From Chloroflexi bacterium HGW-Chloroflexi-2 (GTDB lineage Bacteria > Chloroflexota > Anaerolineae > Anaerolineales > Anaerolineaceae), in contig PHBY01000011.1 in NCBI GenBank assembly GCA_002840735.1, positions 1-64,000 on the forward strand: a DNA stretch of 64,000 nucleotides, given 5' to 3'. This document shows positions 1-64,000 of this stretch, piece after piece. The translations under genes were made by a program, and so were the position numbers. Below the pieces are notes generated by a model. It did no database searches and was not told the origin of the DNA. It worked only from the letters and a program-made list of their open reading frames with translations. Within the stretch, counting starts at the first letter, position 1; each line of letters starts with the position of its first letter.

Positions 1-52
1 AAAGTAAATATTGAGTGGGGTTTGGTGAGTATTGCCCATAATATGAGGAAAT

Positions 53-82
53 TGGCAGCTATTTAGCCGCCTATTTTTTTTG
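53..82 (+). terminator. Rho-independent terminator of an upstream gene
   Basis: A stem of GGCAGCT and AGCCGCC with one A-C mismatch and loop ATTT is followed by TATTTTTTTTG. It would end transcription of a rightward gene lying before the window. No gene can be assigned to bases 1-52. Confidence 0.6.
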
Positions 83-158
83 TTTTTCTAAATATCCAAA
101 TAATTTGGTCAATAAGGGCTGTTTTTTTCTTCTTTTTGGACAGCCTCTTGAGGGTAAA

Positions 159-184
159 TATCCTATGAATTGATTCATAGGATA
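159..184. repeat. 12-bp inverted repeat, TATCCTATGAAT type
   Basis: Arms TATCCTATGAAT and ATTCATAGGATA are perfect complements with a 2-nt spacer. The same palindromic core appears twice more at 57125-57163 and 57306-57331, so this is a member of a small dispersed repeat family and not a local accident. There is no T-tract in either direction that would make it a clear terminator. Confidence 0.6.
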
Positions 185-267
185 GGTTAAGAAACGACCT
201 TAGGCTTCCAGGATTAGTGAATGGTTCAATAGATCAAACAAATTGATTATCTCAAAGTTTCAAATGG

Positions 268-792
268 TCACTGTATGAATTCACTCATTTCATGTTTGCC
301 AACTGAATAGTGCAGTGAGAAATTTTCCAAAATGTCGTTGATGATCACATCGCAAGTTTGGGACCGCAACCACTTTAATGCGGATTCATCCGTACCATCC
401 AGCCGCTCTGAAATTTCCAACGTCAACGCAACATCATTTCCCACATCACGATCGAGTGAGCATCTCCAGCTGCCGAAACCCTTGTTGTAAACATCCCAAA
501 CTTCCTTAACCAGATTGAGACTATGCATGGCAGATTCCAAGGAAGCATGAGCTGCAGATAATCGGTCCGGCCATTTGTGCACTGACAAATTCTTGTAATG
601 TGTCTGGACTTCCTCAAATGGAACGAGGAACTCTGCGTACGAAATATCCTCTACTGCCAGTCCATCTATGCGATCAGCGGCTTCCACGAATAAGGTGTAG
701 TCATCTTTAAATTCAACACTCAACCCACTGGAACAACCAGCAATCGTGAAGAGTAAAAAAATGGAAAGCGTAATAAACAGGATTTTTTTCAT
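268..792 (-). CDS. Hypothetical lipoprotein (174 aa)
   Basis: The N-terminus has two lysines, a hydrophobic stretch and a lipobox ending FTIAGC with Cys20 as the predicted lipidated residue, so the product should be anchored on the outer face of the cytoplasmic membrane. The mature part is about 155 residues, probably mostly helical, with two further Cys (in the CSLD and TCDV stretches). No known domain is recognised. The ATG is preceded by AAAGAAG, a modest ribosome-binding site. It is divergent from the protease gene that starts at 1010, with about 215 bp between the two starts. Confidence 0.7.
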   Translation of the reverse strand: MKKILFITLSIFLLFTIAGCSSGLSVEFKDDYTLFVEAADRIDGLAVEDISYAEFLVPFEEVQTHYKNLSVHKWPDRLSAAHASLESAMHSLNLVKEVWDVYNKGFGSWRCSLDRDVGNDVALTLEISERLDGTDESALKWLRSQTCDVIINDILENFSLHYSVGKHEMSEFIQ

Positions 793-1009
793 AGTTGTAG
801 CTTCTTTTTCCCTGCTACTATTATGGCATTGGAGTCAGCTTAATTCAATCCCGATCTGAGGAAGCGTGAAAAGAAAAGCTTTTCAGGATCGTTGAAATAG
901 CAATAATCGGATCATATAGGGTCAGGCAAACTTTAATCCTATATGCCTAATCCCTCAATTGCACTATAATGCATTTAAGAAAACCAGTTATTCACCTGGG
1001 AGGTCCATC

Positions 1010-3445
1010 ATGACTGAAAAACCTGAAATTGATGTTCAGCGGCGCCGAAAAGGCGAAAAACCGCAACGACGTGCAACTGCACCTGTTCGCCGCCAAACCG
1101 GTCAAACTACTGGAAGCAGTGGTGGTACTGACGGAACTACTTCAGGTGGGGGCGGTGGATCACTGCTTGGTTCTGCAGGCAGCCTTTTGGGTGGCGGTAA
1201 AGGAAAATTGGGTTGTGGTGGCATCGCTATCATTGTGATTCTGATTCTATTCTTTGTCTTTTCCAATGGTCTTGATCTGGGTGAAACGCCCGTGGATGAC
1301 CAGCAACCCTATACCTTTGATGAACCAGCTGTCCTAGAGTCCACCCGCACACCACGGCCATCGCCACCACCGTCTAGCGGAAGTGGAAACTCCTGGTTGG
1401 TCATGAACTATCAGGATGCGGATGATCAGGTACTCGAGCAGGATATCTTCATTGACCTGAACGAGATGGAACGCATCGGCTCGTCCCCGGATGTGAAAAT
1501 TGTGACCCAGATCGATCGTTTTCGTGGTGGTTTCAGTGGTGATGGCGACTGGCGGTCTACCCGCCGTTACCTGGTGCTGTATGATGATGACCTCAATGCC
1601 ATTGGATCGGAACTGGTGGAAGACCTGGGTGAAATTAATATGGCAGACGGAGATTCCCTGGTCGATTTTGTCACCTGGGCTGTCAATACTTACCCCTCGG
1701 ATCACTATGTGCTGATCCTGTCCGATCACGGCATGGGTTGGCCAGGTGGCTGGACCGATCCGGCTCCCGGTGGACAGGATAGCGGTAGTGCTCCTCTGAT
1801 CCAGCAGCTCCCCGATGATGCCATTTACCTCTCAGAACTGGATCGGGCTCTTGCGGATATCCAGGCGAACACTGGTATTCAAAAATTTGATCTGATTGGC
1901 ATGGATGCCTGCCTCATGTCCCAACTGGAGGTCTACGCTGCCCTGCAGCCTTACGCGGATTATGCGGTTGCCTCCGAGGAAACAGAACCCAGCCTGGGTT
2001 GGGCATACTCAGCCTTCCTTAGCTTGCTGGTTTACGATCCCACGATTTCCACAGCTGACCTGGCAACCAATATCGTTGAATCCTATATTGACCAGGATGA
2101 ACGCATCACGGATGAGAATGCCCGTATGGATTTCCTGCGCCAGAATTCCAGCAGCGGTGGTTTCTTCGGTCCTGCGCGTGTCAGTGCCGAGCAACTTGTC
2201 AGCCAGCTCGAGAAAAACATCACCCTCACCGCTGTCGATTTGAACCAACTCCCGGATTTGATCGAAACCTTTAATGATTTTACCTATACCATGCAGGATA
2301 TTGATCAGTCGCTGGTAGCCAGTGCTCGTAATTATGCCCAATCCTACACCAGCATCTTTGGCAACCAGGTACCGCCTTCCTTTATCGATCTGGGACATTT
2401 TGTGCAGCTGGTTGCCAAACAAAGCAACGATTCCAGAATTCGCACTGCTGCCAACAATGTGCTCAGCAGTCTGCAGAATGTGATTGTGGCGGAACGGCAC
2501 GGGAACTCCAAACCAGGTTCCACTGGCATTGCTATCTACTTCCCCAACTCGACCCTGTATCGCTCTCCCTATACCGGTATGCAGTCTTACATCGCACTGG
2601 CAGATCGCTTTGCCCGTGTCACCTTGTGGGATGACTTCCTCGTCTATCATTACAACGATCGTTCCTTCACTGTGGACGCTGCCGAGCCGGTTGTGCCATC
2701 TACCAGTGGAATCATCCGAGCTCCTGGAAGTGGGACGATCAGTCTCTCACAGATCACGACCACTGCCGCCAGTGTGACACCGGGAGAAGCAGTAAAATTG
2801 AGTATCGATATCACCGGGGAGCAGGTGGGTTATGTCTACTTCTTCACTGGCTTGTATGATGCCAGCTCCAACAGCATCCTGATCGCCGATACCGATTATC
2901 TGGAGAGTTCAGAAACGGAAGATTTAAACGGGGTATATTACCCGGTCTGGCCACAAAGCGAATCCTTCAATATGAATTTTGAGTGGGAGCCAACCCTCTT
3001 CTCCATCACCGATGGTAGCCAAACCTCCGTTGCGCTCTTCAACCCCCTGGCGTATGGTGCCAGCGCAGAGAACGCGATTTATGCTGTCGATGGCATTTAC
3101 ACCTTTGCCGAAAGCGGCGAACAACGCCGGGCACAGATGTACTTCCGCGATGGTCGTTTATTCCAGGTCTTTGGTTTCCAGGGCAATGAGACTGCCAGTT
3201 CACCATATGAAATCTCTACCCAACCAGGCGATACCTTCACCTTATTGCAGCGCTGGATGGAACTGGACAGTACAGGTCAAATTACCCAGATCGTGTTCGA
3301 AGAAGGCGATACCCTCACCTTTGGCAGTACTGCCTTCGTGTGGGAACAGGTCTATGCCCCGGCGGGTGATTACCTGGTGGGTTTCCTGGTAAATGATCTG
3401 GATGGTAATGTGGTGCAGCAGTACGCGCAGATAAAAGTGGAATAG
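1010..3445 (+). CDS. Membrane-anchored clostripain-family (C11) peptidase
   Basis: The product (811 aa) starts with a basic, Gly/Ser-rich cytoplasmic segment, then a single membrane helix at about residues 65-90 and a Pro/Ser/Thr linker. The peptidase C11 domain follows. The catalytic His is in SDHGMGWPGG (H240) and the catalytic Cys in GMDACLMS (C301), the usual His-Cys pair of caspase-like clostripains. The last 280 residues look like beta-rich accessory domains. An in-frame TTG at 959 would add 17 residues, but the ATG at 1010 is preceded by GGGAGG at good spacing and is preferred. The family cleaves after Arg or Lys; an extracytoplasmic role in protein turnover is inferred. A strong hairpin terminator follows. 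Confidence 0.85.
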   Translation: MTEKPEIDVQRRRKGEKPQRRATAPVRRQTGQTTGSSGGTDGTTSGGGGGSLLGSAGSLLGGGKGKLGCGGIAIIVILILFFVFSNGLDLGETPVDDQQPYTFDEPAVLESTRTPRPSPPPSSGSGNSWLVMNYQDADDQVLEQDIFIDLNEMERIGSSPDVKIVTQIDRFRGGFSGDGDWRSTRRYLVLYDDDLNAIGSELVEDLGEINMADGDSLVDFVTWAVNTYPSDHYVLILSDHGMGWPGGWTDPAPGGQDSGSAPLIQQLPDDAIYLSELDRALADIQANTGIQKFDLIGMDACLMSQLEVYAALQPYADYAVASEETEPSLGWAYSAFLSLLVYDPTISTADLATNIVESYIDQDERITDENARMDFLRQNSSSGGFFGPARVSAEQLVSQLEKNITLTAVDLNQLPDLIETFNDFTYTMQDIDQSLVASARNYAQSYTSIFGNQVPPSFIDLGHFVQLVAKQSNDSRIRTAANNVLSSLQNVIVAERHGNSKPGSTGIAIYFPNSTLYRSPYTGMQSYIALADRFARVTLWDDFLVYHYNDRSFTVDAAEPVVPSTSGIIRAPGSGTISLSQITTTAASVTPGEAVKLSIDITGEQVGYVYFFTGLYDASSNSILIADTDYLESSETEDLNGVYYPVWPQSESFNMNFEWEPTLFSITDGSQTSVALFNPLAYGASAENAIYAVDGIYTFAESGEQRRAQMYFRDGRLFQVFGFQGNETASSPYEISTQPGDTFTLLQRWMELDSTGQITQIVFEEGDTLTFGSTAFVWEQVYAPAGDYLVGFLVNDLDGNVVQQYAQIKVE

Positions 3446-3491
3446 CGTTTAAGCTGTTGAGCTATTAAGCCTGAAAATTCACAAGTTCATT

Positions 3492-3532
3492 AGTTCTTGA
3501 GTTCATAAGCAAATGAACTCAAGAACTTTTTT
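3492..3532 (+). terminator. Strong Rho-independent terminator after the C11 peptidase
   Basis: Arms AGTTCTTGAGTTCAT and its exact complement (15 bp) enclose a 6-nt loop and run into TTTTTT. It lies 46 bp after the protease stop codon. Confidence 0.85.
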
Positions 3533-3788
3533 CATTTATTGGTACATTGTCATCTGCCCTTTAGGCCGCACTAAGTGATAAACCCTGTATCCTCATCCTG
3601 GAAGAATACACTATTTACTATTCACCAAAAGAGCATTGAACTTTGACATATAAACTCTCTTGCTACGAAAATAGAAATTCATGAATTGCCGTCAACGAAT
3701 GCGAAAACGATGACGAAATTATTAACAGCTCAGCAGCTCAACAGCTTAAAAGCTTAATGCCTTAAATACGCTATTCCTATAAACACTA
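3533..3788. other. Non-coding spacer upstream of the PadR gene
   Basis: This completes a gap of about 400 bases between the protease stop and the PadR start. I see no credible gene. Bases 3725-3765 contain repeated CAGCTCA/CAGCTTA-like words of low complexity. The PadR promoter lies at its right edge. Confidence 0.5.
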
Positions 3789-3817
3789 TTGACAAAAATA
3801 GAATAGCATGATAGAAT
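3789..3817 (+). promoter_or_regulatory. Near-consensus sigma-70 promoter for the PadR operon
   Basis: TTGACA at 3789-3794 and TAGAAT at 3812-3817 are separated by 17 bp. The spacer and -10 box hold two direct ATAGAAT words (about 3798 and 3811) that could be the operator for autorepression by the downstream PadR protein; that part is inference. Confidence 0.7.
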
Positions 3818-3845
3818 ATGACCGTTCTTGAGAAAGAAGTTAAAA

Positions 3846-4217
3846 ATGCCAAGACACAAAAGAGGATGGGGAATGGAAAATGGTCACAGACGTGAGAAAC
3901 GACGCACGCCATTAAAGGTCGCGCTGGTCGAACCCGCACTGTTGACACTGATTTCCCAATCCCCCAGGCATGGATATTCTCTGCTGGCAGACCTGGAATC
4001 TCTGGGTCTAGAATCGCTGCACCCAAGTGTCGTCTACCGTACCCTGCGTCAAATGGAAGACCTGGAATGGATCCATTCCGAATGGGACACCGATAACAAC
4101 CAGGGTCCGCCGCGTAGACTTTACAACCTTACCCGCATTGGTGACGCAGCTTTGCTGACCTGGCGGGAAGAATTGGTCAAGGCACAGGATAGTATCCAGG
4201 AGATGCTCAGGAATTAA
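3846..4217 (+). CDS. PadR-family transcriptional regulator
   Basis: The 123-aa product has the PadR winged-helix signature: VALVEPALLTLISQ, then HGYSLLADLE, then the recognition region HPSVVYRTLRQMEDLEWI and the wing with RRLYNLT. About 20 basic residues precede the domain. PadR proteins are dimeric repressors released by small ligands or stress. A TTG at 3828 is open in frame, but the ATG at 3846 follows an AGAAAGAAG site at normal spacing. It heads a likely operon with a 36-aa ORF and an Arg/His-rich protein, and a near-consensus promoter lies just upstream. Confidence 0.85.
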   Translation: MPRHKRGWGMENGHRREKRRTPLKVALVEPALLTLISQSPRHGYSLLADLESLGLESLHPSVVYRTLRQMEDLEWIHSEWDTDNNQGPPRRLYNLTRIGDAALLTWREELVKAQDSIQEMLRN

Positions 4218-4241
4218 TCAACAGAATAAGGAGGGATATCG

Positions 4242-4352
4242 ATGTTGACCATCGAATTGGGTAATATGAACGACCATATTGCCAGCAAAACCAGAGCCCA
4301 CAAGGGTGATCAAGTCGTGAGAAAGTTAGTAATAAAGGAAAAAAGAAATTGA
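4242..4352 (+). CDS. Small ORF (36 aa) with a strong Shine-Dalgarno site
   Basis: ATG at 4242 is preceded by AAGGAGGG at 4228-4235, the strongest ribosome-binding site in this part of the window, 6 nt from the start. The peptide begins MLTIELGNMNDHIASK and ends with a basic tail (KEKRN). Its TGA stop at 4350-4352 overlaps the TTG start of the next ORF at 4349, so the two are probably translationally coupled. No family is recognised. It may be a real small protein or a leader peptide that feeds ribosomes into the next gene. Confidence 0.5.
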   Translation: MLTIELGNMNDHIASKTRAHKGDQVVRKLVIKEKRN

Positions 4353-4765
4353 GAATGGAAAGATCAGAAAATAGAACACATAACCGTAATTTACGGGAAC
4401 GAACAGAGCTATGCAGCCATGAGGAATTTTCCCGCCGGGAAAGACGCCACCAGCATGGTATGGACACCGTTGAGGAACTTATTCCGCGGGAAGGTTTTCA
4501 CCATAGAGGACATCGCCATCCAATGCAGACAGAAGATAGAATGCAGGGAAGAGGGTTTCGTCACAGAGCGAGACCAGCCCAAAGTACATCGCAGCCAGAC
4601 AAGGATATGGGAGAACGGAATCGATACCGGTTCTTCATGCACCCGGAACCCTTCACATCCCCCCGTGATCTGATGCAAGAAAAATGGATGCTGGAGATGC
4701 GAATCTTCCGGTTGAAGAAACGCTTACACAGAATCAATCATCGACTGCGCAAACAGTTTGAGTAA
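4349..4765 (+). CDS. Arg/His-rich hypothetical protein in the PadR operon
   Basis: The 138-aa product contains 28 Arg and 12 His, with clusters such as SRRERRHQH and GFHHRGHRH. It ends in a short amphipathic, coiled-coil-like segment with the heptad-like run MRIFRLKKRLHRINHRL. No membrane segment or signal peptide is visible. Such composition suggests binding to metal, nucleic acid or an acidic partner, but no function can be assigned. The start is TTG 4349, overlapping the stop of the 36-aa ORF; ATG 4355 is an alternative. A clear terminator follows at 4770, ending the PadR operon. Confidence 0.55.
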   Translation: MRMERSENRTHNRNLRERTELCSHEEFSRRERRHQHGMDTVEELIPREGFHHRGHRHPMQTEDRMQGRGFRHRARPAQSTSQPDKDMGERNRYRFFMHPEPFTSPRDLMQEKWMLEMRIFRLKKRLHRINHRLRKQFE

Positions 4766-4769
4766 CAGA

Positions 4770-4798
4770 AACCAGGTGGCTTACCCCACCTGGTTTTT
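4770..4798 (+). terminator. Rho-independent terminator of the PadR operon
   Basis: A perfect 10-bp stem (AACCAGGTGG with its complement) and a 6-nt loop are followed by a T-tract, starting 5 bp after the stop codon. Confidence 0.85.
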
Positions 4799-4901
4799 CT
4801 CTTTAAAACGCAAGAAAGCAATAAAGCAAGAGCTTAACTTTTAATTTTCAACTTTCACCTCTCAACTATTACCATTATATTGTTCTTCAGAGGACACTTT
4901 T

Positions 4902-5750
4902 ATGAAAGCATTATGGTCCCTATCTATACTCATCATGATAATTTCTGCGGGATGTGCATCGGTAGCACCCATCTCTGCTGCTCAGCTACATGTTACTGCG
5001 ACGCCACGCTTGAAACCCACTCGCACGCCGCTGCAACCCAACACCGCTGTCCCCTCCCCGACTTTCACACCGAGTGAAACTCCTGATCCACGCCTGCCAC
5101 CTGAGGATTGGATGAACTGGCCGGTTGTTCCGGAAGCGACTGATCGGGTCTACGAGATCTATCAGAGAGGTATTGAACTCGGTAATGATCCACACCATTT
5201 CTCCAAAATTGGGGATTGCCATAATGTCAAAGAAGCTTTTATGGGCTTGTTCGATAAACCGGGTTGGTACAAACTGCGTGATGAAAATGCCAACCTCCAG
5301 CCAGTGATCGATTGGTTTGCTGGTTCTTTCGATCGCGATGGTTACGCCGTGAAAGGTGGCTTCAATGCCGCCGCTGTCCTCAACCCCACCTGGGCGGATC
5401 AGGAACTTTGTCAACCGTATGAAAGCCCGATCGCCTGTGAAGTACGCATCCACAACCCCAGCTTTGCGATTGTCAGCCTGGAATTAGCATGGCTGGGACG
5501 CACCGCTGAACGCTATGAAGACTACATGCGTCAAATTCTTGATCTACTGATCGCAGAAGGCGTGGTGCCCATCCTGGCCACCAAGGCTGATAATCTGGAA
5601 GGGGATCATTCCCTCAATTACACCACCGCCAAACTGGCCTATGAATACGATTTGCCACTGTGGAACTTCTGGCGCGCCGCCCAGGAACTCCCCAACCAGG
5701 GTATGGATCCTTATCGGGATGATGGCTTTCACATCAGTGATGTGGCGTAG
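4902..5750 (+). CDS. SGNH/GDSL-hydrolase-like lipoprotein, probably C-terminally truncated
   Basis: The 282-aa product has a lipoprotein signal (lipobox ISAGC, Cys18) and a TP-rich linker to about residue 70. The hydrolase-like part has KIGDC in place of the GDS nucleophile block, LATKADN resembling block III, and DDGFHIS as the Asp-x-x-His block. The usual nucleophile Ser is Cys in KIGDC, so catalytic competence is uncertain. The reading frame stops only four residues after HIS, and the TAG lies inside a palindromic repeat, suggesting that the original C-terminus was cut off by repeat insertion. The start has AGAGGA about 8 nt upstream. Confidence 0.65.
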   Translation: MKALWSLSILIMIISAGCASVAPISAAQLHVTATPRLKPTRTPLQPNTAVPSPTFTPSETPDPRLPPEDWMNWPVVPEATDRVYEIYQRGIELGNDPHHFSKIGDCHNVKEAFMGLFDKPGWYKLRDENANLQPVIDWFAGSFDRDGYAVKGGFNAAAVLNPTWADQELCQPYESPIACEVRIHNPSFAIVSLELAWLGRTAERYEDYMRQILDLLIAEGVVPILATKADNLEGDHSLNYTTAKLAYEYDLPLWNFWRAAQELPNQGMDPYRDDGFHISDVA

Positions 5751-5815
5751 GGTGGATTGGTAATCCACCTTACTGGATGTGATGTGGTGTAGGGTGGATT
5801 GGTAATCCACCTTAC
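5737..5815. repeat. Tandem pair (42-bp period) of a palindromic repeat
   Basis: Two copies of a 27-nt palindrome (arms GTAGGGTGGATT and AATCCACCTTAC, loop GGT) lie at 5747-5773 and 5789-5815. The flanking GTGATGTGG is also duplicated, so the unit was copied after insertion. The architecture (GTA at one end, TAC at the other, G-rich 12-13-bp arm, 3-nt loop) matches the element inserted in hsdR at 18181-18209. Confidence 0.8.
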
Positions 5816-5912
5816 TATTCTTTTCATTTGTAAAGTTACTGAAAGTAAAAAAGGGGAATTTGGAAAGGTTTTTATTGTAAAATAAAGGTTAATAAATTTT
5901 TCCGGAGGATCA

Positions 5913-6284
5913 ATGTTACAGGGAATTTTTGGTAATGCTTCTGAAGTGGATGTTCGTTCAGTACAGGCAGAGTTAGATGCAATTCTGGTTCAGGAAGAAA
6001 AAATAACACGCGCATTTAAAATCATTCGAGATATGTTTATTTTTACAGATAGACGCTTGATTTTAATTGATAAACAGGGTATCACGGGTAAGAAAGCCGA
6101 GTATCATACCATCCCATATAAATCTATCAGCCATTTCTCGGTTGAAACAGCTGGGACTTTTGATATGGATGCTGAATTAAAAATCTACATTTCCGGAAAC
6201 ATGACACCTTTTGTCCGTGAATTTAAACGTGGTCAAGACATCAAAGGTGTGCAACAATGGCTGGCATTTTATGTGCTACGGTAG
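5913..6284 (+). CDS. Bacterial PH-domain protein (PF08000-like)
   Basis: The 123-aa protein is a single bacterial pleckstrin-homology domain of the YvbH/DUF1696 type. The typical core is IIRDMFIFTDRRLILIDKQG, followed by the basic GKKAEYHTIPYKSI strand and the closing helix DIKGVQQWLAF. It is soluble, without signal peptide. The ATG follows a GGAGGAT site. Members of this family are common small cytosolic proteins of unclear role; no partner is visible in the neighbourhood. Confidence 0.85.
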   Translation: MLQGIFGNASEVDVRSVQAELDAILVQEEKITRAFKIIRDMFIFTDRRLILIDKQGITGKKAEYHTIPYKSISHFSVETAGTFDMDAELKIYISGNMTPFVREFKRGQDIKGVQQWLAFYVLR

Positions 6285-6635
6285 ATAAAACATCACGATT
6301 GAATAGTGCCTGTGTTAAATCCACGGTTGTAAAAATCGTATCCTTGCCTCTGCAGGCTATGTAGTAATCCACCATCACTCCTCTCAGGTGTTTCTTTCGC
6401 CCAAAGCTCAAATCTCAACACTCATGGCTAAAAACCGAACTATGATTTTTGTGATTTTTTGATGGACTATGATGGAGATATTCGCTCATTCGTTTAAAAT
6501 TCGTTGACGGCTTCTTCCCCGAATCTCCGGCTTCTTCCTAATAGAATTTCACCTCATTTTCCCCTATAATCATTAACAACATAATTACACATGCTTATTT
6601 GGAAAAAATCATCATCCACCACCAGGAGGGACAAC
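6285..6635. other. Non-coding spacer upstream of the NucS-like gene
   Basis: About 350 bases without a convincing gene. Bases 6436-6478 are rich in repeated TATGAT/GTGATT words, a style seen in dispersed bacterial repeats. TATAAT at 6565-6570 could be the -10 box of the gene starting at 6636; no good -35 box accompanies it. Confidence 0.4.
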
Positions 6636-7553
6636 ATGCCACTCTACAAACTCGACTCAGGAAAAACCATCCAGATTAAACCCGGCACATTTCCACTGGA
6701 GCGCCACCTGCAAAGACTCTTCGAGCAAAATCTGGAAGATTTACTGGGTGTGCGTTTCATCGCATCCGAAGTGACCACTGGGGACCGCCAGCGGGGTCGC
6801 ATCGATACCCTCGGCATCGATCAGGATGGCAATCCGACCATCATCGAATACAAGAAATCCGCTAAGGACAATGTCATCAACCAGGGACTTTTCTACCTGG
6901 ATTGGCTGGTCGATCATAAAGGTGATTTCACCCTGCTGGCGCAAAAAAACCTGAAGAAGGACGTTTTCATCGATTGGACCAACCCGCGTCTGATCCTGAT
7001 TGCTGAGAGTTTCTCGGAATATGATAAGTACGCGATCAACCGCATGGGAGCCAATATTTCTTTGTGGGTGTATCGGCTCTACGGGAAAGACCTGCTTTAC
7101 CTGGATGAAATGATCACCACCAATACCATATCCGAAAAGAAGACCAGTTTAGAGCGAACCAGGACACAAAAGCAGGATGGCGAGGAGTTGGAGGTGTACA
7201 CCGTGGAATCCCATCTGCAGGGAAAACCGCAAAGTGTGGTCGATTTATTTGAGAGCCTGAGAACGCGCATCTTCCAGCTCAATACGGACGAAACCCTGAC
7301 TGAAAAAGCAACCAAAAATTACATCGCCTTCCGGCATGGCAAGAATTTTTGCGAGGTCTGGGTGCAGGCCAGTAAACTGAAAATCTGGATTGATATGCCC
7401 CCTGGCGAAGGGAAGGATCCCTTCCACATCACCCGCGATGTCTCCAAAGTGGGACATTGGGGCACCGGTGATCTGGAGGTTACCCTGGAGGATGAAACCC
7501 AGCTGGATCAGGTGATGGATGTGATTGAGCAGGCGTATCGGTTGACTGTGTAG
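6636..7553 (+). CDS. NucS-like nuclease-fold protein with C-terminal DUF5655
   Basis: The 305-aa product begins MPLYKLDSGK; its ATG follows AGGAGGG. An upstream TTG at 6591 is open but unsupported. Residues about 20-150 resemble the PD-(D/E)XK domain of NucS-type endonucleases, with D57 in GRIDTLGID and the E71-Y-K73 core. The last 110 residues match DUF5655 (FRHGKNFCEVWVQ, DVSKVGHWGTGDLEV). A role in DNA cleavage or repair is inferred from the fold only. Two degraded pieces of a second copy lie downstream at 7703-7779 and 11565-11699. Confidence 0.8.
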   Translation: MPLYKLDSGKTIQIKPGTFPLERHLQRLFEQNLEDLLGVRFIASEVTTGDRQRGRIDTLGIDQDGNPTIIEYKKSAKDNVINQGLFYLDWLVDHKGDFTLLAQKNLKKDVFIDWTNPRLILIAESFSEYDKYAINRMGANISLWVYRLYGKDLLYLDEMITTNTISEKKTSLERTRTQKQDGEELEVYTVESHLQGKPQSVVDLFESLRTRIFQLNTDETLTEKATKNYIAFRHGKNFCEVWVQASKLKIWIDMPPGEGKDPFHITRDVSKVGHWGTGDLEVTLEDETQLDQVMDVIEQAYRLTV

Positions 7554-7702
7554 TAAATTTATTGGATTTCGCTAACTCTTTTACACCTATCTTTACCCCC
7601 AAATCACAAAAAATTGTAACATTTCTCCACAACAAATCTTTTTTAATTATTAACTGTTTTCATATCAATGAATATGCAAGGAATCCCAGTATTTCAGCAC
7701 TA

Positions 7703-7779
7703 GGTGGGACAATATACCGCTTTACAAACTCGACTCAGGAAAAAATTATCCTGATATAACCCTACATCTATCCAGAAGA
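7703..7779 (+). pseudogene. 5' remnant of a duplicated NucS-like/DUF5655 gene
   Basis: The stretch aligns with the ribosome-binding site and first codons of the gene at 6636. GGGACAA is shared, ATG has become ATA, and TACAAACTCGACTCAGGAAA is identical, after which similarity fades. A stop follows within about 20 codons. Its 3' counterpart is at 11565-11699. Confidence 0.75.
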
Positions 7780-7797
7780 GAGGATCATTTATTTATT

Positions 7798-7854
7798 AAA
7801 AAAAACCAGTGTTACAAAAATCTTTCACAGGAAATTGCAACACTGGTTTTTTAA
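7798..7854. terminator. Bidirectional terminator beside the large secreted-protein gene
   Basis: Arms AAAAAACCAGTGTT and AACACTGGTTTTTT are perfect complements separated by about 25 nt. A T-tract follows in both directions. It lies just past the stop of the leftward gene ending at 7867. Confidence 0.7.
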
Positions 7855-7866
7855 TCTAATAAGTCA

Positions 7867-10800
7867 TTAATCCTTAAACCGCTCGATAAGACTTTCCCTA
7901 TTGAATCCAAGATCCGAAGCCGGGAATTTCCCCACGCCATCTACTCCAGGATTTTCGAGGGAGTTTTTGGTGTTATTGAAATACACGTAATAATAGTAAT
8001 AACCAAATCCAAATCCATTCTGGTTGTAAACAGTCACTGACCAGCCATACCTTGTATTCGTCAGGAATCCAGAAGGTAAAGCACTCAATAGATAAGAATT
8101 TTGAGTACCGACGGAACCACTGGCCCAGAATGGATCACTATCTGCGAGGTCAACAATCACAAATTCATAGGTGTCTGTTGGAATTACATGCTTCTTCCAG
8201 GAAAATGTGTATGGTAAAGAAATTGTCTCCCCAGCCGCTGGAGATATTTGGGTTACATCCTCCACATCAAAACTACATCGGTAGGGGGCGTTATCCATGT
8301 CCGAGAATATACAATCCCAGACGTATAAGTATCGGTCATCTTCCTCATTGTTGTACCATTCAACGATGTAAAATTCACCTGATTTTAAAGGTGATACATT
8401 CGTGAATGAATAATTACCATTAGAGTCCGTTGTTGTTGCTGTTAACCAGTTTGTTTGCCCATTATAGAAATATAAATCGATTATTCTATTGGAGAGCGGC
8501 ACATTTTTATATGTTACTGTTCCTGAAATGCCAGACTGAGTATTTTTGTTGATCAATGGCAAGAATATATTATTTTTCTTTACCCCCAGGGTAATGCCGG
8601 AAACACCTTGGTTTGTGGTATTCCCTGCTTTATCAGTGGATACTGCATAGAAATCTACCTTTGTGCCATTGGGGATTGAAGTGGCATTCCAATTCACACC
8701 CCAGCCATCTGCTGCATTGGAATCAGTTCCAATGTCATGCCAGTAATTTGAGGTATTATCGACATAACCAGCAAAGAATTTTACATTTGCTAACCCAGAA
8801 CCAGAATCGCTGGAATTGACCGAGACATTCACCAGCTTATCTTCATCCAAACTATTCGCTGTTGGGGAAATAAATGACAGGGATGGTGCGGTTCTGTCGA
8901 TGGTGACAGGAATTTCCCCTCCTGCGGTGGTGCGGGTTTTGCCAGTTTTATCTCTGACATCGATGGCTAGTTTGATTTGTTGACCATTCAAATTTGTCGT
9001 GTCGAGATTGGTCGTATATGGTAAAGAATAATCTGTGTAAAGATCACGCCACTGACACCCTCCATAACAGTGGTAGACCTTGAATTTAACATATTCAACA
9101 CCGCTTTTGTCATCCCAGGCATCTGCCCAAATGGGTAATGAGAGTTGGTTTGAGTATGAATTGCTCGTTGGTATTGTTATCTTTCCATCCGGAGCGTCCA
9201 AATCAGGCCGCGGGTATTCTTCTCCCCAAATATACATTTTTATGTAGGCGCTGCCGGTATTTTCATAATACCGAACTTCCAGGGTGTGAAATTTATTATC
9301 TAATGCGCGACTCGTTTGTAAACAACCTCCACGGTCCCACCACTCATCAAACACTTTCACGCCATCGATTTCAAAAACAACCCCGTCATCGCTGCAAACT
9401 CGGAAGTTGTAGATGCCACCCTTAAAATACAAATTACTGTAAATCTTAAAGGAAAATCCATCCGAAGGAAATCCTGAGTAAGGTGCACCTGACCCCCAGT
9501 CCTTTTCAAACCCAATAAAAGGATAGGCTACATTCGTTACCCCGGCAGGCCAATACTCATCATGGTTTACATATCCTGATAAATATTTATTCATCCAGGC
9601 TTCGGCATGCCATTGATTGACAGAAGGTAATCCTGTAGTTGAGCAATCATAATTTTTTATCACATGCGGGTTGGTATGGTCTGAGGAATACACATATTTA
9701 TTTCCAGCATTATCCCAGACCTCCAACCCTAACTCAATATCACCATTTGGAATACCACTATTACACATATCAATTTCCGTTGAGTAAGGTGAACTACTGT
9801 CCACCCCTATATCATGCCATACCCCGCTCCATTTTGCACTAAATCTGACTTCTTTAACACCAGATCCTCCAGTATTATCTGAAGCATTAGCAGTGATTGA
9901 AAGATTTCTTGAAGATATGGTTGCTCCATTAGCAGGTGAAGTGAAATAACCATTTGGTTTAATAAAATCACCATCAACAAGACAACTGGAGGTAATCTCA
10001 AAATTCTCTAATGAGTCTAAACTTTCTTGTTGACTGATGGGATTTGGTGATCCGTTCACTGGCATTGGAATGGGGCAATAATCACTTGGAGGGGCGTTAT
10101 ACGAAAAAATATCTTCACCTACAGCCGGATCATTTGTCCAAAAATTCTCACCATCTATATGATACGGAGTGATAAAAGGCACAGGAGTTCGATTAGCAAT
10201 ATTTCCACATCCTTGATTTATTGGGACTTTATATATACCCATGTGGTAATGATCTGTATTGGAAAAAGTCACATCTGGAACATAAGTGTAATCAATAATT
10301 TTTCCAATTTCTGTACCTCTCGAAACTCTTGTGTTTAAATTAAATCCTGGCAGTAGTATTTGGAAATGACCGAGGGTCATGCAAAGTCTTTCAAAATTGT
10401 CGGATGTAATTTCAAAAATGTGATAGCCTTGAGCTGCTTGGACCTCCCAAATACGGGTAATATCAGTTGGTGCGAGAACAATATCTTCAGGTGTCGCATA
10501 AGTACATGTGTAAGATCCTTTACAAAAGTCCAAAGCTAGATCATCTCCTCCAACATGTGAAATTGCAGATTGATCAGCAATAATATTTCCTGGACCAGAT
10601 AAAAATGGCCATTTTAATGAGGGGAACTCCCACAGGTCAGCAGTTGAAAATAATTCAATTTCATTTTTTGTTGGAACCTCATATTGAATTCTTGAAAGAA
10701 TTTCATCAATAATAACTAATTCAATTCGGTACTCTATTCCATTAACCCCTGTAATAGCGTATATGGTATCGTGATTTTTAATAATAAGATCTGTGAATCT

Positions 10801-11202
10801 TCTATAATTTTCATCAATGCCATCAATTCTGGCTTTCGAATTATCCTCAATAATTGTCAAACTACGATCAATCAGACCCTCAAATCTATTATGAATTATT
10901 TGACTAAATTCTGATCCTGGTGGAAATTTATATATTGTGATAAGTGACCCGGTAAGTAAGCCAGTTGGGTCTTCAGAGAATTCTGGACTCGTGATACGAA
11001 AACCATAATTCTGATTTAGATTTGTTTCTAATAACCAATTTTGGGGATACACTACAGTGATACCCCATTCTTCAACTTTGTGAGTAAGCCAGTTTTCCTG
11101 AAGTTGAAATTTATTAATAGGTTTAGCAGATATATTTTTTATATTAAAAAATCCAGATAATAGAAATAAAACAATTACTAAGGCATAAAGAATTTTCTTC
11201 AC
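7867..11202 (-). CDS. Large secreted multidomain protein: LytM-like, PA14 and Ig-like modules
   Basis: The start is GTG at 11202, preceded by GGAGG; an upstream GTG at 11250 would place 16 extra residues before the signal peptide. The 1111-aa product has a signal peptide and an N-terminal domain of about 180 residues. A LytM/M23-like domain follows (ISHVGGDDLALDF, then DHYHMGIY), then Ig-like repeats and a PA14 domain (WWDRGGCLQ, CSDDGVVFEIDG). After more Ig-like repeats there is an FLPLI motif, a carboxypeptidase-regulatory-like module (SGTVTYKNVPL) and an FN3-like end. A cell-surface role in polysaccharide or peptidoglycan binding is inferred. The gene is AT-richer than its neighbours and lies exactly between two remnants of another gene, consistent with insertion. 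Confidence 0.75.
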   Translation of the reverse strand: MKKILYALVIVLFLLSGFFNIKNISAKPINKFQLQENWLTHKVEEWGITVVYPQNWLLETNLNQNYGFRITSPEFSEDPTGLLTGSLITIYKFPPGSEFSQIIHNRFEGLIDRSLTIIEDNSKARIDGIDENYRRFTDLIIKNHDTIYAITGVNGIEYRIELVIIDEILSRIQYEVPTKNEIELFSTADLWEFPSLKWPFLSGPGNIIADQSAISHVGGDDLALDFCKGSYTCTYATPEDIVLAPTDITRIWEVQAAQGYHIFEITSDNFERLCMTLGHFQILLPGFNLNTRVSRGTEIGKIIDYTYVPDVTFSNTDHYHMGIYKVPINQGCGNIANRTPVPFITPYHIDGENFWTNDPAVGEDIFSYNAPPSDYCPIPMPVNGSPNPISQQESLDSLENFEITSSCLVDGDFIKPNGYFTSPANGATISSRNLSITANASDNTGGSGVKEVRFSAKWSGVWHDIGVDSSSPYSTEIDMCNSGIPNGDIELGLEVWDNAGNKYVYSSDHTNPHVIKNYDCSTTGLPSVNQWHAEAWMNKYLSGYVNHDEYWPAGVTNVAYPFIGFEKDWGSGAPYSGFPSDGFSFKIYSNLYFKGGIYNFRVCSDDGVVFEIDGVKVFDEWWDRGGCLQTSRALDNKFHTLEVRYYENTGSAYIKMYIWGEEYPRPDLDAPDGKITIPTSNSYSNQLSLPIWADAWDDKSGVEYVKFKVYHCYGGCQWRDLYTDYSLPYTTNLDTTNLNGQQIKLAIDVRDKTGKTRTTAGGEIPVTIDRTAPSLSFISPTANSLDEDKLVNVSVNSSDSGSGLANVKFFAGYVDNTSNYWHDIGTDSNAADGWGVNWNATSIPNGTKVDFYAVSTDKAGNTTNQGVSGITLGVKKNNIFLPLINKNTQSGISGTVTYKNVPLSNRIIDLYFYNGQTNWLTATTTDSNGNYSFTNVSPLKSGEFYIVEWYNNEEDDRYLYVWDCIFSDMDNAPYRCSFDVEDVTQISPAAGETISLPYTFSWKKHVIPTDTYEFVIVDLADSDPFWASGSVGTQNSYLLSALPSGFLTNTRYGWSVTVYNQNGFGFGYYYYYVYFNNTKNSLENPGVDGVGKFPASDLGFNRESLIERFKD

Positions 11203-11564
11203 AATTCCTCCAAGAAATAATTTAAGTAAAATATTTTTATTATCAGACACAATAATTCAAAAATTAGTCACTGATGAATAGGCTATTACAATTTCGTTGT
11301 CATTTTTTCAGGCAAATTTTCTAATAAGGAGTTTTGGTGCAACAAAAGTTACAGATGATAAATTTGAAAAATTGGGTAATATTCGATGAAATTAATTTAG
11401 CTGTGAGATGCTTTTTTTATAATTTCCCTCCTTTTTTGCGATTAATTTTATTTTACATCCACATACCTCAAAACATATAATAAAAAATAAATATTTTGTT
11501 TACATTTTTGTTAGGTATTTTAGTTTAGGTAGTTATTAATAAATTGGGGTATTAAATAATTAGC
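11203..11564. other. Very AT-rich spacer, one possible 47-aa ORF
   Basis: This region contains the promoter side of the leftward gene ending at 7867. On the plus strand a GTG at 11337 with AAGGAG five bases upstream opens a 47-codon frame to 11480. The encoded peptide is hydrophobic and Phe-rich and resembles nothing I know, so it is not called as a gene. No terminal inverted repeats or transposase remain at the junction with the pseudogene at 11565. Confidence 0.4.
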
Positions 11565-11699
11565 CCCTTCCAAATCACCCGCGATGTCTCCAAAGTGGGG
11601 CACTGGGGCACCGGCGATCTGGAAATCACCCTGGAAGAAGAAACCCAGCTGGATCAGGTGATGGAAGTGATCGAGCAGGCGTATCGGTTAACGATGTAA
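11565..11699 (+). pseudogene. 3' remnant of the duplicated NucS-like/DUF5655 gene
   Basis: The 135 bases are highly similar to the last codons of the gene ending at 7553. They encode ITRDVSKVGHWGTGDLEI, then the QLDQVMEVIEQAYRL tail and a TAA stop. The copy starts abruptly after AT-rich DNA. Together with the fragment at 7703-7779 it shows that a tandem duplicate was split, with about 3.8 kb now between the pieces. Confidence 0.85.
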
Positions 11700-11725
11700 A
11701 AAACTTAGTTTAAATTTGTCAATTA

Positions 11726-12634
11726 TTATTTTATTAATTCTTGTATAGGTTTGAAAAATTCTCCGGTTTCAGCAGCCCATCTTGCTTTTTGGTTAATTGC
11801 ATTTACTAATGATATTTCACCACTCAAAATATAAAAAATATCCTGCCCATTCATACCAATAATGTTCGTTGATCTTCCTCTGGAGAATGCTTGTAGACCA
11901 TCATCAGAAAATCCACTTTCACTCACAAATAAACCTCTGGACCAGGTAGATTTGCTTTCAACTTTTTCTCTAAAGATTAATAATTGATCTTGACTGATAG
12001 GTTTTGATTGCCATTTTGCTTCAACTAAATAAATATTTCCATCCAATTCAAAGCTACCATCTATTTGCTCACCAACTAGTCGGAATGCGCTTTTTGGCGA
12101 TAAATGTGAATTTGTAAAAAATGAATTCAGAAATTTTTCAAATTTATATCCTCTTTCTTGAGGTTTAAAATTTAGTAAGGAAAGAAACTCAGATAACAGA
12201 TTCCCATCATTGACTTTTTCAGATTCAGGTTTTATTATTTTTTCCCCCGGTAAAGATTCCAAAAATTCAGGATCCCATAATTCAGGTATTTTGAATTGAA
12301 CACCTAATAAATGTTTATTTAGCTGCTGAATTTCCTCTCTTTTTATCGTTTTTCCTTTATTTTGGCGATAAATCATGCCTGTTCGAATTATTTCTAAGAT
12401 TAAATCACAAAACGACAACCTTTTGAATTCTAGAGTTTTTTCTAATAGGAGGGTAATCGCTGGTAGTTTACTTCCACCATTCCAAAAATTATTCAATCCT
12501 AGTTTTTTTGCTACACCTTCAAATGAAATTTCCTGATTTGCATACGGATGAGGTTTTCCAGGGAGATAATCATATAAAAGTGAAGCGATCTCATTTATTA
12601 CTCGATTTTCTTTTAGCGAAAGTGACATAGTCAC
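11726..12634 (-). CDS. Mrr-like restriction endonuclease-fold protein
   Basis: The product is 302 aa from GTG 12634, or 300 aa from ATG 12628; neither start has a strong ribosome-binding site. The N-terminal 110 residues look helical and may bind DNA. The C-terminal half has the Mrr-type nuclease core: ERGYKFEKFLNSFF helix, IDGSFELDG (Asp) and YLVEAKWQ (Glu-x-Lys), followed by ISQDQLLIFREKV and the LFVSESGFSDDG helix-strand region. This suggests Mg-dependent DNA cleavage. It is the last gene of the leftward hsdR-hsdMS-KAP cassette, 92 bp after the KAP gene, and has the same AT-rich composition as that gene. Confidence 0.7.
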   Translation of the reverse strand: MTMSLSLKENRVINEIASLLYDYLPGKPHPYANQEISFEGVAKKLGLNNFWNGGSKLPAITLLLEKTLEFKRLSFCDLILEIIRTGMIYRQNKGKTIKREEIQQLNKHLLGVQFKIPELWDPEFLESLPGEKIIKPESEKVNDGNLLSEFLSLLNFKPQERGYKFEKFLNSFFTNSHLSPKSAFRLVGEQIDGSFELDGNIYLVEAKWQSKPISQDQLLIFREKVESKSTWSRGLFVSESGFSDDGLQAFSRGRSTNIIGMNGQDIFYILSGEISLVNAINQKARWAAETGEFFKPIQELIK

Positions 12635-12726
12635 ACCATATCTTTTTTCAACATAAATTTTCCTTGATTATCAAATTTTGTATCCAATAAATCATTTTTA
12701 CTAATTTCTTGGCGAAAAAAAATACA

Positions 12727-14169
12727 TTAATTGAATTCCTTTATCAACGAAATTTTCGATAAATATTCATTAATTACCGCAACAATATTCCACATTTTAT
12801 GAATATCAATATTAAAACCTGAATTATAGGACCAATTTCCTGTATTATCACCATCAATTTTCTTATATTTATTTGGAATGTCAAGGATTGACTCTCCTGA
12901 AACATCAGTTGATATAAACCTTACGAATAGTCCTTGTAATTGGTGGAATTGATCTTTTTCGTTTTTATTTAAAGTAACTTCTAATTCTTCCATCTTTTTT
13001 TCAATTTTATCAATTGAAATTTGTTTTTCTATTAATTTTTCGAAAAATTGAAAATCTTTAATTTTTACGGAGAGCAGAAAAAATATAGCACCTGGAAGAA
13101 CCACGGTTTCAGGTTTTAGAATCCTTAATAAAAGATTGAACTCAGTAAATATTTTCTCTAATTCTCTTAGACTAAGTTTAAACACTTTCACTATTAAATT
13201 AATACACTCAATGAAGTAATTTTGATCATAATTGGAATTTGTTGTTCTTCTTTTTTGAATTAGTTCGGGAATTGAATATTTATAAAATAATTGGATAGAA
13301 TAATTTTCTATTTTTCCATTTGGCAACTTAAATCTATAATCAATAAACCGCAACAGATACCCACAAGCATCTATCTCTCCACCATAAATAGCTTTTACAG
13401 AACTTTCTAATTGCTTCCGATCCACAGAGATTACAAAAACAACACCATCAACTGAAAAAATATGCTTTAATCTCTCCAGTAATAAGAGCGCAAAGTCTGG
13501 TCTACAACGATCTAGTTCATCGATAAATATCACTAAGGGTGGTTTCTTGTTATTCTCACTAACCAGTTCACCGGAAATCTCTTTTATTTTCTTTTTTAAT
13601 TCATTGATGGAATTTTTCTTTTTACTAAATTCTTCAATAGCATCTTCGGCAATATCTGACATCAATCCAGGTATTTCCTTTAATTGTTCGTCACTCAAAA
13701 TCTTCTTGACTTCTTCAGTGTCTACATTAAGTAATCCCTGTGTACCAATTTTTAAGATTACAGGGAGGGATTTTTTAGCAATATAAGCACCAAGATGCTT
13801 CGCCTTATCCAATGAATTTTTAATTTTCGAGTCATCTATGTTTTTTATTTCATTTTTAACATATTCATCCAAGGTGCTGATAAACGGGATAATTGGATCA
13901 GAAACAAAATCATTTTCCCAAGCATTAAAATAAATACAAGGTGTGTTTTTCTTTTCCAGATATTGTTTCCATAATTTAACAAAAACAGTTTTTCCTGTTC
14001 CCCATGGTGATTCAATACTGATTACAAATGACTGAGTTGCTGACCATATTAAATTCGATAGATTTTCAATAATCACTTTTCTATCAAGGAAGTCGTTCTT
14101 AAAAATTTCATTTTCATCATATTTAAAATCCGAATTTTTTAATAAATAATTGGTTGCATTTTGTGTCAT
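12727..14169 (-). CDS. KAP-family P-loop NTPase
   Basis: The 480-aa product has Walker A in ESPWGTGKT (about residues 53-61) followed by FNAWEND, a hallmark of KAP NTPases. Walker B is LVIFIDELDRCRPDF near residue 214, and the VVFVISVDRKQLESSVKAIYG segment follows. KAP proteins are STAND-like ATPases recurrent in phage-defence loci (F-plasmid PifA is one example). Many have transmembrane insertions; here only one weakly hydrophobic stretch (residues 125-145) is seen. It starts 24 bp after the hsdMS stop and is AT-rich, suggesting transfer together with the nuclease gene. Confidence 0.8.
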   Translation of the reverse strand: MTQNATNYLLKNSDFKYDENEIFKNDFLDRKVIIENLSNLIWSATQSFVISIESPWGTGKTVFVKLWKQYLEKKNTPCIYFNAWENDFVSDPIIPFISTLDEYVKNEIKNIDDSKIKNSLDKAKHLGAYIAKKSLPVILKIGTQGLLNVDTEEVKKILSDEQLKEIPGLMSDIAEDAIEEFSKKKNSINELKKKIKEISGELVSENNKKPPLVIFIDELDRCRPDFALLLLERLKHIFSVDGVVFVISVDRKQLESSVKAIYGGEIDACGYLLRFIDYRFKLPNGKIENYSIQLFYKYSIPELIQKRRTTNSNYDQNYFIECINLIVKVFKLSLRELEKIFTEFNLLLRILKPETVVLPGAIFFLLSVKIKDFQFFEKLIEKQISIDKIEKKMEELEVTLNKNEKDQFHQLQGLFVRFISTDVSGESILDIPNKYKKIDGDNTGNWSYNSGFNIDIHKMWNIVAVINEYLSKISLIKEFN

Positions 14170-14193
14170 TTATTTCCTCCCTTTGATTAATAT

Positions 14194-16674
14194 TCATTCT
14201 CCCCAAATATTATTCATAATTTGAGTAATTTTTTTCTGATAAATTACAATAAGCTTCTTTGAGGTTTCAACTAATTTTTCCTCATTATTAATTATCTCGA
14301 CTATTTTTCCTTGAATTTCTATCGGAGGTAATGGAATCTCTATTTTGCGAATTCTTTCCAGTGCTAATTTGGGTACTCCAACTGCATGGGTCAATGAAAT
14401 TATCTGAATTTGAACTTGTTTCGAATTTCCTATGTAGGAAAGGAAATATTTGTTCATCACTTTATTATCAAAAATAAATTTAGCCGCATTTTCTGTCAGA
14501 TTTGCGCCATCTAACTTATCAGGAATAACTCCAAATAGACCTATAGTACCAGCTATTGATATATAAACGTTGTCCGACGAGATGGTGTAATTTTTAATTT
14601 CTTTATGAATTTCATTTGAAATATATTTCAAATTTTCAGTATTGATATTGCCATTTGAGAAGTCACTAACTCGGATATATGGATAAGGAGTTTCTTCATT
14701 AGCAAATAATTCTCCTTTAGGAAGTCTTTTTCCACCTTTTACCTCACACACCTCCCCCAACTTCACCATCTCCCATTCCTCCACCCCGGATTCCTTCCTG
14801 GCTTCTTCCAGCTCCAGTTCGATATTCGGCTTCCAGTTCTCGACCACCATACGCGCACCGTCGATGATGCGCTGGTAGCCTTCGATCTCTGCCACGATCT
14901 CGCGTTGGACTTCCAGAGGGGGGAGGGGAATTTCCAAATTGTACGCATCATTTCTGTTTAAGCCGGGAACGCCAGCTTGTGTATTTACATTTTTTAGGTC
15001 AAGTGAACTCAAAATATGAAAAAGATATTTAAGAATGATTGTGTTTTCGTTTTCAAGTTTGATGTAAAAAGTGGTGTCAATTGGAAATCCATTTTTTTCA
15101 GAATAATGAACTGATCCAGCAGAACCTTTTCGGCCAACAATAATAAAAGGTGCTTCAACTAAATATTCATTATGGTAGCCTACTATTCCGTTTGATCCAT
15201 AAACCGGAAATTCTCCATCAATTCTATTTTCAGCTTTAAGTGGTTTTCCATATTCAAATACACAAATTTCACCAATATTTATCATTGGAAATTGTTTGGT
15301 TTGCGCTTTCAATTCAATTTTATATCGGTCAGATGAGAGGTTGTACTCCCCATTTTCCGCCAATCTGGATTTTTCCACCAGCAAGGCTGAGATGTCTGTA
15401 TCCAAAGATAGGTCAAAGCCTTCTCCACCTTTTTCTATCATCGCCTGTTGCCAGGCTTGCATCAGAGATTGAGCCGCTGGCAGGTCGTTTTTGTCAAAAG
15501 CTCGGCGTTGTGCTCCCAGATCAAAGCCGTCATTCTCCACCTTCACAAACAGAATCTGGTCGCTCTTTCGCGCCAGCACTTTGTCCATGAAAAGAATTGA
15601 CGTTTTAACACCGGAGTACGGTTGAAAGACACCGGATGGCAGTGAAACCACCGCCCACAGATAGTTCTTTTCCACCAGGTATTTGCGCAGTTCTTTATAC
15701 GCCGACCCGGACTGGAAGATGATGCCCTCCGGCACGATGATGGCCGCCCGGCCACTGGCGGTTAGGTGCTCGGCCATGTAATCCACAAACAGCACTTCGC
15801 TGCGTTTGGACTGCACCGAGAATTTTTTGTGCGGGCGAATGCCACCTTTCGGGCTCATGAAGGGCGGGTTGGCCAGGATTACATCCGCATATTCATGCCA
15901 GCGTTCCTCGCTGGTCAGGGTGTCGTATTCATGGATCCGTGGGTTGGTGAAACCATGCAGGTACATATTCACCAGCGAAAGCCGCACCATGTCCGGCGAG
16001 ATATCATACCCACTGAAGTTGTTGACCATACGGGCGCGGTCCTGCACGCTCAGCAAATCGCCAGGTACTTTCTCGGTGTTGCTCTGGCGGATAAATTTAT
16101 AGGCGGAGATCAAAAATCCAGCGGTACCGCAAGCCGGGTCGAGAATGGTATCGTGTTTTTTGGGAGCGACTACCGCCACCATGAACTCGATGATGTGGCG
16201 CGGGGTGCGGAACTGCCCGGCATCGCCCTGCGATCCCAGCACCGAAAGCAAATACTCGAAGGCATCCCCCAACTTTTCGGAGTGGTCATAGTGAAACTCG
16301 TTGATGGTCTTCAGGAATAACTTCAGGGTTTCCGGGTCGCGATATGGCAGATAGGCATTCTTGAAGATCTGGCGGAAGAGCGGCTCGATATGCGGGTTTT
16401 CACTCATGCGCGTGATGGCTTCCGAATACAAGGCCAGCATCTCAAATCCGCCCAGATGCGGGTCGAACATCTTCGTCCAGCCGTACTTTTCATATTCGCC
16501 CACAAAGAAACTGGCTTTGCCACCCATAGCAAGCGCTTCCTGGTCCATGTCATCCATGAATTTGTAGGTCAATGCAATGGTGATCTGCTCCACCTGGCTT
16601 TTCGGGTCAGGCACTTTGCCAACCAGAATATCCCGGGCTGTATTGATGCGTTGTTTGGTTTCGTTATCGAGCAT
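14194..16674 (-). CDS. hsdM: Type I restriction-modification HsdM-HsdS fusion
   Basis: The 826-aa product joins an N6-adenine methyltransferase to a specificity subunit. The SAM-binding motif I is DPACGTAGFL (about residue 178) and the catalytic motif is NPPF (about residue 268). From about residue 455 there are two target-recognition domains, each followed by a conserved helix with PLPPLEVQREIV and PLPPIEIQGKIV. Such fusions replace the separate M and S subunits. The methylase part and central helix (about 14745-14950) are GC-balanced while both recognition domains are strikingly AT-rich, a mosaic expected from exchange of recognition modules. It starts 27 bp after the hsdR stop, so it is in one transcription unit. 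Confidence 0.9.
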   Translation of the reverse strand: MLDNETKQRINTARDILVGKVPDPKSQVEQITIALTYKFMDDMDQEALAMGGKASFFVGEYEKYGWTKMFDPHLGGFEMLALYSEAITRMSENPHIEPLFRQIFKNAYLPYRDPETLKLFLKTINEFHYDHSEKLGDAFEYLLSVLGSQGDAGQFRTPRHIIEFMVAVVAPKKHDTILDPACGTAGFLISAYKFIRQSNTEKVPGDLLSVQDRARMVNNFSGYDISPDMVRLSLVNMYLHGFTNPRIHEYDTLTSEERWHEYADVILANPPFMSPKGGIRPHKKFSVQSKRSEVLFVDYMAEHLTASGRAAIIVPEGIIFQSGSAYKELRKYLVEKNYLWAVVSLPSGVFQPYSGVKTSILFMDKVLARKSDQILFVKVENDGFDLGAQRRAFDKNDLPAAQSLMQAWQQAMIEKGGEGFDLSLDTDISALLVEKSRLAENGEYNLSSDRYKIELKAQTKQFPMINIGEICVFEYGKPLKAENRIDGEFPVYGSNGIVGYHNEYLVEAPFIIVGRKGSAGSVHYSEKNGFPIDTTFYIKLENENTIILKYLFHILSSLDLKNVNTQAGVPGLNRNDAYNLEIPLPPLEVQREIVAEIEGYQRIIDGARMVVENWKPNIELELEEARKESGVEEWEMVKLGEVCEVKGGKRLPKGELFANEETPYPYIRVSDFSNGNINTENLKYISNEIHKEIKNYTISSDNVYISIAGTIGLFGVIPDKLDGANLTENAAKFIFDNKVMNKYFLSYIGNSKQVQIQIISLTHAVGVPKLALERIRKIEIPLPPIEIQGKIVEIINNEEKLVETSKKLIVIYQKKITQIMNNIWGE

Positions 16675-16701
16675 GCTTGCACCTCTGCGTTGATTTGTGA
16701 T

Positions 16702-19281
16702 TTACAGGAACTGGTTTAGGGGCACATTGTCTTTGATGTACTCCGGGATCAATGTGCGCAGATCGGGGCTGATCTTGCGGAAGGCGTCACCGTGTGGGTT
16801 AAGATTGAGCCGCGCGAATTGTTTACTGTTAACAATATCACGGAAATCCGTATCCAGGATGTAGGCTTTGAACACCCGCCGGGCATCCTGCCACACGGAT
16901 TCCTCCGGCAGATAGCGACTATCGAACTTGTCGAATTCCTCGTCCAGCAGCTCTTCTTTGGTCTTGATATATGGGATCAACCCGAACAGGTACTCCAACA
17001 ATTCTTTCAAGGGCACACGCCGGTCGGTGTTGACCGATTTTCTTAATTTCTCCAGGCTGTAAAATTCTTTGGGCTGGTTCAAATGGTGCTTTTCGACGTA
17101 ATCGGCGGCGGCTTCGAAAGCCCCAGCATTCATTTTTTCCAGCACAGCAGGGTCCTGCGTGACCTGATCCGCAAATTTTTGAAAATACATGCGGTCAATC
17201 TTCATGCCATTTGGGCCAATTTCTTCGATTACAAATTTGCTCAATCGATCCACCCGGGTGCTGTCATAATCCGTATACACGTGACCGCCATCGGGGGTCG
17301 CATCGATTACTGGCAAGGATGGCTCTGGTGGCAGTTTTAAAACCTGATCATAATTGTATTTTTCTTCGAAGTACTCGCAATTGGCGAAAAAATCGAACAG
17401 TTTGAAGTGCTGTTTGGGGATTTTGCCCAATTCGGCTTTCCATGCCGGGTTGCTGATTTCTTTGACAAAGTCATAGGTGCGCGTACCGCGCCCTTTGATC
17501 TGAATAAAATCGGTCGGGGAGAAGATCGGGCGCATCAGGCACAGATTCAGAATGTCTTGGCAATCATAGCCGGTGGTCATCATACCTACTGTCACCGCCA
17601 CGCGGGTTTTGCCGGTGCGGTATTCCGGGTGAAAGTTGCCATAGCCGTTTAACTTATTGCTGGCAAAGTTGAGTGTCATCTGCTGGGCACCAGGGATCAG
17701 TGAGGTCACCTGAACAGCAAAGTCGGAGTTATATTTCCCCGGGAAAAGTTGATGCGCCATCTCGTTCAGAATCTGCGCGATTTTGGCGGCATGGTTCTGG
17801 CTGACACAGAAGACGATGCTCTTGCCAATTTCACCGCTGATCGGGTCGGGAAGGGCATGTTCCAGGAAAGTCTTGCAGAACACCGCGTTGGTATGGTCGG
17901 AAAAGAAGCGTTTCTCGAAGTCGCGCTGCACAAAAATCTCGGTCTGTTCTTCGCCTTCCTCGGTCTCCACCACCACCGAATAGCCTTCATCCGAGAGCAG
18001 TTGGGTGGTGATCTCGGTGCGTGCATCCACCACCAGCGGGTTGATCAGATAGCCATCCTTGACCCCATCAATCAACGAATAACGAAAGGTCGGGATGCCA
18101 TTCTCACAGCCGAAGGTCAGGTAGGTATCCAGCAGAGCGCGGCGTTCGAATTCACGCACATCCATGTTGGGGTGGGTTCCGTACGGGCGGGTTCCGAACC
18201 CGCCCGTACCTGATTCATCCATTCCGAATCCGCCTATCCCATCCACATTCTTCAGATAATCCTTCGGGGTGGCGGTCAGTCCCAATTTATACCCAATAAA
18301 ATACTCAAATACAGCCCGTGCATTTCCGCCAATGCTGCGGTGGGCTTCATCGGAGATCACCAGGTCAAAGTCACTCGGGCTGAACTCGCGTTTGTAGCGA
18401 TTGTTGGAGAGAAAAGTCTGCACCGTCGAAATAACAATTTCAGCTTTGCGCCAATCATCCCGCGATTGTTTGAAAATTACGGTATGATAGTCCGGTTTGA
18501 GATATTGTTTGAAAGCCTTCTCTGCCTGATCTTCCAGCTCCAATCGATCCACCAGAAACAGCACTCGTCGGGCATTGCCTGTGCGCAGAAAGAGCTTGAT
18601 GATCGCTGCCGAGACCAGTGTTTTGCCGGTGCCGGTTGCCATCTCAAACAGAAATCGGTCTTTGCCGTCCTGCACGACTTCCTGTACCGCCTGGATGGCT
18701 TTCAACTGGTAGGGGCGCAAAAAGCGCAGGTTGTTGTTTTGCAGGAAAACTGCACGTGTTTTTTCATCCTGCCAGGCAGGGTCGCGCTCATAATCCGGTC
18801 GGCTGGTCAGGACGATATAATCCTCCCGCACCAGTTCATGGACCAGGGCATTCGGGTTGGGCTGGAACACCTGAAAACCCTGCAGTTCCTCCTGCCGCGG
18901 GAAAACCGTTATGCGTTTGGGGTTGCCGTATCGGATATCCCACAGGTAATGGGTGTTGCCATTCGAAAGGATAACAAAGCGGCAATTCTGCGCACGCGCA
19001 TAGGTACGCGCCTGCTCCTTGCCGATCAACGGATTCTTGTCCTCAGCTTTGGCTTCCAGCACCACAAAAGGGAAGCCATTGGTATCCAGCAGCAGGAAAT
19101 CAATATAACCGTCAGCGGTTTTCTCAAAATCCTCCCCCAGATCATCCAGAGCCCTGGTCGAGATTTTGACATGATTCTCCAGCAGCACATTGGCCTTGCC
19201 GAGTTCATTATCCAACAAACGCCAGCCGGCTTCTTCCAATAATTTATTGATCTTAATGCGTGCTTTGGCTTCTTTGTCCAT
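16702..19281 (-). CDS. hsdR: Type I restriction endonuclease subunit HsdR, with an in-frame repeat insertion
   Basis: The 859-aa product from ATG 19281 begins MDKEAKARIK; an in-frame start at 19383 would add an unlikely leader. The nuclease domain has VVLEAKAED (Glu-x-Lys, about residue 77). The translocase has MATGTGKT (about 214), SDEAHRS (about 309), LTATPK and the helicase C lobe with QIKGRGTRT. The EcoEI-type C-terminal domain follows. Between LTATPKDYLKN and EFERRALLDTY there are roughly 25 extra Gly-rich residues, encoded by a palindromic repeat at 18181-18209 and its flanks. The insertion keeps the frame, so the protein may remain functional. Partner of the fused HsdMS. Confidence 0.9.
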   Translation of the reverse strand: MDKEAKARIKINKLLEEAGWRLLDNELGKANVLLENHVKISTRALDDLGEDFEKTADGYIDFLLLDTNGFPFVVLEAKAEDKNPLIGKEQARTYARAQNCRFVILSNGNTHYLWDIRYGNPKRITVFPRQEELQGFQVFQPNPNALVHELVREDYIVLTSRPDYERDPAWQDEKTRAVFLQNNNLRFLRPYQLKAIQAVQEVVQDGKDRFLFEMATGTGKTLVSAAIIKLFLRTGNARRVLFLVDRLELEDQAEKAFKQYLKPDYHTVIFKQSRDDWRKAEIVISTVQTFLSNNRYKREFSPSDFDLVISDEAHRSIGGNARAVFEYFIGYKLGLTATPKDYLKNVDGIGGFGMDESGTGGFGTRPYGTHPNMDVREFERRALLDTYLTFGCENGIPTFRYSLIDGVKDGYLINPLVVDARTEITTQLLSDEGYSVVVETEEGEEQTEIFVQRDFEKRFFSDHTNAVFCKTFLEHALPDPISGEIGKSIVFCVSQNHAAKIAQILNEMAHQLFPGKYNSDFAVQVTSLIPGAQQMTLNFASNKLNGYGNFHPEYRTGKTRVAVTVGMMTTGYDCQDILNLCLMRPIFSPTDFIQIKGRGTRTYDFVKEISNPAWKAELGKIPKQHFKLFDFFANCEYFEEKYNYDQVLKLPPEPSLPVIDATPDGGHVYTDYDSTRVDRLSKFVIEEIGPNGMKIDRMYFQKFADQVTQDPAVLEKMNAGAFEAAADYVEKHHLNQPKEFYSLEKLRKSVNTDRRVPLKELLEYLFGLIPYIKTKEELLDEEFDKFDSRYLPEESVWQDARRVFKAYILDTDFRDIVNSKQFARLNLNPHGDAFRKISPDLRTLIPEYIKDNVPLNQFL
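18181..18209. repeat. Palindromic repeat inserted inside hsdR
   Basis: Arms GTACGGGCGGGTT and AACCCGCCCGTAC form a perfect 13-bp stem with loop CCG. A partial copy of the core (GGCGGATTCGGA on the coding strand) lies about 35 bp away. It is translated as part of a Gly-rich insert (TGGFGTRPYG) and is related in design to the pair at 5747-5815. Confidence 0.85.
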
Positions 19282-19886
19282 TTTTTCTCTTACCCCGATG
19301 GGACATGGGCTGATTTTAGTATATAGAGTTTTGGAAATCGTGGCAAGTGAAAATCTCTGTAGTGTTCCTATGGAAAAGTACACTCATCTTCGTCAACCCC
19401 CCAGCCCTGCTTGAGCGATCAGCATGAACCTGTCACCTGCAGTCTGGATCATCAAATTCGGTGGTTCGTTGCCATTATCCCCTCCGGGGTTCTTTGTCAG
19501 CTGTCCCCTGTCTCCGGTCATCAGTCATTTTCCTCCTCTTGACAATATAGAACAATTATTCTATAATAATCCAGTACTAAACCTTGCACCTTAACAATTA
19601 CATATAAAAATCTAAATCCCAACCCTTAATCCCTCCAGGGGCATTTTTTGGTTGCCAGCTCAACACCTTCTGAAGGACCTGTAACACAGTGGAAGGCAGC
19701 AATTGTTTCGAATTGTTTCATGGAACAATTCAACTTGCTTGAAGCGCTTCGCCGTGCCCTGAAAGGGTGAGGGTACCAGGTTCAAATGTGAAATTACCCT
19801 CTCTTTCCCCTTTAAACTTTCAGCTATGACTTTCGCCTTTCGCCTTTCAGCTTTCAACTTTCAACTTTCGCCTTTAAACTGTCTTT
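19282..19886. other. 605-bp intergenic region upstream of hsdR
   Basis: Contains the hsdR promoter side, an orphan rightward promoter at 19539-19567, and a low-complexity stretch at 19805-19875 made of CTTTCAR/CTTTCGC words. Open frames here are by-products of these repeats. I see no convincing gene. Confidence 0.5.
19539..19567 (+). promoter_or_regulatory. Consensus promoter with embedded palindromic operator, no gene downstream
   Basis: TTGACA and TATAAT match the sigma-70 consensus exactly with 17-bp spacing. The spacer and -10 box contain a palindrome of TATAGAA and TTCTATA around 6 nt, an operator-like layout. A weak hairpin (CCCT/AGGG) and T-run follow at about 19632-19648, so a transcript of about 75 nt is possible. 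No rightward gene follows before 20363. Confidence 0.6.
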
Positions 19887-20231
19887 CTAAAACGGTTTTT
19901 TTCCAGATTTTTTGCCGGCTTTTGACACACTGAAGCGGTTGTCTTCCAAAGGATCCACCACAAAATAAGGGGGATTACCCTTTGGCCAGGGAGCCAGTCC
20001 TTGTTGTCGTAACCACTTGCCAATATTCGCGCTCATCAACTCACGGCAAGCTTCACTCCAGAATGCTTCTTTGTTGATATTCACTTCGAAGGGTTCTTCC
20101 CCTTCCAGTTCCAGCACAATCACATCCCACTCTGGTTTGAAATGTAAATCTCTATCTGCAACCGATACTTTAAAACCATAGCCAGCTCCATTGCGGCTAT
20201 GAGCGCCATTATTCCATGCTGTTACGATCAT
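19887..20231 (-). CDS. Hypothetical protein (114 aa)
   Basis: The ATG at 20231 (MIVTAWNNG) is preceded by a strong AGGAGG; an upstream start at 20255 is less likely. The protein is soluble and begins with SRNGAGYGFKV, then DRDLHFKPEWDVIVLELEG, a Trp-rich helix and PPYFVVDPLEDNRFSV, ending in a Lys-rich tail. The pattern suggests a small alpha/beta protein, but no family is recognised. It stands alone between hsdR and the zinc-ribbon TPR gene. Confidence 0.65.
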   Translation of the reverse strand: MIVTAWNNGAHSRNGAGYGFKVSVADRDLHFKPEWDVIVLELEGEEPFEVNINKEAFWSEACRELMSANIGKWLRQQGLAPWPKGNPPYFVVDPLEDNRFSVSKAGKKSGKKPF

Positions 20232-20362
20232 GTTTACCTCCTGGGTAGGATTCATTTCCTAATCCATGTAATTCTACCTTTATTGTACATCATCATCAGC
20301 AACAAAGCTTAATCCACGTATGAAGCCACTTGCCATACACGACGCATCCTTTTAATGGACTG

Positions 20363-21085
20363 TTACACTCCCCCACCAAGTTCTTGGGGGATTAATTCGT
20401 CTAGTGGCAAATCTCCATAGATAAATTGTAAGGCTTTTTGAATTAAAATTTCCTCTTTTTTCTTCAATACCACTGACTGTTGAGATTGTCGGATAAGGTT
20501 TTGAAGGGTTTTTTTAGCTTCGCGTTTACGTTTCTGAACCACATAAACAGCTGCTAATTGGTACCAGGCTTCTAATTGACCTGGATTTTGATCAAGAAGT
20601 GTAGTGTATTCGGTTTCTGCTTCGGAAAAATAGCCCAAAGCAGCCAATAATTTTGCATATTGCATGCGGACAGACTGTTTTTTGGGATTGGAGATTACCC
20701 TTTGGTGACAGTTTTTGAGGGCTTCTAGAGGGTGAATCAGTTTTCCATCTGATAGGGAAAAATTGATAATTCTTACGGGGTGTCGGTCGTTCAAACCGCC
20801 GATTAATACTGCTGCATGCAATGCTAATGACAACGAAGCAAGGGTATATTCAGTCAATTCATATTGGTCTGTCGTCTGACACTTTGGGCAGGTAATTCGT
20901 TGAGGAATTAGATATTCACTATATGGGGTTTGTTGTTTATGGATTAATCGTTTTTCGAGAGTAGGCCCATCCACATAAATTCTGCACAGTTTACGACGGA
21001 ATTTGTGCCCACAGGCAATACAGAGAAATTCCGTGATAAAAATCCTTTTGGAAGTAGGTATAGAAACAAAACTCGATCTACTCAT
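20363..21085 (-). CDS. Zinc-ribbon and TPR protein
   Basis: The 240-aa product has an N-terminal zinc-ribbon-like part with CIACGHKF and CPKCQTTD as two CxxC knuckles about 45 residues apart. A linker follows, then two to three tetratricopeptide-like repeats from about residue 125 (RMQYAKLLAALGYFSEAETEY, AWYQLAAVYVVQ). It probably binds a protein partner. No signal peptide or membrane helix is present. It lies 36 bp downstream of the 87-aa gene and may share its transcript. Confidence 0.65.
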   Translation of the reverse strand: MSRSSFVSIPTSKRIFITEFLCIACGHKFRRKLCRIYVDGPTLEKRLIHKQQTPYSEYLIPQRITCPKCQTTDQYELTEYTLASLSLALHAAVLIGGLNDRHPVRIINFSLSDGKLIHPLEALKNCHQRVISNPKKQSVRMQYAKLLAALGYFSEAETEYTTLLDQNPGQLEAWYQLAAVYVVQKRKREAKKTLQNLIRQSQQSVVLKKKEEILIQKALQFIYGDLPLDELIPQELGGGV

Positions 21086-21121
21086 AATCTTGCCATTTCC
21101 TGGTGATATAAAAACCTGGTA

Positions 21122-21385
21122 TTAACTGTGATCAATGGATTCAAGATAATCGCATATCGAATTCAAGTCTTCCTGCTCACTTTTTTTACGAGCATGGTTT
21201 GCTTCAGCAGCAACATATCCGATTAGTTTTTTGAGTTCATTCTGTGTTAATAATAACTCAGCACCAGATTCACTTAATGTAACTGTGTTCAATTGCATTT
21301 TGCAACATGCTGAAATAATATAATTATTTTTCAAAACTTCATACTCATAATTTGTTAATGGGATTGAAACCTTATTGGACATCAT
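21122..21385 (-). CDS. Small hypothetical protein (87 aa)
   Basis: Two adjacent ATG codons could start it; AGAGGT lies just upstream. The sequence (LTNYEYEVLKNNYIIS, LTQNELKKLIGYVAAEANH) is mostly helical with an acidic C-terminus. The segment SESGAELLLTQNELKKLIG resembles small proteins seen beside zinc-ribbon or plasmid-derived genes, but no name can be given. It is the first gene of a short leftward pair with the zinc-ribbon TPR gene. Confidence 0.55.
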   Translation of the reverse strand: MMSNKVSIPLTNYEYEVLKNNYIISACCKMQLNTVTLSESGAELLLTQNELKKLIGYVAAEANHARKKSEQEDLNSICDYLESIDHS

Positions 21386-21517
21386 ATTATTACCTCTTGT
21401 TTAGGCACATTATAATTGGTTTTTTCATTGCCTGGTAAAACCTGGATTAAAGTCATCTGTGTATCTTCAAACTACAAACATTCAGATCAAACTGAAGCGA
21501 ACTGTTATACTTAAACA

Positions 21518-21940
21518 ATGATCGAGATTACGCCCACCATTTCCATCGATGAAGCCGAGCTGGAATTTGATTTTGTGCGCGCGGCTGGTCCCGGGGGACA
21601 GAATGTCAACAAGGTCTCAACAGCGGTTCAACTGCGTTTTAATGTGATTGCATCGACCCTGCCAGTAGAGGTTAAGGAACGTTTGTTTAAAATTGCGGGG
21701 GGACGCATCAATAAAGATGGTATTTTGATGATCCATGCCCGTCAATACCGCACCCAGGAGCAGAATCGCTACGATGCCCAGGAGCGACTGGTCGAGATCA
21801 TTCGGCAGGCTTCTGAGAAACCCAAACCACGTAAGGCTACCCGCCCCAGTGTGACTGCCAGAGCAGCCCGCCTGGGAAGTAAAAAGAAACACGGCGAGAT
21901 CAAACGTCTACGCCGTTATAATCCCGACGATTGGGATTAA
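21518..21940 (+). CDS. arfB: Alternative ribosome-rescue factor ArfB (YaeJ)
   Basis: The 140-aa length equals that of E. coli ArfB. The catalytic GGQ is in AAGPGGQNVNKVST (about residues 26-28). The basic C-terminal tail (GSKKKHGEIKRLRRY) is the part that enters the empty mRNA channel of a stalled ribosome. The enzyme hydrolyses peptidyl-tRNA on non-stop ribosomes. Its TAA stop directly abuts the stop of the convergent pgl gene, with no base between them. Confidence 0.9.
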   Translation: MIEITPTISIDEAELEFDFVRAAGPGGQNVNKVSTAVQLRFNVIASTLPVEVKERLFKIAGGRINKDGILMIHARQYRTQEQNRYDAQERLVEIIRQASEKPKPRKATRPSVTARAARLGSKKKHGEIKRLRRYNPDDWD

Positions 21941-22684
21941 TTACAATTTACTGGCAGCGGCTTCGTCCAGCATCCACACCAGTCGACCATCCACAGGTTG
22001 AATCCGTTGGGCAGGCAGTCGCAGGGGATCAGGGTCTCCGTGCAGCACTTCCTGGAGACGATCCGCTTTTTGAGCACCACTGACCATAAAAATCACCTGC
22101 CTTGCCAGATTCAGAATTCGCGGGGTCTGGGTTACTCGATCGGAAGGCCTATCTTCATACTGTGCAGTTACAGCCATCACAGCTCGCTCTTCCATTAATG
22201 CTGTTGATTGCCCCGGGAATAACGAAGCGGTGTGTCCATCTCTGCCCATGCCCAACAACACCCAGTCAAAGCGGGGAAGTTCATGGCCTTTTTCTGCCCA
22301 GGTGCGCAGCATTTCTTCATAATTGTGGGCCGCTTGCTCAGCCGGCAATTCACCATCGATGGCATGCACCTGCTGTGCGGAGATCTTAAGCGGGTCGAGC
22401 ACGTTGCGTTTGAACTGCCCGTAATTGCTTTCTTTGTCTTGTGCTGGAACACAGCGCTCATCCACCCAAAAGAAGTGGATCTGCGTCCAGGGAAGTGTCG
22501 CGCGATAAGCATCACTACCCAGCAGATGGAACAGTCCCAATGGGGTGCTTCCTCCAGACAAGGCGATCAATGCCTGACCACGTTGCTGTACTGCCTGGTT
22601 GGTTGCCAGCAAAAAGTGCTTTGCGACCGCGTCTTCCAGTGTTGAGAGGTCGGGGTAGATACGAATATCGGGTTTATTGTTCAT
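21941..22684 (-). CDS. pgl: 6-phosphogluconolactonase
   Basis: The 247-aa product has the DevB/Pgl signatures ALSGGSTPLGLF, FFWVDERCVP, SNYGQFKRN and LGMGRDGHTASLFPG. It hydrolyses 6-phosphogluconolactone in the oxidative pentose-phosphate pathway. No zwf or gnd is in the window. It converges on arfB with abutting stop codons. The start ATG has only a weak site (TAGGGT). Confidence 0.92.
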   Translation of the reverse strand: MNNKPDIRIYPDLSTLEDAVAKHFLLATNQAVQQRGQALIALSGGSTPLGLFHLLGSDAYRATLPWTQIHFFWVDERCVPAQDKESNYGQFKRNVLDPLKISAQQVHAIDGELPAEQAAHNYEEMLRTWAEKGHELPRFDWVLLGMGRDGHTASLFPGQSTALMEERAVMAVTAQYEDRPSDRVTQTPRILNLARQVIFMVSGAQKADRLQEVLHGDPDPLRLPAQRIQPVDGRLVWMLDEAAASKL

Positions 22685-22821
22685 ACCCTATTTTTAACAT
22701 ACTTGTGAAAAAATGACCATGTTGGCGTAGACGCTTCGAGACATCTGGTACAAAGGTTGCAACATAAAGACTACAGTCTTTAAATGGCTGACAAATTTGT
22801 GAAGAAGATGGGTAACAGCCG

Positions 22822-24531
22822 ATGAATATTTTCTACCACCCCACCCGACCAGGATTGGTTCAGGAATCTGAAATCATCCAGCGTATTGATTCACTCAATG
22901 CAGCTGCACAGGATATGATCAGCCTTGCTCCTGCAGAGGGGCTGGATCTCAGCAAACGGGCTTATCAGCTTGCCACATCCACCGAATTTCGACATGATCC
23001 GTATCCCAAGGGTGTGGCGGATGCGCTTTTCAATATGTCACATTTCCATCTCGAACTGGGTGATACCATGTTGGCGCTTGCTCAGGCAAAAGAAGCCCTC
23101 AACATCTATAACGAGTTGCGTCATAGCCTCAGCCAGGCATCCACCTTGCGTTTGCTCGGGATGATTTATGTTCAGTTGAATGAATACAATAAGGCGATGA
23201 CGTCACTGCTCAAAGCCTTGGAATCGGCACGTCATCTCCTTGATACCCGTTTGATGGGTGAAATCACCATGACCATCGGACAAACCTATCTGGTAAGTGG
23301 AGAAATCGAACCTGCCATTTCTGAACTTAAAAAAGCAATCTCTCTTTTCCAGAGTCGTGATTTATCCATTCAGCTCAGCTATGCCTATAACTACCTGGCA
23401 GCTGCATATAAAATGCTTGGGGATTTTGAGGTCTTTGATCAGTATTTGCAGCGTTCAATCGAATTGGCGGAGGATTTGCGCGTTTTGCCGGTGCGCATTG
23501 ATAATCTTCGCCAAAAAGGTCAGAATGAGTTGCGCAAGGGGAATCTGGATACTGCCAAAGCTTATTTTGAGCAAGCAAGACAACTGGCAGAACACCAGGG
23601 ATACCAATCTGATGAAATCTCCTGTGATATCTGGCTCAGCGAAGTCGATCATTACCTGGAGGAACTGGCTGCAGCAGTTCAACGTCTGCTGAATGCCAAT
23701 GCTCGTGCTCAAACACTTCACTATGAAGAAGGCTGCCTGCGGGCAGATCGAAAACTGGCACAGATTTATGCAGAACTGAGCGATTACCACAAGGCGTATG
23801 AGCATTTCCAGAGTTTTTACCAGATTGAACAGCGCATCAAACGCGAGAAGAATGATCTGAAATACATGACCCTTGAAACAATCATTCGCGCCGATGCGCT
23901 GCAAAAAGAAGCTCGTATCATCCAGAACAAAAACGATCAGATCGAGAAGGAGATCACCGAACGGAAATGGGTGGAAGAAGCATTACGGCAGAGTGAGGAT
24001 AAATATCGTCGCGCGCTCAACCTGGATGTAACGACTTCTGTCAACACCCTGCGTTATTTCTACGATCTGGCTGAACAGGAAATCCAAAGGGTCAACCGTT
24101 ACCCTCACCCACTCTCCCTGCTGATTATTGACATTGACCATTTCAGTCAGGTAAACGAGCGTTTTGGTTACGTGATTGGCGATCAAGTGCTGCAATGGGT
24201 TGCCCGGCGTCTCAAAGATCTATTACGTGTCGTGGATGTGATCGGTCGCTATGGTGGTGATGCCTTCATAATGCTGCTGCCAGAAACCAGCCTGGAGAAT
24301 GCCTGCATCGTTGCTAATCGTATCAGTCAGCACTTTGCAGGCGCTGATTTTGAGGTTGCCGGTGAAAAACTTGCTCTCACGTTCCATGCCGGATTGGTGG
24401 AATATAGAAAAGACCTGCCGGTGGATGTCTTCATCCAACGTGCAGATCAGGCTTTGGAAAGAGCCCGGCAAAGCAATACCCAGCGCATTATGGTCTGGGA
24501 AGATGAATCTGATAATTCTGTCGATAATTAA
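22822..24531 (+). CDS. TPR protein with a degenerate GGDEF domain
   Basis: The 569-aa product has about eight TPR-like helical repeats (residues 15-340), a coiled-coil linker (about 350-400) and a C-terminal GGDEF domain. The signature is GGDAF at residues 478-482, so the metal-binding Glu is lost and diguanylate cyclase activity is unlikely. The inhibitory-site motif RVVD at 469-472, five residues before the signature, is intact, so it could still bind cyclic di-GMP. No membrane segment. It is followed 86 bp later by a paralogue with a nearly complete signature. Confidence 0.85.
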   Translation: MNIFYHPTRPGLVQESEIIQRIDSLNAAAQDMISLAPAEGLDLSKRAYQLATSTEFRHDPYPKGVADALFNMSHFHLELGDTMLALAQAKEALNIYNELRHSLSQASTLRLLGMIYVQLNEYNKAMTSLLKALESARHLLDTRLMGEITMTIGQTYLVSGEIEPAISELKKAISLFQSRDLSIQLSYAYNYLAAAYKMLGDFEVFDQYLQRSIELAEDLRVLPVRIDNLRQKGQNELRKGNLDTAKAYFEQARQLAEHQGYQSDEISCDIWLSEVDHYLEELAAAVQRLLNANARAQTLHYEEGCLRADRKLAQIYAELSDYHKAYEHFQSFYQIEQRIKREKNDLKYMTLETIIRADALQKEARIIQNKNDQIEKEITERKWVEEALRQSEDKYRRALNLDVTTSVNTLRYFYDLAEQEIQRVNRYPHPLSLLIIDIDHFSQVNERFGYVIGDQVLQWVARRLKDLLRVVDVIGRYGGDAFIMLLPETSLENACIVANRISQHFAGADFEVAGEKLALTFHAGLVEYRKDLPVDVFIQRADQALERARQSNTQRIMVWEDESDNSVDN

Positions 24532-24617
24532 CAATTGTTACAATTCACCAGCATAAAAATCAAAACCGCCAATTTTTAATGGATTCGGGTAGAATCTAGC
24601 TATCAGAAGGTGATGGT

Positions 24618-26312
24618 ATGAAACAGGCACTTATTGAGGAATTGGAACAGAAAATCGGACGAACCCAGGATTCATTCGAAAAGGTCAAACTACTGAATGA
24701 ATTAGCGCTGATACTGGAAGATAGCAATCTTTCCTATGCGATACGTGTGGTGGATGAAGCTGTCAACCTGGCGCAAAGTCTGGATGAATCCAACCCAGAG
24801 GTTTCGGCTGTTTTGGCGAACAGTCTTTTTACTCGCGGTCTACTTAATCTGGAAACAACCAATTATGAATTGACAATTTCCAGCATTTATCAGGCATTAC
24901 CGCTTATCACCCAGATAAAAGATGATTTGTTAAATGGACGCGCCTTTGAAGTACTAGCCAAGGCAAACTTTGCGCTGGGAAATGCCCCCGAGGGTTTTGA
25001 ATTCTCCTGGCAAGCTTTGAGTTATTACGAGACACTCTCCAATCGTCGCTGGCAGGCAGGGCTCTACAACCTGGTTGGACGTCAATATATGGAGATGGGC
25101 AAATCGGATTGGGCGGAACGTTATTTCCAGCAGGCGTTTGATCTGATGGAGGGTCTACCCATCAACAAAACCCATGCGGATATTCACCTCAACTGGTGTT
25201 TGCTTGACACACATAATGGAGATTTTGACCAGGCGCAAAATCATATACACGAAGCTATCAAGATCTATCGCAGCTTTAAAGCCATGGATAAACTAACCAA
25301 AGCCCTGGTCATTCATGCCCGAGTTCACGAAACATTGAAAGATTATGCAGGGTCTCTCGAACATTTGAATCAAGCGCTGAAAATCAGTGAGGAACATGGA
25401 TTGCTTTATCGCAAAGTGCGTGTTTTATTGGCGATGGGTCAGCTTACCCTTGAAAAACCAGACTACGATTCGGCATTCAGTCGCCTGCAGGAAGCTTTGG
25501 CATTATCCGAACAACTCAATATGCGTCATGAGGGTATCCGCATCCATCGTGCTCTGGCGAGAGGATATAAACAAACCGGCAGCTTCGATAAATCCCTAGA
25601 TCACTTTGAGAGTTTTTATCGGTATGAAAAACAGATTGAAAAAGAACAGGATGTGCAACGCATCCGCAGTTTAGAAATCATGCATCAGGTAGAGCAGACC
25701 CAGAAAAGTTCCAGGCTTTTGGGTAAACAGAGTCGCAGTATGCGTGAACAACTTGATCTGATGCCCTCATCACAATTGTCATTCACACCTTCCCAAATCA
25801 CCGATCCGCTGACCGGTTTGTTAAACCGCAAACACTTTCTTACCATCCTGGAAAAAGACCACCTTAATGTTGAACATTATGGCAAAGTCGTTTCCATGAT
25901 CATGGTGGATGTGGACCAGTTTAAGAATGTAAATCAAGCGTATGGAAATCTGATTGCTGATCAAATTCTGGTGGAGCTATCTCATATGCTGCGTGATGAA
26001 TTTCGCCGGCGTGATCTTATCTGGCGGATCAGTGGTGAGGAATTTGTGATTCTGCTGCCCAATACAGAATGCAAACACGCTCAAATTCTAGCAGAACGTC
26101 TTCTTTACCACGTACGCGAGCATGTTTTTGAGGTCGATCAGAAAATGATCCAGATAACCATCAGTATGGGGATCGCCTGCACCAGTGCGGATTATGAAAA
26201 ACGCGTAGACATGCTGCTGGAGCATGCCAATCAGGCCTGGTCAATGGCCAAGCAAAATGGCGGTAATCAGGTGGTTACCTGGCGATCATCCACTCAAATA
26301 GAAAAGAATTAG
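24618..26312 (+). CDS. TPR-GGDEF protein, possible diguanylate cyclase
   Basis: This 564-aa paralogue of the previous gene has the same plan: TPR array (about 15-340), coiled-coil linker and GGDEF domain. The signature is SGEEF at 472-476, with Glu-Glu retained and the first Gly replaced; variant first residues are known in active cyclases (an AGDEF enzyme in Vibrio cholerae). The I-site RRRD (463-466) is intact. It probably makes cyclic di-GMP in response to a protein bound by the TPRs. Its stop overlaps the end of the convergent small membrane protein gene. Confidence 0.85.
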   Translation: MKQALIEELEQKIGRTQDSFEKVKLLNELALILEDSNLSYAIRVVDEAVNLAQSLDESNPEVSAVLANSLFTRGLLNLETTNYELTISSIYQALPLITQIKDDLLNGRAFEVLAKANFALGNAPEGFEFSWQALSYYETLSNRRWQAGLYNLVGRQYMEMGKSDWAERYFQQAFDLMEGLPINKTHADIHLNWCLLDTHNGDFDQAQNHIHEAIKIYRSFKAMDKLTKALVIHARVHETLKDYAGSLEHLNQALKISEEHGLLYRKVRVLLAMGQLTLEKPDYDSAFSRLQEALALSEQLNMRHEGIRIHRALARGYKQTGSFDKSLDHFESFYRYEKQIEKEQDVQRIRSLEIMHQVEQTQKSSRLLGKQSRSMREQLDLMPSSQLSFTPSQITDPLTGLLNRKHFLTILEKDHLNVEHYGKVVSMIMVDVDQFKNVNQAYGNLIADQILVELSHMLRDEFRRRDLIWRISGEEFVILLPNTECKHAQILAERLLYHVREHVFEVDQKMIQITISMGIACTSADYEKRVDMLLEHANQAWSMAKQNGGNQVVTWRSSTQIEKN

Positions 26313-26503
26313 AAGAGACTAAACCAGTTTGTGTCGAAAATGATCGCCCCGGCAATTATAAGGAATGCAATCAACAGGATCACCCCGCATCCACAACCCA
26401 TACAACCCTGGCCAAAGCCAAAACGACTCTGCAGCCAGTCGAACACTTTGTCCAGTAAAAAGAGCTTGAGCAAGCCAACCAGACATCCACTGCGATTATC
26501 CAT
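26309..26503 (-). CDS. Small membrane protein with Cys cluster (64 aa)
   Basis: AAAGGAAA lies upstream of the ATG at a proper distance. The product has a short N-terminal amphipathic part (LLKLFLLDKVFDWLQ), a GCMGCGCG cluster and one membrane helix (VILLIAFLIIAGAIIF). The Cys/Gly cluster beside a single helix could bind metal or be acylated, but this is speculative. Its 3' end overlaps the stop of the rightward TPR-GGDEF gene by a few bases. Confidence 0.6.
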   Translation of the reverse strand: MDNRSGCLVGLLKLFLLDKVFDWLQSRFGFGQGCMGCGCGVILLIAFLIIAGAIIFDTNWFSLF

Positions 26504-26551
26504 TTGAAGTTTCCTTTCATTGCAAGGACATGTTATTTATACGGATTTTTT

Positions 26552-26642
26552 GTATCATCTCAATAAATCGGGGCAAGCGGGTGTTTTTGGCGTGCGGACG
26601 CACGCCAAAAACACCCTGACCGCTAATTATTGAAAGGACACG
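26552..26642 (+). repeat. 91-bp hairpin element, copy A
   Basis: Exact reverse complement of 38355-38445 over all 91 bases. The core is a 17-bp stem (GGTGTTTTTGGCGTGCG with its complement, loop GAC). AGCGG/CCGCT and TCAATAA/TTATTGA pair outside it. Short T-runs flank both ends, and identity stops at them. It lies between the small membrane-protein gene and the GH1 gene. Confidence 0.95.
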
Positions 26643-26752
26643 ATTTTTTATGAAAAGTGTCAATCAAAGTTCGATTTGAGAACACCATTGAGAATTTTAA
26701 TTCTTCTCTTTGGATTGTGAATTGAGACACCAAATCTTCAAATCTGGGTTAA

Positions 26753-28159
<1,407 letters not shown>

Positions 28160-28227
28160 ACAAATCAGTTAGAAAATTGTTTGCCTTCTGCTAATCTTAA
28201 TGTAAAATCAAATTTGGGAGGAGACGT

Positions 28228-29187
28228 ATGATAACTGAAACCGATGTTCTCCGTTTGGCTCAATCTCATTTTCCAGATAATACAATCTCATGGATTGAGG
28301 ATCTGGGTACCTGGGTGCGTCATAATTTCCGCGTCCATTTTTCCGACCGAAAGGCAGTGGTATATAAATTTAACGTAAATTCAGACTGGATCGATAGCAG
28401 TGTGCACGAATACCGGGTAACCGAGATTCTCGAAAAGAATGGTTTGCCCATCTCACCGGTACTGGTGGTGGATGACAGCATGCAAGAGATTGGTCATGCA
28501 TTTATTGTGGTTGAACAAGGCCCCGGCGAACGTCTGGATCGCTTGATGCGACTGAAACCAGACGATGAGATCAAAGCCATGTATCGCGGTATTGGTCAGT
28601 TTTATCGTCGTTTGCATGCCATCCAGGGAAAAGAATCTGGTGTGTGGGTGAATGACCCTGAACAATTGATTGATGTCTCTCCCACAGATTACCTCTTTGA
28701 TAATGAAATTGTCGGTGGTAGTGGGGCAGCATTAGCCAGCAAAGGTATTCTGAACAAATTGGTTCACCAGCGTATTGTGGATGTCTGGCAGGCAAATTTG
28801 GCTTATTTAAAGAACCATAAACCCGTGATGGTGCATGGCAGTCCCTTCCCCTGGACGATCTACCTGGAAAAACAAGGTCTCGATTGGCAGGTTACCCGCA
28901 TTACCGGGTTGGGAGATGCCTTCTGGTGGGATCCAGCTTATGATCTGACATTTCTGATTGAGCCGCCCTTCACTTTCATGTTCGATCAATGGCGCATCGC
29001 TTTCCTGCAAGGCTATGGTGTCAAACCGGAAGTGCGCCGGCTGATGCTCTATCGTCTCTTGCAGATCCTGTGCGCAGTCAATAATGTATACATGCAGCCC
29101 AGGATTGAACAATCTGAAACCTGGAAGCAAAGCGCCTTACATGCCATTCCCGGGTTGCTCAAGAGTCTCGAGACGACTTTAAAATAA
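28228..29187 (+). CDS. APH-fold (aminoglycoside phosphotransferase-like) protein, probable pseudokinase
   Basis: The 319-aa product has the overall APH/choline-kinase arrangement: a Lys in VVYKFNV, a hinge region HAFIVVEQGPGERLD and a C-terminal lobe ending in GDAFWWDPAYDL. The catalytic HGD motif, however, reads HGSPFPW (H203-G204-S205), and the metal-binding DxE is replaced in RITGLGD. Phosphotransfer is therefore doubtful, so it may be a binding protein. The ATG follows GGGAGGAG. It lies 68 bp after the GH1 gene and may be co-transcribed with it. Confidence 0.7.
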   Translation: MITETDVLRLAQSHFPDNTISWIEDLGTWVRHNFRVHFSDRKAVVYKFNVNSDWIDSSVHEYRVTEILEKNGLPISPVLVVDDSMQEIGHAFIVVEQGPGERLDRLMRLKPDDEIKAMYRGIGQFYRRLHAIQGKESGVWVNDPEQLIDVSPTDYLFDNEIVGGSGAALASKGILNKLVHQRIVDVWQANLAYLKNHKPVMVHGSPFPWTIYLEKQGLDWQVTRITGLGDAFWWDPAYDLTFLIEPPFTFMFDQWRIAFLQGYGVKPEVRRLMLYRLLQILCAVNNVYMQPRIEQSETWKQSALHAIPGLLKSLETTLK

Positions 29188-29243
29188 ATCAGGATTAAGT
29201 TGATAACTATACATGAACACAAATTATCGTGATCAGTTTTTTT

Positions 29244-30449
29244 TTATTCGGCCGGTTGTTGTTGCAATTGCCGGTTGACGCTAAAGAGCAATACCAGGTT
29301 AATCACAAATAAAGCCACCAGAACAAACACCCCTATTTGCCCTAGCAATACGGGCAGATTGTTCATCTCTTCGGAGATTGGCAAAATTGGTACAATTCCT
29401 GAGAGCAGTGCAAAGAAGTTCCATAAACCATGGATGGTAACAGCACCCAGATAGGTGGCAATGGCTCTTCCCCAATTGCGATTGTAGAAAGCGCTGGCAA
29501 ATCCCCAGCCCACCAGACCGGATAAAGTGACGTGCAGGAGTCCTGTACCGGTACGACCAAATAACAGTATCAGCCATTCCGATTCGGCCGGGATTCCAAC
29601 CGCCCCCAGACTTTCCAGCATGGCAAAACATGCCCCACCGATCAATCCGCCCACAAAACCTTGCGATGGTGTCAGATGTTTACCAGCCAGGAACCAGATG
29701 GCCATGGGTTTGAAGAGTTCTTCAAGCAGTGGTACCAGAATTGCCACCACCAGAATACTGCCATTCAAAAAAATTGGACGGCTGATCAGATCCGTAATCA
29801 GTTGTTCCGCTTCCAGCGGTTCCATCAAACCATTCGAAATCTGGTCTGCATACATCATGATTTGAGAGAGTAACTCGGGTTGTCCAGCCAGCCAGACCGC
29901 AGCAATCATAAAAATAAAAAACAACAATACCAGCTCTGCGAGTAATACCACCGGCATCATAATCGAAAAATTGAATGCTACCGCACCCCAGACGCGCGGC
30001 CGGTTTCCCAGGCTCAGGTTTCTAGCGCCAATCCAGAAAAAGAACAGGATGGGCACTAAAACCAGAGGAATAATCAATAAGGAAGTGATCAGGTTCAACG
30101 CCTGAAAACGGCTGATGAGCAACACCCCCAGAATCGATACGATCCAGACAACGATCAAAGCACCCTGGATGATCCGTTGTGTAGAGGGTTGCAAGGCAGG
30201 CATGGACCTGCCCTGTAAATGAAAAATTGCACTGATCAAAGCCAGGATAAAAGCCACAGCAATCAGCAAGGATGTCCAGCCTATGACCAGCATCAAGCCG
30301 GCTTCATTGGCTGTCAGCGGATCAATCATCCCACTGAAAAGCCCAAATACCAGCAACAATCCCCCCCCTATTAGGCTGGATAAAAAGCCCAGGCTGCTGA
30401 TGACAACCTGGGAAATTGCATAAATTTTCGCTCTTCCTTGCAGCTTCAA
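29244..30449 (-). CDS. PrsW-like intramembrane metalloprotease
   Basis: The 401-aa protein has about nine to ten membrane segments. The PrsW signatures are EELFKP (about residue 238), CFAMLES, a Gly-rich RTGTGLLHVTL helix and VTIHGLWN, supplying the Glu and His residues expected for metal binding. PrsW of Bacillus cleaves an anti-sigma factor, so a role in regulated proteolysis is inferred. The start appears to be TTG 30449, only about 5 nt from the end of repeat copy C, whose GGACACG may act as a weak ribosome-binding site. Gene order places it after the DsbA-cyclophilin gene on the same strand. Confidence 0.75.
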   Translation of the reverse strand: MKLQGRAKIYAISQVVISSLGFLSSLIGGGLLLVFGLFSGMIDPLTANEAGLMLVIGWTSLLIAVAFILALISAIFHLQGRSMPALQPSTQRIIQGALIVVWIVSILGVLLISRFQALNLITSLLIIPLVLVPILFFFWIGARNLSLGNRPRVWGAVAFNFSIMMPVVLLAELVLLFFIFMIAAVWLAGQPELLSQIMMYADQISNGLMEPLEAEQLITDLISRPIFLNGSILVVAILVPLLEELFKPMAIWFLAGKHLTPSQGFVGGLIGGACFAMLESLGAVGIPAESEWLILLFGRTGTGLLHVTLSGLVGWGFASAFYNRNWGRAIATYLGAVTIHGLWNFFALLSGIVPILPISEEMNNLPVLLGQIGVFVLVALFVINLVLLFSVNRQLQQQPAE

Positions 30450-30454
30450 TTTTT

Positions 30455-30544
30455 CGTGTCCTTTTAAAAATGTGCGGTATGGGTGTTATTGGCGTTCCCC
30501 CGCACGCCAATAACACCCACAAGACCCAATTTATTGATTATTCG
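30455..30544 (-). repeat. 91-bp hairpin element, diverged copy C
   Basis: Same orientation as copy B, sharing CGTGTCCTTT, the hairpin core and the TTTATTGA end. The stem arms are GGGTGTTATTGGCGT and their exact complement: a T-to-A change in one arm is matched by A-to-T in the other compared with copies A and B. It fills the gap between the cyclophilin-fusion stop and the PrsW-like start. Confidence 0.8.
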
Positions 30545-30556
30545 ATCCTTCAGCCA

Positions 30557-31849
30557 TTATTTTTCGGTGATGGTAATAGAAATGATCTTATCCAGCGTTT
30601 CGGCTGTAATCCCCTGTTGGGGATCAACTGCGTTCAAACTGGTGACCACATCCATGCCTTCGATCACTTTACCGAAAACAGTATAGCCACCGTCCAAAGC
30701 AGTCTGGGCAGCATAGGTGATAAAGAATTGGCTACCATTGGTGTTGGCGCCGGCATTGGCAACACCGAGAACACCTTCGGAGTCGAATTTCAAATCAGAG
30801 ATTTCATTAGCATATTCATACCCCGGACCACCCATACCCAGGCCAGTTGGGTCACCTACTTGAGCCACAAAGCCAGGAATCACGCGATGGAATTCAACAT
30901 TATTATAGAAACCTTCTGTTGCCAGAAAAACAAAGCTGTTGACTGCCAGTGGAGCTTTCTCGGGGTAAAGTTCGATTTTGAAGTCTCCTTTGCTGGTGGT
31001 GATGGTCGCTTCATAAACCTTTGTTACATCCACTACCATGGGGGGACATTCTGTGTAACGGTTCTTATCCAGTTCGATCAATTTCAGGATACTGGAAAGG
31101 GTGTTGTAATCATACGAGGAAGAATAGGGAACACCATTGATCACAATAAACACAGTCGGGGTACCGCTGATGCCAATATTTTCTGTGGCATCGGTATATG
31201 AGAGTGTAATTTTGTTTAATACAGCTTCGCTGTTGTAGTCTTCTTCAAATTTTGCCAGATCCAGATCCAGTTTTCCAGCCAGTTCGAGGGCATAATCTAC
31301 AAATCCTTCAACGGATACGGTACCTGCAGACCAAACCTGTTGCTCAGCAAACAATAAATCATGCATCTCGAAGAATTTTCCCTGCATACCTGCTGCTTCT
31401 GCTGCCTGGTGAGCAGGAAATGCTTTGGGATGAATGCTGGGTAGTGGCAAATGACGGAATACCAGGTTGACCTTATCCGCATTGTCGAGATAGAACTGTT
31501 CCAGTTGTGGCGCAGCGATGGAGCAGTAGGGACATTGGAAGTCGCTGTACTCGATTATGGAGATCTCTGCGTCTACAGAGCCTTTGATCCAATCCTCTGT
31601 GCTTGCCAGCGGTACGGGAGGAATCTGATTTGGCGGAATCACAGGTATCAATTGTTCCAGTGTACATTCTGTGATCTTACCAGCTAAGTTGGGATTAAAA
31701 CCTGTCAAATTTTGTTCAACACCAATTTCATTTGCGGTTTCATTTTCGGTTTCTGTTTCCACAACCGGTGTTTCTTCTTTTGGCTGGCATGCAACCAACA
31801 CCAAAGAAGCAATCATTAGCACAATCAATAAGGTTCCAAATTTTTTCAT
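30557..31849 (-). CDS. DsbA-like thioredoxin and cyclophilin PPIase fusion lipoprotein
   Basis: The 430-aa product from ATG 31849 has a lipobox LVAC (Cys22); an ATG at 31873 would push the signal peptide inward. Residues about 75-260 form a DsbA/thioredoxin_4 domain with CPYC near residue 104 and the cis-Pro loop GISGTPTVF. The C-terminal 150 residues are a cyclophilin-type peptidyl-prolyl isomerase (FHRVIPGFVAQVGDP, GSQFFIT). Both are folding catalysts for exported proteins, here tethered to the membrane in one chain. Transcribed toward the PrsW-like gene. Confidence 0.9.
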   Translation of the reverse strand: MKKFGTLLIVLMIASLVLVACQPKEETPVVETETENETANEIGVEQNLTGFNPNLAGKITECTLEQLIPVIPPNQIPPVPLASTEDWIKGSVDAEISIIEYSDFQCPYCSIAAPQLEQFYLDNADKVNLVFRHLPLPSIHPKAFPAHQAAEAAGMQGKFFEMHDLLFAEQQVWSAGTVSVEGFVDYALELAGKLDLDLAKFEEDYNSEAVLNKITLSYTDATENIGISGTPTVFIVINGVPYSSSYDYNTLSSILKLIELDKNRYTECPPMVVDVTKVYEATITTSKGDFKIELYPEKAPLAVNSFVFLATEGFYNNVEFHRVIPGFVAQVGDPTGLGMGGPGYEYANEISDLKFDSEGVLGVANAGANTNGSQFFITYAAQTALDGGYTVFGKVIEGMDVVTSLNAVDPQQGITAETLDKIISITITEK

Positions 31850-31883
31850 TAAAGGGTTCCTGCCTTTCTTCATCTCCCCTGTT

Positions 31884-32504
31884 TTAATTTTTACTTAATT
31901 CAGCCCTGATGACTTCTCGGAGAGCTTTCTGTACATCATCAAAGGATTGGGCTGCATCAACAATCCGCCAGCGTTGCGGTTCGTCAGCAACCAGCGTTAA
32001 GTATCCCTCACGAACACGTTTATGAAAAGCCAATGCATAAGCATCCAGCCGGTTCCATTCGCCTCCGCTTTGTTTACGGCGTTCCAACCCAATCTCAACA
32101 TTAAGATCGAGAAGGATGGTTAAATCCGGGTAAAGCCCACCTGTGGAAAAATCAAGTAATTTCTTCAATGTGGGAATATCGACGCCATGCCCATACCCCT
32201 GATAAGCCAGGGTTGAATCGGCATAGCGGTCACAAAGTACGATCGTATCTTTTTCCAGCAAAGGTCGAATCACCTCTTCCACGTGTTGGGAGCGAGACGC
32301 CAGATACAGCAGAATTTCAGTGCGTGGGTGCATGGCAGTATTTTCTAAATCATGCAAAATGGTGCGAATCTGATCACTGATCAGCGTGCCACCGGGTTCA
32401 CGAGTGGTATAGACGTTATAACCTTGCTCACGCAGCCAATCTGCTAAGATGGGCAATTGTGAACTTTTTCCGCTGCCTTCCGGACCTTCCAGGGTAATAA
32501 ACAT
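31884..32504 (-). CDS. tmk: Thymidylate kinase
   Basis: The 206-aa product from ATG 32504 starts MFITLEGPEGSGKSS (P-loop); longer frames to 32651 overlap the upstream gene and are rejected. The DRYADSTLAYQGYG segment is the DRY/TMP-binding region, with TREPGGT before it and a LID with RRKQSGGEWNRLD. It phosphorylates dTMP to dTDP. It starts 7 bp after the R3H ATPase stop, so the two are co-transcribed. Confidence 0.93.
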   Translation of the reverse strand: MFITLEGPEGSGKSSQLPILADWLREQGYNVYTTREPGGTLISDQIRTILHDLENTAMHPRTEILLYLASRSQHVEEVIRPLLEKDTIVLCDRYADSTLAYQGYGHGVDIPTLKKLLDFSTGGLYPDLTILLDLNVEIGLERRKQSGGEWNRLDAYALAFHKRVREGYLTLVADEPQRWRIVDAAQSFDDVQKALREVIRAELSKN

Positions 32505-32511
32505 CACAGTC

Positions 32512-34131
32512 CTATTCACGAAAGATGCGTACACGCCGGTTGGGATCTTTCCCATAGGAATGGGATACCAGCTGTGCCTGGCGCGCCATCTCGTGTTGTA
32601 AGCGGCGAATTGCAGAGGATGCGGGTGGTAAGTCTGCCCAACGCTGTCCATTCATCACTGCGCGGATACCATCTTCTGTTACTTGAGATGCATATTGCCA
32701 ATCCTCATTTTGCATCACATTATTACCGTTGAGGTTATAGATCTCCATTAATGTCTTTTCCATCTGATTGATAGTGTTGGAGCGCAGGAAGTAAAGTGGA
32801 GTGCCACGATCTTCAGCTTCGATCAATATCTGTTGTCGGGAACGATAATACGTGCGCAGGGTCATAATGATATCTGCCTCTTCTGGTAAGCGCACAATCA
32901 CAGCCGGTACAGACAGGCGTTTGGTTGCCTGCTCCAGGCGGTTGCGAGCTACCCCGTAAGGGAATATCTTAACGGTGCGCATGCGACCTGTTTCGGGATC
33001 ATTATTGACGGGTATGACCGGTTGGGATGGCGACTGTGCATATGCCGGACGCGGTTGTGTGACAGTACGTCCATTTTCATTGCTGCGGCGCATTCCCTGT
33101 GACATCGCACCACGGGTCGTGATGGATGGCGCGGGTAATTTCTCAATTTTGATTTCGTTGTTTTCGTTACGATAACGCAATTCAGGGGGGATTGGATAAC
33201 CGCGTAATAGCGAATCGACAGCTTCGGAGACATCCGGGTGAATTGCCATACGGTTGCGCTCCTGGATCTCAACCAGCACGTCAAAGGTTGGCGGAGAGCG
33301 GCGTTCGAGCACAGTCTTCTGCGTGCCACGCCGGCGTGCTTCTTCATCTGACAGCGTTACCGATTCGATACCGCCAATCAGGTCGGAGAGTGTCGGGTTC
33401 AGCAACAGATTTTCCAGGGTACGGCCATGGGCTGTGGCAATTAGCTGCACACCTCGTTCGGCAATCGTACGGGCAGCCAGGGCTTCCAGTTCACGTCCGA
33501 TCTCATCAATCACAATCACTTCCGGGTTGTGATTCTCGACCGCCTCAATCATGACTTCGTGCTGTAAGGATGGTTTGGCAACCTGCATGCGGCGCGCCAT
33601 CCCCACGGCTGGATGCGGAACATCGCCATCGCCACCAATTTCATTGGAAGTATCCACAATGACCACGCGTTTCTTCTCAGCCAGGATACGGGCAGCTTCG
33701 CGCAGCATGGTGGTTTTTCCGATACCAGGTTTACCCAGGAGCAAAACACTTTTTTCGGATTCAATTAAATCCTGAATGATATCAATGGTGCCATAAACCG
33801 CGCGACCCACACGGCAGGTCAGACCTACTACCTGCCCACGGCGGTTGCGAATACCGGAGATACGATGCAGGGTGCGCTCCAGACCGGCACGATTATCAGC
33901 ATCAAAATCTCCTATGCGTGTGACCACGTAATCAATATCCTCATGGGTTACTTCACGTTCGGATAGGGGTACCTCTTCGTTCACAAAGCGAGCTTTCGGT
34001 GTGCGACCCAGATCCATTACAATCTCTATTAGATTGTCGCTATTATCTGCTTCTTCCAATGCTTGAGCAATTTCCAGAGGTAGAACCTCCATCAGCGCCT
34101 GCAGATCATCTGTAATTTTTCTTTGTTTCAT
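32512..34131 (-). CDS. R3H-domain AAA ATPase (Ycf45/SpoIIIAA-like)
   Basis: The 539-aa product has a Walker A LLGKPGIGKTT (about residue 139), VIVIDEIGRELEA as Walker B and the SpoIIIAA/Ycf45-like core with SNEIGGDGDVPHPAVG. A low-complexity linker follows residue 330. A C-terminal R3H single-strand nucleic-acid-binding domain ends in HSYGKDPNRRVRIF. R3H/Ycf45 ATPases are widespread in cyanobacteria and Chloroflexota, with unclear roles. It is directly upstream of tmk on the same transcript. Confidence 0.85.
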   Translation of the reverse strand: MKQRKITDDLQALMEVLPLEIAQALEEADNSDNLIEIVMDLGRTPKARFVNEEVPLSEREVTHEDIDYVVTRIGDFDADNRAGLERTLHRISGIRNRRGQVVGLTCRVGRAVYGTIDIIQDLIESEKSVLLLGKPGIGKTTMLREAARILAEKKRVVIVDTSNEIGGDGDVPHPAVGMARRMQVAKPSLQHEVMIEAVENHNPEVIVIDEIGRELEALAARTIAERGVQLIATAHGRTLENLLLNPTLSDLIGGIESVTLSDEEARRRGTQKTVLERRSPPTFDVLVEIQERNRMAIHPDVSEAVDSLLRGYPIPPELRYRNENNEIKIEKLPAPSITTRGAMSQGMRRSNENGRTVTQPRPAYAQSPSQPVIPVNNDPETGRMRTVKIFPYGVARNRLEQATKRLSVPAVIVRLPEEADIIMTLRTYYRSRQQILIEAEDRGTPLYFLRSNTINQMEKTLMEIYNLNGNNVMQNEDWQYASQVTEDGIRAVMNGQRWADLPPASSAIRRLQHEMARQAQLVSHSYGKDPNRRVRIFRE

Positions 34132-34251
34132 TCGTCCTAAAAAAATCCTGTTATTTGTTCAATGATCAGGTGTTCCCACCTGTCTTAATTCCTAATTCAT
34201 CTTTCGTAACAACCATCATAACGGGCTATTCTAAGAATGACATTAACCCGT

Positions 34252-35145
34252 CTACTTATTTGATGCGATTATATCATTAGAAGTTTCATTTTTATTTTTT
34301 GTTGAATTATGCAGAATCGGAGATGTGGTCTCTGTGCCATGTGCTTCCAGGACTTTACGAATGGTCGCCGGTACACTGACACGCTGCTTGTGGATGAGAT
34401 GCTTGACCAACATGATTTTGCGATTCCCTGGTGTGCCGCCCAGGCTTTCTGTGGCAGAATTCAGCCAGGATTGGTAATCCCGAATTGCCAGGTACAGGGG
34501 GCGTCCATTGGAGGAATTCATCAACCTGAGTAAATCTTTCAGTAATTTTTCAGGTTCACGAATGTTGGGATGCATAACCGGTGTCAAAAATATTCCTTTT
34601 GGGCCATTGGTGACTTCCACAAAAGCGAGCAATTCAGAATCCATATAATAAACATAACCCTGGACGGGTCTTTTGTCCATGGCTTCAGATCCCTGTACCA
34701 GGGGTGGTACAACGGCATGATAAAGGTTGATCAGATTATGCTGGTCGATCTGTTGAAACGAACGCCACAACTGGTTCTTTTCACCATTGTGAGGTAAATC
34801 TACAAAGCGCCAAACCTGCTGCCTGCCATATACATTGAAACCGGAAAGGCGCAACATCTCAAAAATGGACGCATCCTCGTTGATTTCTGCCAGTAAGCGC
34901 AGTGCACCGCGACCACCGCTTTCCCAGGAAAGATGATCCAATAAAGCCAGCAAAGCACGATCCATCAAATTGGGTTCAGGAGCTAAAAAGATTAAGTGTG
35001 CGTTTTGATCACCAGGATTGAAATTGATCTGTCCAATGAAGGGAGCTAAACCTTTCCCGGGGCGAGCAATGCCACTGTAACTGCTATAATCCATGCGTAA
35101 ATGACCCAGCATGGCAGAACTGCCAATCGGATTGCCATGTGTCAA
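34252..35145 (-). CDS. GNAT-like hypothetical protein, start uncertain
   Basis: The conservative start is TTG 35145, giving 297 aa beginning MTHGNPIGSS. The reading frame continues upstream without a stop to beyond 35230 and encodes plausible protein (RPFGWLDLHHIWRYRNQIL), but I find no ATG, GTG or TTG there. The true start may overlap the pdxT 3' end. The body has acetyltransferase-like features (HLIFLAPEP, LLAEINEDASIFEMLRLSGF), repeated in a second half (LAIRDYQSWLN). The tail is Asn/Lys/Thr-rich and probably disordered. It lies between pdxT and the R3H ATPase on the same strand. Confidence 0.55.
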   Translation of the reverse strand: MTHGNPIGSSAMLGHLRMDYSSYSGIARPGKGLAPFIGQINFNPGDQNAHLIFLAPEPNLMDRALLALLDHLSWESGGRGALRLLAEINEDASIFEMLRLSGFNVYGRQQVWRFVDLPHNGEKNQLWRSFQQIDQHNLINLYHAVVPPLVQGSEAMDKRPVQGYVYYMDSELLAFVEVTNGPKGIFLTPVMHPNIREPEKLLKDLLRLMNSSNGRPLYLAIRDYQSWLNSATESLGGTPGNRKIMLVKHLIHKQRVSVPATIRKVLEAHGTETTSPILHNSTKNKNETSNDIIASNK

Positions 35146-35222
35146 ACTTAAAATGCTGTCGGTACATAGAATCTGATTGCGATAGCGCCAGATATGATGT
35201 AAATCTAACCAGCCAAAAGGTC

Positions 35223-35807
35223 TTACTTCGATGGGATCATCTCCAAAAAGTAACGATGGAAGCGATCGTCGTTGGTCAGTTCCGGGTGAAATACAGTCGC
35301 CAGCAAGTGACCCTGCCTGGCAGCCACAATTTTATCGAACCCTAAACGAGCTAGAATCTCAACCTTTTTTCCAACAGTGTTGATGATGGGTGCGCGGATA
35401 AAGACGGCTGGATAGGTTGGATTGCTTCCATTTAAATGTGCCAGAGAGGGCACCTGCAAATCAGCCTGAAAACTATCCACCTGACGGCCAAAAGCATTCC
35501 GGACGATTTGAATGTCCATCACGTCTAATCGGGGCGGGTTGGATTGGTCATCCTTTGCCAGCAGGATTGCCCCGGCACAGGTGCCCCAGACGGGATGCTC
35601 GGATGCAAAGGCTTTTAAGTCGTCGAATAATCCAAAATCAATGGCCAGTTTAGTTATGGTGGTGGATTCTCCGCCCGGGATGATCAAACCATCCAGATCG
35701 TTCAGGTGTTGGCTGAGGCGAACCTGTTGTGTTTCCACACCCAGATTTTTCAGCATCTTTTCATGTTCTATAAAGGCACCCTGTAAGGCTAAAATACCAA
35801 TGCGCAT
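35223..35807 (-). CDS. pdxT: Pyridoxal 5'-phosphate synthase glutaminase subunit PdxT
   Basis: The 194-aa product from ATG 35807 starts MRIGILALQG. The oxyanion region GGESTT, the nucleophile in WGTCAGAI and the His-Glu pair in VFHPELTNDDRFHRYFLE are all present. It releases ammonia from glutamine for PdxS. The ATG lies 5 bp after the pdxS stop, with the GGTAGG of that stop region serving as ribosome-binding site. Confidence 0.95.
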   Translation of the reverse strand: MRIGILALQGAFIEHEKMLKNLGVETQQVRLSQHLNDLDGLIIPGGESTTITKLAIDFGLFDDLKAFASEHPVWGTCAGAILLAKDDQSNPPRLDVMDIQIVRNAFGRQVDSFQADLQVPSLAHLNGSNPTYPAVFIRAPIINTVGKKVEILARLGFDKIVAARQGHLLATVFHPELTNDDRFHRYFLEMIPSK

Positions 35808-35812
35808 GCTGC

Positions 35813-36700
35813 CTACCAACCGCGTCCTGCCATTAATTCATTGTCCGGCAGCGTTGAAATCTGCCTGCCCACCATGGGTTCACCCAGATTGCGGCTGATT
35901 TCAGCCAGAATTTTGGGTTCGTTGTAGTGCGTGACCGATTTGACGATGGCAGCGGCACGTTTGGCGGGATCGCCAGATTTGAAGATTCCGGAGCCAACAA
36001 AGACACCATCCACGCCTAATTGCATCATCAGGGCTGCATCCGCCGGGGTGGCCACGCCACCCGCAGCAAAATTGACCACGGGTAAGGTGCCGGTTTTGTG
36101 GACTTCCATCACCAATTCGTACGGTGCACCAATGTTCTTAGCATAAGTCATCAATTCTTCCACGGGCATGATTTGCAGATGGCGAATTTCGCCCAGCACG
36201 GTACGCGCATGGCGCACTGCTTCGACTACATCTCCGGTGCCGGCTTCACCTTTGGTACGGATCATGGCAGCGCCTTCGCCAATGCGGCGCAGCGCTTCTC
36301 CCAGGTTGCGACAACCACACACGAAAGGCACTTTGAAATCGTGCTTGTAAATGTGGTGGCTCTCATCCGCCGGGGTGAGCACCTCGGATTCATCAATGTA
36401 ATCCACGCCCAGCGCTTCCAGGATTTGCGCTTCCACAAAGTGCCCGATACGGCATTTGGCCATGACCGGGATGCTGACCGTGTCCATAATCTTGAGAATT
36501 AACTCGGGATCGCTCATACGCGCCACACCACCATCCGCGCGGATATCGGCCGGGACACGCTCCAGCGCCATGACCGCGCAGGCGCCAGCATCTTCCGCAA
36601 TACGGGCATGCTCCGCGGTGACCACATCCATGATCACGCCACCCTTGAGCATTTGCGCTAATCCTTTCTTAACAGCAAAGGTGCCGGTTGTTTCTGTCAT
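35813..36700 (-). CDS. pdxS: Pyridoxal 5'-phosphate synthase subunit PdxS
   Basis: The 295-aa product has the PdxS landmarks [38 protein letters not shown], a catalytic Lys in [10 protein letters not shown] and the phosphate loop [31 protein letters not shown]. It condenses ribose 5-phosphate, glyceraldehyde 3-phosphate and ammonia to PLP. The ATG is preceded by AAGGAGG. It forms an operon with pdxT, followed by the GNAT-like gene. Confidence 0.97.
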
Positions 36701-36828
36701 ATCATCCTCCTTAAGGAATCATACTTGTATAGCGATTCTACCACGCAGATGGACGCTATTCAAATGCTGGATTACACCTGCAAAAAATGGTTATCACAAA
36801 CCAAAAGTGATTTTACTAAACTTCTCAA

Positions 36829-36952
36829 TCAGGCTCGTCCACCACCAGCCAGCCGGGTGAGCATCTCCAGCATCTGTGGATCCACATCGCCGTACCAATC
36901 ATAGTAGATCAGCAATCGTCTCGCCATAGATCTCATCGGTATAATCGCTCAT
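36829..36952 (-). pseudogene. Frameshifted mini-ORF upstream of pdxS
   Basis: ATG 36952 has a strong GGAGGG site and opens MSDYTDEIYGETIADLL before a TGA at 36899. A second frame, from ATG 36927, gives LIYYDWYGDVDPQMLEM and ends at 36829. The two frames read as halves of one acidic small protein of about 42 residues broken by a one-base shift. They could instead be two tiny overlapping ORFs. No family is recognised. Confidence 0.4.
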
Positions 36953-37025
36953 TTTTCCCTCCGGATGGAATGGATCAATAATTTAATTATACGGAATAAT
37001 GGAGGGATACAGGAAACGGGTTTAT

Positions 37026-37120
37026 AGGAGAAAATTGAGAATTGAGTTTTGAGAATTGAGAATTGAGTATTGAGAATTGAGAATTGAGTTTGAGTGACTC
37101 AATTCTCAATTCTCAATACT
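37026..37120. repeat. GAGAATTGA-rich repeat forming a perfect 24-bp hairpin
   Basis: Bases 37026-37089 contain about six GAGAATTGAG/TGAGTTTT units. The last 24 bases (37066-37089) are exactly complementary to 37097-37120 around a 7-nt loop. It lies just downstream of the rhodanese stop at 37130 and could serve as its terminator, though the T-tract is poor. Confidence 0.8.
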
Positions 37121-37129
37121 AATAGCTAA

Positions 37130-37606
37130 TCACTCCATTGGATAACCGCTCTGTTGCCAGAGTTGTAAGCCACCTTGAAGCGCGCTGACGTTGTTAAATC
37201 CTCTTGCTAATAATAAGGTCGCCGCACGGGCGCTGGATTCTTCAGCCGGTCAGGTACAGTAGGTGATGATCCGGGCGTTTGGATCGAGGTTGGTAATGCG
37301 CGATTCCAGGTCGCTTTCTGGGATTGAAAGTGCTCCGGGAATATGCCCGACATTATACAAATCATCGCCACGCACATCCACAAAAATGGCTGTACCGGCA
37401 TCATAAGCTGCTTTGGCATCCTGAAGTGAGACACGTTCCACTTCAGGATATGGAATGTTTAAATTCTGGTTTGTCACAGCCGATTGTGCCGGTTGTTGCG
37501 CCTGGATGATCAACACGATCACAGCCACCACCAGCATTAACCCACCAATCAGAATCACCCAGATGGAAGGATCTATTTTTTGTTTGTTCTTCTTCTGCCT
37601 TGCCAA
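37130..37606 (-). CDS. Membrane-anchored rhodanese-like protein with in-frame TGA
   Basis: From ATG 37606 the product has a basic start, one membrane helix (about residues 15-35) and a rhodanese domain with VDVRGDDLYNVGHIPGALSIP. The frame meets TGA at 37250-37252 right after IITYCT. It then continues in the same frame as PAEESSARAATLLL, a perfect rhodanese C-terminus (FNNVSALQGGLQLW) ending with TGA at 37130. The TGA stands where YCxCP-type rhodaneses have their second Cys, so it may encode selenocysteine, or be a nonsense mutation or sequencing error. I cannot see a convincing SECIS hairpin downstream by eye. If TGA stops translation, the 118-aa product would lack the second half of the active-site loop. 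Confidence 0.75.
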
Positions 37607-37729
37607 TGTTCGCTCCTTGACATCCTTATTATTTTAGAAGGATGAATAATCGATTGTTTGAAAGTATATCGCAATTTACGACAAATTCAATCCGATTAAG
37701 AGGCTTCTTAAAAAATTCTTAATTAAGAT

Positions 37730-38323
37730 TTATGTTTTAATAATATTGGTCTTTACCCCGACCCAAAGCACAACACCAAATACCAGGATCAGAAAACTAC
37801 CGCCCACGAATACCCATTTTAAGGATGTGAAGATACCCGCCAGGCTGGCAATTATATCGGTTCGCAATGGGTAACGAAACATCACCACCATGTTGGAGAT
37901 ATTTTCCAAAAAATCCAGCAGGATGCCTGCCATAGGTGCCAGATTGAGCAGGCGCAGTTTTGACTCTTCCAAAATCGTCTTGTTTAATATCCAGCTGATC
38001 GAATTAATCAAAAAGAAGGTATACACCAGCGGCCAGACGATATCGAACGAGATGCGAGAATCCAGATAATATAGTCTGCCTTCCTGCCCATATGCTTCCG
38101 CCATCTGATACAGTTCGGTTTTGGTATAATAGAAAGAAGTATCCGGAGATTTGACCGACCCGGTGACTTGCGCAGATCGATCCGATTCGGCGGGCAATAC
38201 CACAAGCATGAACATAACAAACAAAGCCAGTGTAATGAGAAACACCCAAAATGATGATTTACTGTAAAAATATTGGGAAATTCGCTGCATAAGGGTTCCA
38301 TCCAGGTTAAAAATTCTACTCAT
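37730..38323 (-). CDS. Four-TM membrane protein (197 aa), function unknown
   Basis: AGGAGA upstream of the ATG supports the start. Predicted membrane segments lie at about residues 24-44, 95-115, 128-148 and 165-190. The loop between the first two is about 50 residues and probably extracytoplasmic (SDRSAQVTGSVKSPDTSF). The pattern SFDIVWPLVYTFFLINSISW followed by LDFLENISNMVVMFRYP recurs in uncharacterised membrane proteins; no function is known to me. Repeat copy B lies about 30 bp before its start. Confidence 0.7.
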   Translation of the reverse strand: MSRIFNLDGTLMQRISQYFYSKSSFWVFLITLALFVMFMLVVLPAESDRSAQVTGSVKSPDTSFYYTKTELYQMAEAYGQEGRLYYLDSRISFDIVWPLVYTFFLINSISWILNKTILEESKLRLLNLAPMAGILLDFLENISNMVVMFRYPLRTDIIASLAGIFTSLKWVFVGGSFLILVFGVVLWVGVKTNIIKT

Positions 38324-38354
38324 GTAGTCTTCTCCTGTAATTTTACCTTTTTTT

Positions 38355-38445
38355 CGTGTCCTTTCAATAATTAGCGGTCAGGGTGTTTTTGGCGTGCGTC
38401 CGCACGCCAAAAACACCCGCTTGCCCCGATTTATTGAGATGATAC
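38355..38445 (-). repeat. 91-bp hairpin element, copy B
   Basis: Identical to the reverse complement of 26552-26642 at every position. The end carrying CGTGTCC faces the start of the gene at 38323, as copy C's does for the PrsW-like gene. T-runs flank both ends. Confidence 0.95.
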
Positions 38446-38633
38446 TTTTTTCCAAAGAAATTTATAGAAATATAAACACCACTGCAAGCACGTACAACGG
38501 TGTTGATTAAAAAATGTAAATATTCCTTAATTTAGACCTGGTTAAATGCTGGAATCCAGAATATGCCGTGCAAAAAAATTGGTTCCATTGCAAGCCAGGC
38601 ATAGCATTCTACACAGATTGCCCGGGAGGAGGG
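38446..38633. other. Spacer between repeat copy B and the first MFS gene
   Basis: With repeat copy B this completes a 310-bp gap. No credible gene or hairpin is present. A plus-strand ATG at 38637 with GGGAGGAGGG upstream opens a 33-codon hydrophobic frame, but it is antisense to the MFS 3' end and is not called. Confidence 0.4.
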
Positions 38634-39818
38634 CTACATGATACTGGCCTTTATGAGCTTATTTCTTCTGTGGTTAATTTTTACAGAGAAAATAATCAAT
38701 GCCACGATAGCACACATGATAGCTGCGGAAAGAAAGTAAAAACGAATGGATGTGAACCCAAAAATGGTGCTGATGAGTGAAAAGAGGAATGGGGATATGA
38801 ATTGACCGGCAAAAAGAGCACTGGTATTGAGTGACAATGCCCAGCCACTTAAATCAGGGGTCACCTGATTGGAAATGGTGAGGGCATTGTAAGGCACCAG
38901 TGTGCCGATCCCTAACCCGGTGATAAAGACTGCCAGGACGATCATCCATAAACTGTTGGCTGCAAAGAGGATCATGAATCCAACCACAGAAACACCCAAT
39001 CCAAATATGGCGGTGTTGTTTTTAAGTACTCGATATATTTTGTCAAAAATGAGCGCGACCAGAAATTGCGCTCCCTGATAAGCAGCAATTGCGATCCCGC
39101 TTTCAGCTGAATCTCCCAGGTTGGTATCCTTCAGGTAAAATGCCATCTGGTTGGATATTAAATTGAAGATGACGATAGAAAACAAGTTAAATACAACGAC
39201 AGCATACACCAGCTTCGGTAATTTGGCCTGTTTGACTGCTTGATCTGAGACTTGTGGCTCTGGTAAATAAAAAAAGACCATAATGAAAACAAACAGACTG
39301 ATCCCATAAGCGCCTAATGCATAGCGCCAGTTATAGAGCGCTAACCAGCCAGAAATCAAAGACATTAAAATAGCGCTTGATGTTGCCACCGCTGAGGAAA
39401 AACCCATCAATTTTGCTCTTTTATCCCCAGAAAACAGATCCGCAATCAGCGAGAACGACAATGGGGTAACCATCCCCATGCCTATGCCAAGAAAAGCTCT
39501 TAGCACCATAAAAACCGTGAAGTCTTCGATGAAGGCAGAGCCAACCCCGGAAATGAAATAGATTACCAATCCTGTAAAGAGGATATGACGCTTTTTAAAG
39601 CGCAAGGTTAATTGACCTGAAAGTAAACTAAAAGGAATTAAAAATAAAGCTGGAAAATTCAACATCATTTGCAATTCCAGTTTACTGGCTTGCGGGAAAG
39701 AGACTTGAATACGGCCCAGAGCGGGGGCTACCGCTGTGACAGCCAATACAGCCAGGGTGGAAAGCGAAAGCACAGCCAGTGAGAGTGAGCGAGAAGATTG
39801 TGAAGAGGAAGAATTCAA
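38634..39818 (-). CDS. MFS transporter, tandem copy 2
   Basis: The 394-aa protein has 12 predicted membrane segments. MFS landmarks include the early SPALGRIQ-like VAPALGRIQVSFPQAS and the cytoplasmic loop 2-3 motif FKKRHILFTGLVIY. Helix 5 has GWLALYNWRYALGAYG, typical of drug-efflux (DHA) MFS. Start is TTG 39818 with no clear ribosome-binding site; translation may be coupled to the paralogue that stops 25 bp upstream. Substrate unknown. Confidence 0.8.
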   Translation of the reverse strand: MNSSSSQSSRSLSLAVLSLSTLAVLAVTAVAPALGRIQVSFPQASKLELQMMLNFPALFLIPFSLLSGQLTLRFKKRHILFTGLVIYFISGVGSAFIEDFTVFMVLRAFLGIGMGMVTPLSFSLIADLFSGDKRAKLMGFSSAVATSSAILMSLISGWLALYNWRYALGAYGISLFVFIMVFFYLPEPQVSDQAVKQAKLPKLVYAVVVFNLFSIVIFNLISNQMAFYLKDTNLGDSAESGIAIAAYQGAQFLVALIFDKIYRVLKNNTAIFGLGVSVVGFMILFAANSLWMIVLAVFITGLGIGTLVPYNALTISNQVTPDLSGWALSLNTSALFAGQFISPFLFSLISTIFGFTSIRFYFLSAAIMCAIVALIIFSVKINHRRNKLIKASIM

Positions 39819-39843
39819 ATGATTGCCAATCGTTGTTTGTATT

Positions 39844-41019
39844 TTATGAAAAAGATGTTTCAGAAGGGGTTTGGCGTTTGCGAACCCATAGCCAGACGAT
39901 AAATATCAATGCGGCTAGCAAGGTGAGCATACCACCAGTAAAAAAATTAACCTTTACATCCTGATAATTGAATAAAGAAGCGAGTGCTGAGAAAAAAAGC
40001 GGTGAGATAAATTGCCCCAGATATAAACTACTGTTGGTGATGGAAAGAGCTGGGCCGTTCAGTTCATCCGGGACGAGATTGGCTGTGGACAGAAAGATGG
40101 TCGGCATTAAGGTGCCGATTCCCATACCTGCGAAAAAGAGGGAAACCAGCACAGCCGGAAAAGAAAGAATAAAATTTAAAGCAATCAAACCACCACCCAG
40201 GAATACAAGACCGATTAATGTGGACAAGGATTTAAGAAATTTACGGATGCGCCCAAACGCCAACCCAACAATAAAGGCCGCCAGGTTCATGGTAGCGATG
40301 CTGATTCCGCTTTGCCCTGCATCCCCGATGCCGGCATCCTGAATGAAGAGCGCGATCTGGGTTGGGATTAAATAGAAGACGATCATCAATAGGATCGTCA
40401 GAAATCCCATGCCATATACTCCGAATGGTAACTTGCCTGGTTTTGTAGATAAATCTTGGCTTGAGATGGGAGGTTCCGGTAAGAAGAAATATACCAGTAT
40501 CAAGGCGATCAGGCTTACCAGATAAACAGCGAAAGCAAAGCGCCAGCTGAATAATGCCAGCCAGCCGGATAACAAAGTCAGTACGATTCCACCCATGGTG
40601 GCGATGGCAGAGGATAGTCCCATGGTACTGGAACGTGCCTCCCCATGATAAAAATCAGCAATCAATGAGAGCGAAAGCGCGGAAATCAGACCGGTACCCA
40701 CGCCCAGTAAGGCGCGCATTACCAGGATCATGGTCATGTTGTTCATGAGACCACCACCTACCCCCGCCAGCAAATAAATGATCAAGCCAACGAACAAAAT
40801 ATGCCTTTTGCGAAGGATCAAAGAAATTCGTCCGGTTAGCAGGCTGAAGGGGATGATAAACAAGGGGGGCAGGGTTAGAATCATCTGGATGGCTAATGGG
40901 CTGGCATCGGGGAACGCCAGCTGAATTCTACCCAGGGCTGGTGAAACCGCTGCACCGGAGAGAATCGACAGAAAAGACAAGGATAAAATGGTTGGTTTAA
41001 GGAAGCTGGATTTGGTCAT
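39844..41019 (-). CDS. MFS transporter, tandem copy 1
   Basis: The product is 391 aa from ATG 41019 (GTG 41043 is an alternative; neither has a good ribosome-binding site). It has 12 membrane segments and shares with the next gene the motifs ALGRIQLAFPDAS, LRKRHILFVGLIIYLLAGVG and SGWLALFSWRFAFAVY. It is a drug-efflux-like MFS protein. The two genes are adjacent paralogues, so a local duplication is clear; they may form a heteromer or handle different substrates. Confidence 0.8.
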   Translation of the reverse strand: MTKSSFLKPTILSLSFLSILSGAAVSPALGRIQLAFPDASPLAIQMILTLPPLFIIPFSLLTGRISLILRKRHILFVGLIIYLLAGVGGGLMNNMTMILVMRALLGVGTGLISALSLSLIADFYHGEARSSTMGLSSAIATMGGIVLTLLSGWLALFSWRFAFAVYLVSLIALILVYFFLPEPPISSQDLSTKPGKLPFGVYGMGFLTILLMIVFYLIPTQIALFIQDAGIGDAGQSGISIATMNLAAFIVGLAFGRIRKFLKSLSTLIGLVFLGGGLIALNFILSFPAVLVSLFFAGMGIGTLMPTIFLSTANLVPDELNGPALSITNSSLYLGQFISPLFFSALASLFNYQDVKVNFFTGGMLTLLAALIFIVWLWVRKRQTPSETSFS

Positions 41020-41305
41020 GATTATTGAGGTGTTAAGTATCACAAAATTATTTCATTTGTATCAAGTTGTATTGTACACTGATTCTAATTATTACAACTC
41101 CATAAATCTTGTGAAATTTCTTTCAAAACCATCAAAGTGCGAAATCGCTTTCCTTTGAAATTTATGAGATTTCCAAAAATTCGCAGTTTGTTTTCTATAC
41201 ACTTTCAATATTAAATCTATATAATAGTATTATCGTTCGTCTTCAATTCGTCATTGAAGAATTTCCAGGCACATCAGTGCCCAAACAAAATTCGGAGGAG
41301 AAAAA

Positions 41306-42361
41306 ATGAAAAAAGTAAGTTTTATTCTATTTCTGACTCTGTTGATTGCTGCAGTTCTAACAGCATGCCAACCAGCAGAAGTCGAACCAGCTGCGGATGT
41401 CATTACCGACACTGAGTTGAATGTACTCTGTACACCTCAGGAACAATGGTGTCAGGGTATGAAGCAGGAGTTTGAAGCACTTTATGGAATCACTGTGAAC
41501 TATGTGCGCATGTCATCCGGTGAAGCATTGGCCCGTGTGGAAGCCGAGAAAGATAACCCCACATTTGATATCTGGTGGGGTGGACCGATCGATAGTTTTG
41601 TGGCAGCCAAAGAAAAAGGCTTGTTGGAACAATACGATTCACCCAATTATGGCAATATCCGCGATCCGAAATTAATGAAGGATGCCGATAATTACTGGGT
41701 CGGTGTGTATGTAGGCAGCCTGGGCTTTGCTACCAATAAAAACTGGTTAGAAGCCAATCCGGGTGTGGAAGCTCCAACATCCTGGGATGATCTGTTGAAA
41801 CCGGAGTTCAAGGGCCAAATTATGGTTGCTCACCCGTCCACCTCTGGTACATCCTACACAGCCTTAGCCACCATTCTCCAGATCCGTGGCGAGGAAGCCG
41901 GCTGGGAATATATCAGACAATATGCAGGGCAAATGGCACAATTTACAAAGAGTGGTGCAGCCCCCGCCAAATTTGTTGGTCAGGGTGAAGCCGCTGTGGC
42001 GATTGTGTTCTCCCATGACACCGTCAATGAAATTGAGAATAACCAGATGCCATTGGTGTTGACATTCCCGGAAGAGGGCACCGGTTACGAAATTGGTGGC
42101 CAGGCTATTTTAAAAGGTGCCAAAAACATGCAAGCAGCCAAACTATGGTTTGATTGGGCAATTTCACCTGAGGGTCAGGCACTCGGACCAAAATATGCAG
42201 CTTACCAGGCACCAACTGTCAATGGTGTTGAACTCTCTCACCCAGAACTCCTGGATGTCAATCTCATCGAATATGACTTCATCTGGGCAGGCACGAATAA
42301 AACAGCATTCGTGGATAAATTTACCAACGAAATTCAGAATGCTGAAAACCTGAAACAATAA
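41306..42361 (+). CDS. ABC transporter substrate-binding lipoprotein (Fbp/Afu-type)
   Basis: The 351-aa product has a lipobox LTAC (Cys21), a Glu-rich linker and a periplasmic-binding fold of the iron(III)/phosphonate class. Landmarks are LNVLCTPQEQW, FDIWWGGPIDSF, YVGSLGFATNKNW and HPSTSGTSYTA. Family members bind ferric ion, spermidine, sulfate-like or phosphonate ligands, so the substrate is open. AATTCGGAGGAG precedes the ATG. It is the first gene of a three-gene rightward importer. Confidence 0.88.
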   Translation: MKKVSFILFLTLLIAAVLTACQPAEVEPAADVITDTELNVLCTPQEQWCQGMKQEFEALYGITVNYVRMSSGEALARVEAEKDNPTFDIWWGGPIDSFVAAKEKGLLEQYDSPNYGNIRDPKLMKDADNYWVGVYVGSLGFATNKNWLEANPGVEAPTSWDDLLKPEFKGQIMVAHPSTSGTSYTALATILQIRGEEAGWEYIRQYAGQMAQFTKSGAAPAKFVGQGEAAVAIVFSHDTVNEIENNQMPLVLTFPEEGTGYEIGGQAILKGAKNMQAAKLWFDWAISPEGQALGPKYAAYQAPTVNGVELSHPELLDVNLIEYDFIWAGTNKTAFVDKFTNEIQNAENLKQ

Positions 42362-42374
42362 AATATTGAATGAA

Positions 42375-42402
42375 ATACAGGGCGGCTTTTGCCGCCCTGT
42401 AT
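42375..42402 (+). promoter_or_regulatory. Intercistronic hairpin after the substrate-binding gene
   Basis: Arms ATACAGGGCGGC and GCCGCCCTGTAT (12 bp) around TTTT, with no T-tract. A hairpin at this place commonly protects the abundant binding-protein mRNA and reduces transcript reaching the permease; that role is inferred. Confidence 0.65.
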
Positions 42403-42419
42403 GATAAATTGGATGGACC

Positions 42420-44687
42420 ATGCAAAATTCCCCAACCAGGACTGAAAAAACACCCCCCAAAACCTCAGCCATCATTCACCGAATAAGAGAATTTACCCTC
42501 ATCGGAAGAGATCCGGTTCTCTTCATGAGTTTGTTATTATCTGCCATTTTTATATTTGTTTTTATTGTCTTCCCTTTATACCGCTCCGTATCCGGAGGTT
42601 TTATTTCTAAAGAAGGTGCATTTGATGTCACCTACTTTGCGCGCTATTTTGATGATTATTATGGCCCGGCTTTACGCAAAGCATTCTACGATACCATGTT
42701 AATGGGCTTATTAACAGCGACCGCGGGCACATTAGTTGGTTTCATCTTTGCCTATGCGGTGGTGCGTTGTAATATTCCCGGAAAAAAATATGTACATTGG
42801 TTAGCGTTGGTTCCAACCGTATCTCCCCCGTTCGCTTTAGCGCTCTCCATGATTTTATTGTTTGGTCGTAATGGACTGATCACTAAAAAATTTTTTGGGA
42901 TTACTTTTGTGCAGGGTATGAATGATGTTTATGGACTGGATGGTTTGGTAATCGTACAGACGATCACATTCTTCTCCGTGTCATACCTGATCCTACGGGC
43001 CATGTTAGAGCGTTTGAATCCAGCCATTGAGGAAGCGGCGTCCAGTCTGGGGGCGGGGCGATTTCATTTATTCCGTACCATCACAATGCCGCTTTTGATC
43101 CCTGGAATTGCTGCTTCGTTCTTATTGCTCTTTGTCGAATCGCTGGCAGATTTGGGTAACCCTTTATTCCTGTCCGGTAATCGCACGGTACTCTCTGCCC
43201 AAATCTTCCTGGCGGTTATCGGAGAATACAACTATCAGAAAGCGTCAGCGCTTTCCTTTGTGTTGATGATTCCCACCTTGGTTATTTTTCTCGTTCAACG
43301 ATATTACGTAAATCGCCGTACATATATATCCGTAACCGGAAAACCGGCTGGATCCATCATCCTGGAAAAAGACCCCATTATTCGCTGGCTCTTTAATATA
43401 TTAACGTATGCAATGATCGGTTTCATTCTGCTTTTATATGCGACGATTATATATGGTTCCTTCAGTACTGCCTGGGGGGTGGATTTCACGCCTACCTTGC
43501 GTCACTGGGAAATGACTCTCACGCGGGGTGTGGAAGCTATTCTGGATACAACTTTCCTAAGCGCTCTGGCAACCCCATTTGCAGCTATCCTGGGTATGAT
43601 CATCGCCTGGCTGGTGGTGCGGAAAAACTTCACCGGCAAATCGGTGCTTGATTTCACCTCCAATCTGGGCGGAGCTGTTCCTGGCACCATTCTGGGTATT
43701 GGATTTGTGATGGCATTCAATAAGCCACCACTGGCATTAGCAATCGTGATTTATGCGGCGATGGCATTGTTTTTTGCTTCGGTGGTTGGAAAGACCCGCT
43801 GGGAAAAGATCATCATCCTGGTGGCGGGGACGGGGACTGGCGTAGCACTGAATCAGGTATATGAACCCTATATGTATTACATTCTGGGAGGATTCTATCT
43901 GGTGGTGGCGATTTACTTGATGATTACCCAAAAAATATTTAGAAAACCATTGGTTCTGGCTATATTGGGGATTTATGTCATGTCCACCAACTGGGCTGTG
44001 ATGATTTCCAAACCAATTGCTGATTTCAGCCGCTCTTTGGAGCGTGGTTTTTGGAGTAACGCAATATTTCAGGCTTCAGACCATATTAAAGTGCTGATAC
44101 AACCCACACCGGCTCTCCTGGCAATTGCATTGGTATTTGCAGGCGTGTTATTGCTACAAAATTTGAATGGAAAATTCACTCGGATCGGTATTGGCATTTT
44201 GTCACTGGCAGTTCCGTGCGCACTGTCGTTTGTAGGCGTTCCATTTGCCATGGTGGGTGGTGCCTATATTATCATGGGTGCCTTTATTGTGCGGTCTGTA
44301 CCAGCTTCCGTGCGCTCCGGGATAGCGGCTCTGCAGCAAATTGACCCATCGATTGAAGAAGCCTCCAATATCCTGGGAGCCGATTCTCAATATACTTTCC
44401 GTAAGGTGACTTTGCCGTTGATCTTACCGGCTTTGTTTGCCGGGCTGGTCTTCAGTTTTACCCGGCATATGACCAGCGTCTCTGCTATCATTTTCCTGAT
44501 CTCAGCCAAATGGAGGATTGTGACCGCCTCCATCCTGAGTGAGTGGGAGCAAGGGGGTGTCAGCATCGCGGCAGCGTACTCAACAGTGATCATCATTTTT
44601 GTTTTGATCGCCATTTTTGTGCTCAACTTGCTGGTTAATAAACTATTTAAAGGTAGAGGCTCTGTAGATATGAGCCAGGGATTCTAA
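42420..44687 (+). CDS. ABC transporter permease, two-domain FbpB-type
   Basis: The 755-aa protein has a duplicated permease unit with roughly 12 or more membrane segments. The EAA-like loops are in EEAASSLGAGRFHLFRTITMPLL (first half) and EEASNILGADSQYTFRKVTLPLI (second half), separated by about 430 residues. It is long for the family because of a hydrophobic segment between the halves (residues 440-560). It works with the preceding binding protein and the following ATPase. Confidence 0.9.
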   Translation: MQNSPTRTEKTPPKTSAIIHRIREFTLIGRDPVLFMSLLLSAIFIFVFIVFPLYRSVSGGFISKEGAFDVTYFARYFDDYYGPALRKAFYDTMLMGLLTATAGTLVGFIFAYAVVRCNIPGKKYVHWLALVPTVSPPFALALSMILLFGRNGLITKKFFGITFVQGMNDVYGLDGLVIVQTITFFSVSYLILRAMLERLNPAIEEAASSLGAGRFHLFRTITMPLLIPGIAASFLLLFVESLADLGNPLFLSGNRTVLSAQIFLAVIGEYNYQKASALSFVLMIPTLVIFLVQRYYVNRRTYISVTGKPAGSIILEKDPIIRWLFNILTYAMIGFILLLYATIIYGSFSTAWGVDFTPTLRHWEMTLTRGVEAILDTTFLSALATPFAAILGMIIAWLVVRKNFTGKSVLDFTSNLGGAVPGTILGIGFVMAFNKPPLALAIVIYAAMALFFASVVGKTRWEKIIILVAGTGTGVALNQVYEPYMYYILGGFYLVVAIYLMITQKIFRKPLVLAILGIYVMSTNWAVMISKPIADFSRSLERGFWSNAIFQASDHIKVLIQPTPALLAIALVFAGVLLLQNLNGKFTRIGIGILSLAVPCALSFVGVPFAMVGGAYIIMGAFIVRSVPASVRSGIAALQQIDPSIEEASNILGADSQYTFRKVTLPLILPALFAGLVFSFTRHMTSVSAIIFLISAKWRIVTASILSEWEQGGVSIAAAYSTVIIIFVLIAIFVLNLLVNKLFKGRGSVDMSQGF

Positions 44688-44705
44688 ATTACCGGAGAGG
44701 GACTT

Positions 44706-45791
44706 ATGTACTTAACTTTAGAAAATATCACAAAAATATTCCCGGCTCGCGGAGGTGCGGGCGAAGTTACCGCTGTATATAATGTCAACCTGGATATCGA
44801 AAAAGGTGAGCTGATTACATTATTAGGTCCCAGTGGCTGTGGTAAAACAACTACCCTAAGGATGATCGCTGGGTTTGAATTTCCAACCGAAGGACAGATC
44901 ATTCTGGACGGCAATGAGATTAATATGTTACCTCCTCACCGGCGGGATATGTCAATGGTCTTCCAGAGTTATGCCATTTTTCCGCACCTGGATGTATATG
45001 AAAACATTGCTTATGGATTGAATGTGCAACGCTTGCCCAAGGCTGTTATTGAGGAGCGAGTGATCAGGGTATTGGATCTTGTTCAGTTACAGGGTTATGG
45101 AGATAGAGCACCAACACAGCTTTCGGGTGGGCAACAGCAGCGGGTTGCATTGGCAAGAGCATTGATTATGGAGCCCAAAGTCCTGTTAATGGACGAGCCT
45201 CTTTCCAATCTGGATGCCAAGCTGCGCGAGGAAATGCGCTTTGAAATCCGTCGCATTCAGAAAGAATTAAATATCACCAGCGTGTATGTAACCCATGATC
45301 AGATCGAAGCCATGACATTATCAGATCGGATTGTGGTTATGAATAACGGTATTATTGAACAGATTGGCACTCCTGTGGAAATGTATCGCTTCCCCAATAG
45401 CCGTTTTGTGGCAGACTTCATTGGTCGTGCAAATTTTGTGCATGGCGTTACACAGAAACAAAGTGGGCAAAATCTGGTAGTGAAAGTATTTGACGAAGCT
45501 ATCGAGTTATTAAATATTCAACGTGATTTCCGTGAACAGGAATCGGTGAACCTCATTATCCGCCCTGAAATGATCCGCATCAATAAAACCGGCGAACTCT
45601 TCCCGGGTATCATTCGACGCGGTGTTTATCTGGGTGATGTGATAGAATACGATGTTGAAGTAAACGGGCAGATACTGACCTGTGTGGAATCCGATCCGTA
45701 TGTGATGGAATTATTTCCGAATGGCGAGCTGGTCACGGTCGGGTTTGCGGAAGGCTGCATCCAGGTGCTACCCGAAGAAGAAAATAATTAA
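44706..45791 (+). CDS. ABC transporter ATP-binding protein (FbpC/PotA-type)
   Basis: The 361-aa protein has Walker A LGPSGCGKTTT, signature LSGGQQQRVALARAL, Walker B VLLMDEPLSNLDA, the H-loop VTHDQIEAM and a C-terminal TOBE-like regulatory domain (about 240-360). GGAGAGG precedes the ATG 18 bp after the permease stop. It energises the importer. Confidence 0.93.
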   Translation: MYLTLENITKIFPARGGAGEVTAVYNVNLDIEKGELITLLGPSGCGKTTTLRMIAGFEFPTEGQIILDGNEINMLPPHRRDMSMVFQSYAIFPHLDVYENIAYGLNVQRLPKAVIEERVIRVLDLVQLQGYGDRAPTQLSGGQQQRVALARALIMEPKVLLMDEPLSNLDAKLREEMRFEIRRIQKELNITSVYVTHDQIEAMTLSDRIVVMNNGIIEQIGTPVEMYRFPNSRFVADFIGRANFVHGVTQKQSGQNLVVKVFDEAIELLNIQRDFREQESVNLIIRPEMIRINKTGELFPGIIRRGVYLGDVIEYDVEVNGQILTCVESDPYVMELFPNGELVTVGFAEGCIQVLPEEENN

Positions 45792-45835
45792 CCGCTCTAC
45801 TCTCTTCCACTCATAATAAAGGATTTGATTTTTAA

Positions 45836-46876
45836 ATGCAAATTCCAGTCATTTTAATTGCAATTTTATCGGCATTGTTGTTTGGGGCAGCCACACCCCT
45901 CAGTAAAAATCTACTGGACCACTTATCTTCCTTTCAATTAGCGGGTCTGCTGTACATCGGTGCGGCTCTGGGGGTTGCCATACTGGTAATTCGCGACAAA
46001 AAATTTACCTGGCCCTGGCATATGGATCGCAAAAACGCTTTTCGCCTGCTGGGAGCTGTTCTGTTTGGCGGTATGCTGGGACCTGTGTTGCTGCTAGCCG
46101 GGTTAAGGCTGGCGAATGCGGCCTCGGTTTCGATGTGGCTTAACCTGGAAATGGTTGCTACCGCGATTCTGGGCCACTTTATATTCAAGGATCACCTGAC
46201 AAAAACGGGCTGGCTGGCGGCGGGTGGCATCCTGGTATCAGCTATCATCCTGACTTCGGGGGAAGGTTCTGCTGGCATTCTTGCTGGGATTCTGGTTGCG
46301 TTGGCCTGTGTCTGTTGGGGAATTGATAATCACCTGACCGCATTGATTGATGGAATTACCCCGGCACAATCCACGCTTTGGAAGGGGTTGGTAGCCGGGA
46401 CGACCAATCTGATCATCGGTATCAGCATTGCTCCTTTAACCGGTTCATTCGGTTCTGTTATGGGTGGTTTAATCCTGGGTGTTTTTGCTTACGGTTTTAG
46501 CATCGTTCTGTATATCACAGCAGCACAACAGTTAGGGGCAACCCGCAGCCAACTGATTTTTTCCAGCGCGCCATTCTGGGGGATATTACTTTCGATATTG
46601 ATATTGGGTGAGAAATTTACGTGGCAATTAGCGATTGCAATCCTGTTATTTGTTGTGTCATTGCTTTTACTCATGCGCGAACAACACCAGCACACCCATG
46701 TTCATCAAAGTGTCAAGCATGATCATCCACACCGCCATGATGATGGCCACCATGATCATCATGAAGGAGAACAACCTGATGGTTGGCATTCCCATCCACA
46801 CAAGCATGATTTCTTGAAACATGCGCATCCGCATTGGCCTGATATCCATCACAGACACACTCATTCAGAAGAATAA
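45836..46876 (+). CDS. EamA/DMT-family permease with a His-rich C-terminal tail
   Basis: The 346-aa protein has 10 predicted membrane segments in two EamA repeats. It ends in a cytoplasmic tail of about 65 residues containing some 23 His (VHQSVKHDHPHRHDDGHHD, HSHPHKHDF). Drug/metabolite transporters do not usually have such a tail, so metal binding or regulation is suggested; a metal-efflux function is possible. The start is ATG 45836. It lies 44 bp after the ABC ATPase and may be co-transcribed. Confidence 0.8.
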   Translation: MQIPVILIAILSALLFGAATPLSKNLLDHLSSFQLAGLLYIGAALGVAILVIRDKKFTWPWHMDRKNAFRLLGAVLFGGMLGPVLLLAGLRLANAASVSMWLNLEMVATAILGHFIFKDHLTKTGWLAAGGILVSAIILTSGEGSAGILAGILVALACVCWGIDNHLTALIDGITPAQSTLWKGLVAGTTNLIIGISIAPLTGSFGSVMGGLILGVFAYGFSIVLYITAAQQLGATRSQLIFSSAPFWGILLSILILGEKFTWQLAIAILLFVVSLLLLMREQHQHTHVHQSVKHDHPHRHDDGHHDHHEGEQPDGWHSHPHKHDFLKHAHPHWPDIHHRHTHSEE

Positions 46877-46983
46877 GAGTAATTTTCTGAAACAATATAC
46901 CTGATTAAAGGTTACTGCGTGTCCGTCTGGTAATGGCATATGTATTTTTACGTTTAAAGGTTGCATTGCATCTTAAAAAATCT

Positions 46984-47409
46984 TTAAATTAATACCCGCA
47001 GCACAGAAGCCAAAATCATGTTCATTCCCAGTGATTTACAGAACTCAATATCGTAGCGTAAAGTTTCATCCGTCGGGGCGGTGTAGAGACCATCCGGCCA
47101 GTAACCCTGATCGAGCGAGCCATATTGAAAGATTGGTTTGTTGTTGAGATAAATGCGCTCGATTCCCTGCTCATCAGGCGTCAAGCTGATTTCACGGAAT
47201 CCGCAATAGGAACCGACCGTGTCCAGGATCTGCTGCTCGTGCTGAAAGGTAATTCGCAAATCATACAGAAAGGGATCATCAGGAGACCATAAACAGGCAG
47301 GGGGATACGCCAGCTTAATGGAATGCCCTGCCAATCCACAGGCTTGCGCTAAGAGATTCCCTTCATCCAATAGTTGAATCTGAATGGAGTGATCGTCCAG
47401 CTCATCTGC
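46984..47409 (-). pseudogene. Fragment of a glycoside hydrolase family 2 gene
   Basis: The frame encodes an internal GH2 part with LWSPDDPFLYDL, GFREISLTPDEQG and NNKPIFQYGSLDQGYWPDGLY. It is open at its 5' end up to the junction near 47410. After LGMNMI it leaves the expected GH2 sequence and runs into unrelated codons before the stop. Both ends are therefore lost, leaving about 120 residues of an enzyme that would be about 600-900 residues. Confidence 0.75.
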
Positions 47410-47411
47410 GC

Positions 47412-48059
47412 CGCGATTTGTCGGAGCCGCTTTTTTGGGGCATGCCTTTTGCCCTCATCATTGGTTTGTTTGGTTCACTGGTAACCACAATTCTTTCCAT
47501 GACACTGGCGGCGACGGGTGTTTGGTTTGGTGGTTGGGTGGATGATTTAATTCCACGACTAACAGAGGCGAATCTTGTGCTTCTCATACTGATGATCAGT
47601 GTCTTAGCTTATGCATATTTGGGGATCAGTATTTGGCTGATATTTATTATTGTAATTTTACTGAATGTGTTTGGTGCGCCATTGAAGAGTTTTCAATCGG
47701 TATTGTTGCAGGTGCGCGAATCACCATATATTGAAGCCAGTCGAGCTTATGGTGCCAGTAGTTACAGGATTATTATGAAGTACATGGTGCCACGTATAAT
47801 CCCTGTGTTGGTATCACAATTGGTTATTCTGATTCCCTCTTTTGTGTTTCTGGAAGCAACCCTAAGATTATTCAATATCAGCACCGGTCTGCCCACCTGG
47901 AGAACCGTGATTTTCCAGGCAGCCTCTAAAGGTGCCCTCTATGGCTCACGGTATTGGGTTTTGGGTCCATTGATTTTATTGTTGCTTTCCGGTTTTGCTT
48001 TTTCATTATGTGGTTCTGCTCTGGAGAAAATATTGAATCCGCGTTTGTTGGATGAATAG
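47412..48059 (+). pseudogene. N-terminally truncated OppC/DppC-type ABC permease
   Basis: The frame begins in RDLSEPLFWG, a mid-protein OppC segment (normally GRDLLSxxxxG). It has about five membrane helices and the EAA loop EASRAYGASSYRIIMKYMVPRI, and a normal C-terminus (NPRLLDE). The first 80-100 residues are missing at the junction with the GH2 fragment. A TTG at 47418 could restart translation, so some expression cannot be ruled out. Confidence 0.75.
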
Positions 48060-48165
48060 ACATTTCAACTCCCGACCATAGACGACTTAAAAGAAATCTG
48101 GCTGATCGGTTACACTGTTAAAGTTTCCCTAAATGTATGGAACCGTTTGATTAGCCGAATGCGGT

Positions 48166-48702
48166 TTAATTTCCGATCAGGTTTTTTAGAAAAATTGGTG
48201 GATTTACTCCCAGGGACATCACCGCCACAATTACCCCGATTAAGATAAATACAGCAGATATCACGATGGTGGTAAATACTCCATTCACACGCTTTTCCAG
48301 GACTGATTGCTCAGGTTCATCCGGGTCATAGTATACCGTTACCTGGCTACCAGCTGGATATTGTTCTACAATGGACTGTTGTTTGCGCTTGTTGCTGGTA
48401 CGCATGCCATAATCAAAATTGATGCTATCACACTTGAAAGAGGTTTTGTTCACCTGATATTCAAACACAACGTTTGCAATGTAGGTTGTGGTCTGGTATC
48501 CATCTTCATCTGTAGTGGTTTGTGCATCCAGTTCAGAAGAGATGACCTTTCCCGGCGTGGCAAGCCAATTTTTGCTGAGTCGGGCTTTAGAAAAATTTTT
48601 CATCAACTTAACCAACATCCCAATTCCAATACCAATAAACACCAGGCAAAAGAAGATGATTAGAATGAGAACCAACGCATTGGATTGCACAGTATTAGCC
48701 AT
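48166..48702 (-). CDS. DUF3592 membrane protein
   Basis: The product is 178 aa from ATG 48702, which has AAAGG about 10 nt upstream; GTG 48714 is an alternative. Two membrane helices (about 10-33 and 145-168) flank a beta-rich extracytoplasmic domain. That domain has the DUF3592 pattern ATPGKVISSELDA, VVFEYQV and the YPAGSQVTVYYDPDEPEQSVLE motif. Function unknown; it stands alone on the minus strand. Confidence 0.8.
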   Translation of the reverse strand: MANTVQSNALVLILIIFFCLVFIGIGIGMLVKLMKNFSKARLSKNWLATPGKVISSELDAQTTTDEDGYQTTTYIANVVFEYQVNKTSFKCDSINFDYGMRTSNKRKQQSIVEQYPAGSQVTVYYDPDEPEQSVLEKRVNGVFTTIVISAVFILIGVIVAVMSLGVNPPIFLKNLIGN

Positions 48703-48840
48703 AAGGTTATTCACCTTTCAGGTTTATGGTAACAAAAAACAACCTTAAAAAGCAAGTAGGAATTTCTTAAACATCAACTCAACTTCATCACAATAATTCG
48801 CTATAATCTTTTAAACGGCTTTCTCTTATCTGGAGGTATT

Positions 48841-51321
48841 ATGCAAGTGAAAAAATGGTTGTTACTGTTTTTGATCTTTTTAGTGGCTGGTTGTCAGATG
48901 TTCGTGCCTTCTGCGACACCAACTGCTGATAAACCTTCAGAAGAAGTTCACCCTTTGCTTGCTGCCTCTTCTACTCCCGGCGTAATAGTCACAGCCAGAC
49001 CTGTCTCTGCGCCCGTGGATTTTAGCACCAATTCATGGCATAAACTGACCATGATACCGATGTCTGTTTATGATCCAGAGGATACGATCAATCCGTATGG
49101 CAGGTTACCGGTGGTATTAAGCAGCATTCAGAATCGGGATGTGATCAGTGGTTTAACGGTTGATCAACAGGTATTTCTGGCTCAAAACGGTTTTATCGTG
49201 ATCAACAGTCATGAGGAACAATTTAAAGATATCCGATATTCAGTTTCTAAAAAACAGGGGCAACCATACTTTCTGACCACAGATGCAGTGTATCATGCCC
49301 TGCATGTGAGCTTTAATGATTTGTTGGAATCGTTGGAGAAAGAAGCACTTCGTCCAATCATGATCAAGTTATTAGAAACCGTATATCTGCAGGTGGATGG
49401 ATATTATCAATCCAGTCTGGGAAAAAGCCTGGAAGAGGATGCCCGGCTGGCCCGCAATTACCTGGCTGTTGCCCTCAAACTATTTTCACCAGAGTACCCG
49501 CTGCCCAACGAGGTAGAGGAGATGATAGCAGCTCAACTGGATCAGATTACTGCGCATGCCGGAAATGGGGAATCCGCATTAATTCCGGGTTTAATCGATG
49601 ATTACACCGCTTATCGCCCGGTTGGGCATTTCACCAGCAGCTCTGATCTCCAACAGTATTTTCGTGGTATGACCTGGTTGGGACGGGTGGCTTTCAACCT
49701 GAGAGGATTGGAAAACCAATCATCCCCAAGCAAAGCACCCTTACTGATTACGTTGGCTTTGCGTGAGGCCAAACTGGAAGGGGTACCAGCCTATAAAGTC
49801 TGGCTCTCCATCCACGAAGTGCTGGACTTTATTATCGGTCCTTCGGATGATCCTGGGCCGATGGAACTCAATGAGCTAATGGAAGGCGTGTATGGCTCGG
49901 ATATTTATCTGGCGTTATTGCAGGATGAAGGTAAATGGCAGGAATTTATATCGCGAGTGGAAGAATTACCGGCACCGCAAATCAATTCTACTTTTCAGGA
50001 CACCTCACAGGAGATGGAATTTGAACGTGATTGGCGCTTCATGGGTCAACGCTTCACCCTGGATGCCTTCATCTTCCAGCAATTAATTACGGATAAAGTT
50101 GAGCGACGAGCCTTTCCCAAAGGATTGGATCTGGCAGCTGCCTACGGATCCATCGAAGCTGAAAAAAGCCTGGAATTATCCGGTGAGACACGCTATCCGA
50201 ATTACACCCAACAACTTGAAAAAATGAAAACTTTCGTCAATGAGCTGCCCGAGGAATTCTGGACAGAACGCTTTTACACTGCCTGGCAATTTTCCTTCCG
50301 CGCTCAGATTGAACCCAAAGAAACCGCTTACCCGGCGTTTATGCTAACACCAGCCTGGCGTTACAAGGAAATTAACAGCATGCTTGCCAGTTGGGCACAA
50401 TTGAAACATGACACCATTTTGTATGCGAAAATGCCGGAAGGGCTGGGGGGAGGAGGTCCACCTGTTTCCGGACCAGCTCCTGCGTACGTTGAGCCGAACC
50501 CCAATATTTTTTATCGCCTGGCGTTTGCCACACGCACATTGTGTGATGGCTTGAGTGCGACAATATTTGATTGGCAGAACCGTGGATGGGTGCAAACAGA
50601 ATTTAGCGGGCAACCGGGTTTACAGGAGTATCTGAACCATTTGATGCAGCTCGGTGAAAAGATGGAGAGTCTCGGAGCGATTGCTGAACGTGAATTACGC
50701 GGTGAGGGACTCACTGAGGATGATTATTATCGCGTCACTGCTTGTTTGGAGTATAAGGAATGTGTCGATCCAATGGGTTACATGGGTGATTCGATGAAAC
50801 CAGAGCCGATCCCTATCATTGCAGCTGTTTCTGGCTTTGAAAACCAGATCATGGAAGTTGGGGTGGGGTACCTGAATCGGATTTATGTTGCGATTCCGAT
50901 CAATGGAGAAACATACGTTGCCCAGGGTGGCGTACTCAGCTATTATGAGTTTATCCAACCGCGGGAGGAGCGGTTAACCGATGAAGCCTGGCGCGAAATA
51001 TTGTTGCAGGATCCACCGTTTCCACCAGCCTGGACGGTTAATTTTATGGTACCAGGTGGCAGGGTTGTGGATGTGTTGGCATTCCGAATTGGGGATGTGT
51101 ATGTGGTCACAGAAGAGGGTGGTGATCCACCCCTGAACCTGCGTGCAGAACCCTCACGAACTGCGAAAGTAATTACAACGCTTGAGACGGATATGTATTT
51201 CGAAATTATCGAAGGACCTGAATTGATTGGTAAAGAGACCTGGTGGAAGGTGCGAATTTTTAATGAGGACACGGAAGGCTGGCTCCTGGAAAATCAAACC
51301 TGGTATCGCCGTTCCTATTAA
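48841..51321 (+). CDS. DUF3160 lipoprotein with C-terminal SH3-like domain
   Basis: The 826-aa product has a lipobox LVAGC (Cys18), a Ser/Thr-rich linker and a long DUF3160 region (LTVDQQVFLAQNGFIVI, FLTTDAVYHALHVSFNDLL, HDTILYAKMPEG). The last 75 residues form a bacterial SH3-like domain (LNLRAEPSRTAKVI, WWKVRI, GWLLENQTW) that often binds cell-wall glycans. GGAGG precedes the ATG, and TATAAT at 48802-48807 is a candidate -10 box. Function unknown but a surface role is likely. Confidence 0.85.
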   Translation: MQVKKWLLLFLIFLVAGCQMFVPSATPTADKPSEEVHPLLAASSTPGVIVTARPVSAPVDFSTNSWHKLTMIPMSVYDPEDTINPYGRLPVVLSSIQNRDVISGLTVDQQVFLAQNGFIVINSHEEQFKDIRYSVSKKQGQPYFLTTDAVYHALHVSFNDLLESLEKEALRPIMIKLLETVYLQVDGYYQSSLGKSLEEDARLARNYLAVALKLFSPEYPLPNEVEEMIAAQLDQITAHAGNGESALIPGLIDDYTAYRPVGHFTSSSDLQQYFRGMTWLGRVAFNLRGLENQSSPSKAPLLITLALREAKLEGVPAYKVWLSIHEVLDFIIGPSDDPGPMELNELMEGVYGSDIYLALLQDEGKWQEFISRVEELPAPQINSTFQDTSQEMEFERDWRFMGQRFTLDAFIFQQLITDKVERRAFPKGLDLAAAYGSIEAEKSLELSGETRYPNYTQQLEKMKTFVNELPEEFWTERFYTAWQFSFRAQIEPKETAYPAFMLTPAWRYKEINSMLASWAQLKHDTILYAKMPEGLGGGGPPVSGPAPAYVEPNPNIFYRLAFATRTLCDGLSATIFDWQNRGWVQTEFSGQPGLQEYLNHLMQLGEKMESLGAIAERELRGEGLTEDDYYRVTACLEYKECVDPMGYMGDSMKPEPIPIIAAVSGFENQIMEVGVGYLNRIYVAIPINGETYVAQGGVLSYYEFIQPREERLTDEAWREILLQDPPFPPAWTVNFMVPGGRVVDVLAFRIGDVYVVTEEGGDPPLNLRAEPSRTAKVITTLETDMYFEIIEGPELIGKETWWKVRIFNEDTEGWLLENQTWYRRSY

Positions 51322-51334
51322 AAAAGGATTTTTG

Positions 51335-52786
51335 ATGAAGTATTTTAGATCATGGTTCCTCTGGATATTGTTCATCATGTTCGTAAGCCTTATCGTACAA
51401 CCTGTATTTGCCGGGACCAGTGATTGGGACTCTGATCAAATTGACCAATTTGTTCAAACGCAAATGACAGCTGCACGTATCCCGGGATTAGCCCTGGTGA
51501 TCACCCAGAACGGTGAAGTTGTCTACCTAAAAGCATTTGGTAGTGATGGCAGGGGGGCTTATTTAACACCGCAAACACCCATGTTGTTGGGCTCATTGAG
51601 TAAATCCTTCACTGCATTGGCAGTGATGCAACTGGCTGAAGACGGGCTGGTGGATCTGGATGCGCCGATCAGTGACTATATTCCAGGTTTTTCCAATATA
51701 GACCTGCAGCAATCCAAGCAGATAACTGTGCGGCACCTTTTGAATCAAACGAGTGGCATGAATGATCTGGGATACCCTGCATCGCTCACCAATTTTTCAA
51801 CCCTGGCGGAGAGGGTGAATAGCTTGAAAACTGCCGTACCGAATGCAGAAGCAGGAACAATTTTCCAATACTTCAATCCCAATTACAGTGTGTTAGGATT
51901 CCTGGTCGAGCAGGTCAGTGGCCAACCTTATGGAAATTATATGCAGAAGCGTGTTTTCAACCCTTTGAGTATGCAGCAAGCCAGCGCTTACCCCAGCCAG
52001 GTGCAGAATCTGGCACAGGGACACACGCTCTTTCTGGGTGCACCTCGTACCTTAGAGCAAGAAATGCCACTCTCGGAAGTCTCTGCTGGATTTATTGTAG
52101 TATCAGCACAGGATATGGGCACTTATCTGCTGGCACAGGCGGGCAGGATGGAAGCCGTTATTTCAGTGCAGAGCCTCAAAGAGATGCACACACGACCCAA
52201 AGGGATCGATAGCCCTTATGCGATGGGATGGTTTGTGGAATCCCATAATGGTGTGGATGTTATTTCTCATACAGGCGATTTACAGAGCTTTCATGCCTAT
52301 GCTGCCCTTCTGCCGGAACAGGATATCCAGTTTGCCTATCTGATCAACCAGAATGGGTTGCTACCATCGCTGATCACTTTTCCTCCATTACGAAATGGTT
52401 TGCTGGATATCCTCACCGGGCTACAACCCGGTAGAAGTGTTTCTACCAATTTGATCAACATCATTCTGGTGGTGGTCATTTTCTATAGTCTGATCCGGGA
52501 TATGAAACGCTATCTGAATATCCCTGTTTGGGCAAAAAGTGTCAAGGATCACCCCAAAAAGCAGGTCATTATCAATATCGCACTGGAGTTCATCATTCCA
52601 ATCGCCTTATTTGTGTTCATCCCCTTTTTAATGCAGGTCATATCCGGCAGAAAATATTCCTGGAATCTACTCTATCAATTTGCACCAGATCTCACCCTGT
52701 GGCTGTTTGTGGGAATTGCCATCAGCCTTTCACGTGGATTTAGAAAGACATTGACTTACCTGCGCACTCAACAGGAGTCTGAATGA
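51335..52786 (+). CDS. Serine hydrolase of the beta-lactamase/AmpC-like family with membrane tail
   Basis: The 483-aa product from ATG 51335 has a signal peptide and the class-C-like motifs SLSKSF (S-x-x-K), YFNPNYS (Y-x-N) and HTGDLQSF (third motif). Three C-terminal membrane segments follow from about residue 365. These enzymes are peptidases, esterases or DD-peptidases more often than true beta-lactamases. The ATG has AAAGGA upstream and lies 14 bp after the DUF3160 stop. Its TGA overlaps the ATG of chrA by 4 bp, so the three genes form one operon. Confidence 0.88.
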   Translation: MKYFRSWFLWILFIMFVSLIVQPVFAGTSDWDSDQIDQFVQTQMTAARIPGLALVITQNGEVVYLKAFGSDGRGAYLTPQTPMLLGSLSKSFTALAVMQLAEDGLVDLDAPISDYIPGFSNIDLQQSKQITVRHLLNQTSGMNDLGYPASLTNFSTLAERVNSLKTAVPNAEAGTIFQYFNPNYSVLGFLVEQVSGQPYGNYMQKRVFNPLSMQQASAYPSQVQNLAQGHTLFLGAPRTLEQEMPLSEVSAGFIVVSAQDMGTYLLAQAGRMEAVISVQSLKEMHTRPKGIDSPYAMGWFVESHNGVDVISHTGDLQSFHAYAALLPEQDIQFAYLINQNGLLPSLITFPPLRNGLLDILTGLQPGRSVSTNLINIILVVVIFYSLIRDMKRYLNIPVWAKSVKDHPKKQVIINIALEFIIPIALFVFIPFLMQVISGRKYSWNLLYQFAPDLTLWLFVGIAISLSRGFRKTLTYLRTQQESE

Positions 52787-53940
52787 CAGAAGCACCTGGT
52801 AAACCTCAACGAGGAAAATTAAAGGAAGTTTTTAAACTCTTCCTTAAACTGGGGTTTACTGCTTTTGGCGGACCTGCCGCTCACATCGGGATGATGCATG
52901 ACGAGGTGGTCAAACGACGTAAATGGCTGGATGAACAGGAGTTTTTGGATTTGCTGGGTGCTACCAATTTAATCCCGGGTCCGAATTCCACCGAAATGGC
53001 CATTCACATCAGCTACAAACGCGCCGGTTGGCGTGGATTGATACTGGGTGGGATGAGTTTTATCGTTCCAGCCATGTTGATCGTTTTGGGTCTGGCGTGG
53101 TTATATGTTCAGTATGGTTCCTATCCCCAGGTGGATTGGTTACTTTATGGTATTAAGCCGGTGGTGATCGCCATCGTTTTACAGGCGTTATGGAGCTTGG
53201 GACGGAAAGCTATAAAGGATTGGTTAACTGCCGTCATGGTGCTGATTGTTATCGGTCTGTATTGGGCAGGGATCAATGAAATCGGATTATTATTTGGCGG
53301 TGGTTTTGTTTTACTTCTGCTCAAAAATATTAAGAATTTTCCACTCAAGAAAGTCGCTGGGGTCGCAGTGCCTGGCAGCCTGCTGGCGATCACTTCACAG
53401 GCTGTGAGTGGAGTCCAATTGCCACTACTCTTTTTTACTTTTTTAAAAATCGGCTCCATCCTGTATGGCAGTGGTTATGTGTTGCTGGCATTTCTACGCG
53501 CAGACTTTGTTGTACATCTAGGTTGGTTGACTGATCAACAATTGATTGATGCCATCGCTATTGGGCAGGTGACACCCGGACCGGTTTTCACCACAGCCAC
53601 ATTCATCGGATACATTCTGGCAGGTCTACCTGGCGCATTGCTGGCAACCCTGGGCATTTTTCTGCCTTCATTTGTATTTGTTGCGTTGTCTTCCCCGTTG
53701 ATCCCTAAATTGAGAAATTCAAAATTCTTTGGCAGTCTGCTGGACGGTGTCAATGCTACCTCTTTGGGGCTCATGGCAGCTGTTCTGGTGCAATTAGGCC
53801 GTTCCTCTCTGACTGATCCCGTGACGATTTTGATTGGACTCATCTCTGCGATTTTATTAATCCGCTATCGGGTCAATTCAACCTGGTTGATATTGGGTGG
53901 AGGTTTGATTGGTCTGGCTTCGGCTTTGGCGGGAAGTTAA
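52783..53940 (+). CDS. chrA: Chromate transporter, ChrA-type
   Basis: The 385-aa protein carries two CHR domains and about 10 membrane segments. The signature is KLGFTAFGGPAAHIGMM at the start and LPGALLATLGIFLPSF in the second half. Substrate is chromate or sulfate in tested members; here it is inferred from family. Start ATG overlaps the upstream stop, indicating translational coupling. Confidence 0.88.
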   Translation: MTEAPGKPQRGKLKEVFKLFLKLGFTAFGGPAAHIGMMHDEVVKRRKWLDEQEFLDLLGATNLIPGPNSTEMAIHISYKRAGWRGLILGGMSFIVPAMLIVLGLAWLYVQYGSYPQVDWLLYGIKPVVIAIVLQALWSLGRKAIKDWLTAVMVLIVIGLYWAGINEIGLLFGGGFVLLLLKNIKNFPLKKVAGVAVPGSLLAITSQAVSGVQLPLLFFTFLKIGSILYGSGYVLLAFLRADFVVHLGWLTDQQLIDAIAIGQVTPGPVFTTATFIGYILAGLPGALLATLGIFLPSFVFVALSSPLIPKLRNSKFFGSLLDGVNATSLGLMAAVLVQLGRSSLTDPVTILIGLISAILLIRYRVNSTWLILGGGLIGLASALAGS

Positions 53941-54013
53941 ATGCTCTACTAATGTTTTGCCTGAAAGATTGATACAATTAACCATCAACAATTGATTTCC
54001 TGTGAGATACGAA

Positions 54014-55315
54014 ATGAAAAAACCCGTTAGCTACAACTCCCATTCAAGAGATTTATTGGTACATGGTATTGCTTCTGCCAAAGTTGGTGATAGGCAATTG
54101 GCTTATAAATATCTGGAACGCTATTTGTACCAGGATCCACCGCTAAAAGAACAAATCGATGCTATGTACTATTTGAGTCTGGTATCCCCGACGGAGGCTG
54201 AACAACGCGACTGGATTGAGAAAATTTTGACAATGGATCCTACTGAAAGCCGGGCTCGCCGTCAATTGGCGATTCTGAACGGGGAACTACAACCGGAAAA
54301 AATAGTGGATCCTGATCGCTTGCCCGAGCAAGTAGCCCAGCAGGTTTCAGCCAACGACCTGGAACGGTTTACCTGTCCGCAATGTGGCAGCCGGATGACC
54401 TTTGCTGCGGATGGACAATCTTTGTTGTGTGAAAATTGTGAGGTCAAATCTTTGCGAAGAAAATCTGGCAACCGGATTGAGGAAACTAATTTTTTCATCT
54501 CACTTGCAACCGGTCAGGGACATTCTAAAGCAGTCAACACCCAGATATCACTGTGCGCGGGTTGTGGGGCTGAATTCATCATTCCAGTGCAGCAACTCAG
54601 CTGGCAATGTCCATTTTGCGAATCCAATTATGCTGTGGTGCAAAAAGAGGAGCGGGAAATCCTGTTACCGGGTGCTCTGATTCCCTTCAGTCTGACCGAA
54701 AGCCAGGCATACGAGACTCTGATCACGTGGTGGAAAGCAAGTCAGGATGCCAATGCAGGAAAATTCGAAGCCATGCAAGGTATTTATTTACCGATCTGGA
54801 CGTTCGATATTGGTGGATTCATTGATTGGCAGTTGGAAATCAAGGAGAATCGCCAGTGGTATCCCCAAAGCAGTACCAAAGCGATTTTTTATGATGATAT
54901 TCGGGTGCCTGCCACACGCAAGTGTCCGCGATTGATGAATGATTTGATGAATAGTTTTGACTTTAATGCGTTGGTGGCATTTGATTATCAGTATCTGGTC
55001 AACTGGATGGCGGAAAGCTATGATGTGCCAGCTGGTGATGCAGCCATCAGCGCACGCAAGGCAGCGTTGGAAGCGGAACGCCAATATTTAAAGGATGTGA
55101 ATTTTCAACCGATCCGAAATTTAGCGTTGAATACCCGCCGTGTAACGGTTGAACAATACAAACTGGTGCTGGTTCCGGTATGGAGCGTCATGCTGGTTTT
55201 GGGCGCAGAGCGATTTCCAGTAATGATTAATGGACAGAATGGGAAACTCTTCAGCACATATCAGAACGAGCAGAAAAATGGATGGTTATCGAAAATGTTA
55301 CGCTGGATCGATTGA
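54014..55315 (+). CDS. Zinc-ribbon hypothetical protein with two CxxC pairs
   Basis: The product is 433 aa from ATG 54014; GTG 54002 is possible, and both have weak ribosome-binding sites. An N-terminal TPR-like region (to about 95) is followed by a zinc ribbon (CPQCGSRM and CENCEVK) and a second one (CAGCGAEF and CPFCESNY). The rest is beta-rich with ILLPGALIPFSLTESQAYET and a YLPIWTFD segment found in several zinc-ribbon proteins. Its function is unknown. It ends 13 bp before the start of the NagD-like gene. Confidence 0.65.
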   Translation: MKKPVSYNSHSRDLLVHGIASAKVGDRQLAYKYLERYLYQDPPLKEQIDAMYYLSLVSPTEAEQRDWIEKILTMDPTESRARRQLAILNGELQPEKIVDPDRLPEQVAQQVSANDLERFTCPQCGSRMTFAADGQSLLCENCEVKSLRRKSGNRIEETNFFISLATGQGHSKAVNTQISLCAGCGAEFIIPVQQLSWQCPFCESNYAVVQKEEREILLPGALIPFSLTESQAYETLITWWKASQDANAGKFEAMQGIYLPIWTFDIGGFIDWQLEIKENRQWYPQSSTKAIFYDDIRVPATRKCPRLMNDLMNSFDFNALVAFDYQYLVNWMAESYDVPAGDAAISARKAALEAERQYLKDVNFQPIRNLALNTRRVTVEQYKLVLVPVWSVMLVLGAERFPVMINGQNGKLFSTYQNEQKNGWLSKMLRWID

Positions 55316-55328
55316 GGATAACGAAGCG

Positions 55329-56135
55329 GTGACGCAGGCTTCATACGAAATTTTATCCGGGATCAAGGCCTTTGTGCTGGACATGGATGGCACCGTCTTC
55401 CTGAGTGACAGGTTGTTGCCTGGTGCGGTTGAGTTGGTGGAATATTTAAAGGGTTCACAAATCCCGTTGTTATTTCTCACCAATAACTCCTCCGAACATC
55501 GTGGCAACTATACAGAGAAACTTAACCAGCTGGGACTGGCTGTTGATGAAAGCATGATTTTCACCTCCGGAGAAGCTACTGCGCACTTCCTGCAGGAGCA
55601 TTTTCCACACATGCAACGGATTGACCTGTTTGGAACACCAGCATTGGAAGAAGAATTCAAGATTCATGGCTTTAACCTGACCACAGAGTACCCACAGGCA
55701 TTGGTATTGGGATTTGACACTACCCTGACCTATGAGAAATTATGGCGTCTGTGTGATGGCGTTCGCGCCGGATTGCCATATTTTGCCACTCATCCGGATA
55801 TCAATTGTCCGCTGGAACAAGGCGTTATGCCAGATATTGGCGCGATAATTGCCTTTGTGGCGGCTTCCACCGGTCGTAACCCAGATTACATCATTGGGAA
55901 ACCTAACTCACCGGTAGTCAGTGCATTGATGAAACGATTGGGACTGCCAGCCGATCAAATCTGCATGGTGGGGGATCGCCTGTATACTGATATTGCCCTG
56001 GGGCAAGCTGGGTTGCGTACTGTTTTGGTGTTGAGTGGTGAGACGAAACCCTCAGATTTGGATGAGTCTCCTTTTCAAGCCGATCTGGTGGTGGAAAATC
56101 TGGAGCAATTATATACAATTATTAAGTACAGCTAA
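55329..56135 (+). CDS. HAD-superfamily phosphatase, NagD/class IIA
   Basis: The likely start is GTG 55329, with GAGGA about 10 nt upstream, giving 268 aa; ATG 55278 would overlap the upstream gene. Motif I is VLDMDGTVF, motif II LFLTNNSS, motif III GKPNSP and motif IV VGDRLYTDIALG. Class IIA caps and size match NagD and 4-nitrophenylphosphatase-like sugar-phosphate or nucleotide phosphatases. Cytoplasmic. Confidence 0.9.
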   Translation: MTQASYEILSGIKAFVLDMDGTVFLSDRLLPGAVELVEYLKGSQIPLLFLTNNSSEHRGNYTEKLNQLGLAVDESMIFTSGEATAHFLQEHFPHMQRIDLFGTPALEEEFKIHGFNLTTEYPQALVLGFDTTLTYEKLWRLCDGVRAGLPYFATHPDINCPLEQGVMPDIGAIIAFVAASTGRNPDYIIGKPNSPVVSALMKRLGLPADQICMVGDRLYTDIALGQAGLRTVLVLSGETKPSDLDESPFQADLVVENLEQLYTIIKYS

Positions 56136-56152
56136 TTTCTAAGGAGGGAAGG

Positions 56153-57004
56153 ATGCAAACAAGATTATTGGGAAAAACAGGACATATGTCCACAGTGGCG
56201 ATTTTTGGTGGGGCAGCTTTTTGGGATATCACCCAATCGGTGGCGGATACGGTCATGGAACAGGTGATAGCCGCCGGGGTGAATCATATCGATGTGGCTC
56301 CTCAATATGGCATGGCGGAAGAACGCATCGGACCCTGGATGAAGCGGGAAAGAGAGCGCTTCTTTCTGGGTTGTAAAACCCTGGAACGCACAGCAGATGC
56401 TGCCTGGAACGATTTGCAGACCTCGCTAGAACGTTTACAGGTAGAACAACTCGATCTTTATCAGATTCACGCGATCACATCGCAGGAAGAACTGGATGCT
56501 GTCCTGCGAAAAGGGGGAGCAATTGAAACGCTGGTGAAAGCCAAAGAGGAAGGACTGACACATTATTTAGGCATCACCGGGCATGGTATGCAAACTCCTG
56601 CCCTATTCCTGCAGGCGATCCAACGTTTTGATTTTGACACCGTCATGTTCCCGCTCAATTATGGTCTGATGGGGCAGGAAGCCTATCGCAAAGAAACCAT
56701 GGCGTTGATCGAAGCCTGTCAGCAACGCAATGTTGGCCGGATGATCATCAAGTCGATCGCGCAGGCACCCTGGCAGGAAAGACCCAAAACCCACACCACC
56801 TGGTATGAGCCCTATCATACACCAACTGCAGTTCAGGAGGGGATCAATTTTGTGCTTTCCCATGATGTGACCGGCGTGTGTATGGCTGGCGATATCACCG
56901 TTATACCGATGGTATTGCAGGCTTGCGAGCAATTTAGCCCGCTATCTGAGGAAGAGCAGAATGCGTTGATGGAACGTGGCAGATCGATGGCGATGATATT
57001 TTAA
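56153..57004 (+). CDS. Aldo/keto reductase
   Basis: The 283-aa protein has the AKR barrel with HIDVAPQYG (the Asp and Tyr of the catalytic tetrad), GCKTLERTADAAWNDL (Lys) and LDLYQIHAI (His). It uses NADPH to reduce carbonyls. The gene follows the NagD-like gene by 17 bp with AAGGAGG upstream of the ATG. It is short for the family but without evident truncation. Confidence 0.88.
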   Translation: MQTRLLGKTGHMSTVAIFGGAAFWDITQSVADTVMEQVIAAGVNHIDVAPQYGMAEERIGPWMKRERERFFLGCKTLERTADAAWNDLQTSLERLQVEQLDLYQIHAITSQEELDAVLRKGGAIETLVKAKEEGLTHYLGITGHGMQTPALFLQAIQRFDFDTVMFPLNYGLMGQEAYRKETMALIEACQQRNVGRMIIKSIAQAPWQERPKTHTTWYEPYHTPTAVQEGINFVLSHDVTGVCMAGDITVIPMVLQACEQFSPLSEEEQNALMERGRSMAMIF

Positions 57005-57714
57005 ATATTCCTGAATTACGGTGCATTGCACTTGGAGAGAAGAAGAATACATCGAATGGATAATTACGATGATGAATCCTGGAATCAGAAGTGCATTGGA
57101 CAGACTGGATTCGTTTTCCACAGGTATCCTATGAATTAATCCACGGGATACCTTCATAGGATAGTAAACCAAAAATCCTTTGAAAAGGATTCAGCACGGT
57201 CTTCCCACAAGGCAACCTGTTTGAACAGGTTTGAATTCTGGCTATCCATGGAGTGGTAGGGAAACAATCTGATAATGTGCACAGACCGGATTCGTTTTCC
57301 AAAGTTATCTTATGAATTAATTCATAGGATAGTAAACCAAAAATCCTTTGAAAAGGAATCTCTACGAGCTGGAAACATGATAACCTATTTACACACATTA
57401 CTTCGATTATCTAGGATTTCCAAGCTATAGCTGTATTGTATACAAGGTGCAACGCACTTTTGGATTTTGGATTCTCGTTCGAAATGTTCCGAATGGTATA
57501 GATCGTTTATCTCTAAGTGCAATGCACCAGATTTCCTCATCATATTCGATCACTTAATCATTAAAATCCCAGTTCAGATTTTTGCTGCGGGAGTGGTACA
57601 CATCCACCGGCAAGTCCAGTTTTCAATGCAACGAGCTGTGTACCGTCCACAGGCAAAGTGCAATGCACCGATGATCTAAAATAATCGGGGTGTCCAGCCG
57701 GACACCCCGATTCA
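57005..57714. other. 710-bp convergent intergenic region rich in repeats
   Basis: No gene is convincing. Two related segments lie at about 57100-57195 and 57285-57360, sharing GGATTCGTTTTCC, a TATCCTATGAAT-type palindrome and AAACCAAAAATCCTTTGAAA. Four near-perfect GTGCA-N-TGCAC palindromes lie at 57021, 57447, 57517 and 57658. Minus-strand open frames merely translate the repeats. Confidence 0.6.
57683..57712 (-). terminator. Terminator of the molybdenum hydroxylase operon
   Basis: A perfect 13-bp GC-rich stem (AATCGGGGTGTCC with its complement, loop of 4) lies immediately after the stop codon of the leftward operon. A short T-rich stretch (ATTATTTTAG) follows on that strand. Confidence 0.75.
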
Positions 57715-60648
57715 TTATTTCTCCTGAATGCCTTTCCAGACTTTCTCCGGTAGCACCGGCAATTCTCGTAGACGCACGCCGATGGCGTCGAAAATGGCGT
57801 TCGAAACTGCTGGTCCAACCCCATCCATGGGGATTTCAGCCACCGCTTTAGCGCCATATGGGCCGCTGGGCTCGTAAGTCGGTACCAGAATGGCGGTGAT
57901 ATCCGGGGCTTCATCGGCTTCATAAATACGATAATCACCGAAGCGTTTTTGCAATACATTGCCTTCTGTGTCGTATTCCATGCCTTCCGAGATGGCCATT
58001 CCCAATGCCTGGAGTTGACCACCTTCGATTTGCCCGGAAGCCGTCATCGGGTTGATGGCAGTACCGCAATCCACGGCCATGACCATGCGAGGTACCCGCA
58101 CCATACCGGTTTCGGTGTCCACTTCTACTTCCACAAATTGTGCACCGAAGGGTGGCGGGGCGTAGTTGGACATGAAGGAGGCTGTCCCCATGATCTGTTG
58201 CTGGTCGACGGTATGCAGGCTGTTCAAAGCCACGGCTTCCAGGGAAACAGAACGTCCATCGGCTGCATACGCCTGACGATTGCGCAGGTACATGCCCTCT
58301 GTAGTGGTTTTGAGTATTTTGGCAGCTCGTTCGATGATTTGTTTACGTACGATCTCGGCAGCTTTCTTAGCCGAACCACCGGAGATAAAGGTGGTGCTGG
58401 AAGCATAAGCACCCACATCAAAGGGGGTCATGTCGGTATCGGAGGAGTAAATGATGATATCCTCCAGGCGACAACCCAGTGTCTCGGCAATGATCTGAGC
58501 AATGACAGTATCGGAACCAGTGCCCAGGTCGGTAGCACCAACCTGCACGTTGAAGCTGCCGTCATCGTTCATTTTGATGGATGCACCACCCATATCCAAT
58601 CCAGGGATGGCGGTACCATGCATGCAGGTTGCCACGCCTAAGCCACGGCGGATGTGTGGTCGTTCGGGGTCTACCCGCCATTTGGGATCGTTGCGACGTT
58701 CCCATTGAATGGATTTGGCAGCCTCATCGAAGCATTCCTGTAAGCCGCAACTCAACACGTATTGTTCGATGGTGCCACCTTCTCCCAATGCAGTCGAGAT
58801 CGGAATATGATCCCCCACATTGACGGCATTTTTGCGGCGGAACTCCAACGGGTCAAAACCCAGTGAATGGGCAATCTCATCAATGATCACTTCCAGACCG
58901 AACATGCCCTGGGGAGCGCCATAACCTCGGAAGGCGCCAGCCGGTGCTTTGTTGGTGTAATAGATATCCGCATGGAAGCGTAATGCATCGGCTTTATAGG
59001 TGGAAAGTCCCCGCAACCCGGAAACACTGGCAACCGTTAAGGAGTGGGATCCATAAGCGCCAGTATCGGAAATAACACTCATATCCAGAGCGCGGATAGT
59101 GCCATCGTTCATCACACCGACTTTGAAAGTAACATACATTGGGTGGCGAGAACGTGAGCTGGTGAATTCCTGTTCACGGGTGTATTCCAGACGTACCGGG
59201 CGATTGGTAGCCAGGGTCAGGTGGGCAGCCAGATCTTCGATCAGCATTTCCTGCTTGCCACCAAAGCCACCACCGATACGCGGTTTAATCACACGGATGC
59301 GTTTGACGGGCAAACCGATCAGGGGTGCCAGCATACGGCGTGCATGGAATGGCACCTGGGTGGAGGTGCGCACCACCAGGCGTTCATCCTCATCCCAATA
59401 GGTGATGGTGATGTGGGGCTCGATATGAGCTTGTTGCTGTTTGGGCGTGTAATACGTATTTTCAAAGACACGGTCGCATTCTGCGAATACTTTGTCCACA
59501 TCATTCCAGACAGCATCGACCACATTGACCAGATTACGACTGGCATCGGGAATACCGACGGCATCCGGCTCGTCATGAATGACGGGTGCGCCGGGTTTGC
59601 CTGCTTCGCGCGGGTCCAGAACAACCGGTAATACTTCATAATCAACATCAATCAATTTAACTGCTGCACGGGCAATTTCTGGTGTTTCTGCAGCCACCAC
59701 GGCTACCCGATCACCCACAAAACGAACTTTATTGTCCAGGGAAACCTGATCCCAGGGTTTGGGGTTCGGCCAGGATTGTCCACCGGAGGCATAAATGACA
59801 CGCGGAATGTCTTTGTAGGTCAGCACCGCATGTACACCCTGTAAAGCTTTGGCTTTGGAGGTATCGATGTTGCGGATGCGGGCATGTCCATGAGGGCTGG
59901 TGAGCATTTCTGCGTACAGCATGCCGGGCAGGTTGATATCATCGGTAAAGGCAGGTTTACCTTTGGCCAGTTTGACCGCATCCACCTTGATTTCCGGATG
60001 ACCCACTACATCGGTTTGGGATTCGGGGGTTACCCAGGGGGCAAATTTGACATCCTTTTTGGTCTTCAAATCGGAACCTGAATCGCCTTTAAGGAAATCG
60101 GGCAGATCACGACCCAGATCGGATTCTCCGGTTAGACCAAAGGCAATTTCCATGGGGATACCGCCACCATCAATCGGGGGAACTTCTTCCCCACGCAACA
60201 TGGCAGCAGCCCGCATAATGGCTTCGACGGGTTTGACATAACCGGTACAGCGGCAGATGGTGGAGCTGAGGGCATCGCGCGCATCTTCCAGCGTGGGATA
60301 CATTTCTTTATTGATCAAGGCTTTGGTGGCCAGCACCATGGCAGGGGTACAATAACCACATTGGACAGCACCCATCTCGGTAAAGGCTTTCTGGATAGGA
60401 TGAATGGTATTGATTTCGCTCATACCTTCCACGGTCTCAATTTCATGCCCATCGGCTTGTGGAGCAAGCATGACGCAGGTAGGGACTAATTTTCCATCCA
60501 TCAGAACGGAACAGGCACCGCATTCGCCGGTTTCACAACCGTGTTTTACACTCCAGATACCAGCTCTGCGTAAGGCGGTTAACAGACTTTCATCCTGGAT
60601 CACGACCAGATCGGTGTCTTTACCATTAAGTTTTAAATGAATATTCAT
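57715..60648 (-). CDS. Xanthine dehydrogenase-family molybdenum hydroxylase, 2Fe-2S domain fused
   Basis: The 977-aa protein has two 2Fe-2S clusters in residues 1-155: C38, C43, C46 and C58 (CETGECGAC...TC), then QCGYC and ICRCTG. A linker leads to the molybdopterin large-subunit domains with GGGFGGKQE, GAFRGYGAPQGMFGLEV and the GPYGAKAVAEIPMDG loop carrying the catalytic Glu. The CO-dehydrogenase-specific AYxCSFR loop is absent, so it is a hydroxylase of aromatic heterocycles or aldehydes. GGAGGAAA precedes the ATG, 12 bp after the FAD subunit stop. Confidence 0.9.
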   Translation of the reverse strand: MNIHLKLNGKDTDLVVIQDESLLTALRRAGIWSVKHGCETGECGACSVLMDGKLVPTCVMLAPQADGHEIETVEGMSEINTIHPIQKAFTEMGAVQCGYCTPAMVLATKALINKEMYPTLEDARDALSSTICRCTGYVKPVEAIMRAAAMLRGEEVPPIDGGGIPMEIAFGLTGESDLGRDLPDFLKGDSGSDLKTKKDVKFAPWVTPESQTDVVGHPEIKVDAVKLAKGKPAFTDDINLPGMLYAEMLTSPHGHARIRNIDTSKAKALQGVHAVLTYKDIPRVIYASGGQSWPNPKPWDQVSLDNKVRFVGDRVAVVAAETPEIARAAVKLIDVDYEVLPVVLDPREAGKPGAPVIHDEPDAVGIPDASRNLVNVVDAVWNDVDKVFAECDRVFENTYYTPKQQQAHIEPHITITYWDEDERLVVRTSTQVPFHARRMLAPLIGLPVKRIRVIKPRIGGGFGGKQEMLIEDLAAHLTLATNRPVRLEYTREQEFTSSRSRHPMYVTFKVGVMNDGTIRALDMSVISDTGAYGSHSLTVASVSGLRGLSTYKADALRFHADIYYTNKAPAGAFRGYGAPQGMFGLEVIIDEIAHSLGFDPLEFRRKNAVNVGDHIPISTALGEGGTIEQYVLSCGLQECFDEAAKSIQWERRNDPKWRVDPERPHIRRGLGVATCMHGTAIPGLDMGGASIKMNDDGSFNVQVGATDLGTGSDTVIAQIIAETLGCRLEDIIIYSSDTDMTPFDVGAYASSTTFISGGSAKKAAEIVRKQIIERAAKILKTTTEGMYLRNRQAYAADGRSVSLEAVALNSLHTVDQQQIMGTASFMSNYAPPPFGAQFVEVEVDTETGMVRVPRMVMAVDCGTAINPMTASGQIEGGQLQALGMAISEGMEYDTEGNVLQKRFGDYRIYEADEAPDITAILVPTYEPSGPYGAKAVAEIPMDGVGPAVSNAIFDAIGVRLRELPVLPEKVWKGIQEK

Positions 60649-60660
60649 CTGTTTCCTCCT

Positions 60661-61512
60661 CTATTTTTGAGCCTTGAAGGCTTGTTGTAAGGCGCGTTGG
60701 GTCAAAACGGAAGCCATCGCAGTTCGATACTCCACACTGCCACGAAAATCACCTATCGGTCGTGCCTGGTTTTCCGCCAATTGAGCAGACTGCTCCAATA
60801 ATTCAGTCGTCGGGGATTTGCCAGTTAACAGTGCTTCAACTTCCAATAATCGCGCCGGAGAGGGATTTGCTCCTGCCAGCGCCACACCTGCTTTGGAACA
60901 GATGCCATTTTCGATAAGCAGAACAGCCACAGCGGCCAGAATAGCTTTATCACGCGGGGTGCGATTGACGCGAACCAGTGCACCGCTTGCAGTTGGTTGA
61001 GCCGGGAAGCTGACTTCCAGAATGGCTTCACCGGGAAGAAGGACTTTTGTGCAATCCTTCATCCATTCCTGCAATGCCACCTGACGGGTCTGGTTTTCAT
61101 CTTTTTGAACCGATACAATTGCGTCCAATGCCATCAAAACCAGGGGAACATCCGGTGGGTTTTCCGGATCGGTGATGGTACCAGCAACACTTGCCAGGTT
61201 GCGTAACCCCAGGGTAGCCGAAAAATAGGCTGCTTCCGTTAAAACACCACCCGCCTGAGATTTGATCAATTCTGATTGATAAATGTCCTGCAGGGTTGCC
61301 ATGGCACCGATATGCACATTGCCATCCTCACCCAATTTGATGTAGTTGAGTTGCAGCTTCTCAAGATCAACAAAGGCATCTGCGTTCAGATTGGTGAGGG
61401 CAATGGGTCTAGGTCCAACGGTGAGAGGAACTGTATTGATATCAGAGCGTTTGAGAAGCTGGTGAGCTTTTGACCAGTTGTCTGGTCGATGGAATTCTTT
61501 TGTTTTTGACAT
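60661..61512 (-). CDS. FAD-binding subunit-like protein of a molybdenum hydroxylase, motifs degenerate
   Basis: The 283-aa protein aligns with the CoxM/XdhB FAD subunit: FHRPDNWSKAHQLL at the N-terminus, LRNLASVAGTITDPEN and the C-terminal ALAGANPSPARLLEVEALL. The first flavin-binding motif, normally AGGT, reads TVGPRPIAL, and the second, normally GGN, reads VAGTIT. Flavin binding may be weak or lost. AAGGAG precedes the ATG. It lies between the dehydrogenase and the hydroxylase in one operon. Confidence 0.75.
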   Translation of the reverse strand: MSKTKEFHRPDNWSKAHQLLKRSDINTVPLTVGPRPIALTNLNADAFVDLEKLQLNYIKLGEDGNVHIGAMATLQDIYQSELIKSQAGGVLTEAAYFSATLGLRNLASVAGTITDPENPPDVPLVLMALDAIVSVQKDENQTRQVALQEWMKDCTKVLLPGEAILEVSFPAQPTASGALVRVNRTPRDKAILAAVAVLLIENGICSKAGVALAGANPSPARLLEVEALLTGKSPTTELLEQSAQLAENQARPIGDFRGSVEYRTAMASVLTQRALQQAFKAQK

Positions 61513-61547
61513 AGATCTCCTTTCTGGCTTTTCTACAAATGAATAAA

Positions 61548-62570
61548 TCAGACTACCTGATAAATTAACGGTTGTTGATGAATATAGCTTACCAGATTTA
61601 CATAATCTCCGCTGCGATCTGGTAAAGCATTGGGGTCAATATTACCAGAAGCAGTATGAGGGGTGAGGACGATGTTTGCTTCAGGATCGCCTGCCAGCGG
61701 CAACAAGGGGCTGTCCATATTAATCGGCTCCCAATCAAACGTATCGGTTGCCACTCCGCCCAGATAACCCGATCGCAAAGCGTTGGCTACATCTTCTTCA
61801 TTATATAATCCACTAGCGCCACAGCTTACCAGAAATGCACCTGGTTTCATCTGTTGGATAAATGCCTGATTAACCATGGCTGCCGTTTCTGGCATGAATG
61901 GCAATAGCATGGTGACAAAATCGCTCTGCGCCAAAAGATCATCCTGACTGGCATATTGAATATGGAGGTCCTTTTCAGTATGCTCGGATAAACGTGAGCG
62001 TTTGTTGTACAGCACCTTGCATTCAAAACCCTTCAAACGGCGTGCCAGTTCGATACCAATTTCACCAAACCCAATGATCCCTACGGTTTTTCGATATAGT
62101 GTCCCAATCAATTTGCGACCGGTAAAGTTAATCGCAAAGGTATCTTCATCACTTTTTCTGGGAGGCAAACCCCAGTCTTTATCCAGGGTAATCACATGCA
62201 TTGCCTCTCTGAAACGTTTTGCCAGCGTCAGCATTTGTGTCAACAAATGCTCCGACACCATGACGGTTATTTCAATGGGCATATAGCATACTTTTACCCC
62301 ATTTTTTTGCGCAGCAGCAAGGTCGATATCGTAGATTTGGGAACCCAGTCTCTGGATTAATTGTAGATCCTTTCCGGCTGCAATGATCTCAGCATCAATA
62401 ACATCGCTGCGTTCAGTAATGAGGAATTGTTTCCCCGGTAGATGTTTGATTATATCAGCCTTGTTGGGATCTCGAAGCATGCTGATTTCAAAATCCTGTG
62501 GGGCACCAGCCAGGGCCGATTGTTGATGCCGTTCCCCACGATGGGTAACGAATAGAACTTGATATGACAT
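61548..62570 (-). CDS. D-isomer-specific 2-hydroxyacid dehydrogenase family protein
   Basis: The 340-aa protein has the nucleotide-binding GIIGFGEIGIELARRL and the C-terminal VLTPHTAS, with His of the catalytic triad retained. The catalytic Arg, normally in VNxARG, is absent: the segment reads AFLVSCGASGLYNEE. The Glu is probably kept in DTFDWEP. It could therefore be inactive or have altered chemistry. AGGAG precedes the ATG. It lies between the ABC ATPase and the FAD subunit. Confidence 0.85.
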   Translation of the reverse strand: MSYQVLFVTHRGERHQQSALAGAPQDFEISMLRDPNKADIIKHLPGKQFLITERSDVIDAEIIAAGKDLQLIQRLGSQIYDIDLAAAQKNGVKVCYMPIEITVMVSEHLLTQMLTLAKRFREAMHVITLDKDWGLPPRKSDEDTFAINFTGRKLIGTLYRKTVGIIGFGEIGIELARRLKGFECKVLYNKRSRLSEHTEKDLHIQYASQDDLLAQSDFVTMLLPFMPETAAMVNQAFIQQMKPGAFLVSCGASGLYNEEDVANALRSGYLGGVATDTFDWEPINMDSPLLPLAGDPEANIVLTPHTASGNIDPNALPDRSGDYVNLVSYIHQQPLIYQVV

Positions 62571-62593
62571 TTTTTACTCCTAAGCAATAGATT

Positions 62594-64000
62594 TTAAAGA
62601 GCAGATTCGATTGTTTTTCCTGCCATTAATAATCCGACCTGTTCGATCATATCTGGATTTGGAGAAACTTCCCCCATGATCTGGCCCTCGAACATAACCA
62701 GAATACGATCACTGAGGGCAAAGATCTCCTCAAGGTCGGTTGAAATGAGTAAAATAGCAGCGCCCCCATCGCGTTCCGCAATAATTTGTTGGCGCACAAA
62801 TTCGGTTGCGCCAATATCGATACCGCGGGTGGGTTGATTGACGAGTAAAAACTTGGGGCGCCGGTCTAATTCGCGTGCAACTACCACTTTTTGCTGGTTA
62901 CCACCGGAGAGATGGGCAATTTCTTCATCTACATCGCCAACGCGGATACTGAATTTCTTCACCAGTGATTGGGAATAATTTTTGATGGTCTTGAATTGCA
63001 GAAATCCATATTTTGAAAAAGGACGATCATTGAATGTTTCGGCAATGAAATTCTCACTGACCGAGAATGGCAGAATCAGCCCCATTTTTTGACGATCTTC
63101 TGGAATATGAGCCATTCCCAATTGATTTAAACGGGTGAGGTCACGTTTGGTAATCGATATATCGTTCAGAATGATGGAGTCAAAATCACTGTCCATTAGA
63201 CCGGCCAAAGCCAGAGCCAGCTCACTCTGGCCATTGCCAGACACACCAGCGATACCGACAACTTCGCGCTCGTAAACGTCAAAGGAAAAATTCTTCACCG
63301 CTGGCAAGCCACGTTCGTCTTTTACATTCAGATTTTTAACCGAGAAAATTACTTTGCCGGGTTGTTTCTCTTTTTTGTTCAAGTCCATCAACACATCACG
63401 CCCCACCATCATTTTTGCCAATTCACGAGGATTTGTTTCTTTCGTGTTGACGGTGGTGATTGTCTTTCCATCGCGCAGAATCGTCACCCGATCACTGATC
63501 TGCATAACTTCCTCCAGCTTGTGGGTGATGAACACAATAGTGAGACCTTTATCAGCCAACTGGCGTAGAAAATCGAGCAAATTTTCGGATTCCTGAGGGG
63601 TTAACACGGCGGTTGGCTCATCCAGAATCAATAAATCCGCGCCATGATAGAGCGCTTTCAAGATCTCGACACGTTGTTGCTCACCCACAGACAGATCCTT
63701 GACCAATGAGGTGGGGTCGACATTCAAGCGGTAATCTTTGCTCATCTGCTGAATCTTTTTGATCACAGGATCGAGGTTGTTTAACACTTTCCAGGGTTTA
63801 TATTGACCGAGAATGATGTTTTCAGCCACGCTTAATGTTTCAACCAGCATAAAGTGCTGGTGTACCATACCAATGCGATTTTGGATGGCATCTTTGGGGT
63901 TGTGAACATCAAATTTTTCATTTTTATAAAATATACTGCCGGAATCTGGTTTGTAAAGCCCATACAGAACACTCATCAAAACGGTTTTTCCGGCGCCATT
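62594..64000 (-). CDS. ABC transporter ATP-binding protein, BMP/nucleoside-type (partial)
   Basis: The gene runs off the right end of the window, so its N-terminus is missing; the visible end of Walker A is NGAGKT. Two ATPase domains are present. The first has LSVGEQQRVEILKAL and LLILDEPTAVLTPQE; the second has GVSGNGQSELALALAG and LSGGNQQKVVVARELDRRP. This dual-domain form is typical of sugar or BMP-dependent nucleoside importers. Permease and binding-protein genes should lie outside the window. It leads the hydroxylase operon, so purine or related nucleobase uptake is a reasonable inference. Confidence 0.9.
   Translation of the reverse strand, partial: NGAGKTVLMSVLYGLYKPDSGSIFYKNEKFDVHNPKDAIQNRIGMVHQHFMLVETLSVAENIILGQYKPWKVLNNLDPVIKKIQQMSKDYRLNVDPTSLVKDLSVGEQQRVEILKALYHGADLLILDEPTAVLTPQESENLLDFLRQLADKGLTIVFITHKLEEVMQISDRVTILRDGKTITTVNTKETNPRELAKMMVGRDVLMDLNKKEKQPGKVIFSVKNLNVKDERGLPAVKNFSFDVYEREVVGIAGVSGNGQSELALALAGLMDSDFDSIILNDISITKRDLTRLNQLGMAHIPEDRQKMGLILPFSVSENFIAETFNDRPFSKYGFLQFKTIKNYSQSLVKKFSIRVGDVDEEIAHLSGGNQQKVVVARELDRRPKFLLVNQPTRGIDIGATEFVRQQIIAERDGGAAILLISTDLEEIFALSDRILVMFEGQIMGEVSPNPDMIEQVGLLMAGKTIESAL

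Follow-up and report, generated by a model that had tools for sequence, protein, structure and literature searches.

The locus carries a gene for a protein with a single rhodanese domain, encoded on the minus strand of the window, the whole 64-kb stretch of DNA that was analyzed, and interrupted by an in-frame TGA (Table 1). Translation of the minus strand from 37606 to 37130 gives LARQKKNK...ARIITYCT-TGA-PAEESSARAATLLLARGFNNVSALQGGLQLWQQSGYPME-TGA, and the TGA at codon 119 is the single interruption in this frame of 158 codons. The plus-strand frame at the same positions has many stops. An earlier note on this DNA had given these coordinates and the frame IITYCT-TGA-PAEESSARAA, running on to a second stop, but not the strand; the read-through translation confirms both coordinates and frame on the minus strand. 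If the TGA is read as a stop (table 11), the product has 118 amino acids and is truncated within the rhodanese domain. Rhodanese homology persists in the frame after the TGA until the next stop, and the nearest homologues align with the read-through protein over residues 1-159 or 1-162. The read-through protein matches Pfam Rhodanese (PF00581) with 65.3 bits at model positions 2-101 of 102, above the gathering score of 22.2, in agreement with the rhodanese identity that the note had assigned.

Table 1. Features of the predicted selenoprotein rhodanese gene, in window coordinates.
Feature	Position	Strand	Details
Selenoprotein rhodanese gene	37130..37606	minus	TTG start at 37606; 158 residues; terminator TGA at 37132-37130
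In-frame TGA, the putative Sec codon, residue 119 (YCT-U-P)	37250..37252	minus	TGA at the same codon in 70/71 TGA-bearing family matches; Cys in L033
Cys117 codon, rhodanese catalytic-Cys position	37256..37258	minus	Alignment A2; TGA in at least 8 relatives (UxU loci)
Rhodanese domain (residues 61-152), interrupted by the TGA	37151..37426	minus	PF00581, predicted structure, PDB fold search
N-terminal hydrophobic helix, residues 13-36	37499..37570	minus	After a Lys/Arg-rich start; predicted membrane anchor
Shine-Dalgarno-like AAGGAG	37613..37618	minus	6 nt before the TTG
SECIS hairpin	37219..37233	minus	Columns 20-24 paired with 30-34, numbering from the first base of the TGA; loop CGUGC at 37228-37224

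Two other stretches of the window, 18211-19242 on the plus strand and 1832-2011 on the minus strand, were considered as read-through genes and rejected, since the pieces tested have no Pfam match. The plus-strand frame at 17749-19242 consists of 154 codons, a TGA, and 342 open codons. It has coding-like codon use, with no Pfam match on either piece, and probably represents neighboring genes in one frame.

Conservation of the TGA and the downstream hairpin

A family search of 147 genomes (E <= 1e-12) gave 103 matches in 76 genomes, and every one of the 71 TGA-bearing matches was fetched. The TGA is located two codons after the catalytic-Cys position in 70 of these 71 matches, which come from 61 genomes, the source genome included. 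The motif is YCTUP in 66 of the 70, and YCTUL, YCTUG, YCTUA, and IUTUP are found once each. The 71st match (L115) was rejected as the same protein, being a canonical CRSGNRS rhodanese with its TGA about 40 codons further on. All 20 of the weaker family matches fetched, among them L115 and the C35 copy of the source genome (L121), have a CR[S/T]GxRS loop, and none is a Cys version of the window protein; 13 further weak, TGA-free matches of the 103 were left out of the comparison. The sole Cys homologue found (L033) belongs to an Acidobacteria MAG, reads YCTCPAEESS at the site, and is 43% identical over the domain. The earlier note had stated that this position is normally Cys, and the single Cys example agrees with this.

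Some copies from different genomes are identical over stretches of 96 nt (L053, L054, and L073; L060 and L061), and L079 and L080 have a single mismatch in 54 nt. Such identical or near-identical copies may be shared contigs. In a phylum profile search of 400 genomes, 30 loci and 40 further stretches were taken from among the matches listed, and they revealed the TGA also in further Chloroflexota families, so that all counts beyond the family are minimum values. The TGA is therefore not confined to one assembly; such a confinement is what the note had named as evidence against selenocysteine.

When 66 distinct sequences beginning at the TGA were given to RNAalifold with no structure supplied, one hairpin was predicted, in which columns 20-24 pair with columns 30-34 across a loop of 5. 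The stem has 5 bp in most relatives and 4 bp in the window gene, where the outermost pair is G.A. Among 110 distinct sequences, 98.7% of the cells are paired, and changes on both sides are seen at all five pairs, in 24 cells; named copies, repeat fetches of one place, and identical stretches were removed before these counts, and also before the tree described below. None of 500 shuffles, which ignore kinship, was as good, and slid controls, in which kinship is kept, gave no more than 2 pairs and 9 cells. Pair 24-30 is CG in 98 and UA in 11 of the 110 sequences, and pair 21-33 is CG in 95, UA in 7, and AU in 1. Since both of these pairs join third codon positions, protein coding does not account for them. 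Nonsynonymous compensation is also observed, from CG to UA at pair 23-31 in L166 and from GC to AU at pair 22-32 in L190. At pair 23-31, the Cys homologue L033 has G-G. The commonest loops are CGUGC (78/110) and GGUGC (13/110).

Folded alone, the window sequence gives no signal (z = -0.29, with 77 of 200 shuffles equal or better). The hairpin lies within its minimum-energy fold over 50 nt, at -10.7 kcal/mol, and three of the hairpin pairs are retained in the 42-nt fold (-8.3). The bSECIS limits published in PMC13188914 include an MFE below -7.5 over 50 nt, and the energy of the window sequence lies within this limit. Its 5-nt loop with G second and then U, the 21 nt from the UGA to the loop, and the 4-bp stem are likewise inside the bSECIS limits. 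The earlier note had seen no convincing SECIS hairpin, which holds for the fold of the lone sequence, but the comparison of relatives reveals a clear short hairpin.

In an Rfam scan, the 801 bases that surround the gene gave no match to a SECIS family at E values up to 10, and no family passed its gathering score. The highest-ranking matches were to microRNA models and fell on a repeat of 7 bp, AATTGAG; they were rejected as spurious. This repeat forms a tandem array just downstream of the gene, at 37033-37117, and is followed there by the inverse, CTCAATT; the array is possibly terminator-like or a mobile repeat.

Selenocysteine machinery and the decoding of UGA

The source assembly (4,106,884 bases in 40 contigs, 99.87% complete) contains selA, selB, selC, and selD, so the absence of selB or selC, which would have spoken against the note's suggestion, is not found. 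The profile search gave selB with 349.7 bits, above the cut-off; selA matched with 546.4 bits and selD with 346.7 bits. The tRNA-Sec is a 93-nt match of 69.9 bits, and ARAGORN reports a tRNA-SeC with the anticodon tca (UCA). The selD gene (L026, C7:53947-54882) has one in-frame TGA itself, in the N-terminal part, where NCAGUASKL corresponds to a Sec-containing SelD.

Among the family genomes, selB is above the cut-off in 54 of the 61 that bear the TGA versus 55 of the 86 others (Fisher p = 0.001, uncorrected for kinship or completeness). Of the seven TGA-bearing genomes with no selB above the cut-off (G009, G011, G054, G072, G100, G126, and G139), five are 77-85% complete, G011 (92%) has a 227-bit fragment, and G139 is 98% complete. 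The rhodanese loci of G139 (L060) and G126 (L061; the genome is 85% complete) have an extra in-frame TAG, and there is no selB match in either genome. The extra TAG may fit decay after the loss of selB, or it may belong to a contaminating contig.

With TIGR01591 at E <= 1e-60, formate dehydrogenase was sought in a selection of 37 genomes that carry a TGA rhodanese. The source genome has two matches, with a TGA in neither, and every match in the 7 further genomes from its genus is TGA-free. Among 26 family genomes, a TGA-bearing match occurs only in G068 and G069, while 17 have TGA-free matches only and 7 have no match. In the neighboring family f2, five of six genomes have a TGA-bearing formate dehydrogenase match, and one has no match. 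A formate dehydrogenase of the TIGR01591 family probably does not maintain the Sec machinery in the source genome. Since 24 of the 26 family genomes show no TGA-bearing formate dehydrogenase, the rhodanese is, besides SelD, a candidate reason for the upkeep of the machinery. PMC4959059 describes a Sec elongation factor in Anaerolinea thermophila, with no dehydrogenase annotated with Sec, and a TGA rhodanese could explain this puzzle.

The conserved TGA, the covarying hairpin, and the Sec machinery strongly support what the earlier note had raised as a possibility, a selenoprotein with a CxU motif. We consider it very probable that the window gene is a genuine selenoprotein gene, which is the best explanation of the data, and, judged from sequence, Sec as such is almost certainly the residue at UGA 119. 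As expected from established knowledge, SelB with Sec-tRNA would bind the hairpin and insert Sec at this codon. The explanation that the note had set against this, a nonsense mutation of TGT or TGC to TGA or a sequencing error in this assembly, would make the gene a pseudogene or an artefact. The TGA is one base from a Cys codon, and the hairpin of the window sequence is not significant by itself, but the same TGA codon is present in 70 places in 61 genomes, the downstream frame is intact, and the RNA stem is compensated. The shared TGA refutes this explanation, for which we see a negligible chance. A reassignment of UGA throughout the genome, or its decoding by a near-cognate tRNA and not as Sec, would also fit a frame that is open with the TGA as any residue. 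This is very improbable, since TGA still terminates 5 of the 36 mechanical ORFs of >=250 aa in the window, as well as the rhodanese gene's own frame, the genome has a dedicated tRNA-Sec and SelB, and the equivalent residue in L033 is Cys. The selenoprotein reading adds to Chloroflexota a widespread, RNA-supported lineage in which the ordinary gene call ends at residue 118.

Relatives with a predicted U-x-U loop

At least eight loci, read from the assemblies alone, have a TGA at the catalytic Cys too, giving U-x-U: L155 (G274), L159 (G411), L164 (G298), L166 (G235), L168 (G351), L170 (G250), L212 (G382), and L104 (G021). The motif is YUTUP in six of these, YUAUP in L170, and IUTUP in L104, which is a weaker UxU case in that the Tyr is lost as well. 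An order search of 13 genomes found UxU in all four genomes of family f50. In six of the seven UxU genomes tested (G382 was left out), selB is above the cut-off; the seventh, G274, is 82% complete and has none.

A tree was made from 111 rows (102 CxU, 8 UxU, and 1 CxC), with both sites masked and other row types dropped. UxU needs four changes on this tree, of which the starred (well-supported) branches force three, and the tree is limited by few columns, an unsettled bootstrap, and the long branches of L159 and L155. UxU has probably been gained more than once, although three changes could equal one gain and two losses. We regard as likely a stepwise take-over of the rhodanese active site by Sec, from C-x-C (Acidobacteria) to C-x-U (in the window gene and most of its relatives) and then to U-x-U. 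In the UxU genes, both UGAs, the second of which is two codons upstream, would depend on a single hairpin, at distances of 21 and 27 nt. If this is true, such a rhodanese carries two selenols in its active loop, and the UxU relatives are a natural example of two nearby UGA codons sharing one hairpin. Furthermore, C-x-C, C-x-U, and U-x-U in one fold would provide a natural series for measuring the value of one or two selenols.

The UxU derivative is the new part of the finding. Table 1 of PMC13188914, a selenoprotein review from 2026, gives the rhodanese motifs UxxS, UxxG, CxU, and UxxxxU, and UxU is absent from it. No paper on a UxU rhodanese, a Chloroflexota selenocysteine rhodanese, or a two-selenocysteine rhodanese was found in the full-text literature, outside which most subscription journals lie.

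A second rhodanese paralogue, YU-NMQH, with a TGA at the catalytic position, occurs in G351 (L216) and G382 (L218). The paralogue in G298 (L217) has Cys at that position (YCMMRH), and these could be another Sec/Cys pair.

Predicted protein and possible function

From the N-terminus, the protein consists of a basic segment, a hydrophobic stretch, a linker, and the TGA-interrupted rhodanese domain. The predicted structure has a mean pLDDT of 83.3, with blocks of 89-97 over residues 51-160, and in a PDB fold search with this structure the best matches are rhodanese domains. The predicted helix H13-36 has pLDDT blocks of 61-81. The positive-inside rule was used to orient this N-terminal helix. Because the basic N-terminus precedes it, the rhodanese domain is predicted to face outward, with helix 13-36 probably serving as a membrane anchor. 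Of the 113 TGA homologues measured, a set that includes duplicates but not two broken copies, 96 have a hydrophobic segment, defined as 19 aa with a mean KD of at least 1.6; seven of the eight UxU forms listed lack it. Cys117 lies in the invariant catalytic-Cys column of alignment A2, in which the TGA of L104 is counted as Cys.

Rhodanese selenoproteins with a CxU motif are known under the name 'Rhodanese-like domain-containing protein form 3' (PMC13188914, Table 1; PMC9312934), and form 3 is credited in PMC13188914 to Zhang and Gladyshev 2005. Among the NCBIfam models, NF041203 rhodanese_LYCAU, which represents these CxU proteins, matches the window protein best, at model positions 17-124 of 126. 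Membership in this equivalog was rejected, since the score of 71.8 bits (65.6 in the genome search) is below the cut-off of 115 bits. Ten other relatives, taken as pieces of 108-114 aa, are all below the cut-off as well, the best being L163 with 109.5, and all 66 members of alignment A2 match the model at E <= 0.001. The window protein shares with NF041203 and form 3 the single rhodanese domain and the Cys-x-Sec loop, with YCTU at residues 116-119, but has about 50 residues and the predicted membrane anchor before the domain; the model name has LYCAU where the window loop is YCTUP. Because of the score below the cut-off and the anchor, we describe it as a variant of form 3. In our reading it works like a form-3 CxU rhodanese selenoprotein and represents a separate anchored lineage outside the equivalog.

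Rhodanese selenoprotein forms 1, 2, and 4, as tabulated in PMC13188914, share the Sec in the rhodanese domain, but their motifs are UxxS and UxxG and not CxU. TsoB (UxxxxU) is given in the same source as a fusion of rhodanese and DsbD in which the two Sec are five residues apart, unlike the CxU of the window protein, which scores 28.1 bits versus 805 with the TsoB model. The canonical single-domain rhodaneses GlpE, PspE, Alr3790, and YgaP have the same fold and catalytic Cys position as the window protein, but no Sec.

Compared with the CR[S/T]GxRSA loop of the paralogues, YCTUPAEESSA is longer, contains Glu-Glu, and is without their Arg. A longer loop with no Arg would disfavor anion-type sulfur donors. 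We propose that an N-terminal membrane anchor holds the single rhodanese domain of the product, with the active loop YCTUPAEESS probably facing outside. Cys117 would accept sulfane sulfur or a mixed disulfide, Sec119 would resolve the Cys117 adduct via a selenenylsulfide, and an external thiol donor would reduce the Cys117-Sec119 pair. The role would then be that of a disulfide/persulfide reductase guarding cell-surface thiols, and not that of a thiosulfate sulfurtransferase. That Cys117 and Sec119 operate as a redox pair is a tentative reading of the sequences, plausible but a little short of probable. The place of Cys117 in the invariant catalytic-Cys column and the heavy-metal P-type ATPase next to the gene in genus g5 speak for it.

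The gene contexts are clade-specific, and no universal operon partner was found among the clustered loci. In genus g5, 13 of 14 loci have a heavy-metal P-type ATPase directly upstream of the rhodanese gene, and 12 have a CsoR-type repressor gene further upstream (both from BLAST clusters, with Pfam in L092 only). The same ATPase cluster is directly upstream in L142, and in L043 and L144 it is on the downstream side. FtsH-like and UspA-like genes flank the UxU gene in L204, L206, and L207 of family f50, and other contexts include glycine-cleavage, glycolate/lactate-oxidase-like, and FtsH/UspA-like genes (all named by eye). The P-type ATPase/CsoR and FtsH/UspA contexts fit a function in stress or in thiol and metal handling.

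Two other functions would leave Sec119 in place. The protein could be a sulfur- or selenium-transferase, with a persulfide or perselenide on Cys117 and with Sec119 boosting the transfer to an acceptor, as the rhodanese fold and the conserved catalytic Cys would allow. We think this unlikely, though worth keeping in mind, because the loop is without the CR[S/T]GxR pattern of all 20 paralogues fetched, and the persulfide Cys itself is replaced in the UxU forms. Alternatively, the CxU pair could be a metal site, in a surface chaperone or sensor for copper or another soft metal. The P-type ATPase neighbors in g5, L142, L043, and L144 and the CsoR-type cluster in g5 argue for this, but there are no such neighbors in the window or in the other 98 of the 115 clustered loci, many of which have short flanks, and the glycine-cleavage, glycolate/lactate-oxidase-like, and FtsH/UspA-like contexts elsewhere also argue against it. 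A metal site thus seems improbable, and we retain the Cys117-Sec119 redox pair as our working proposal.

The neighbors in the window, an MFS transporter, a Pfam-less protein, and SOR_SNZ and SNO (pdxS/pdxT-type) genes, give no functional clue. The protein encoded upstream on the minus strand at 37730-38323 has 197 aa and no Pfam match, and it is likewise found upstream in L035, L036, L037, and L040, from the same genus.
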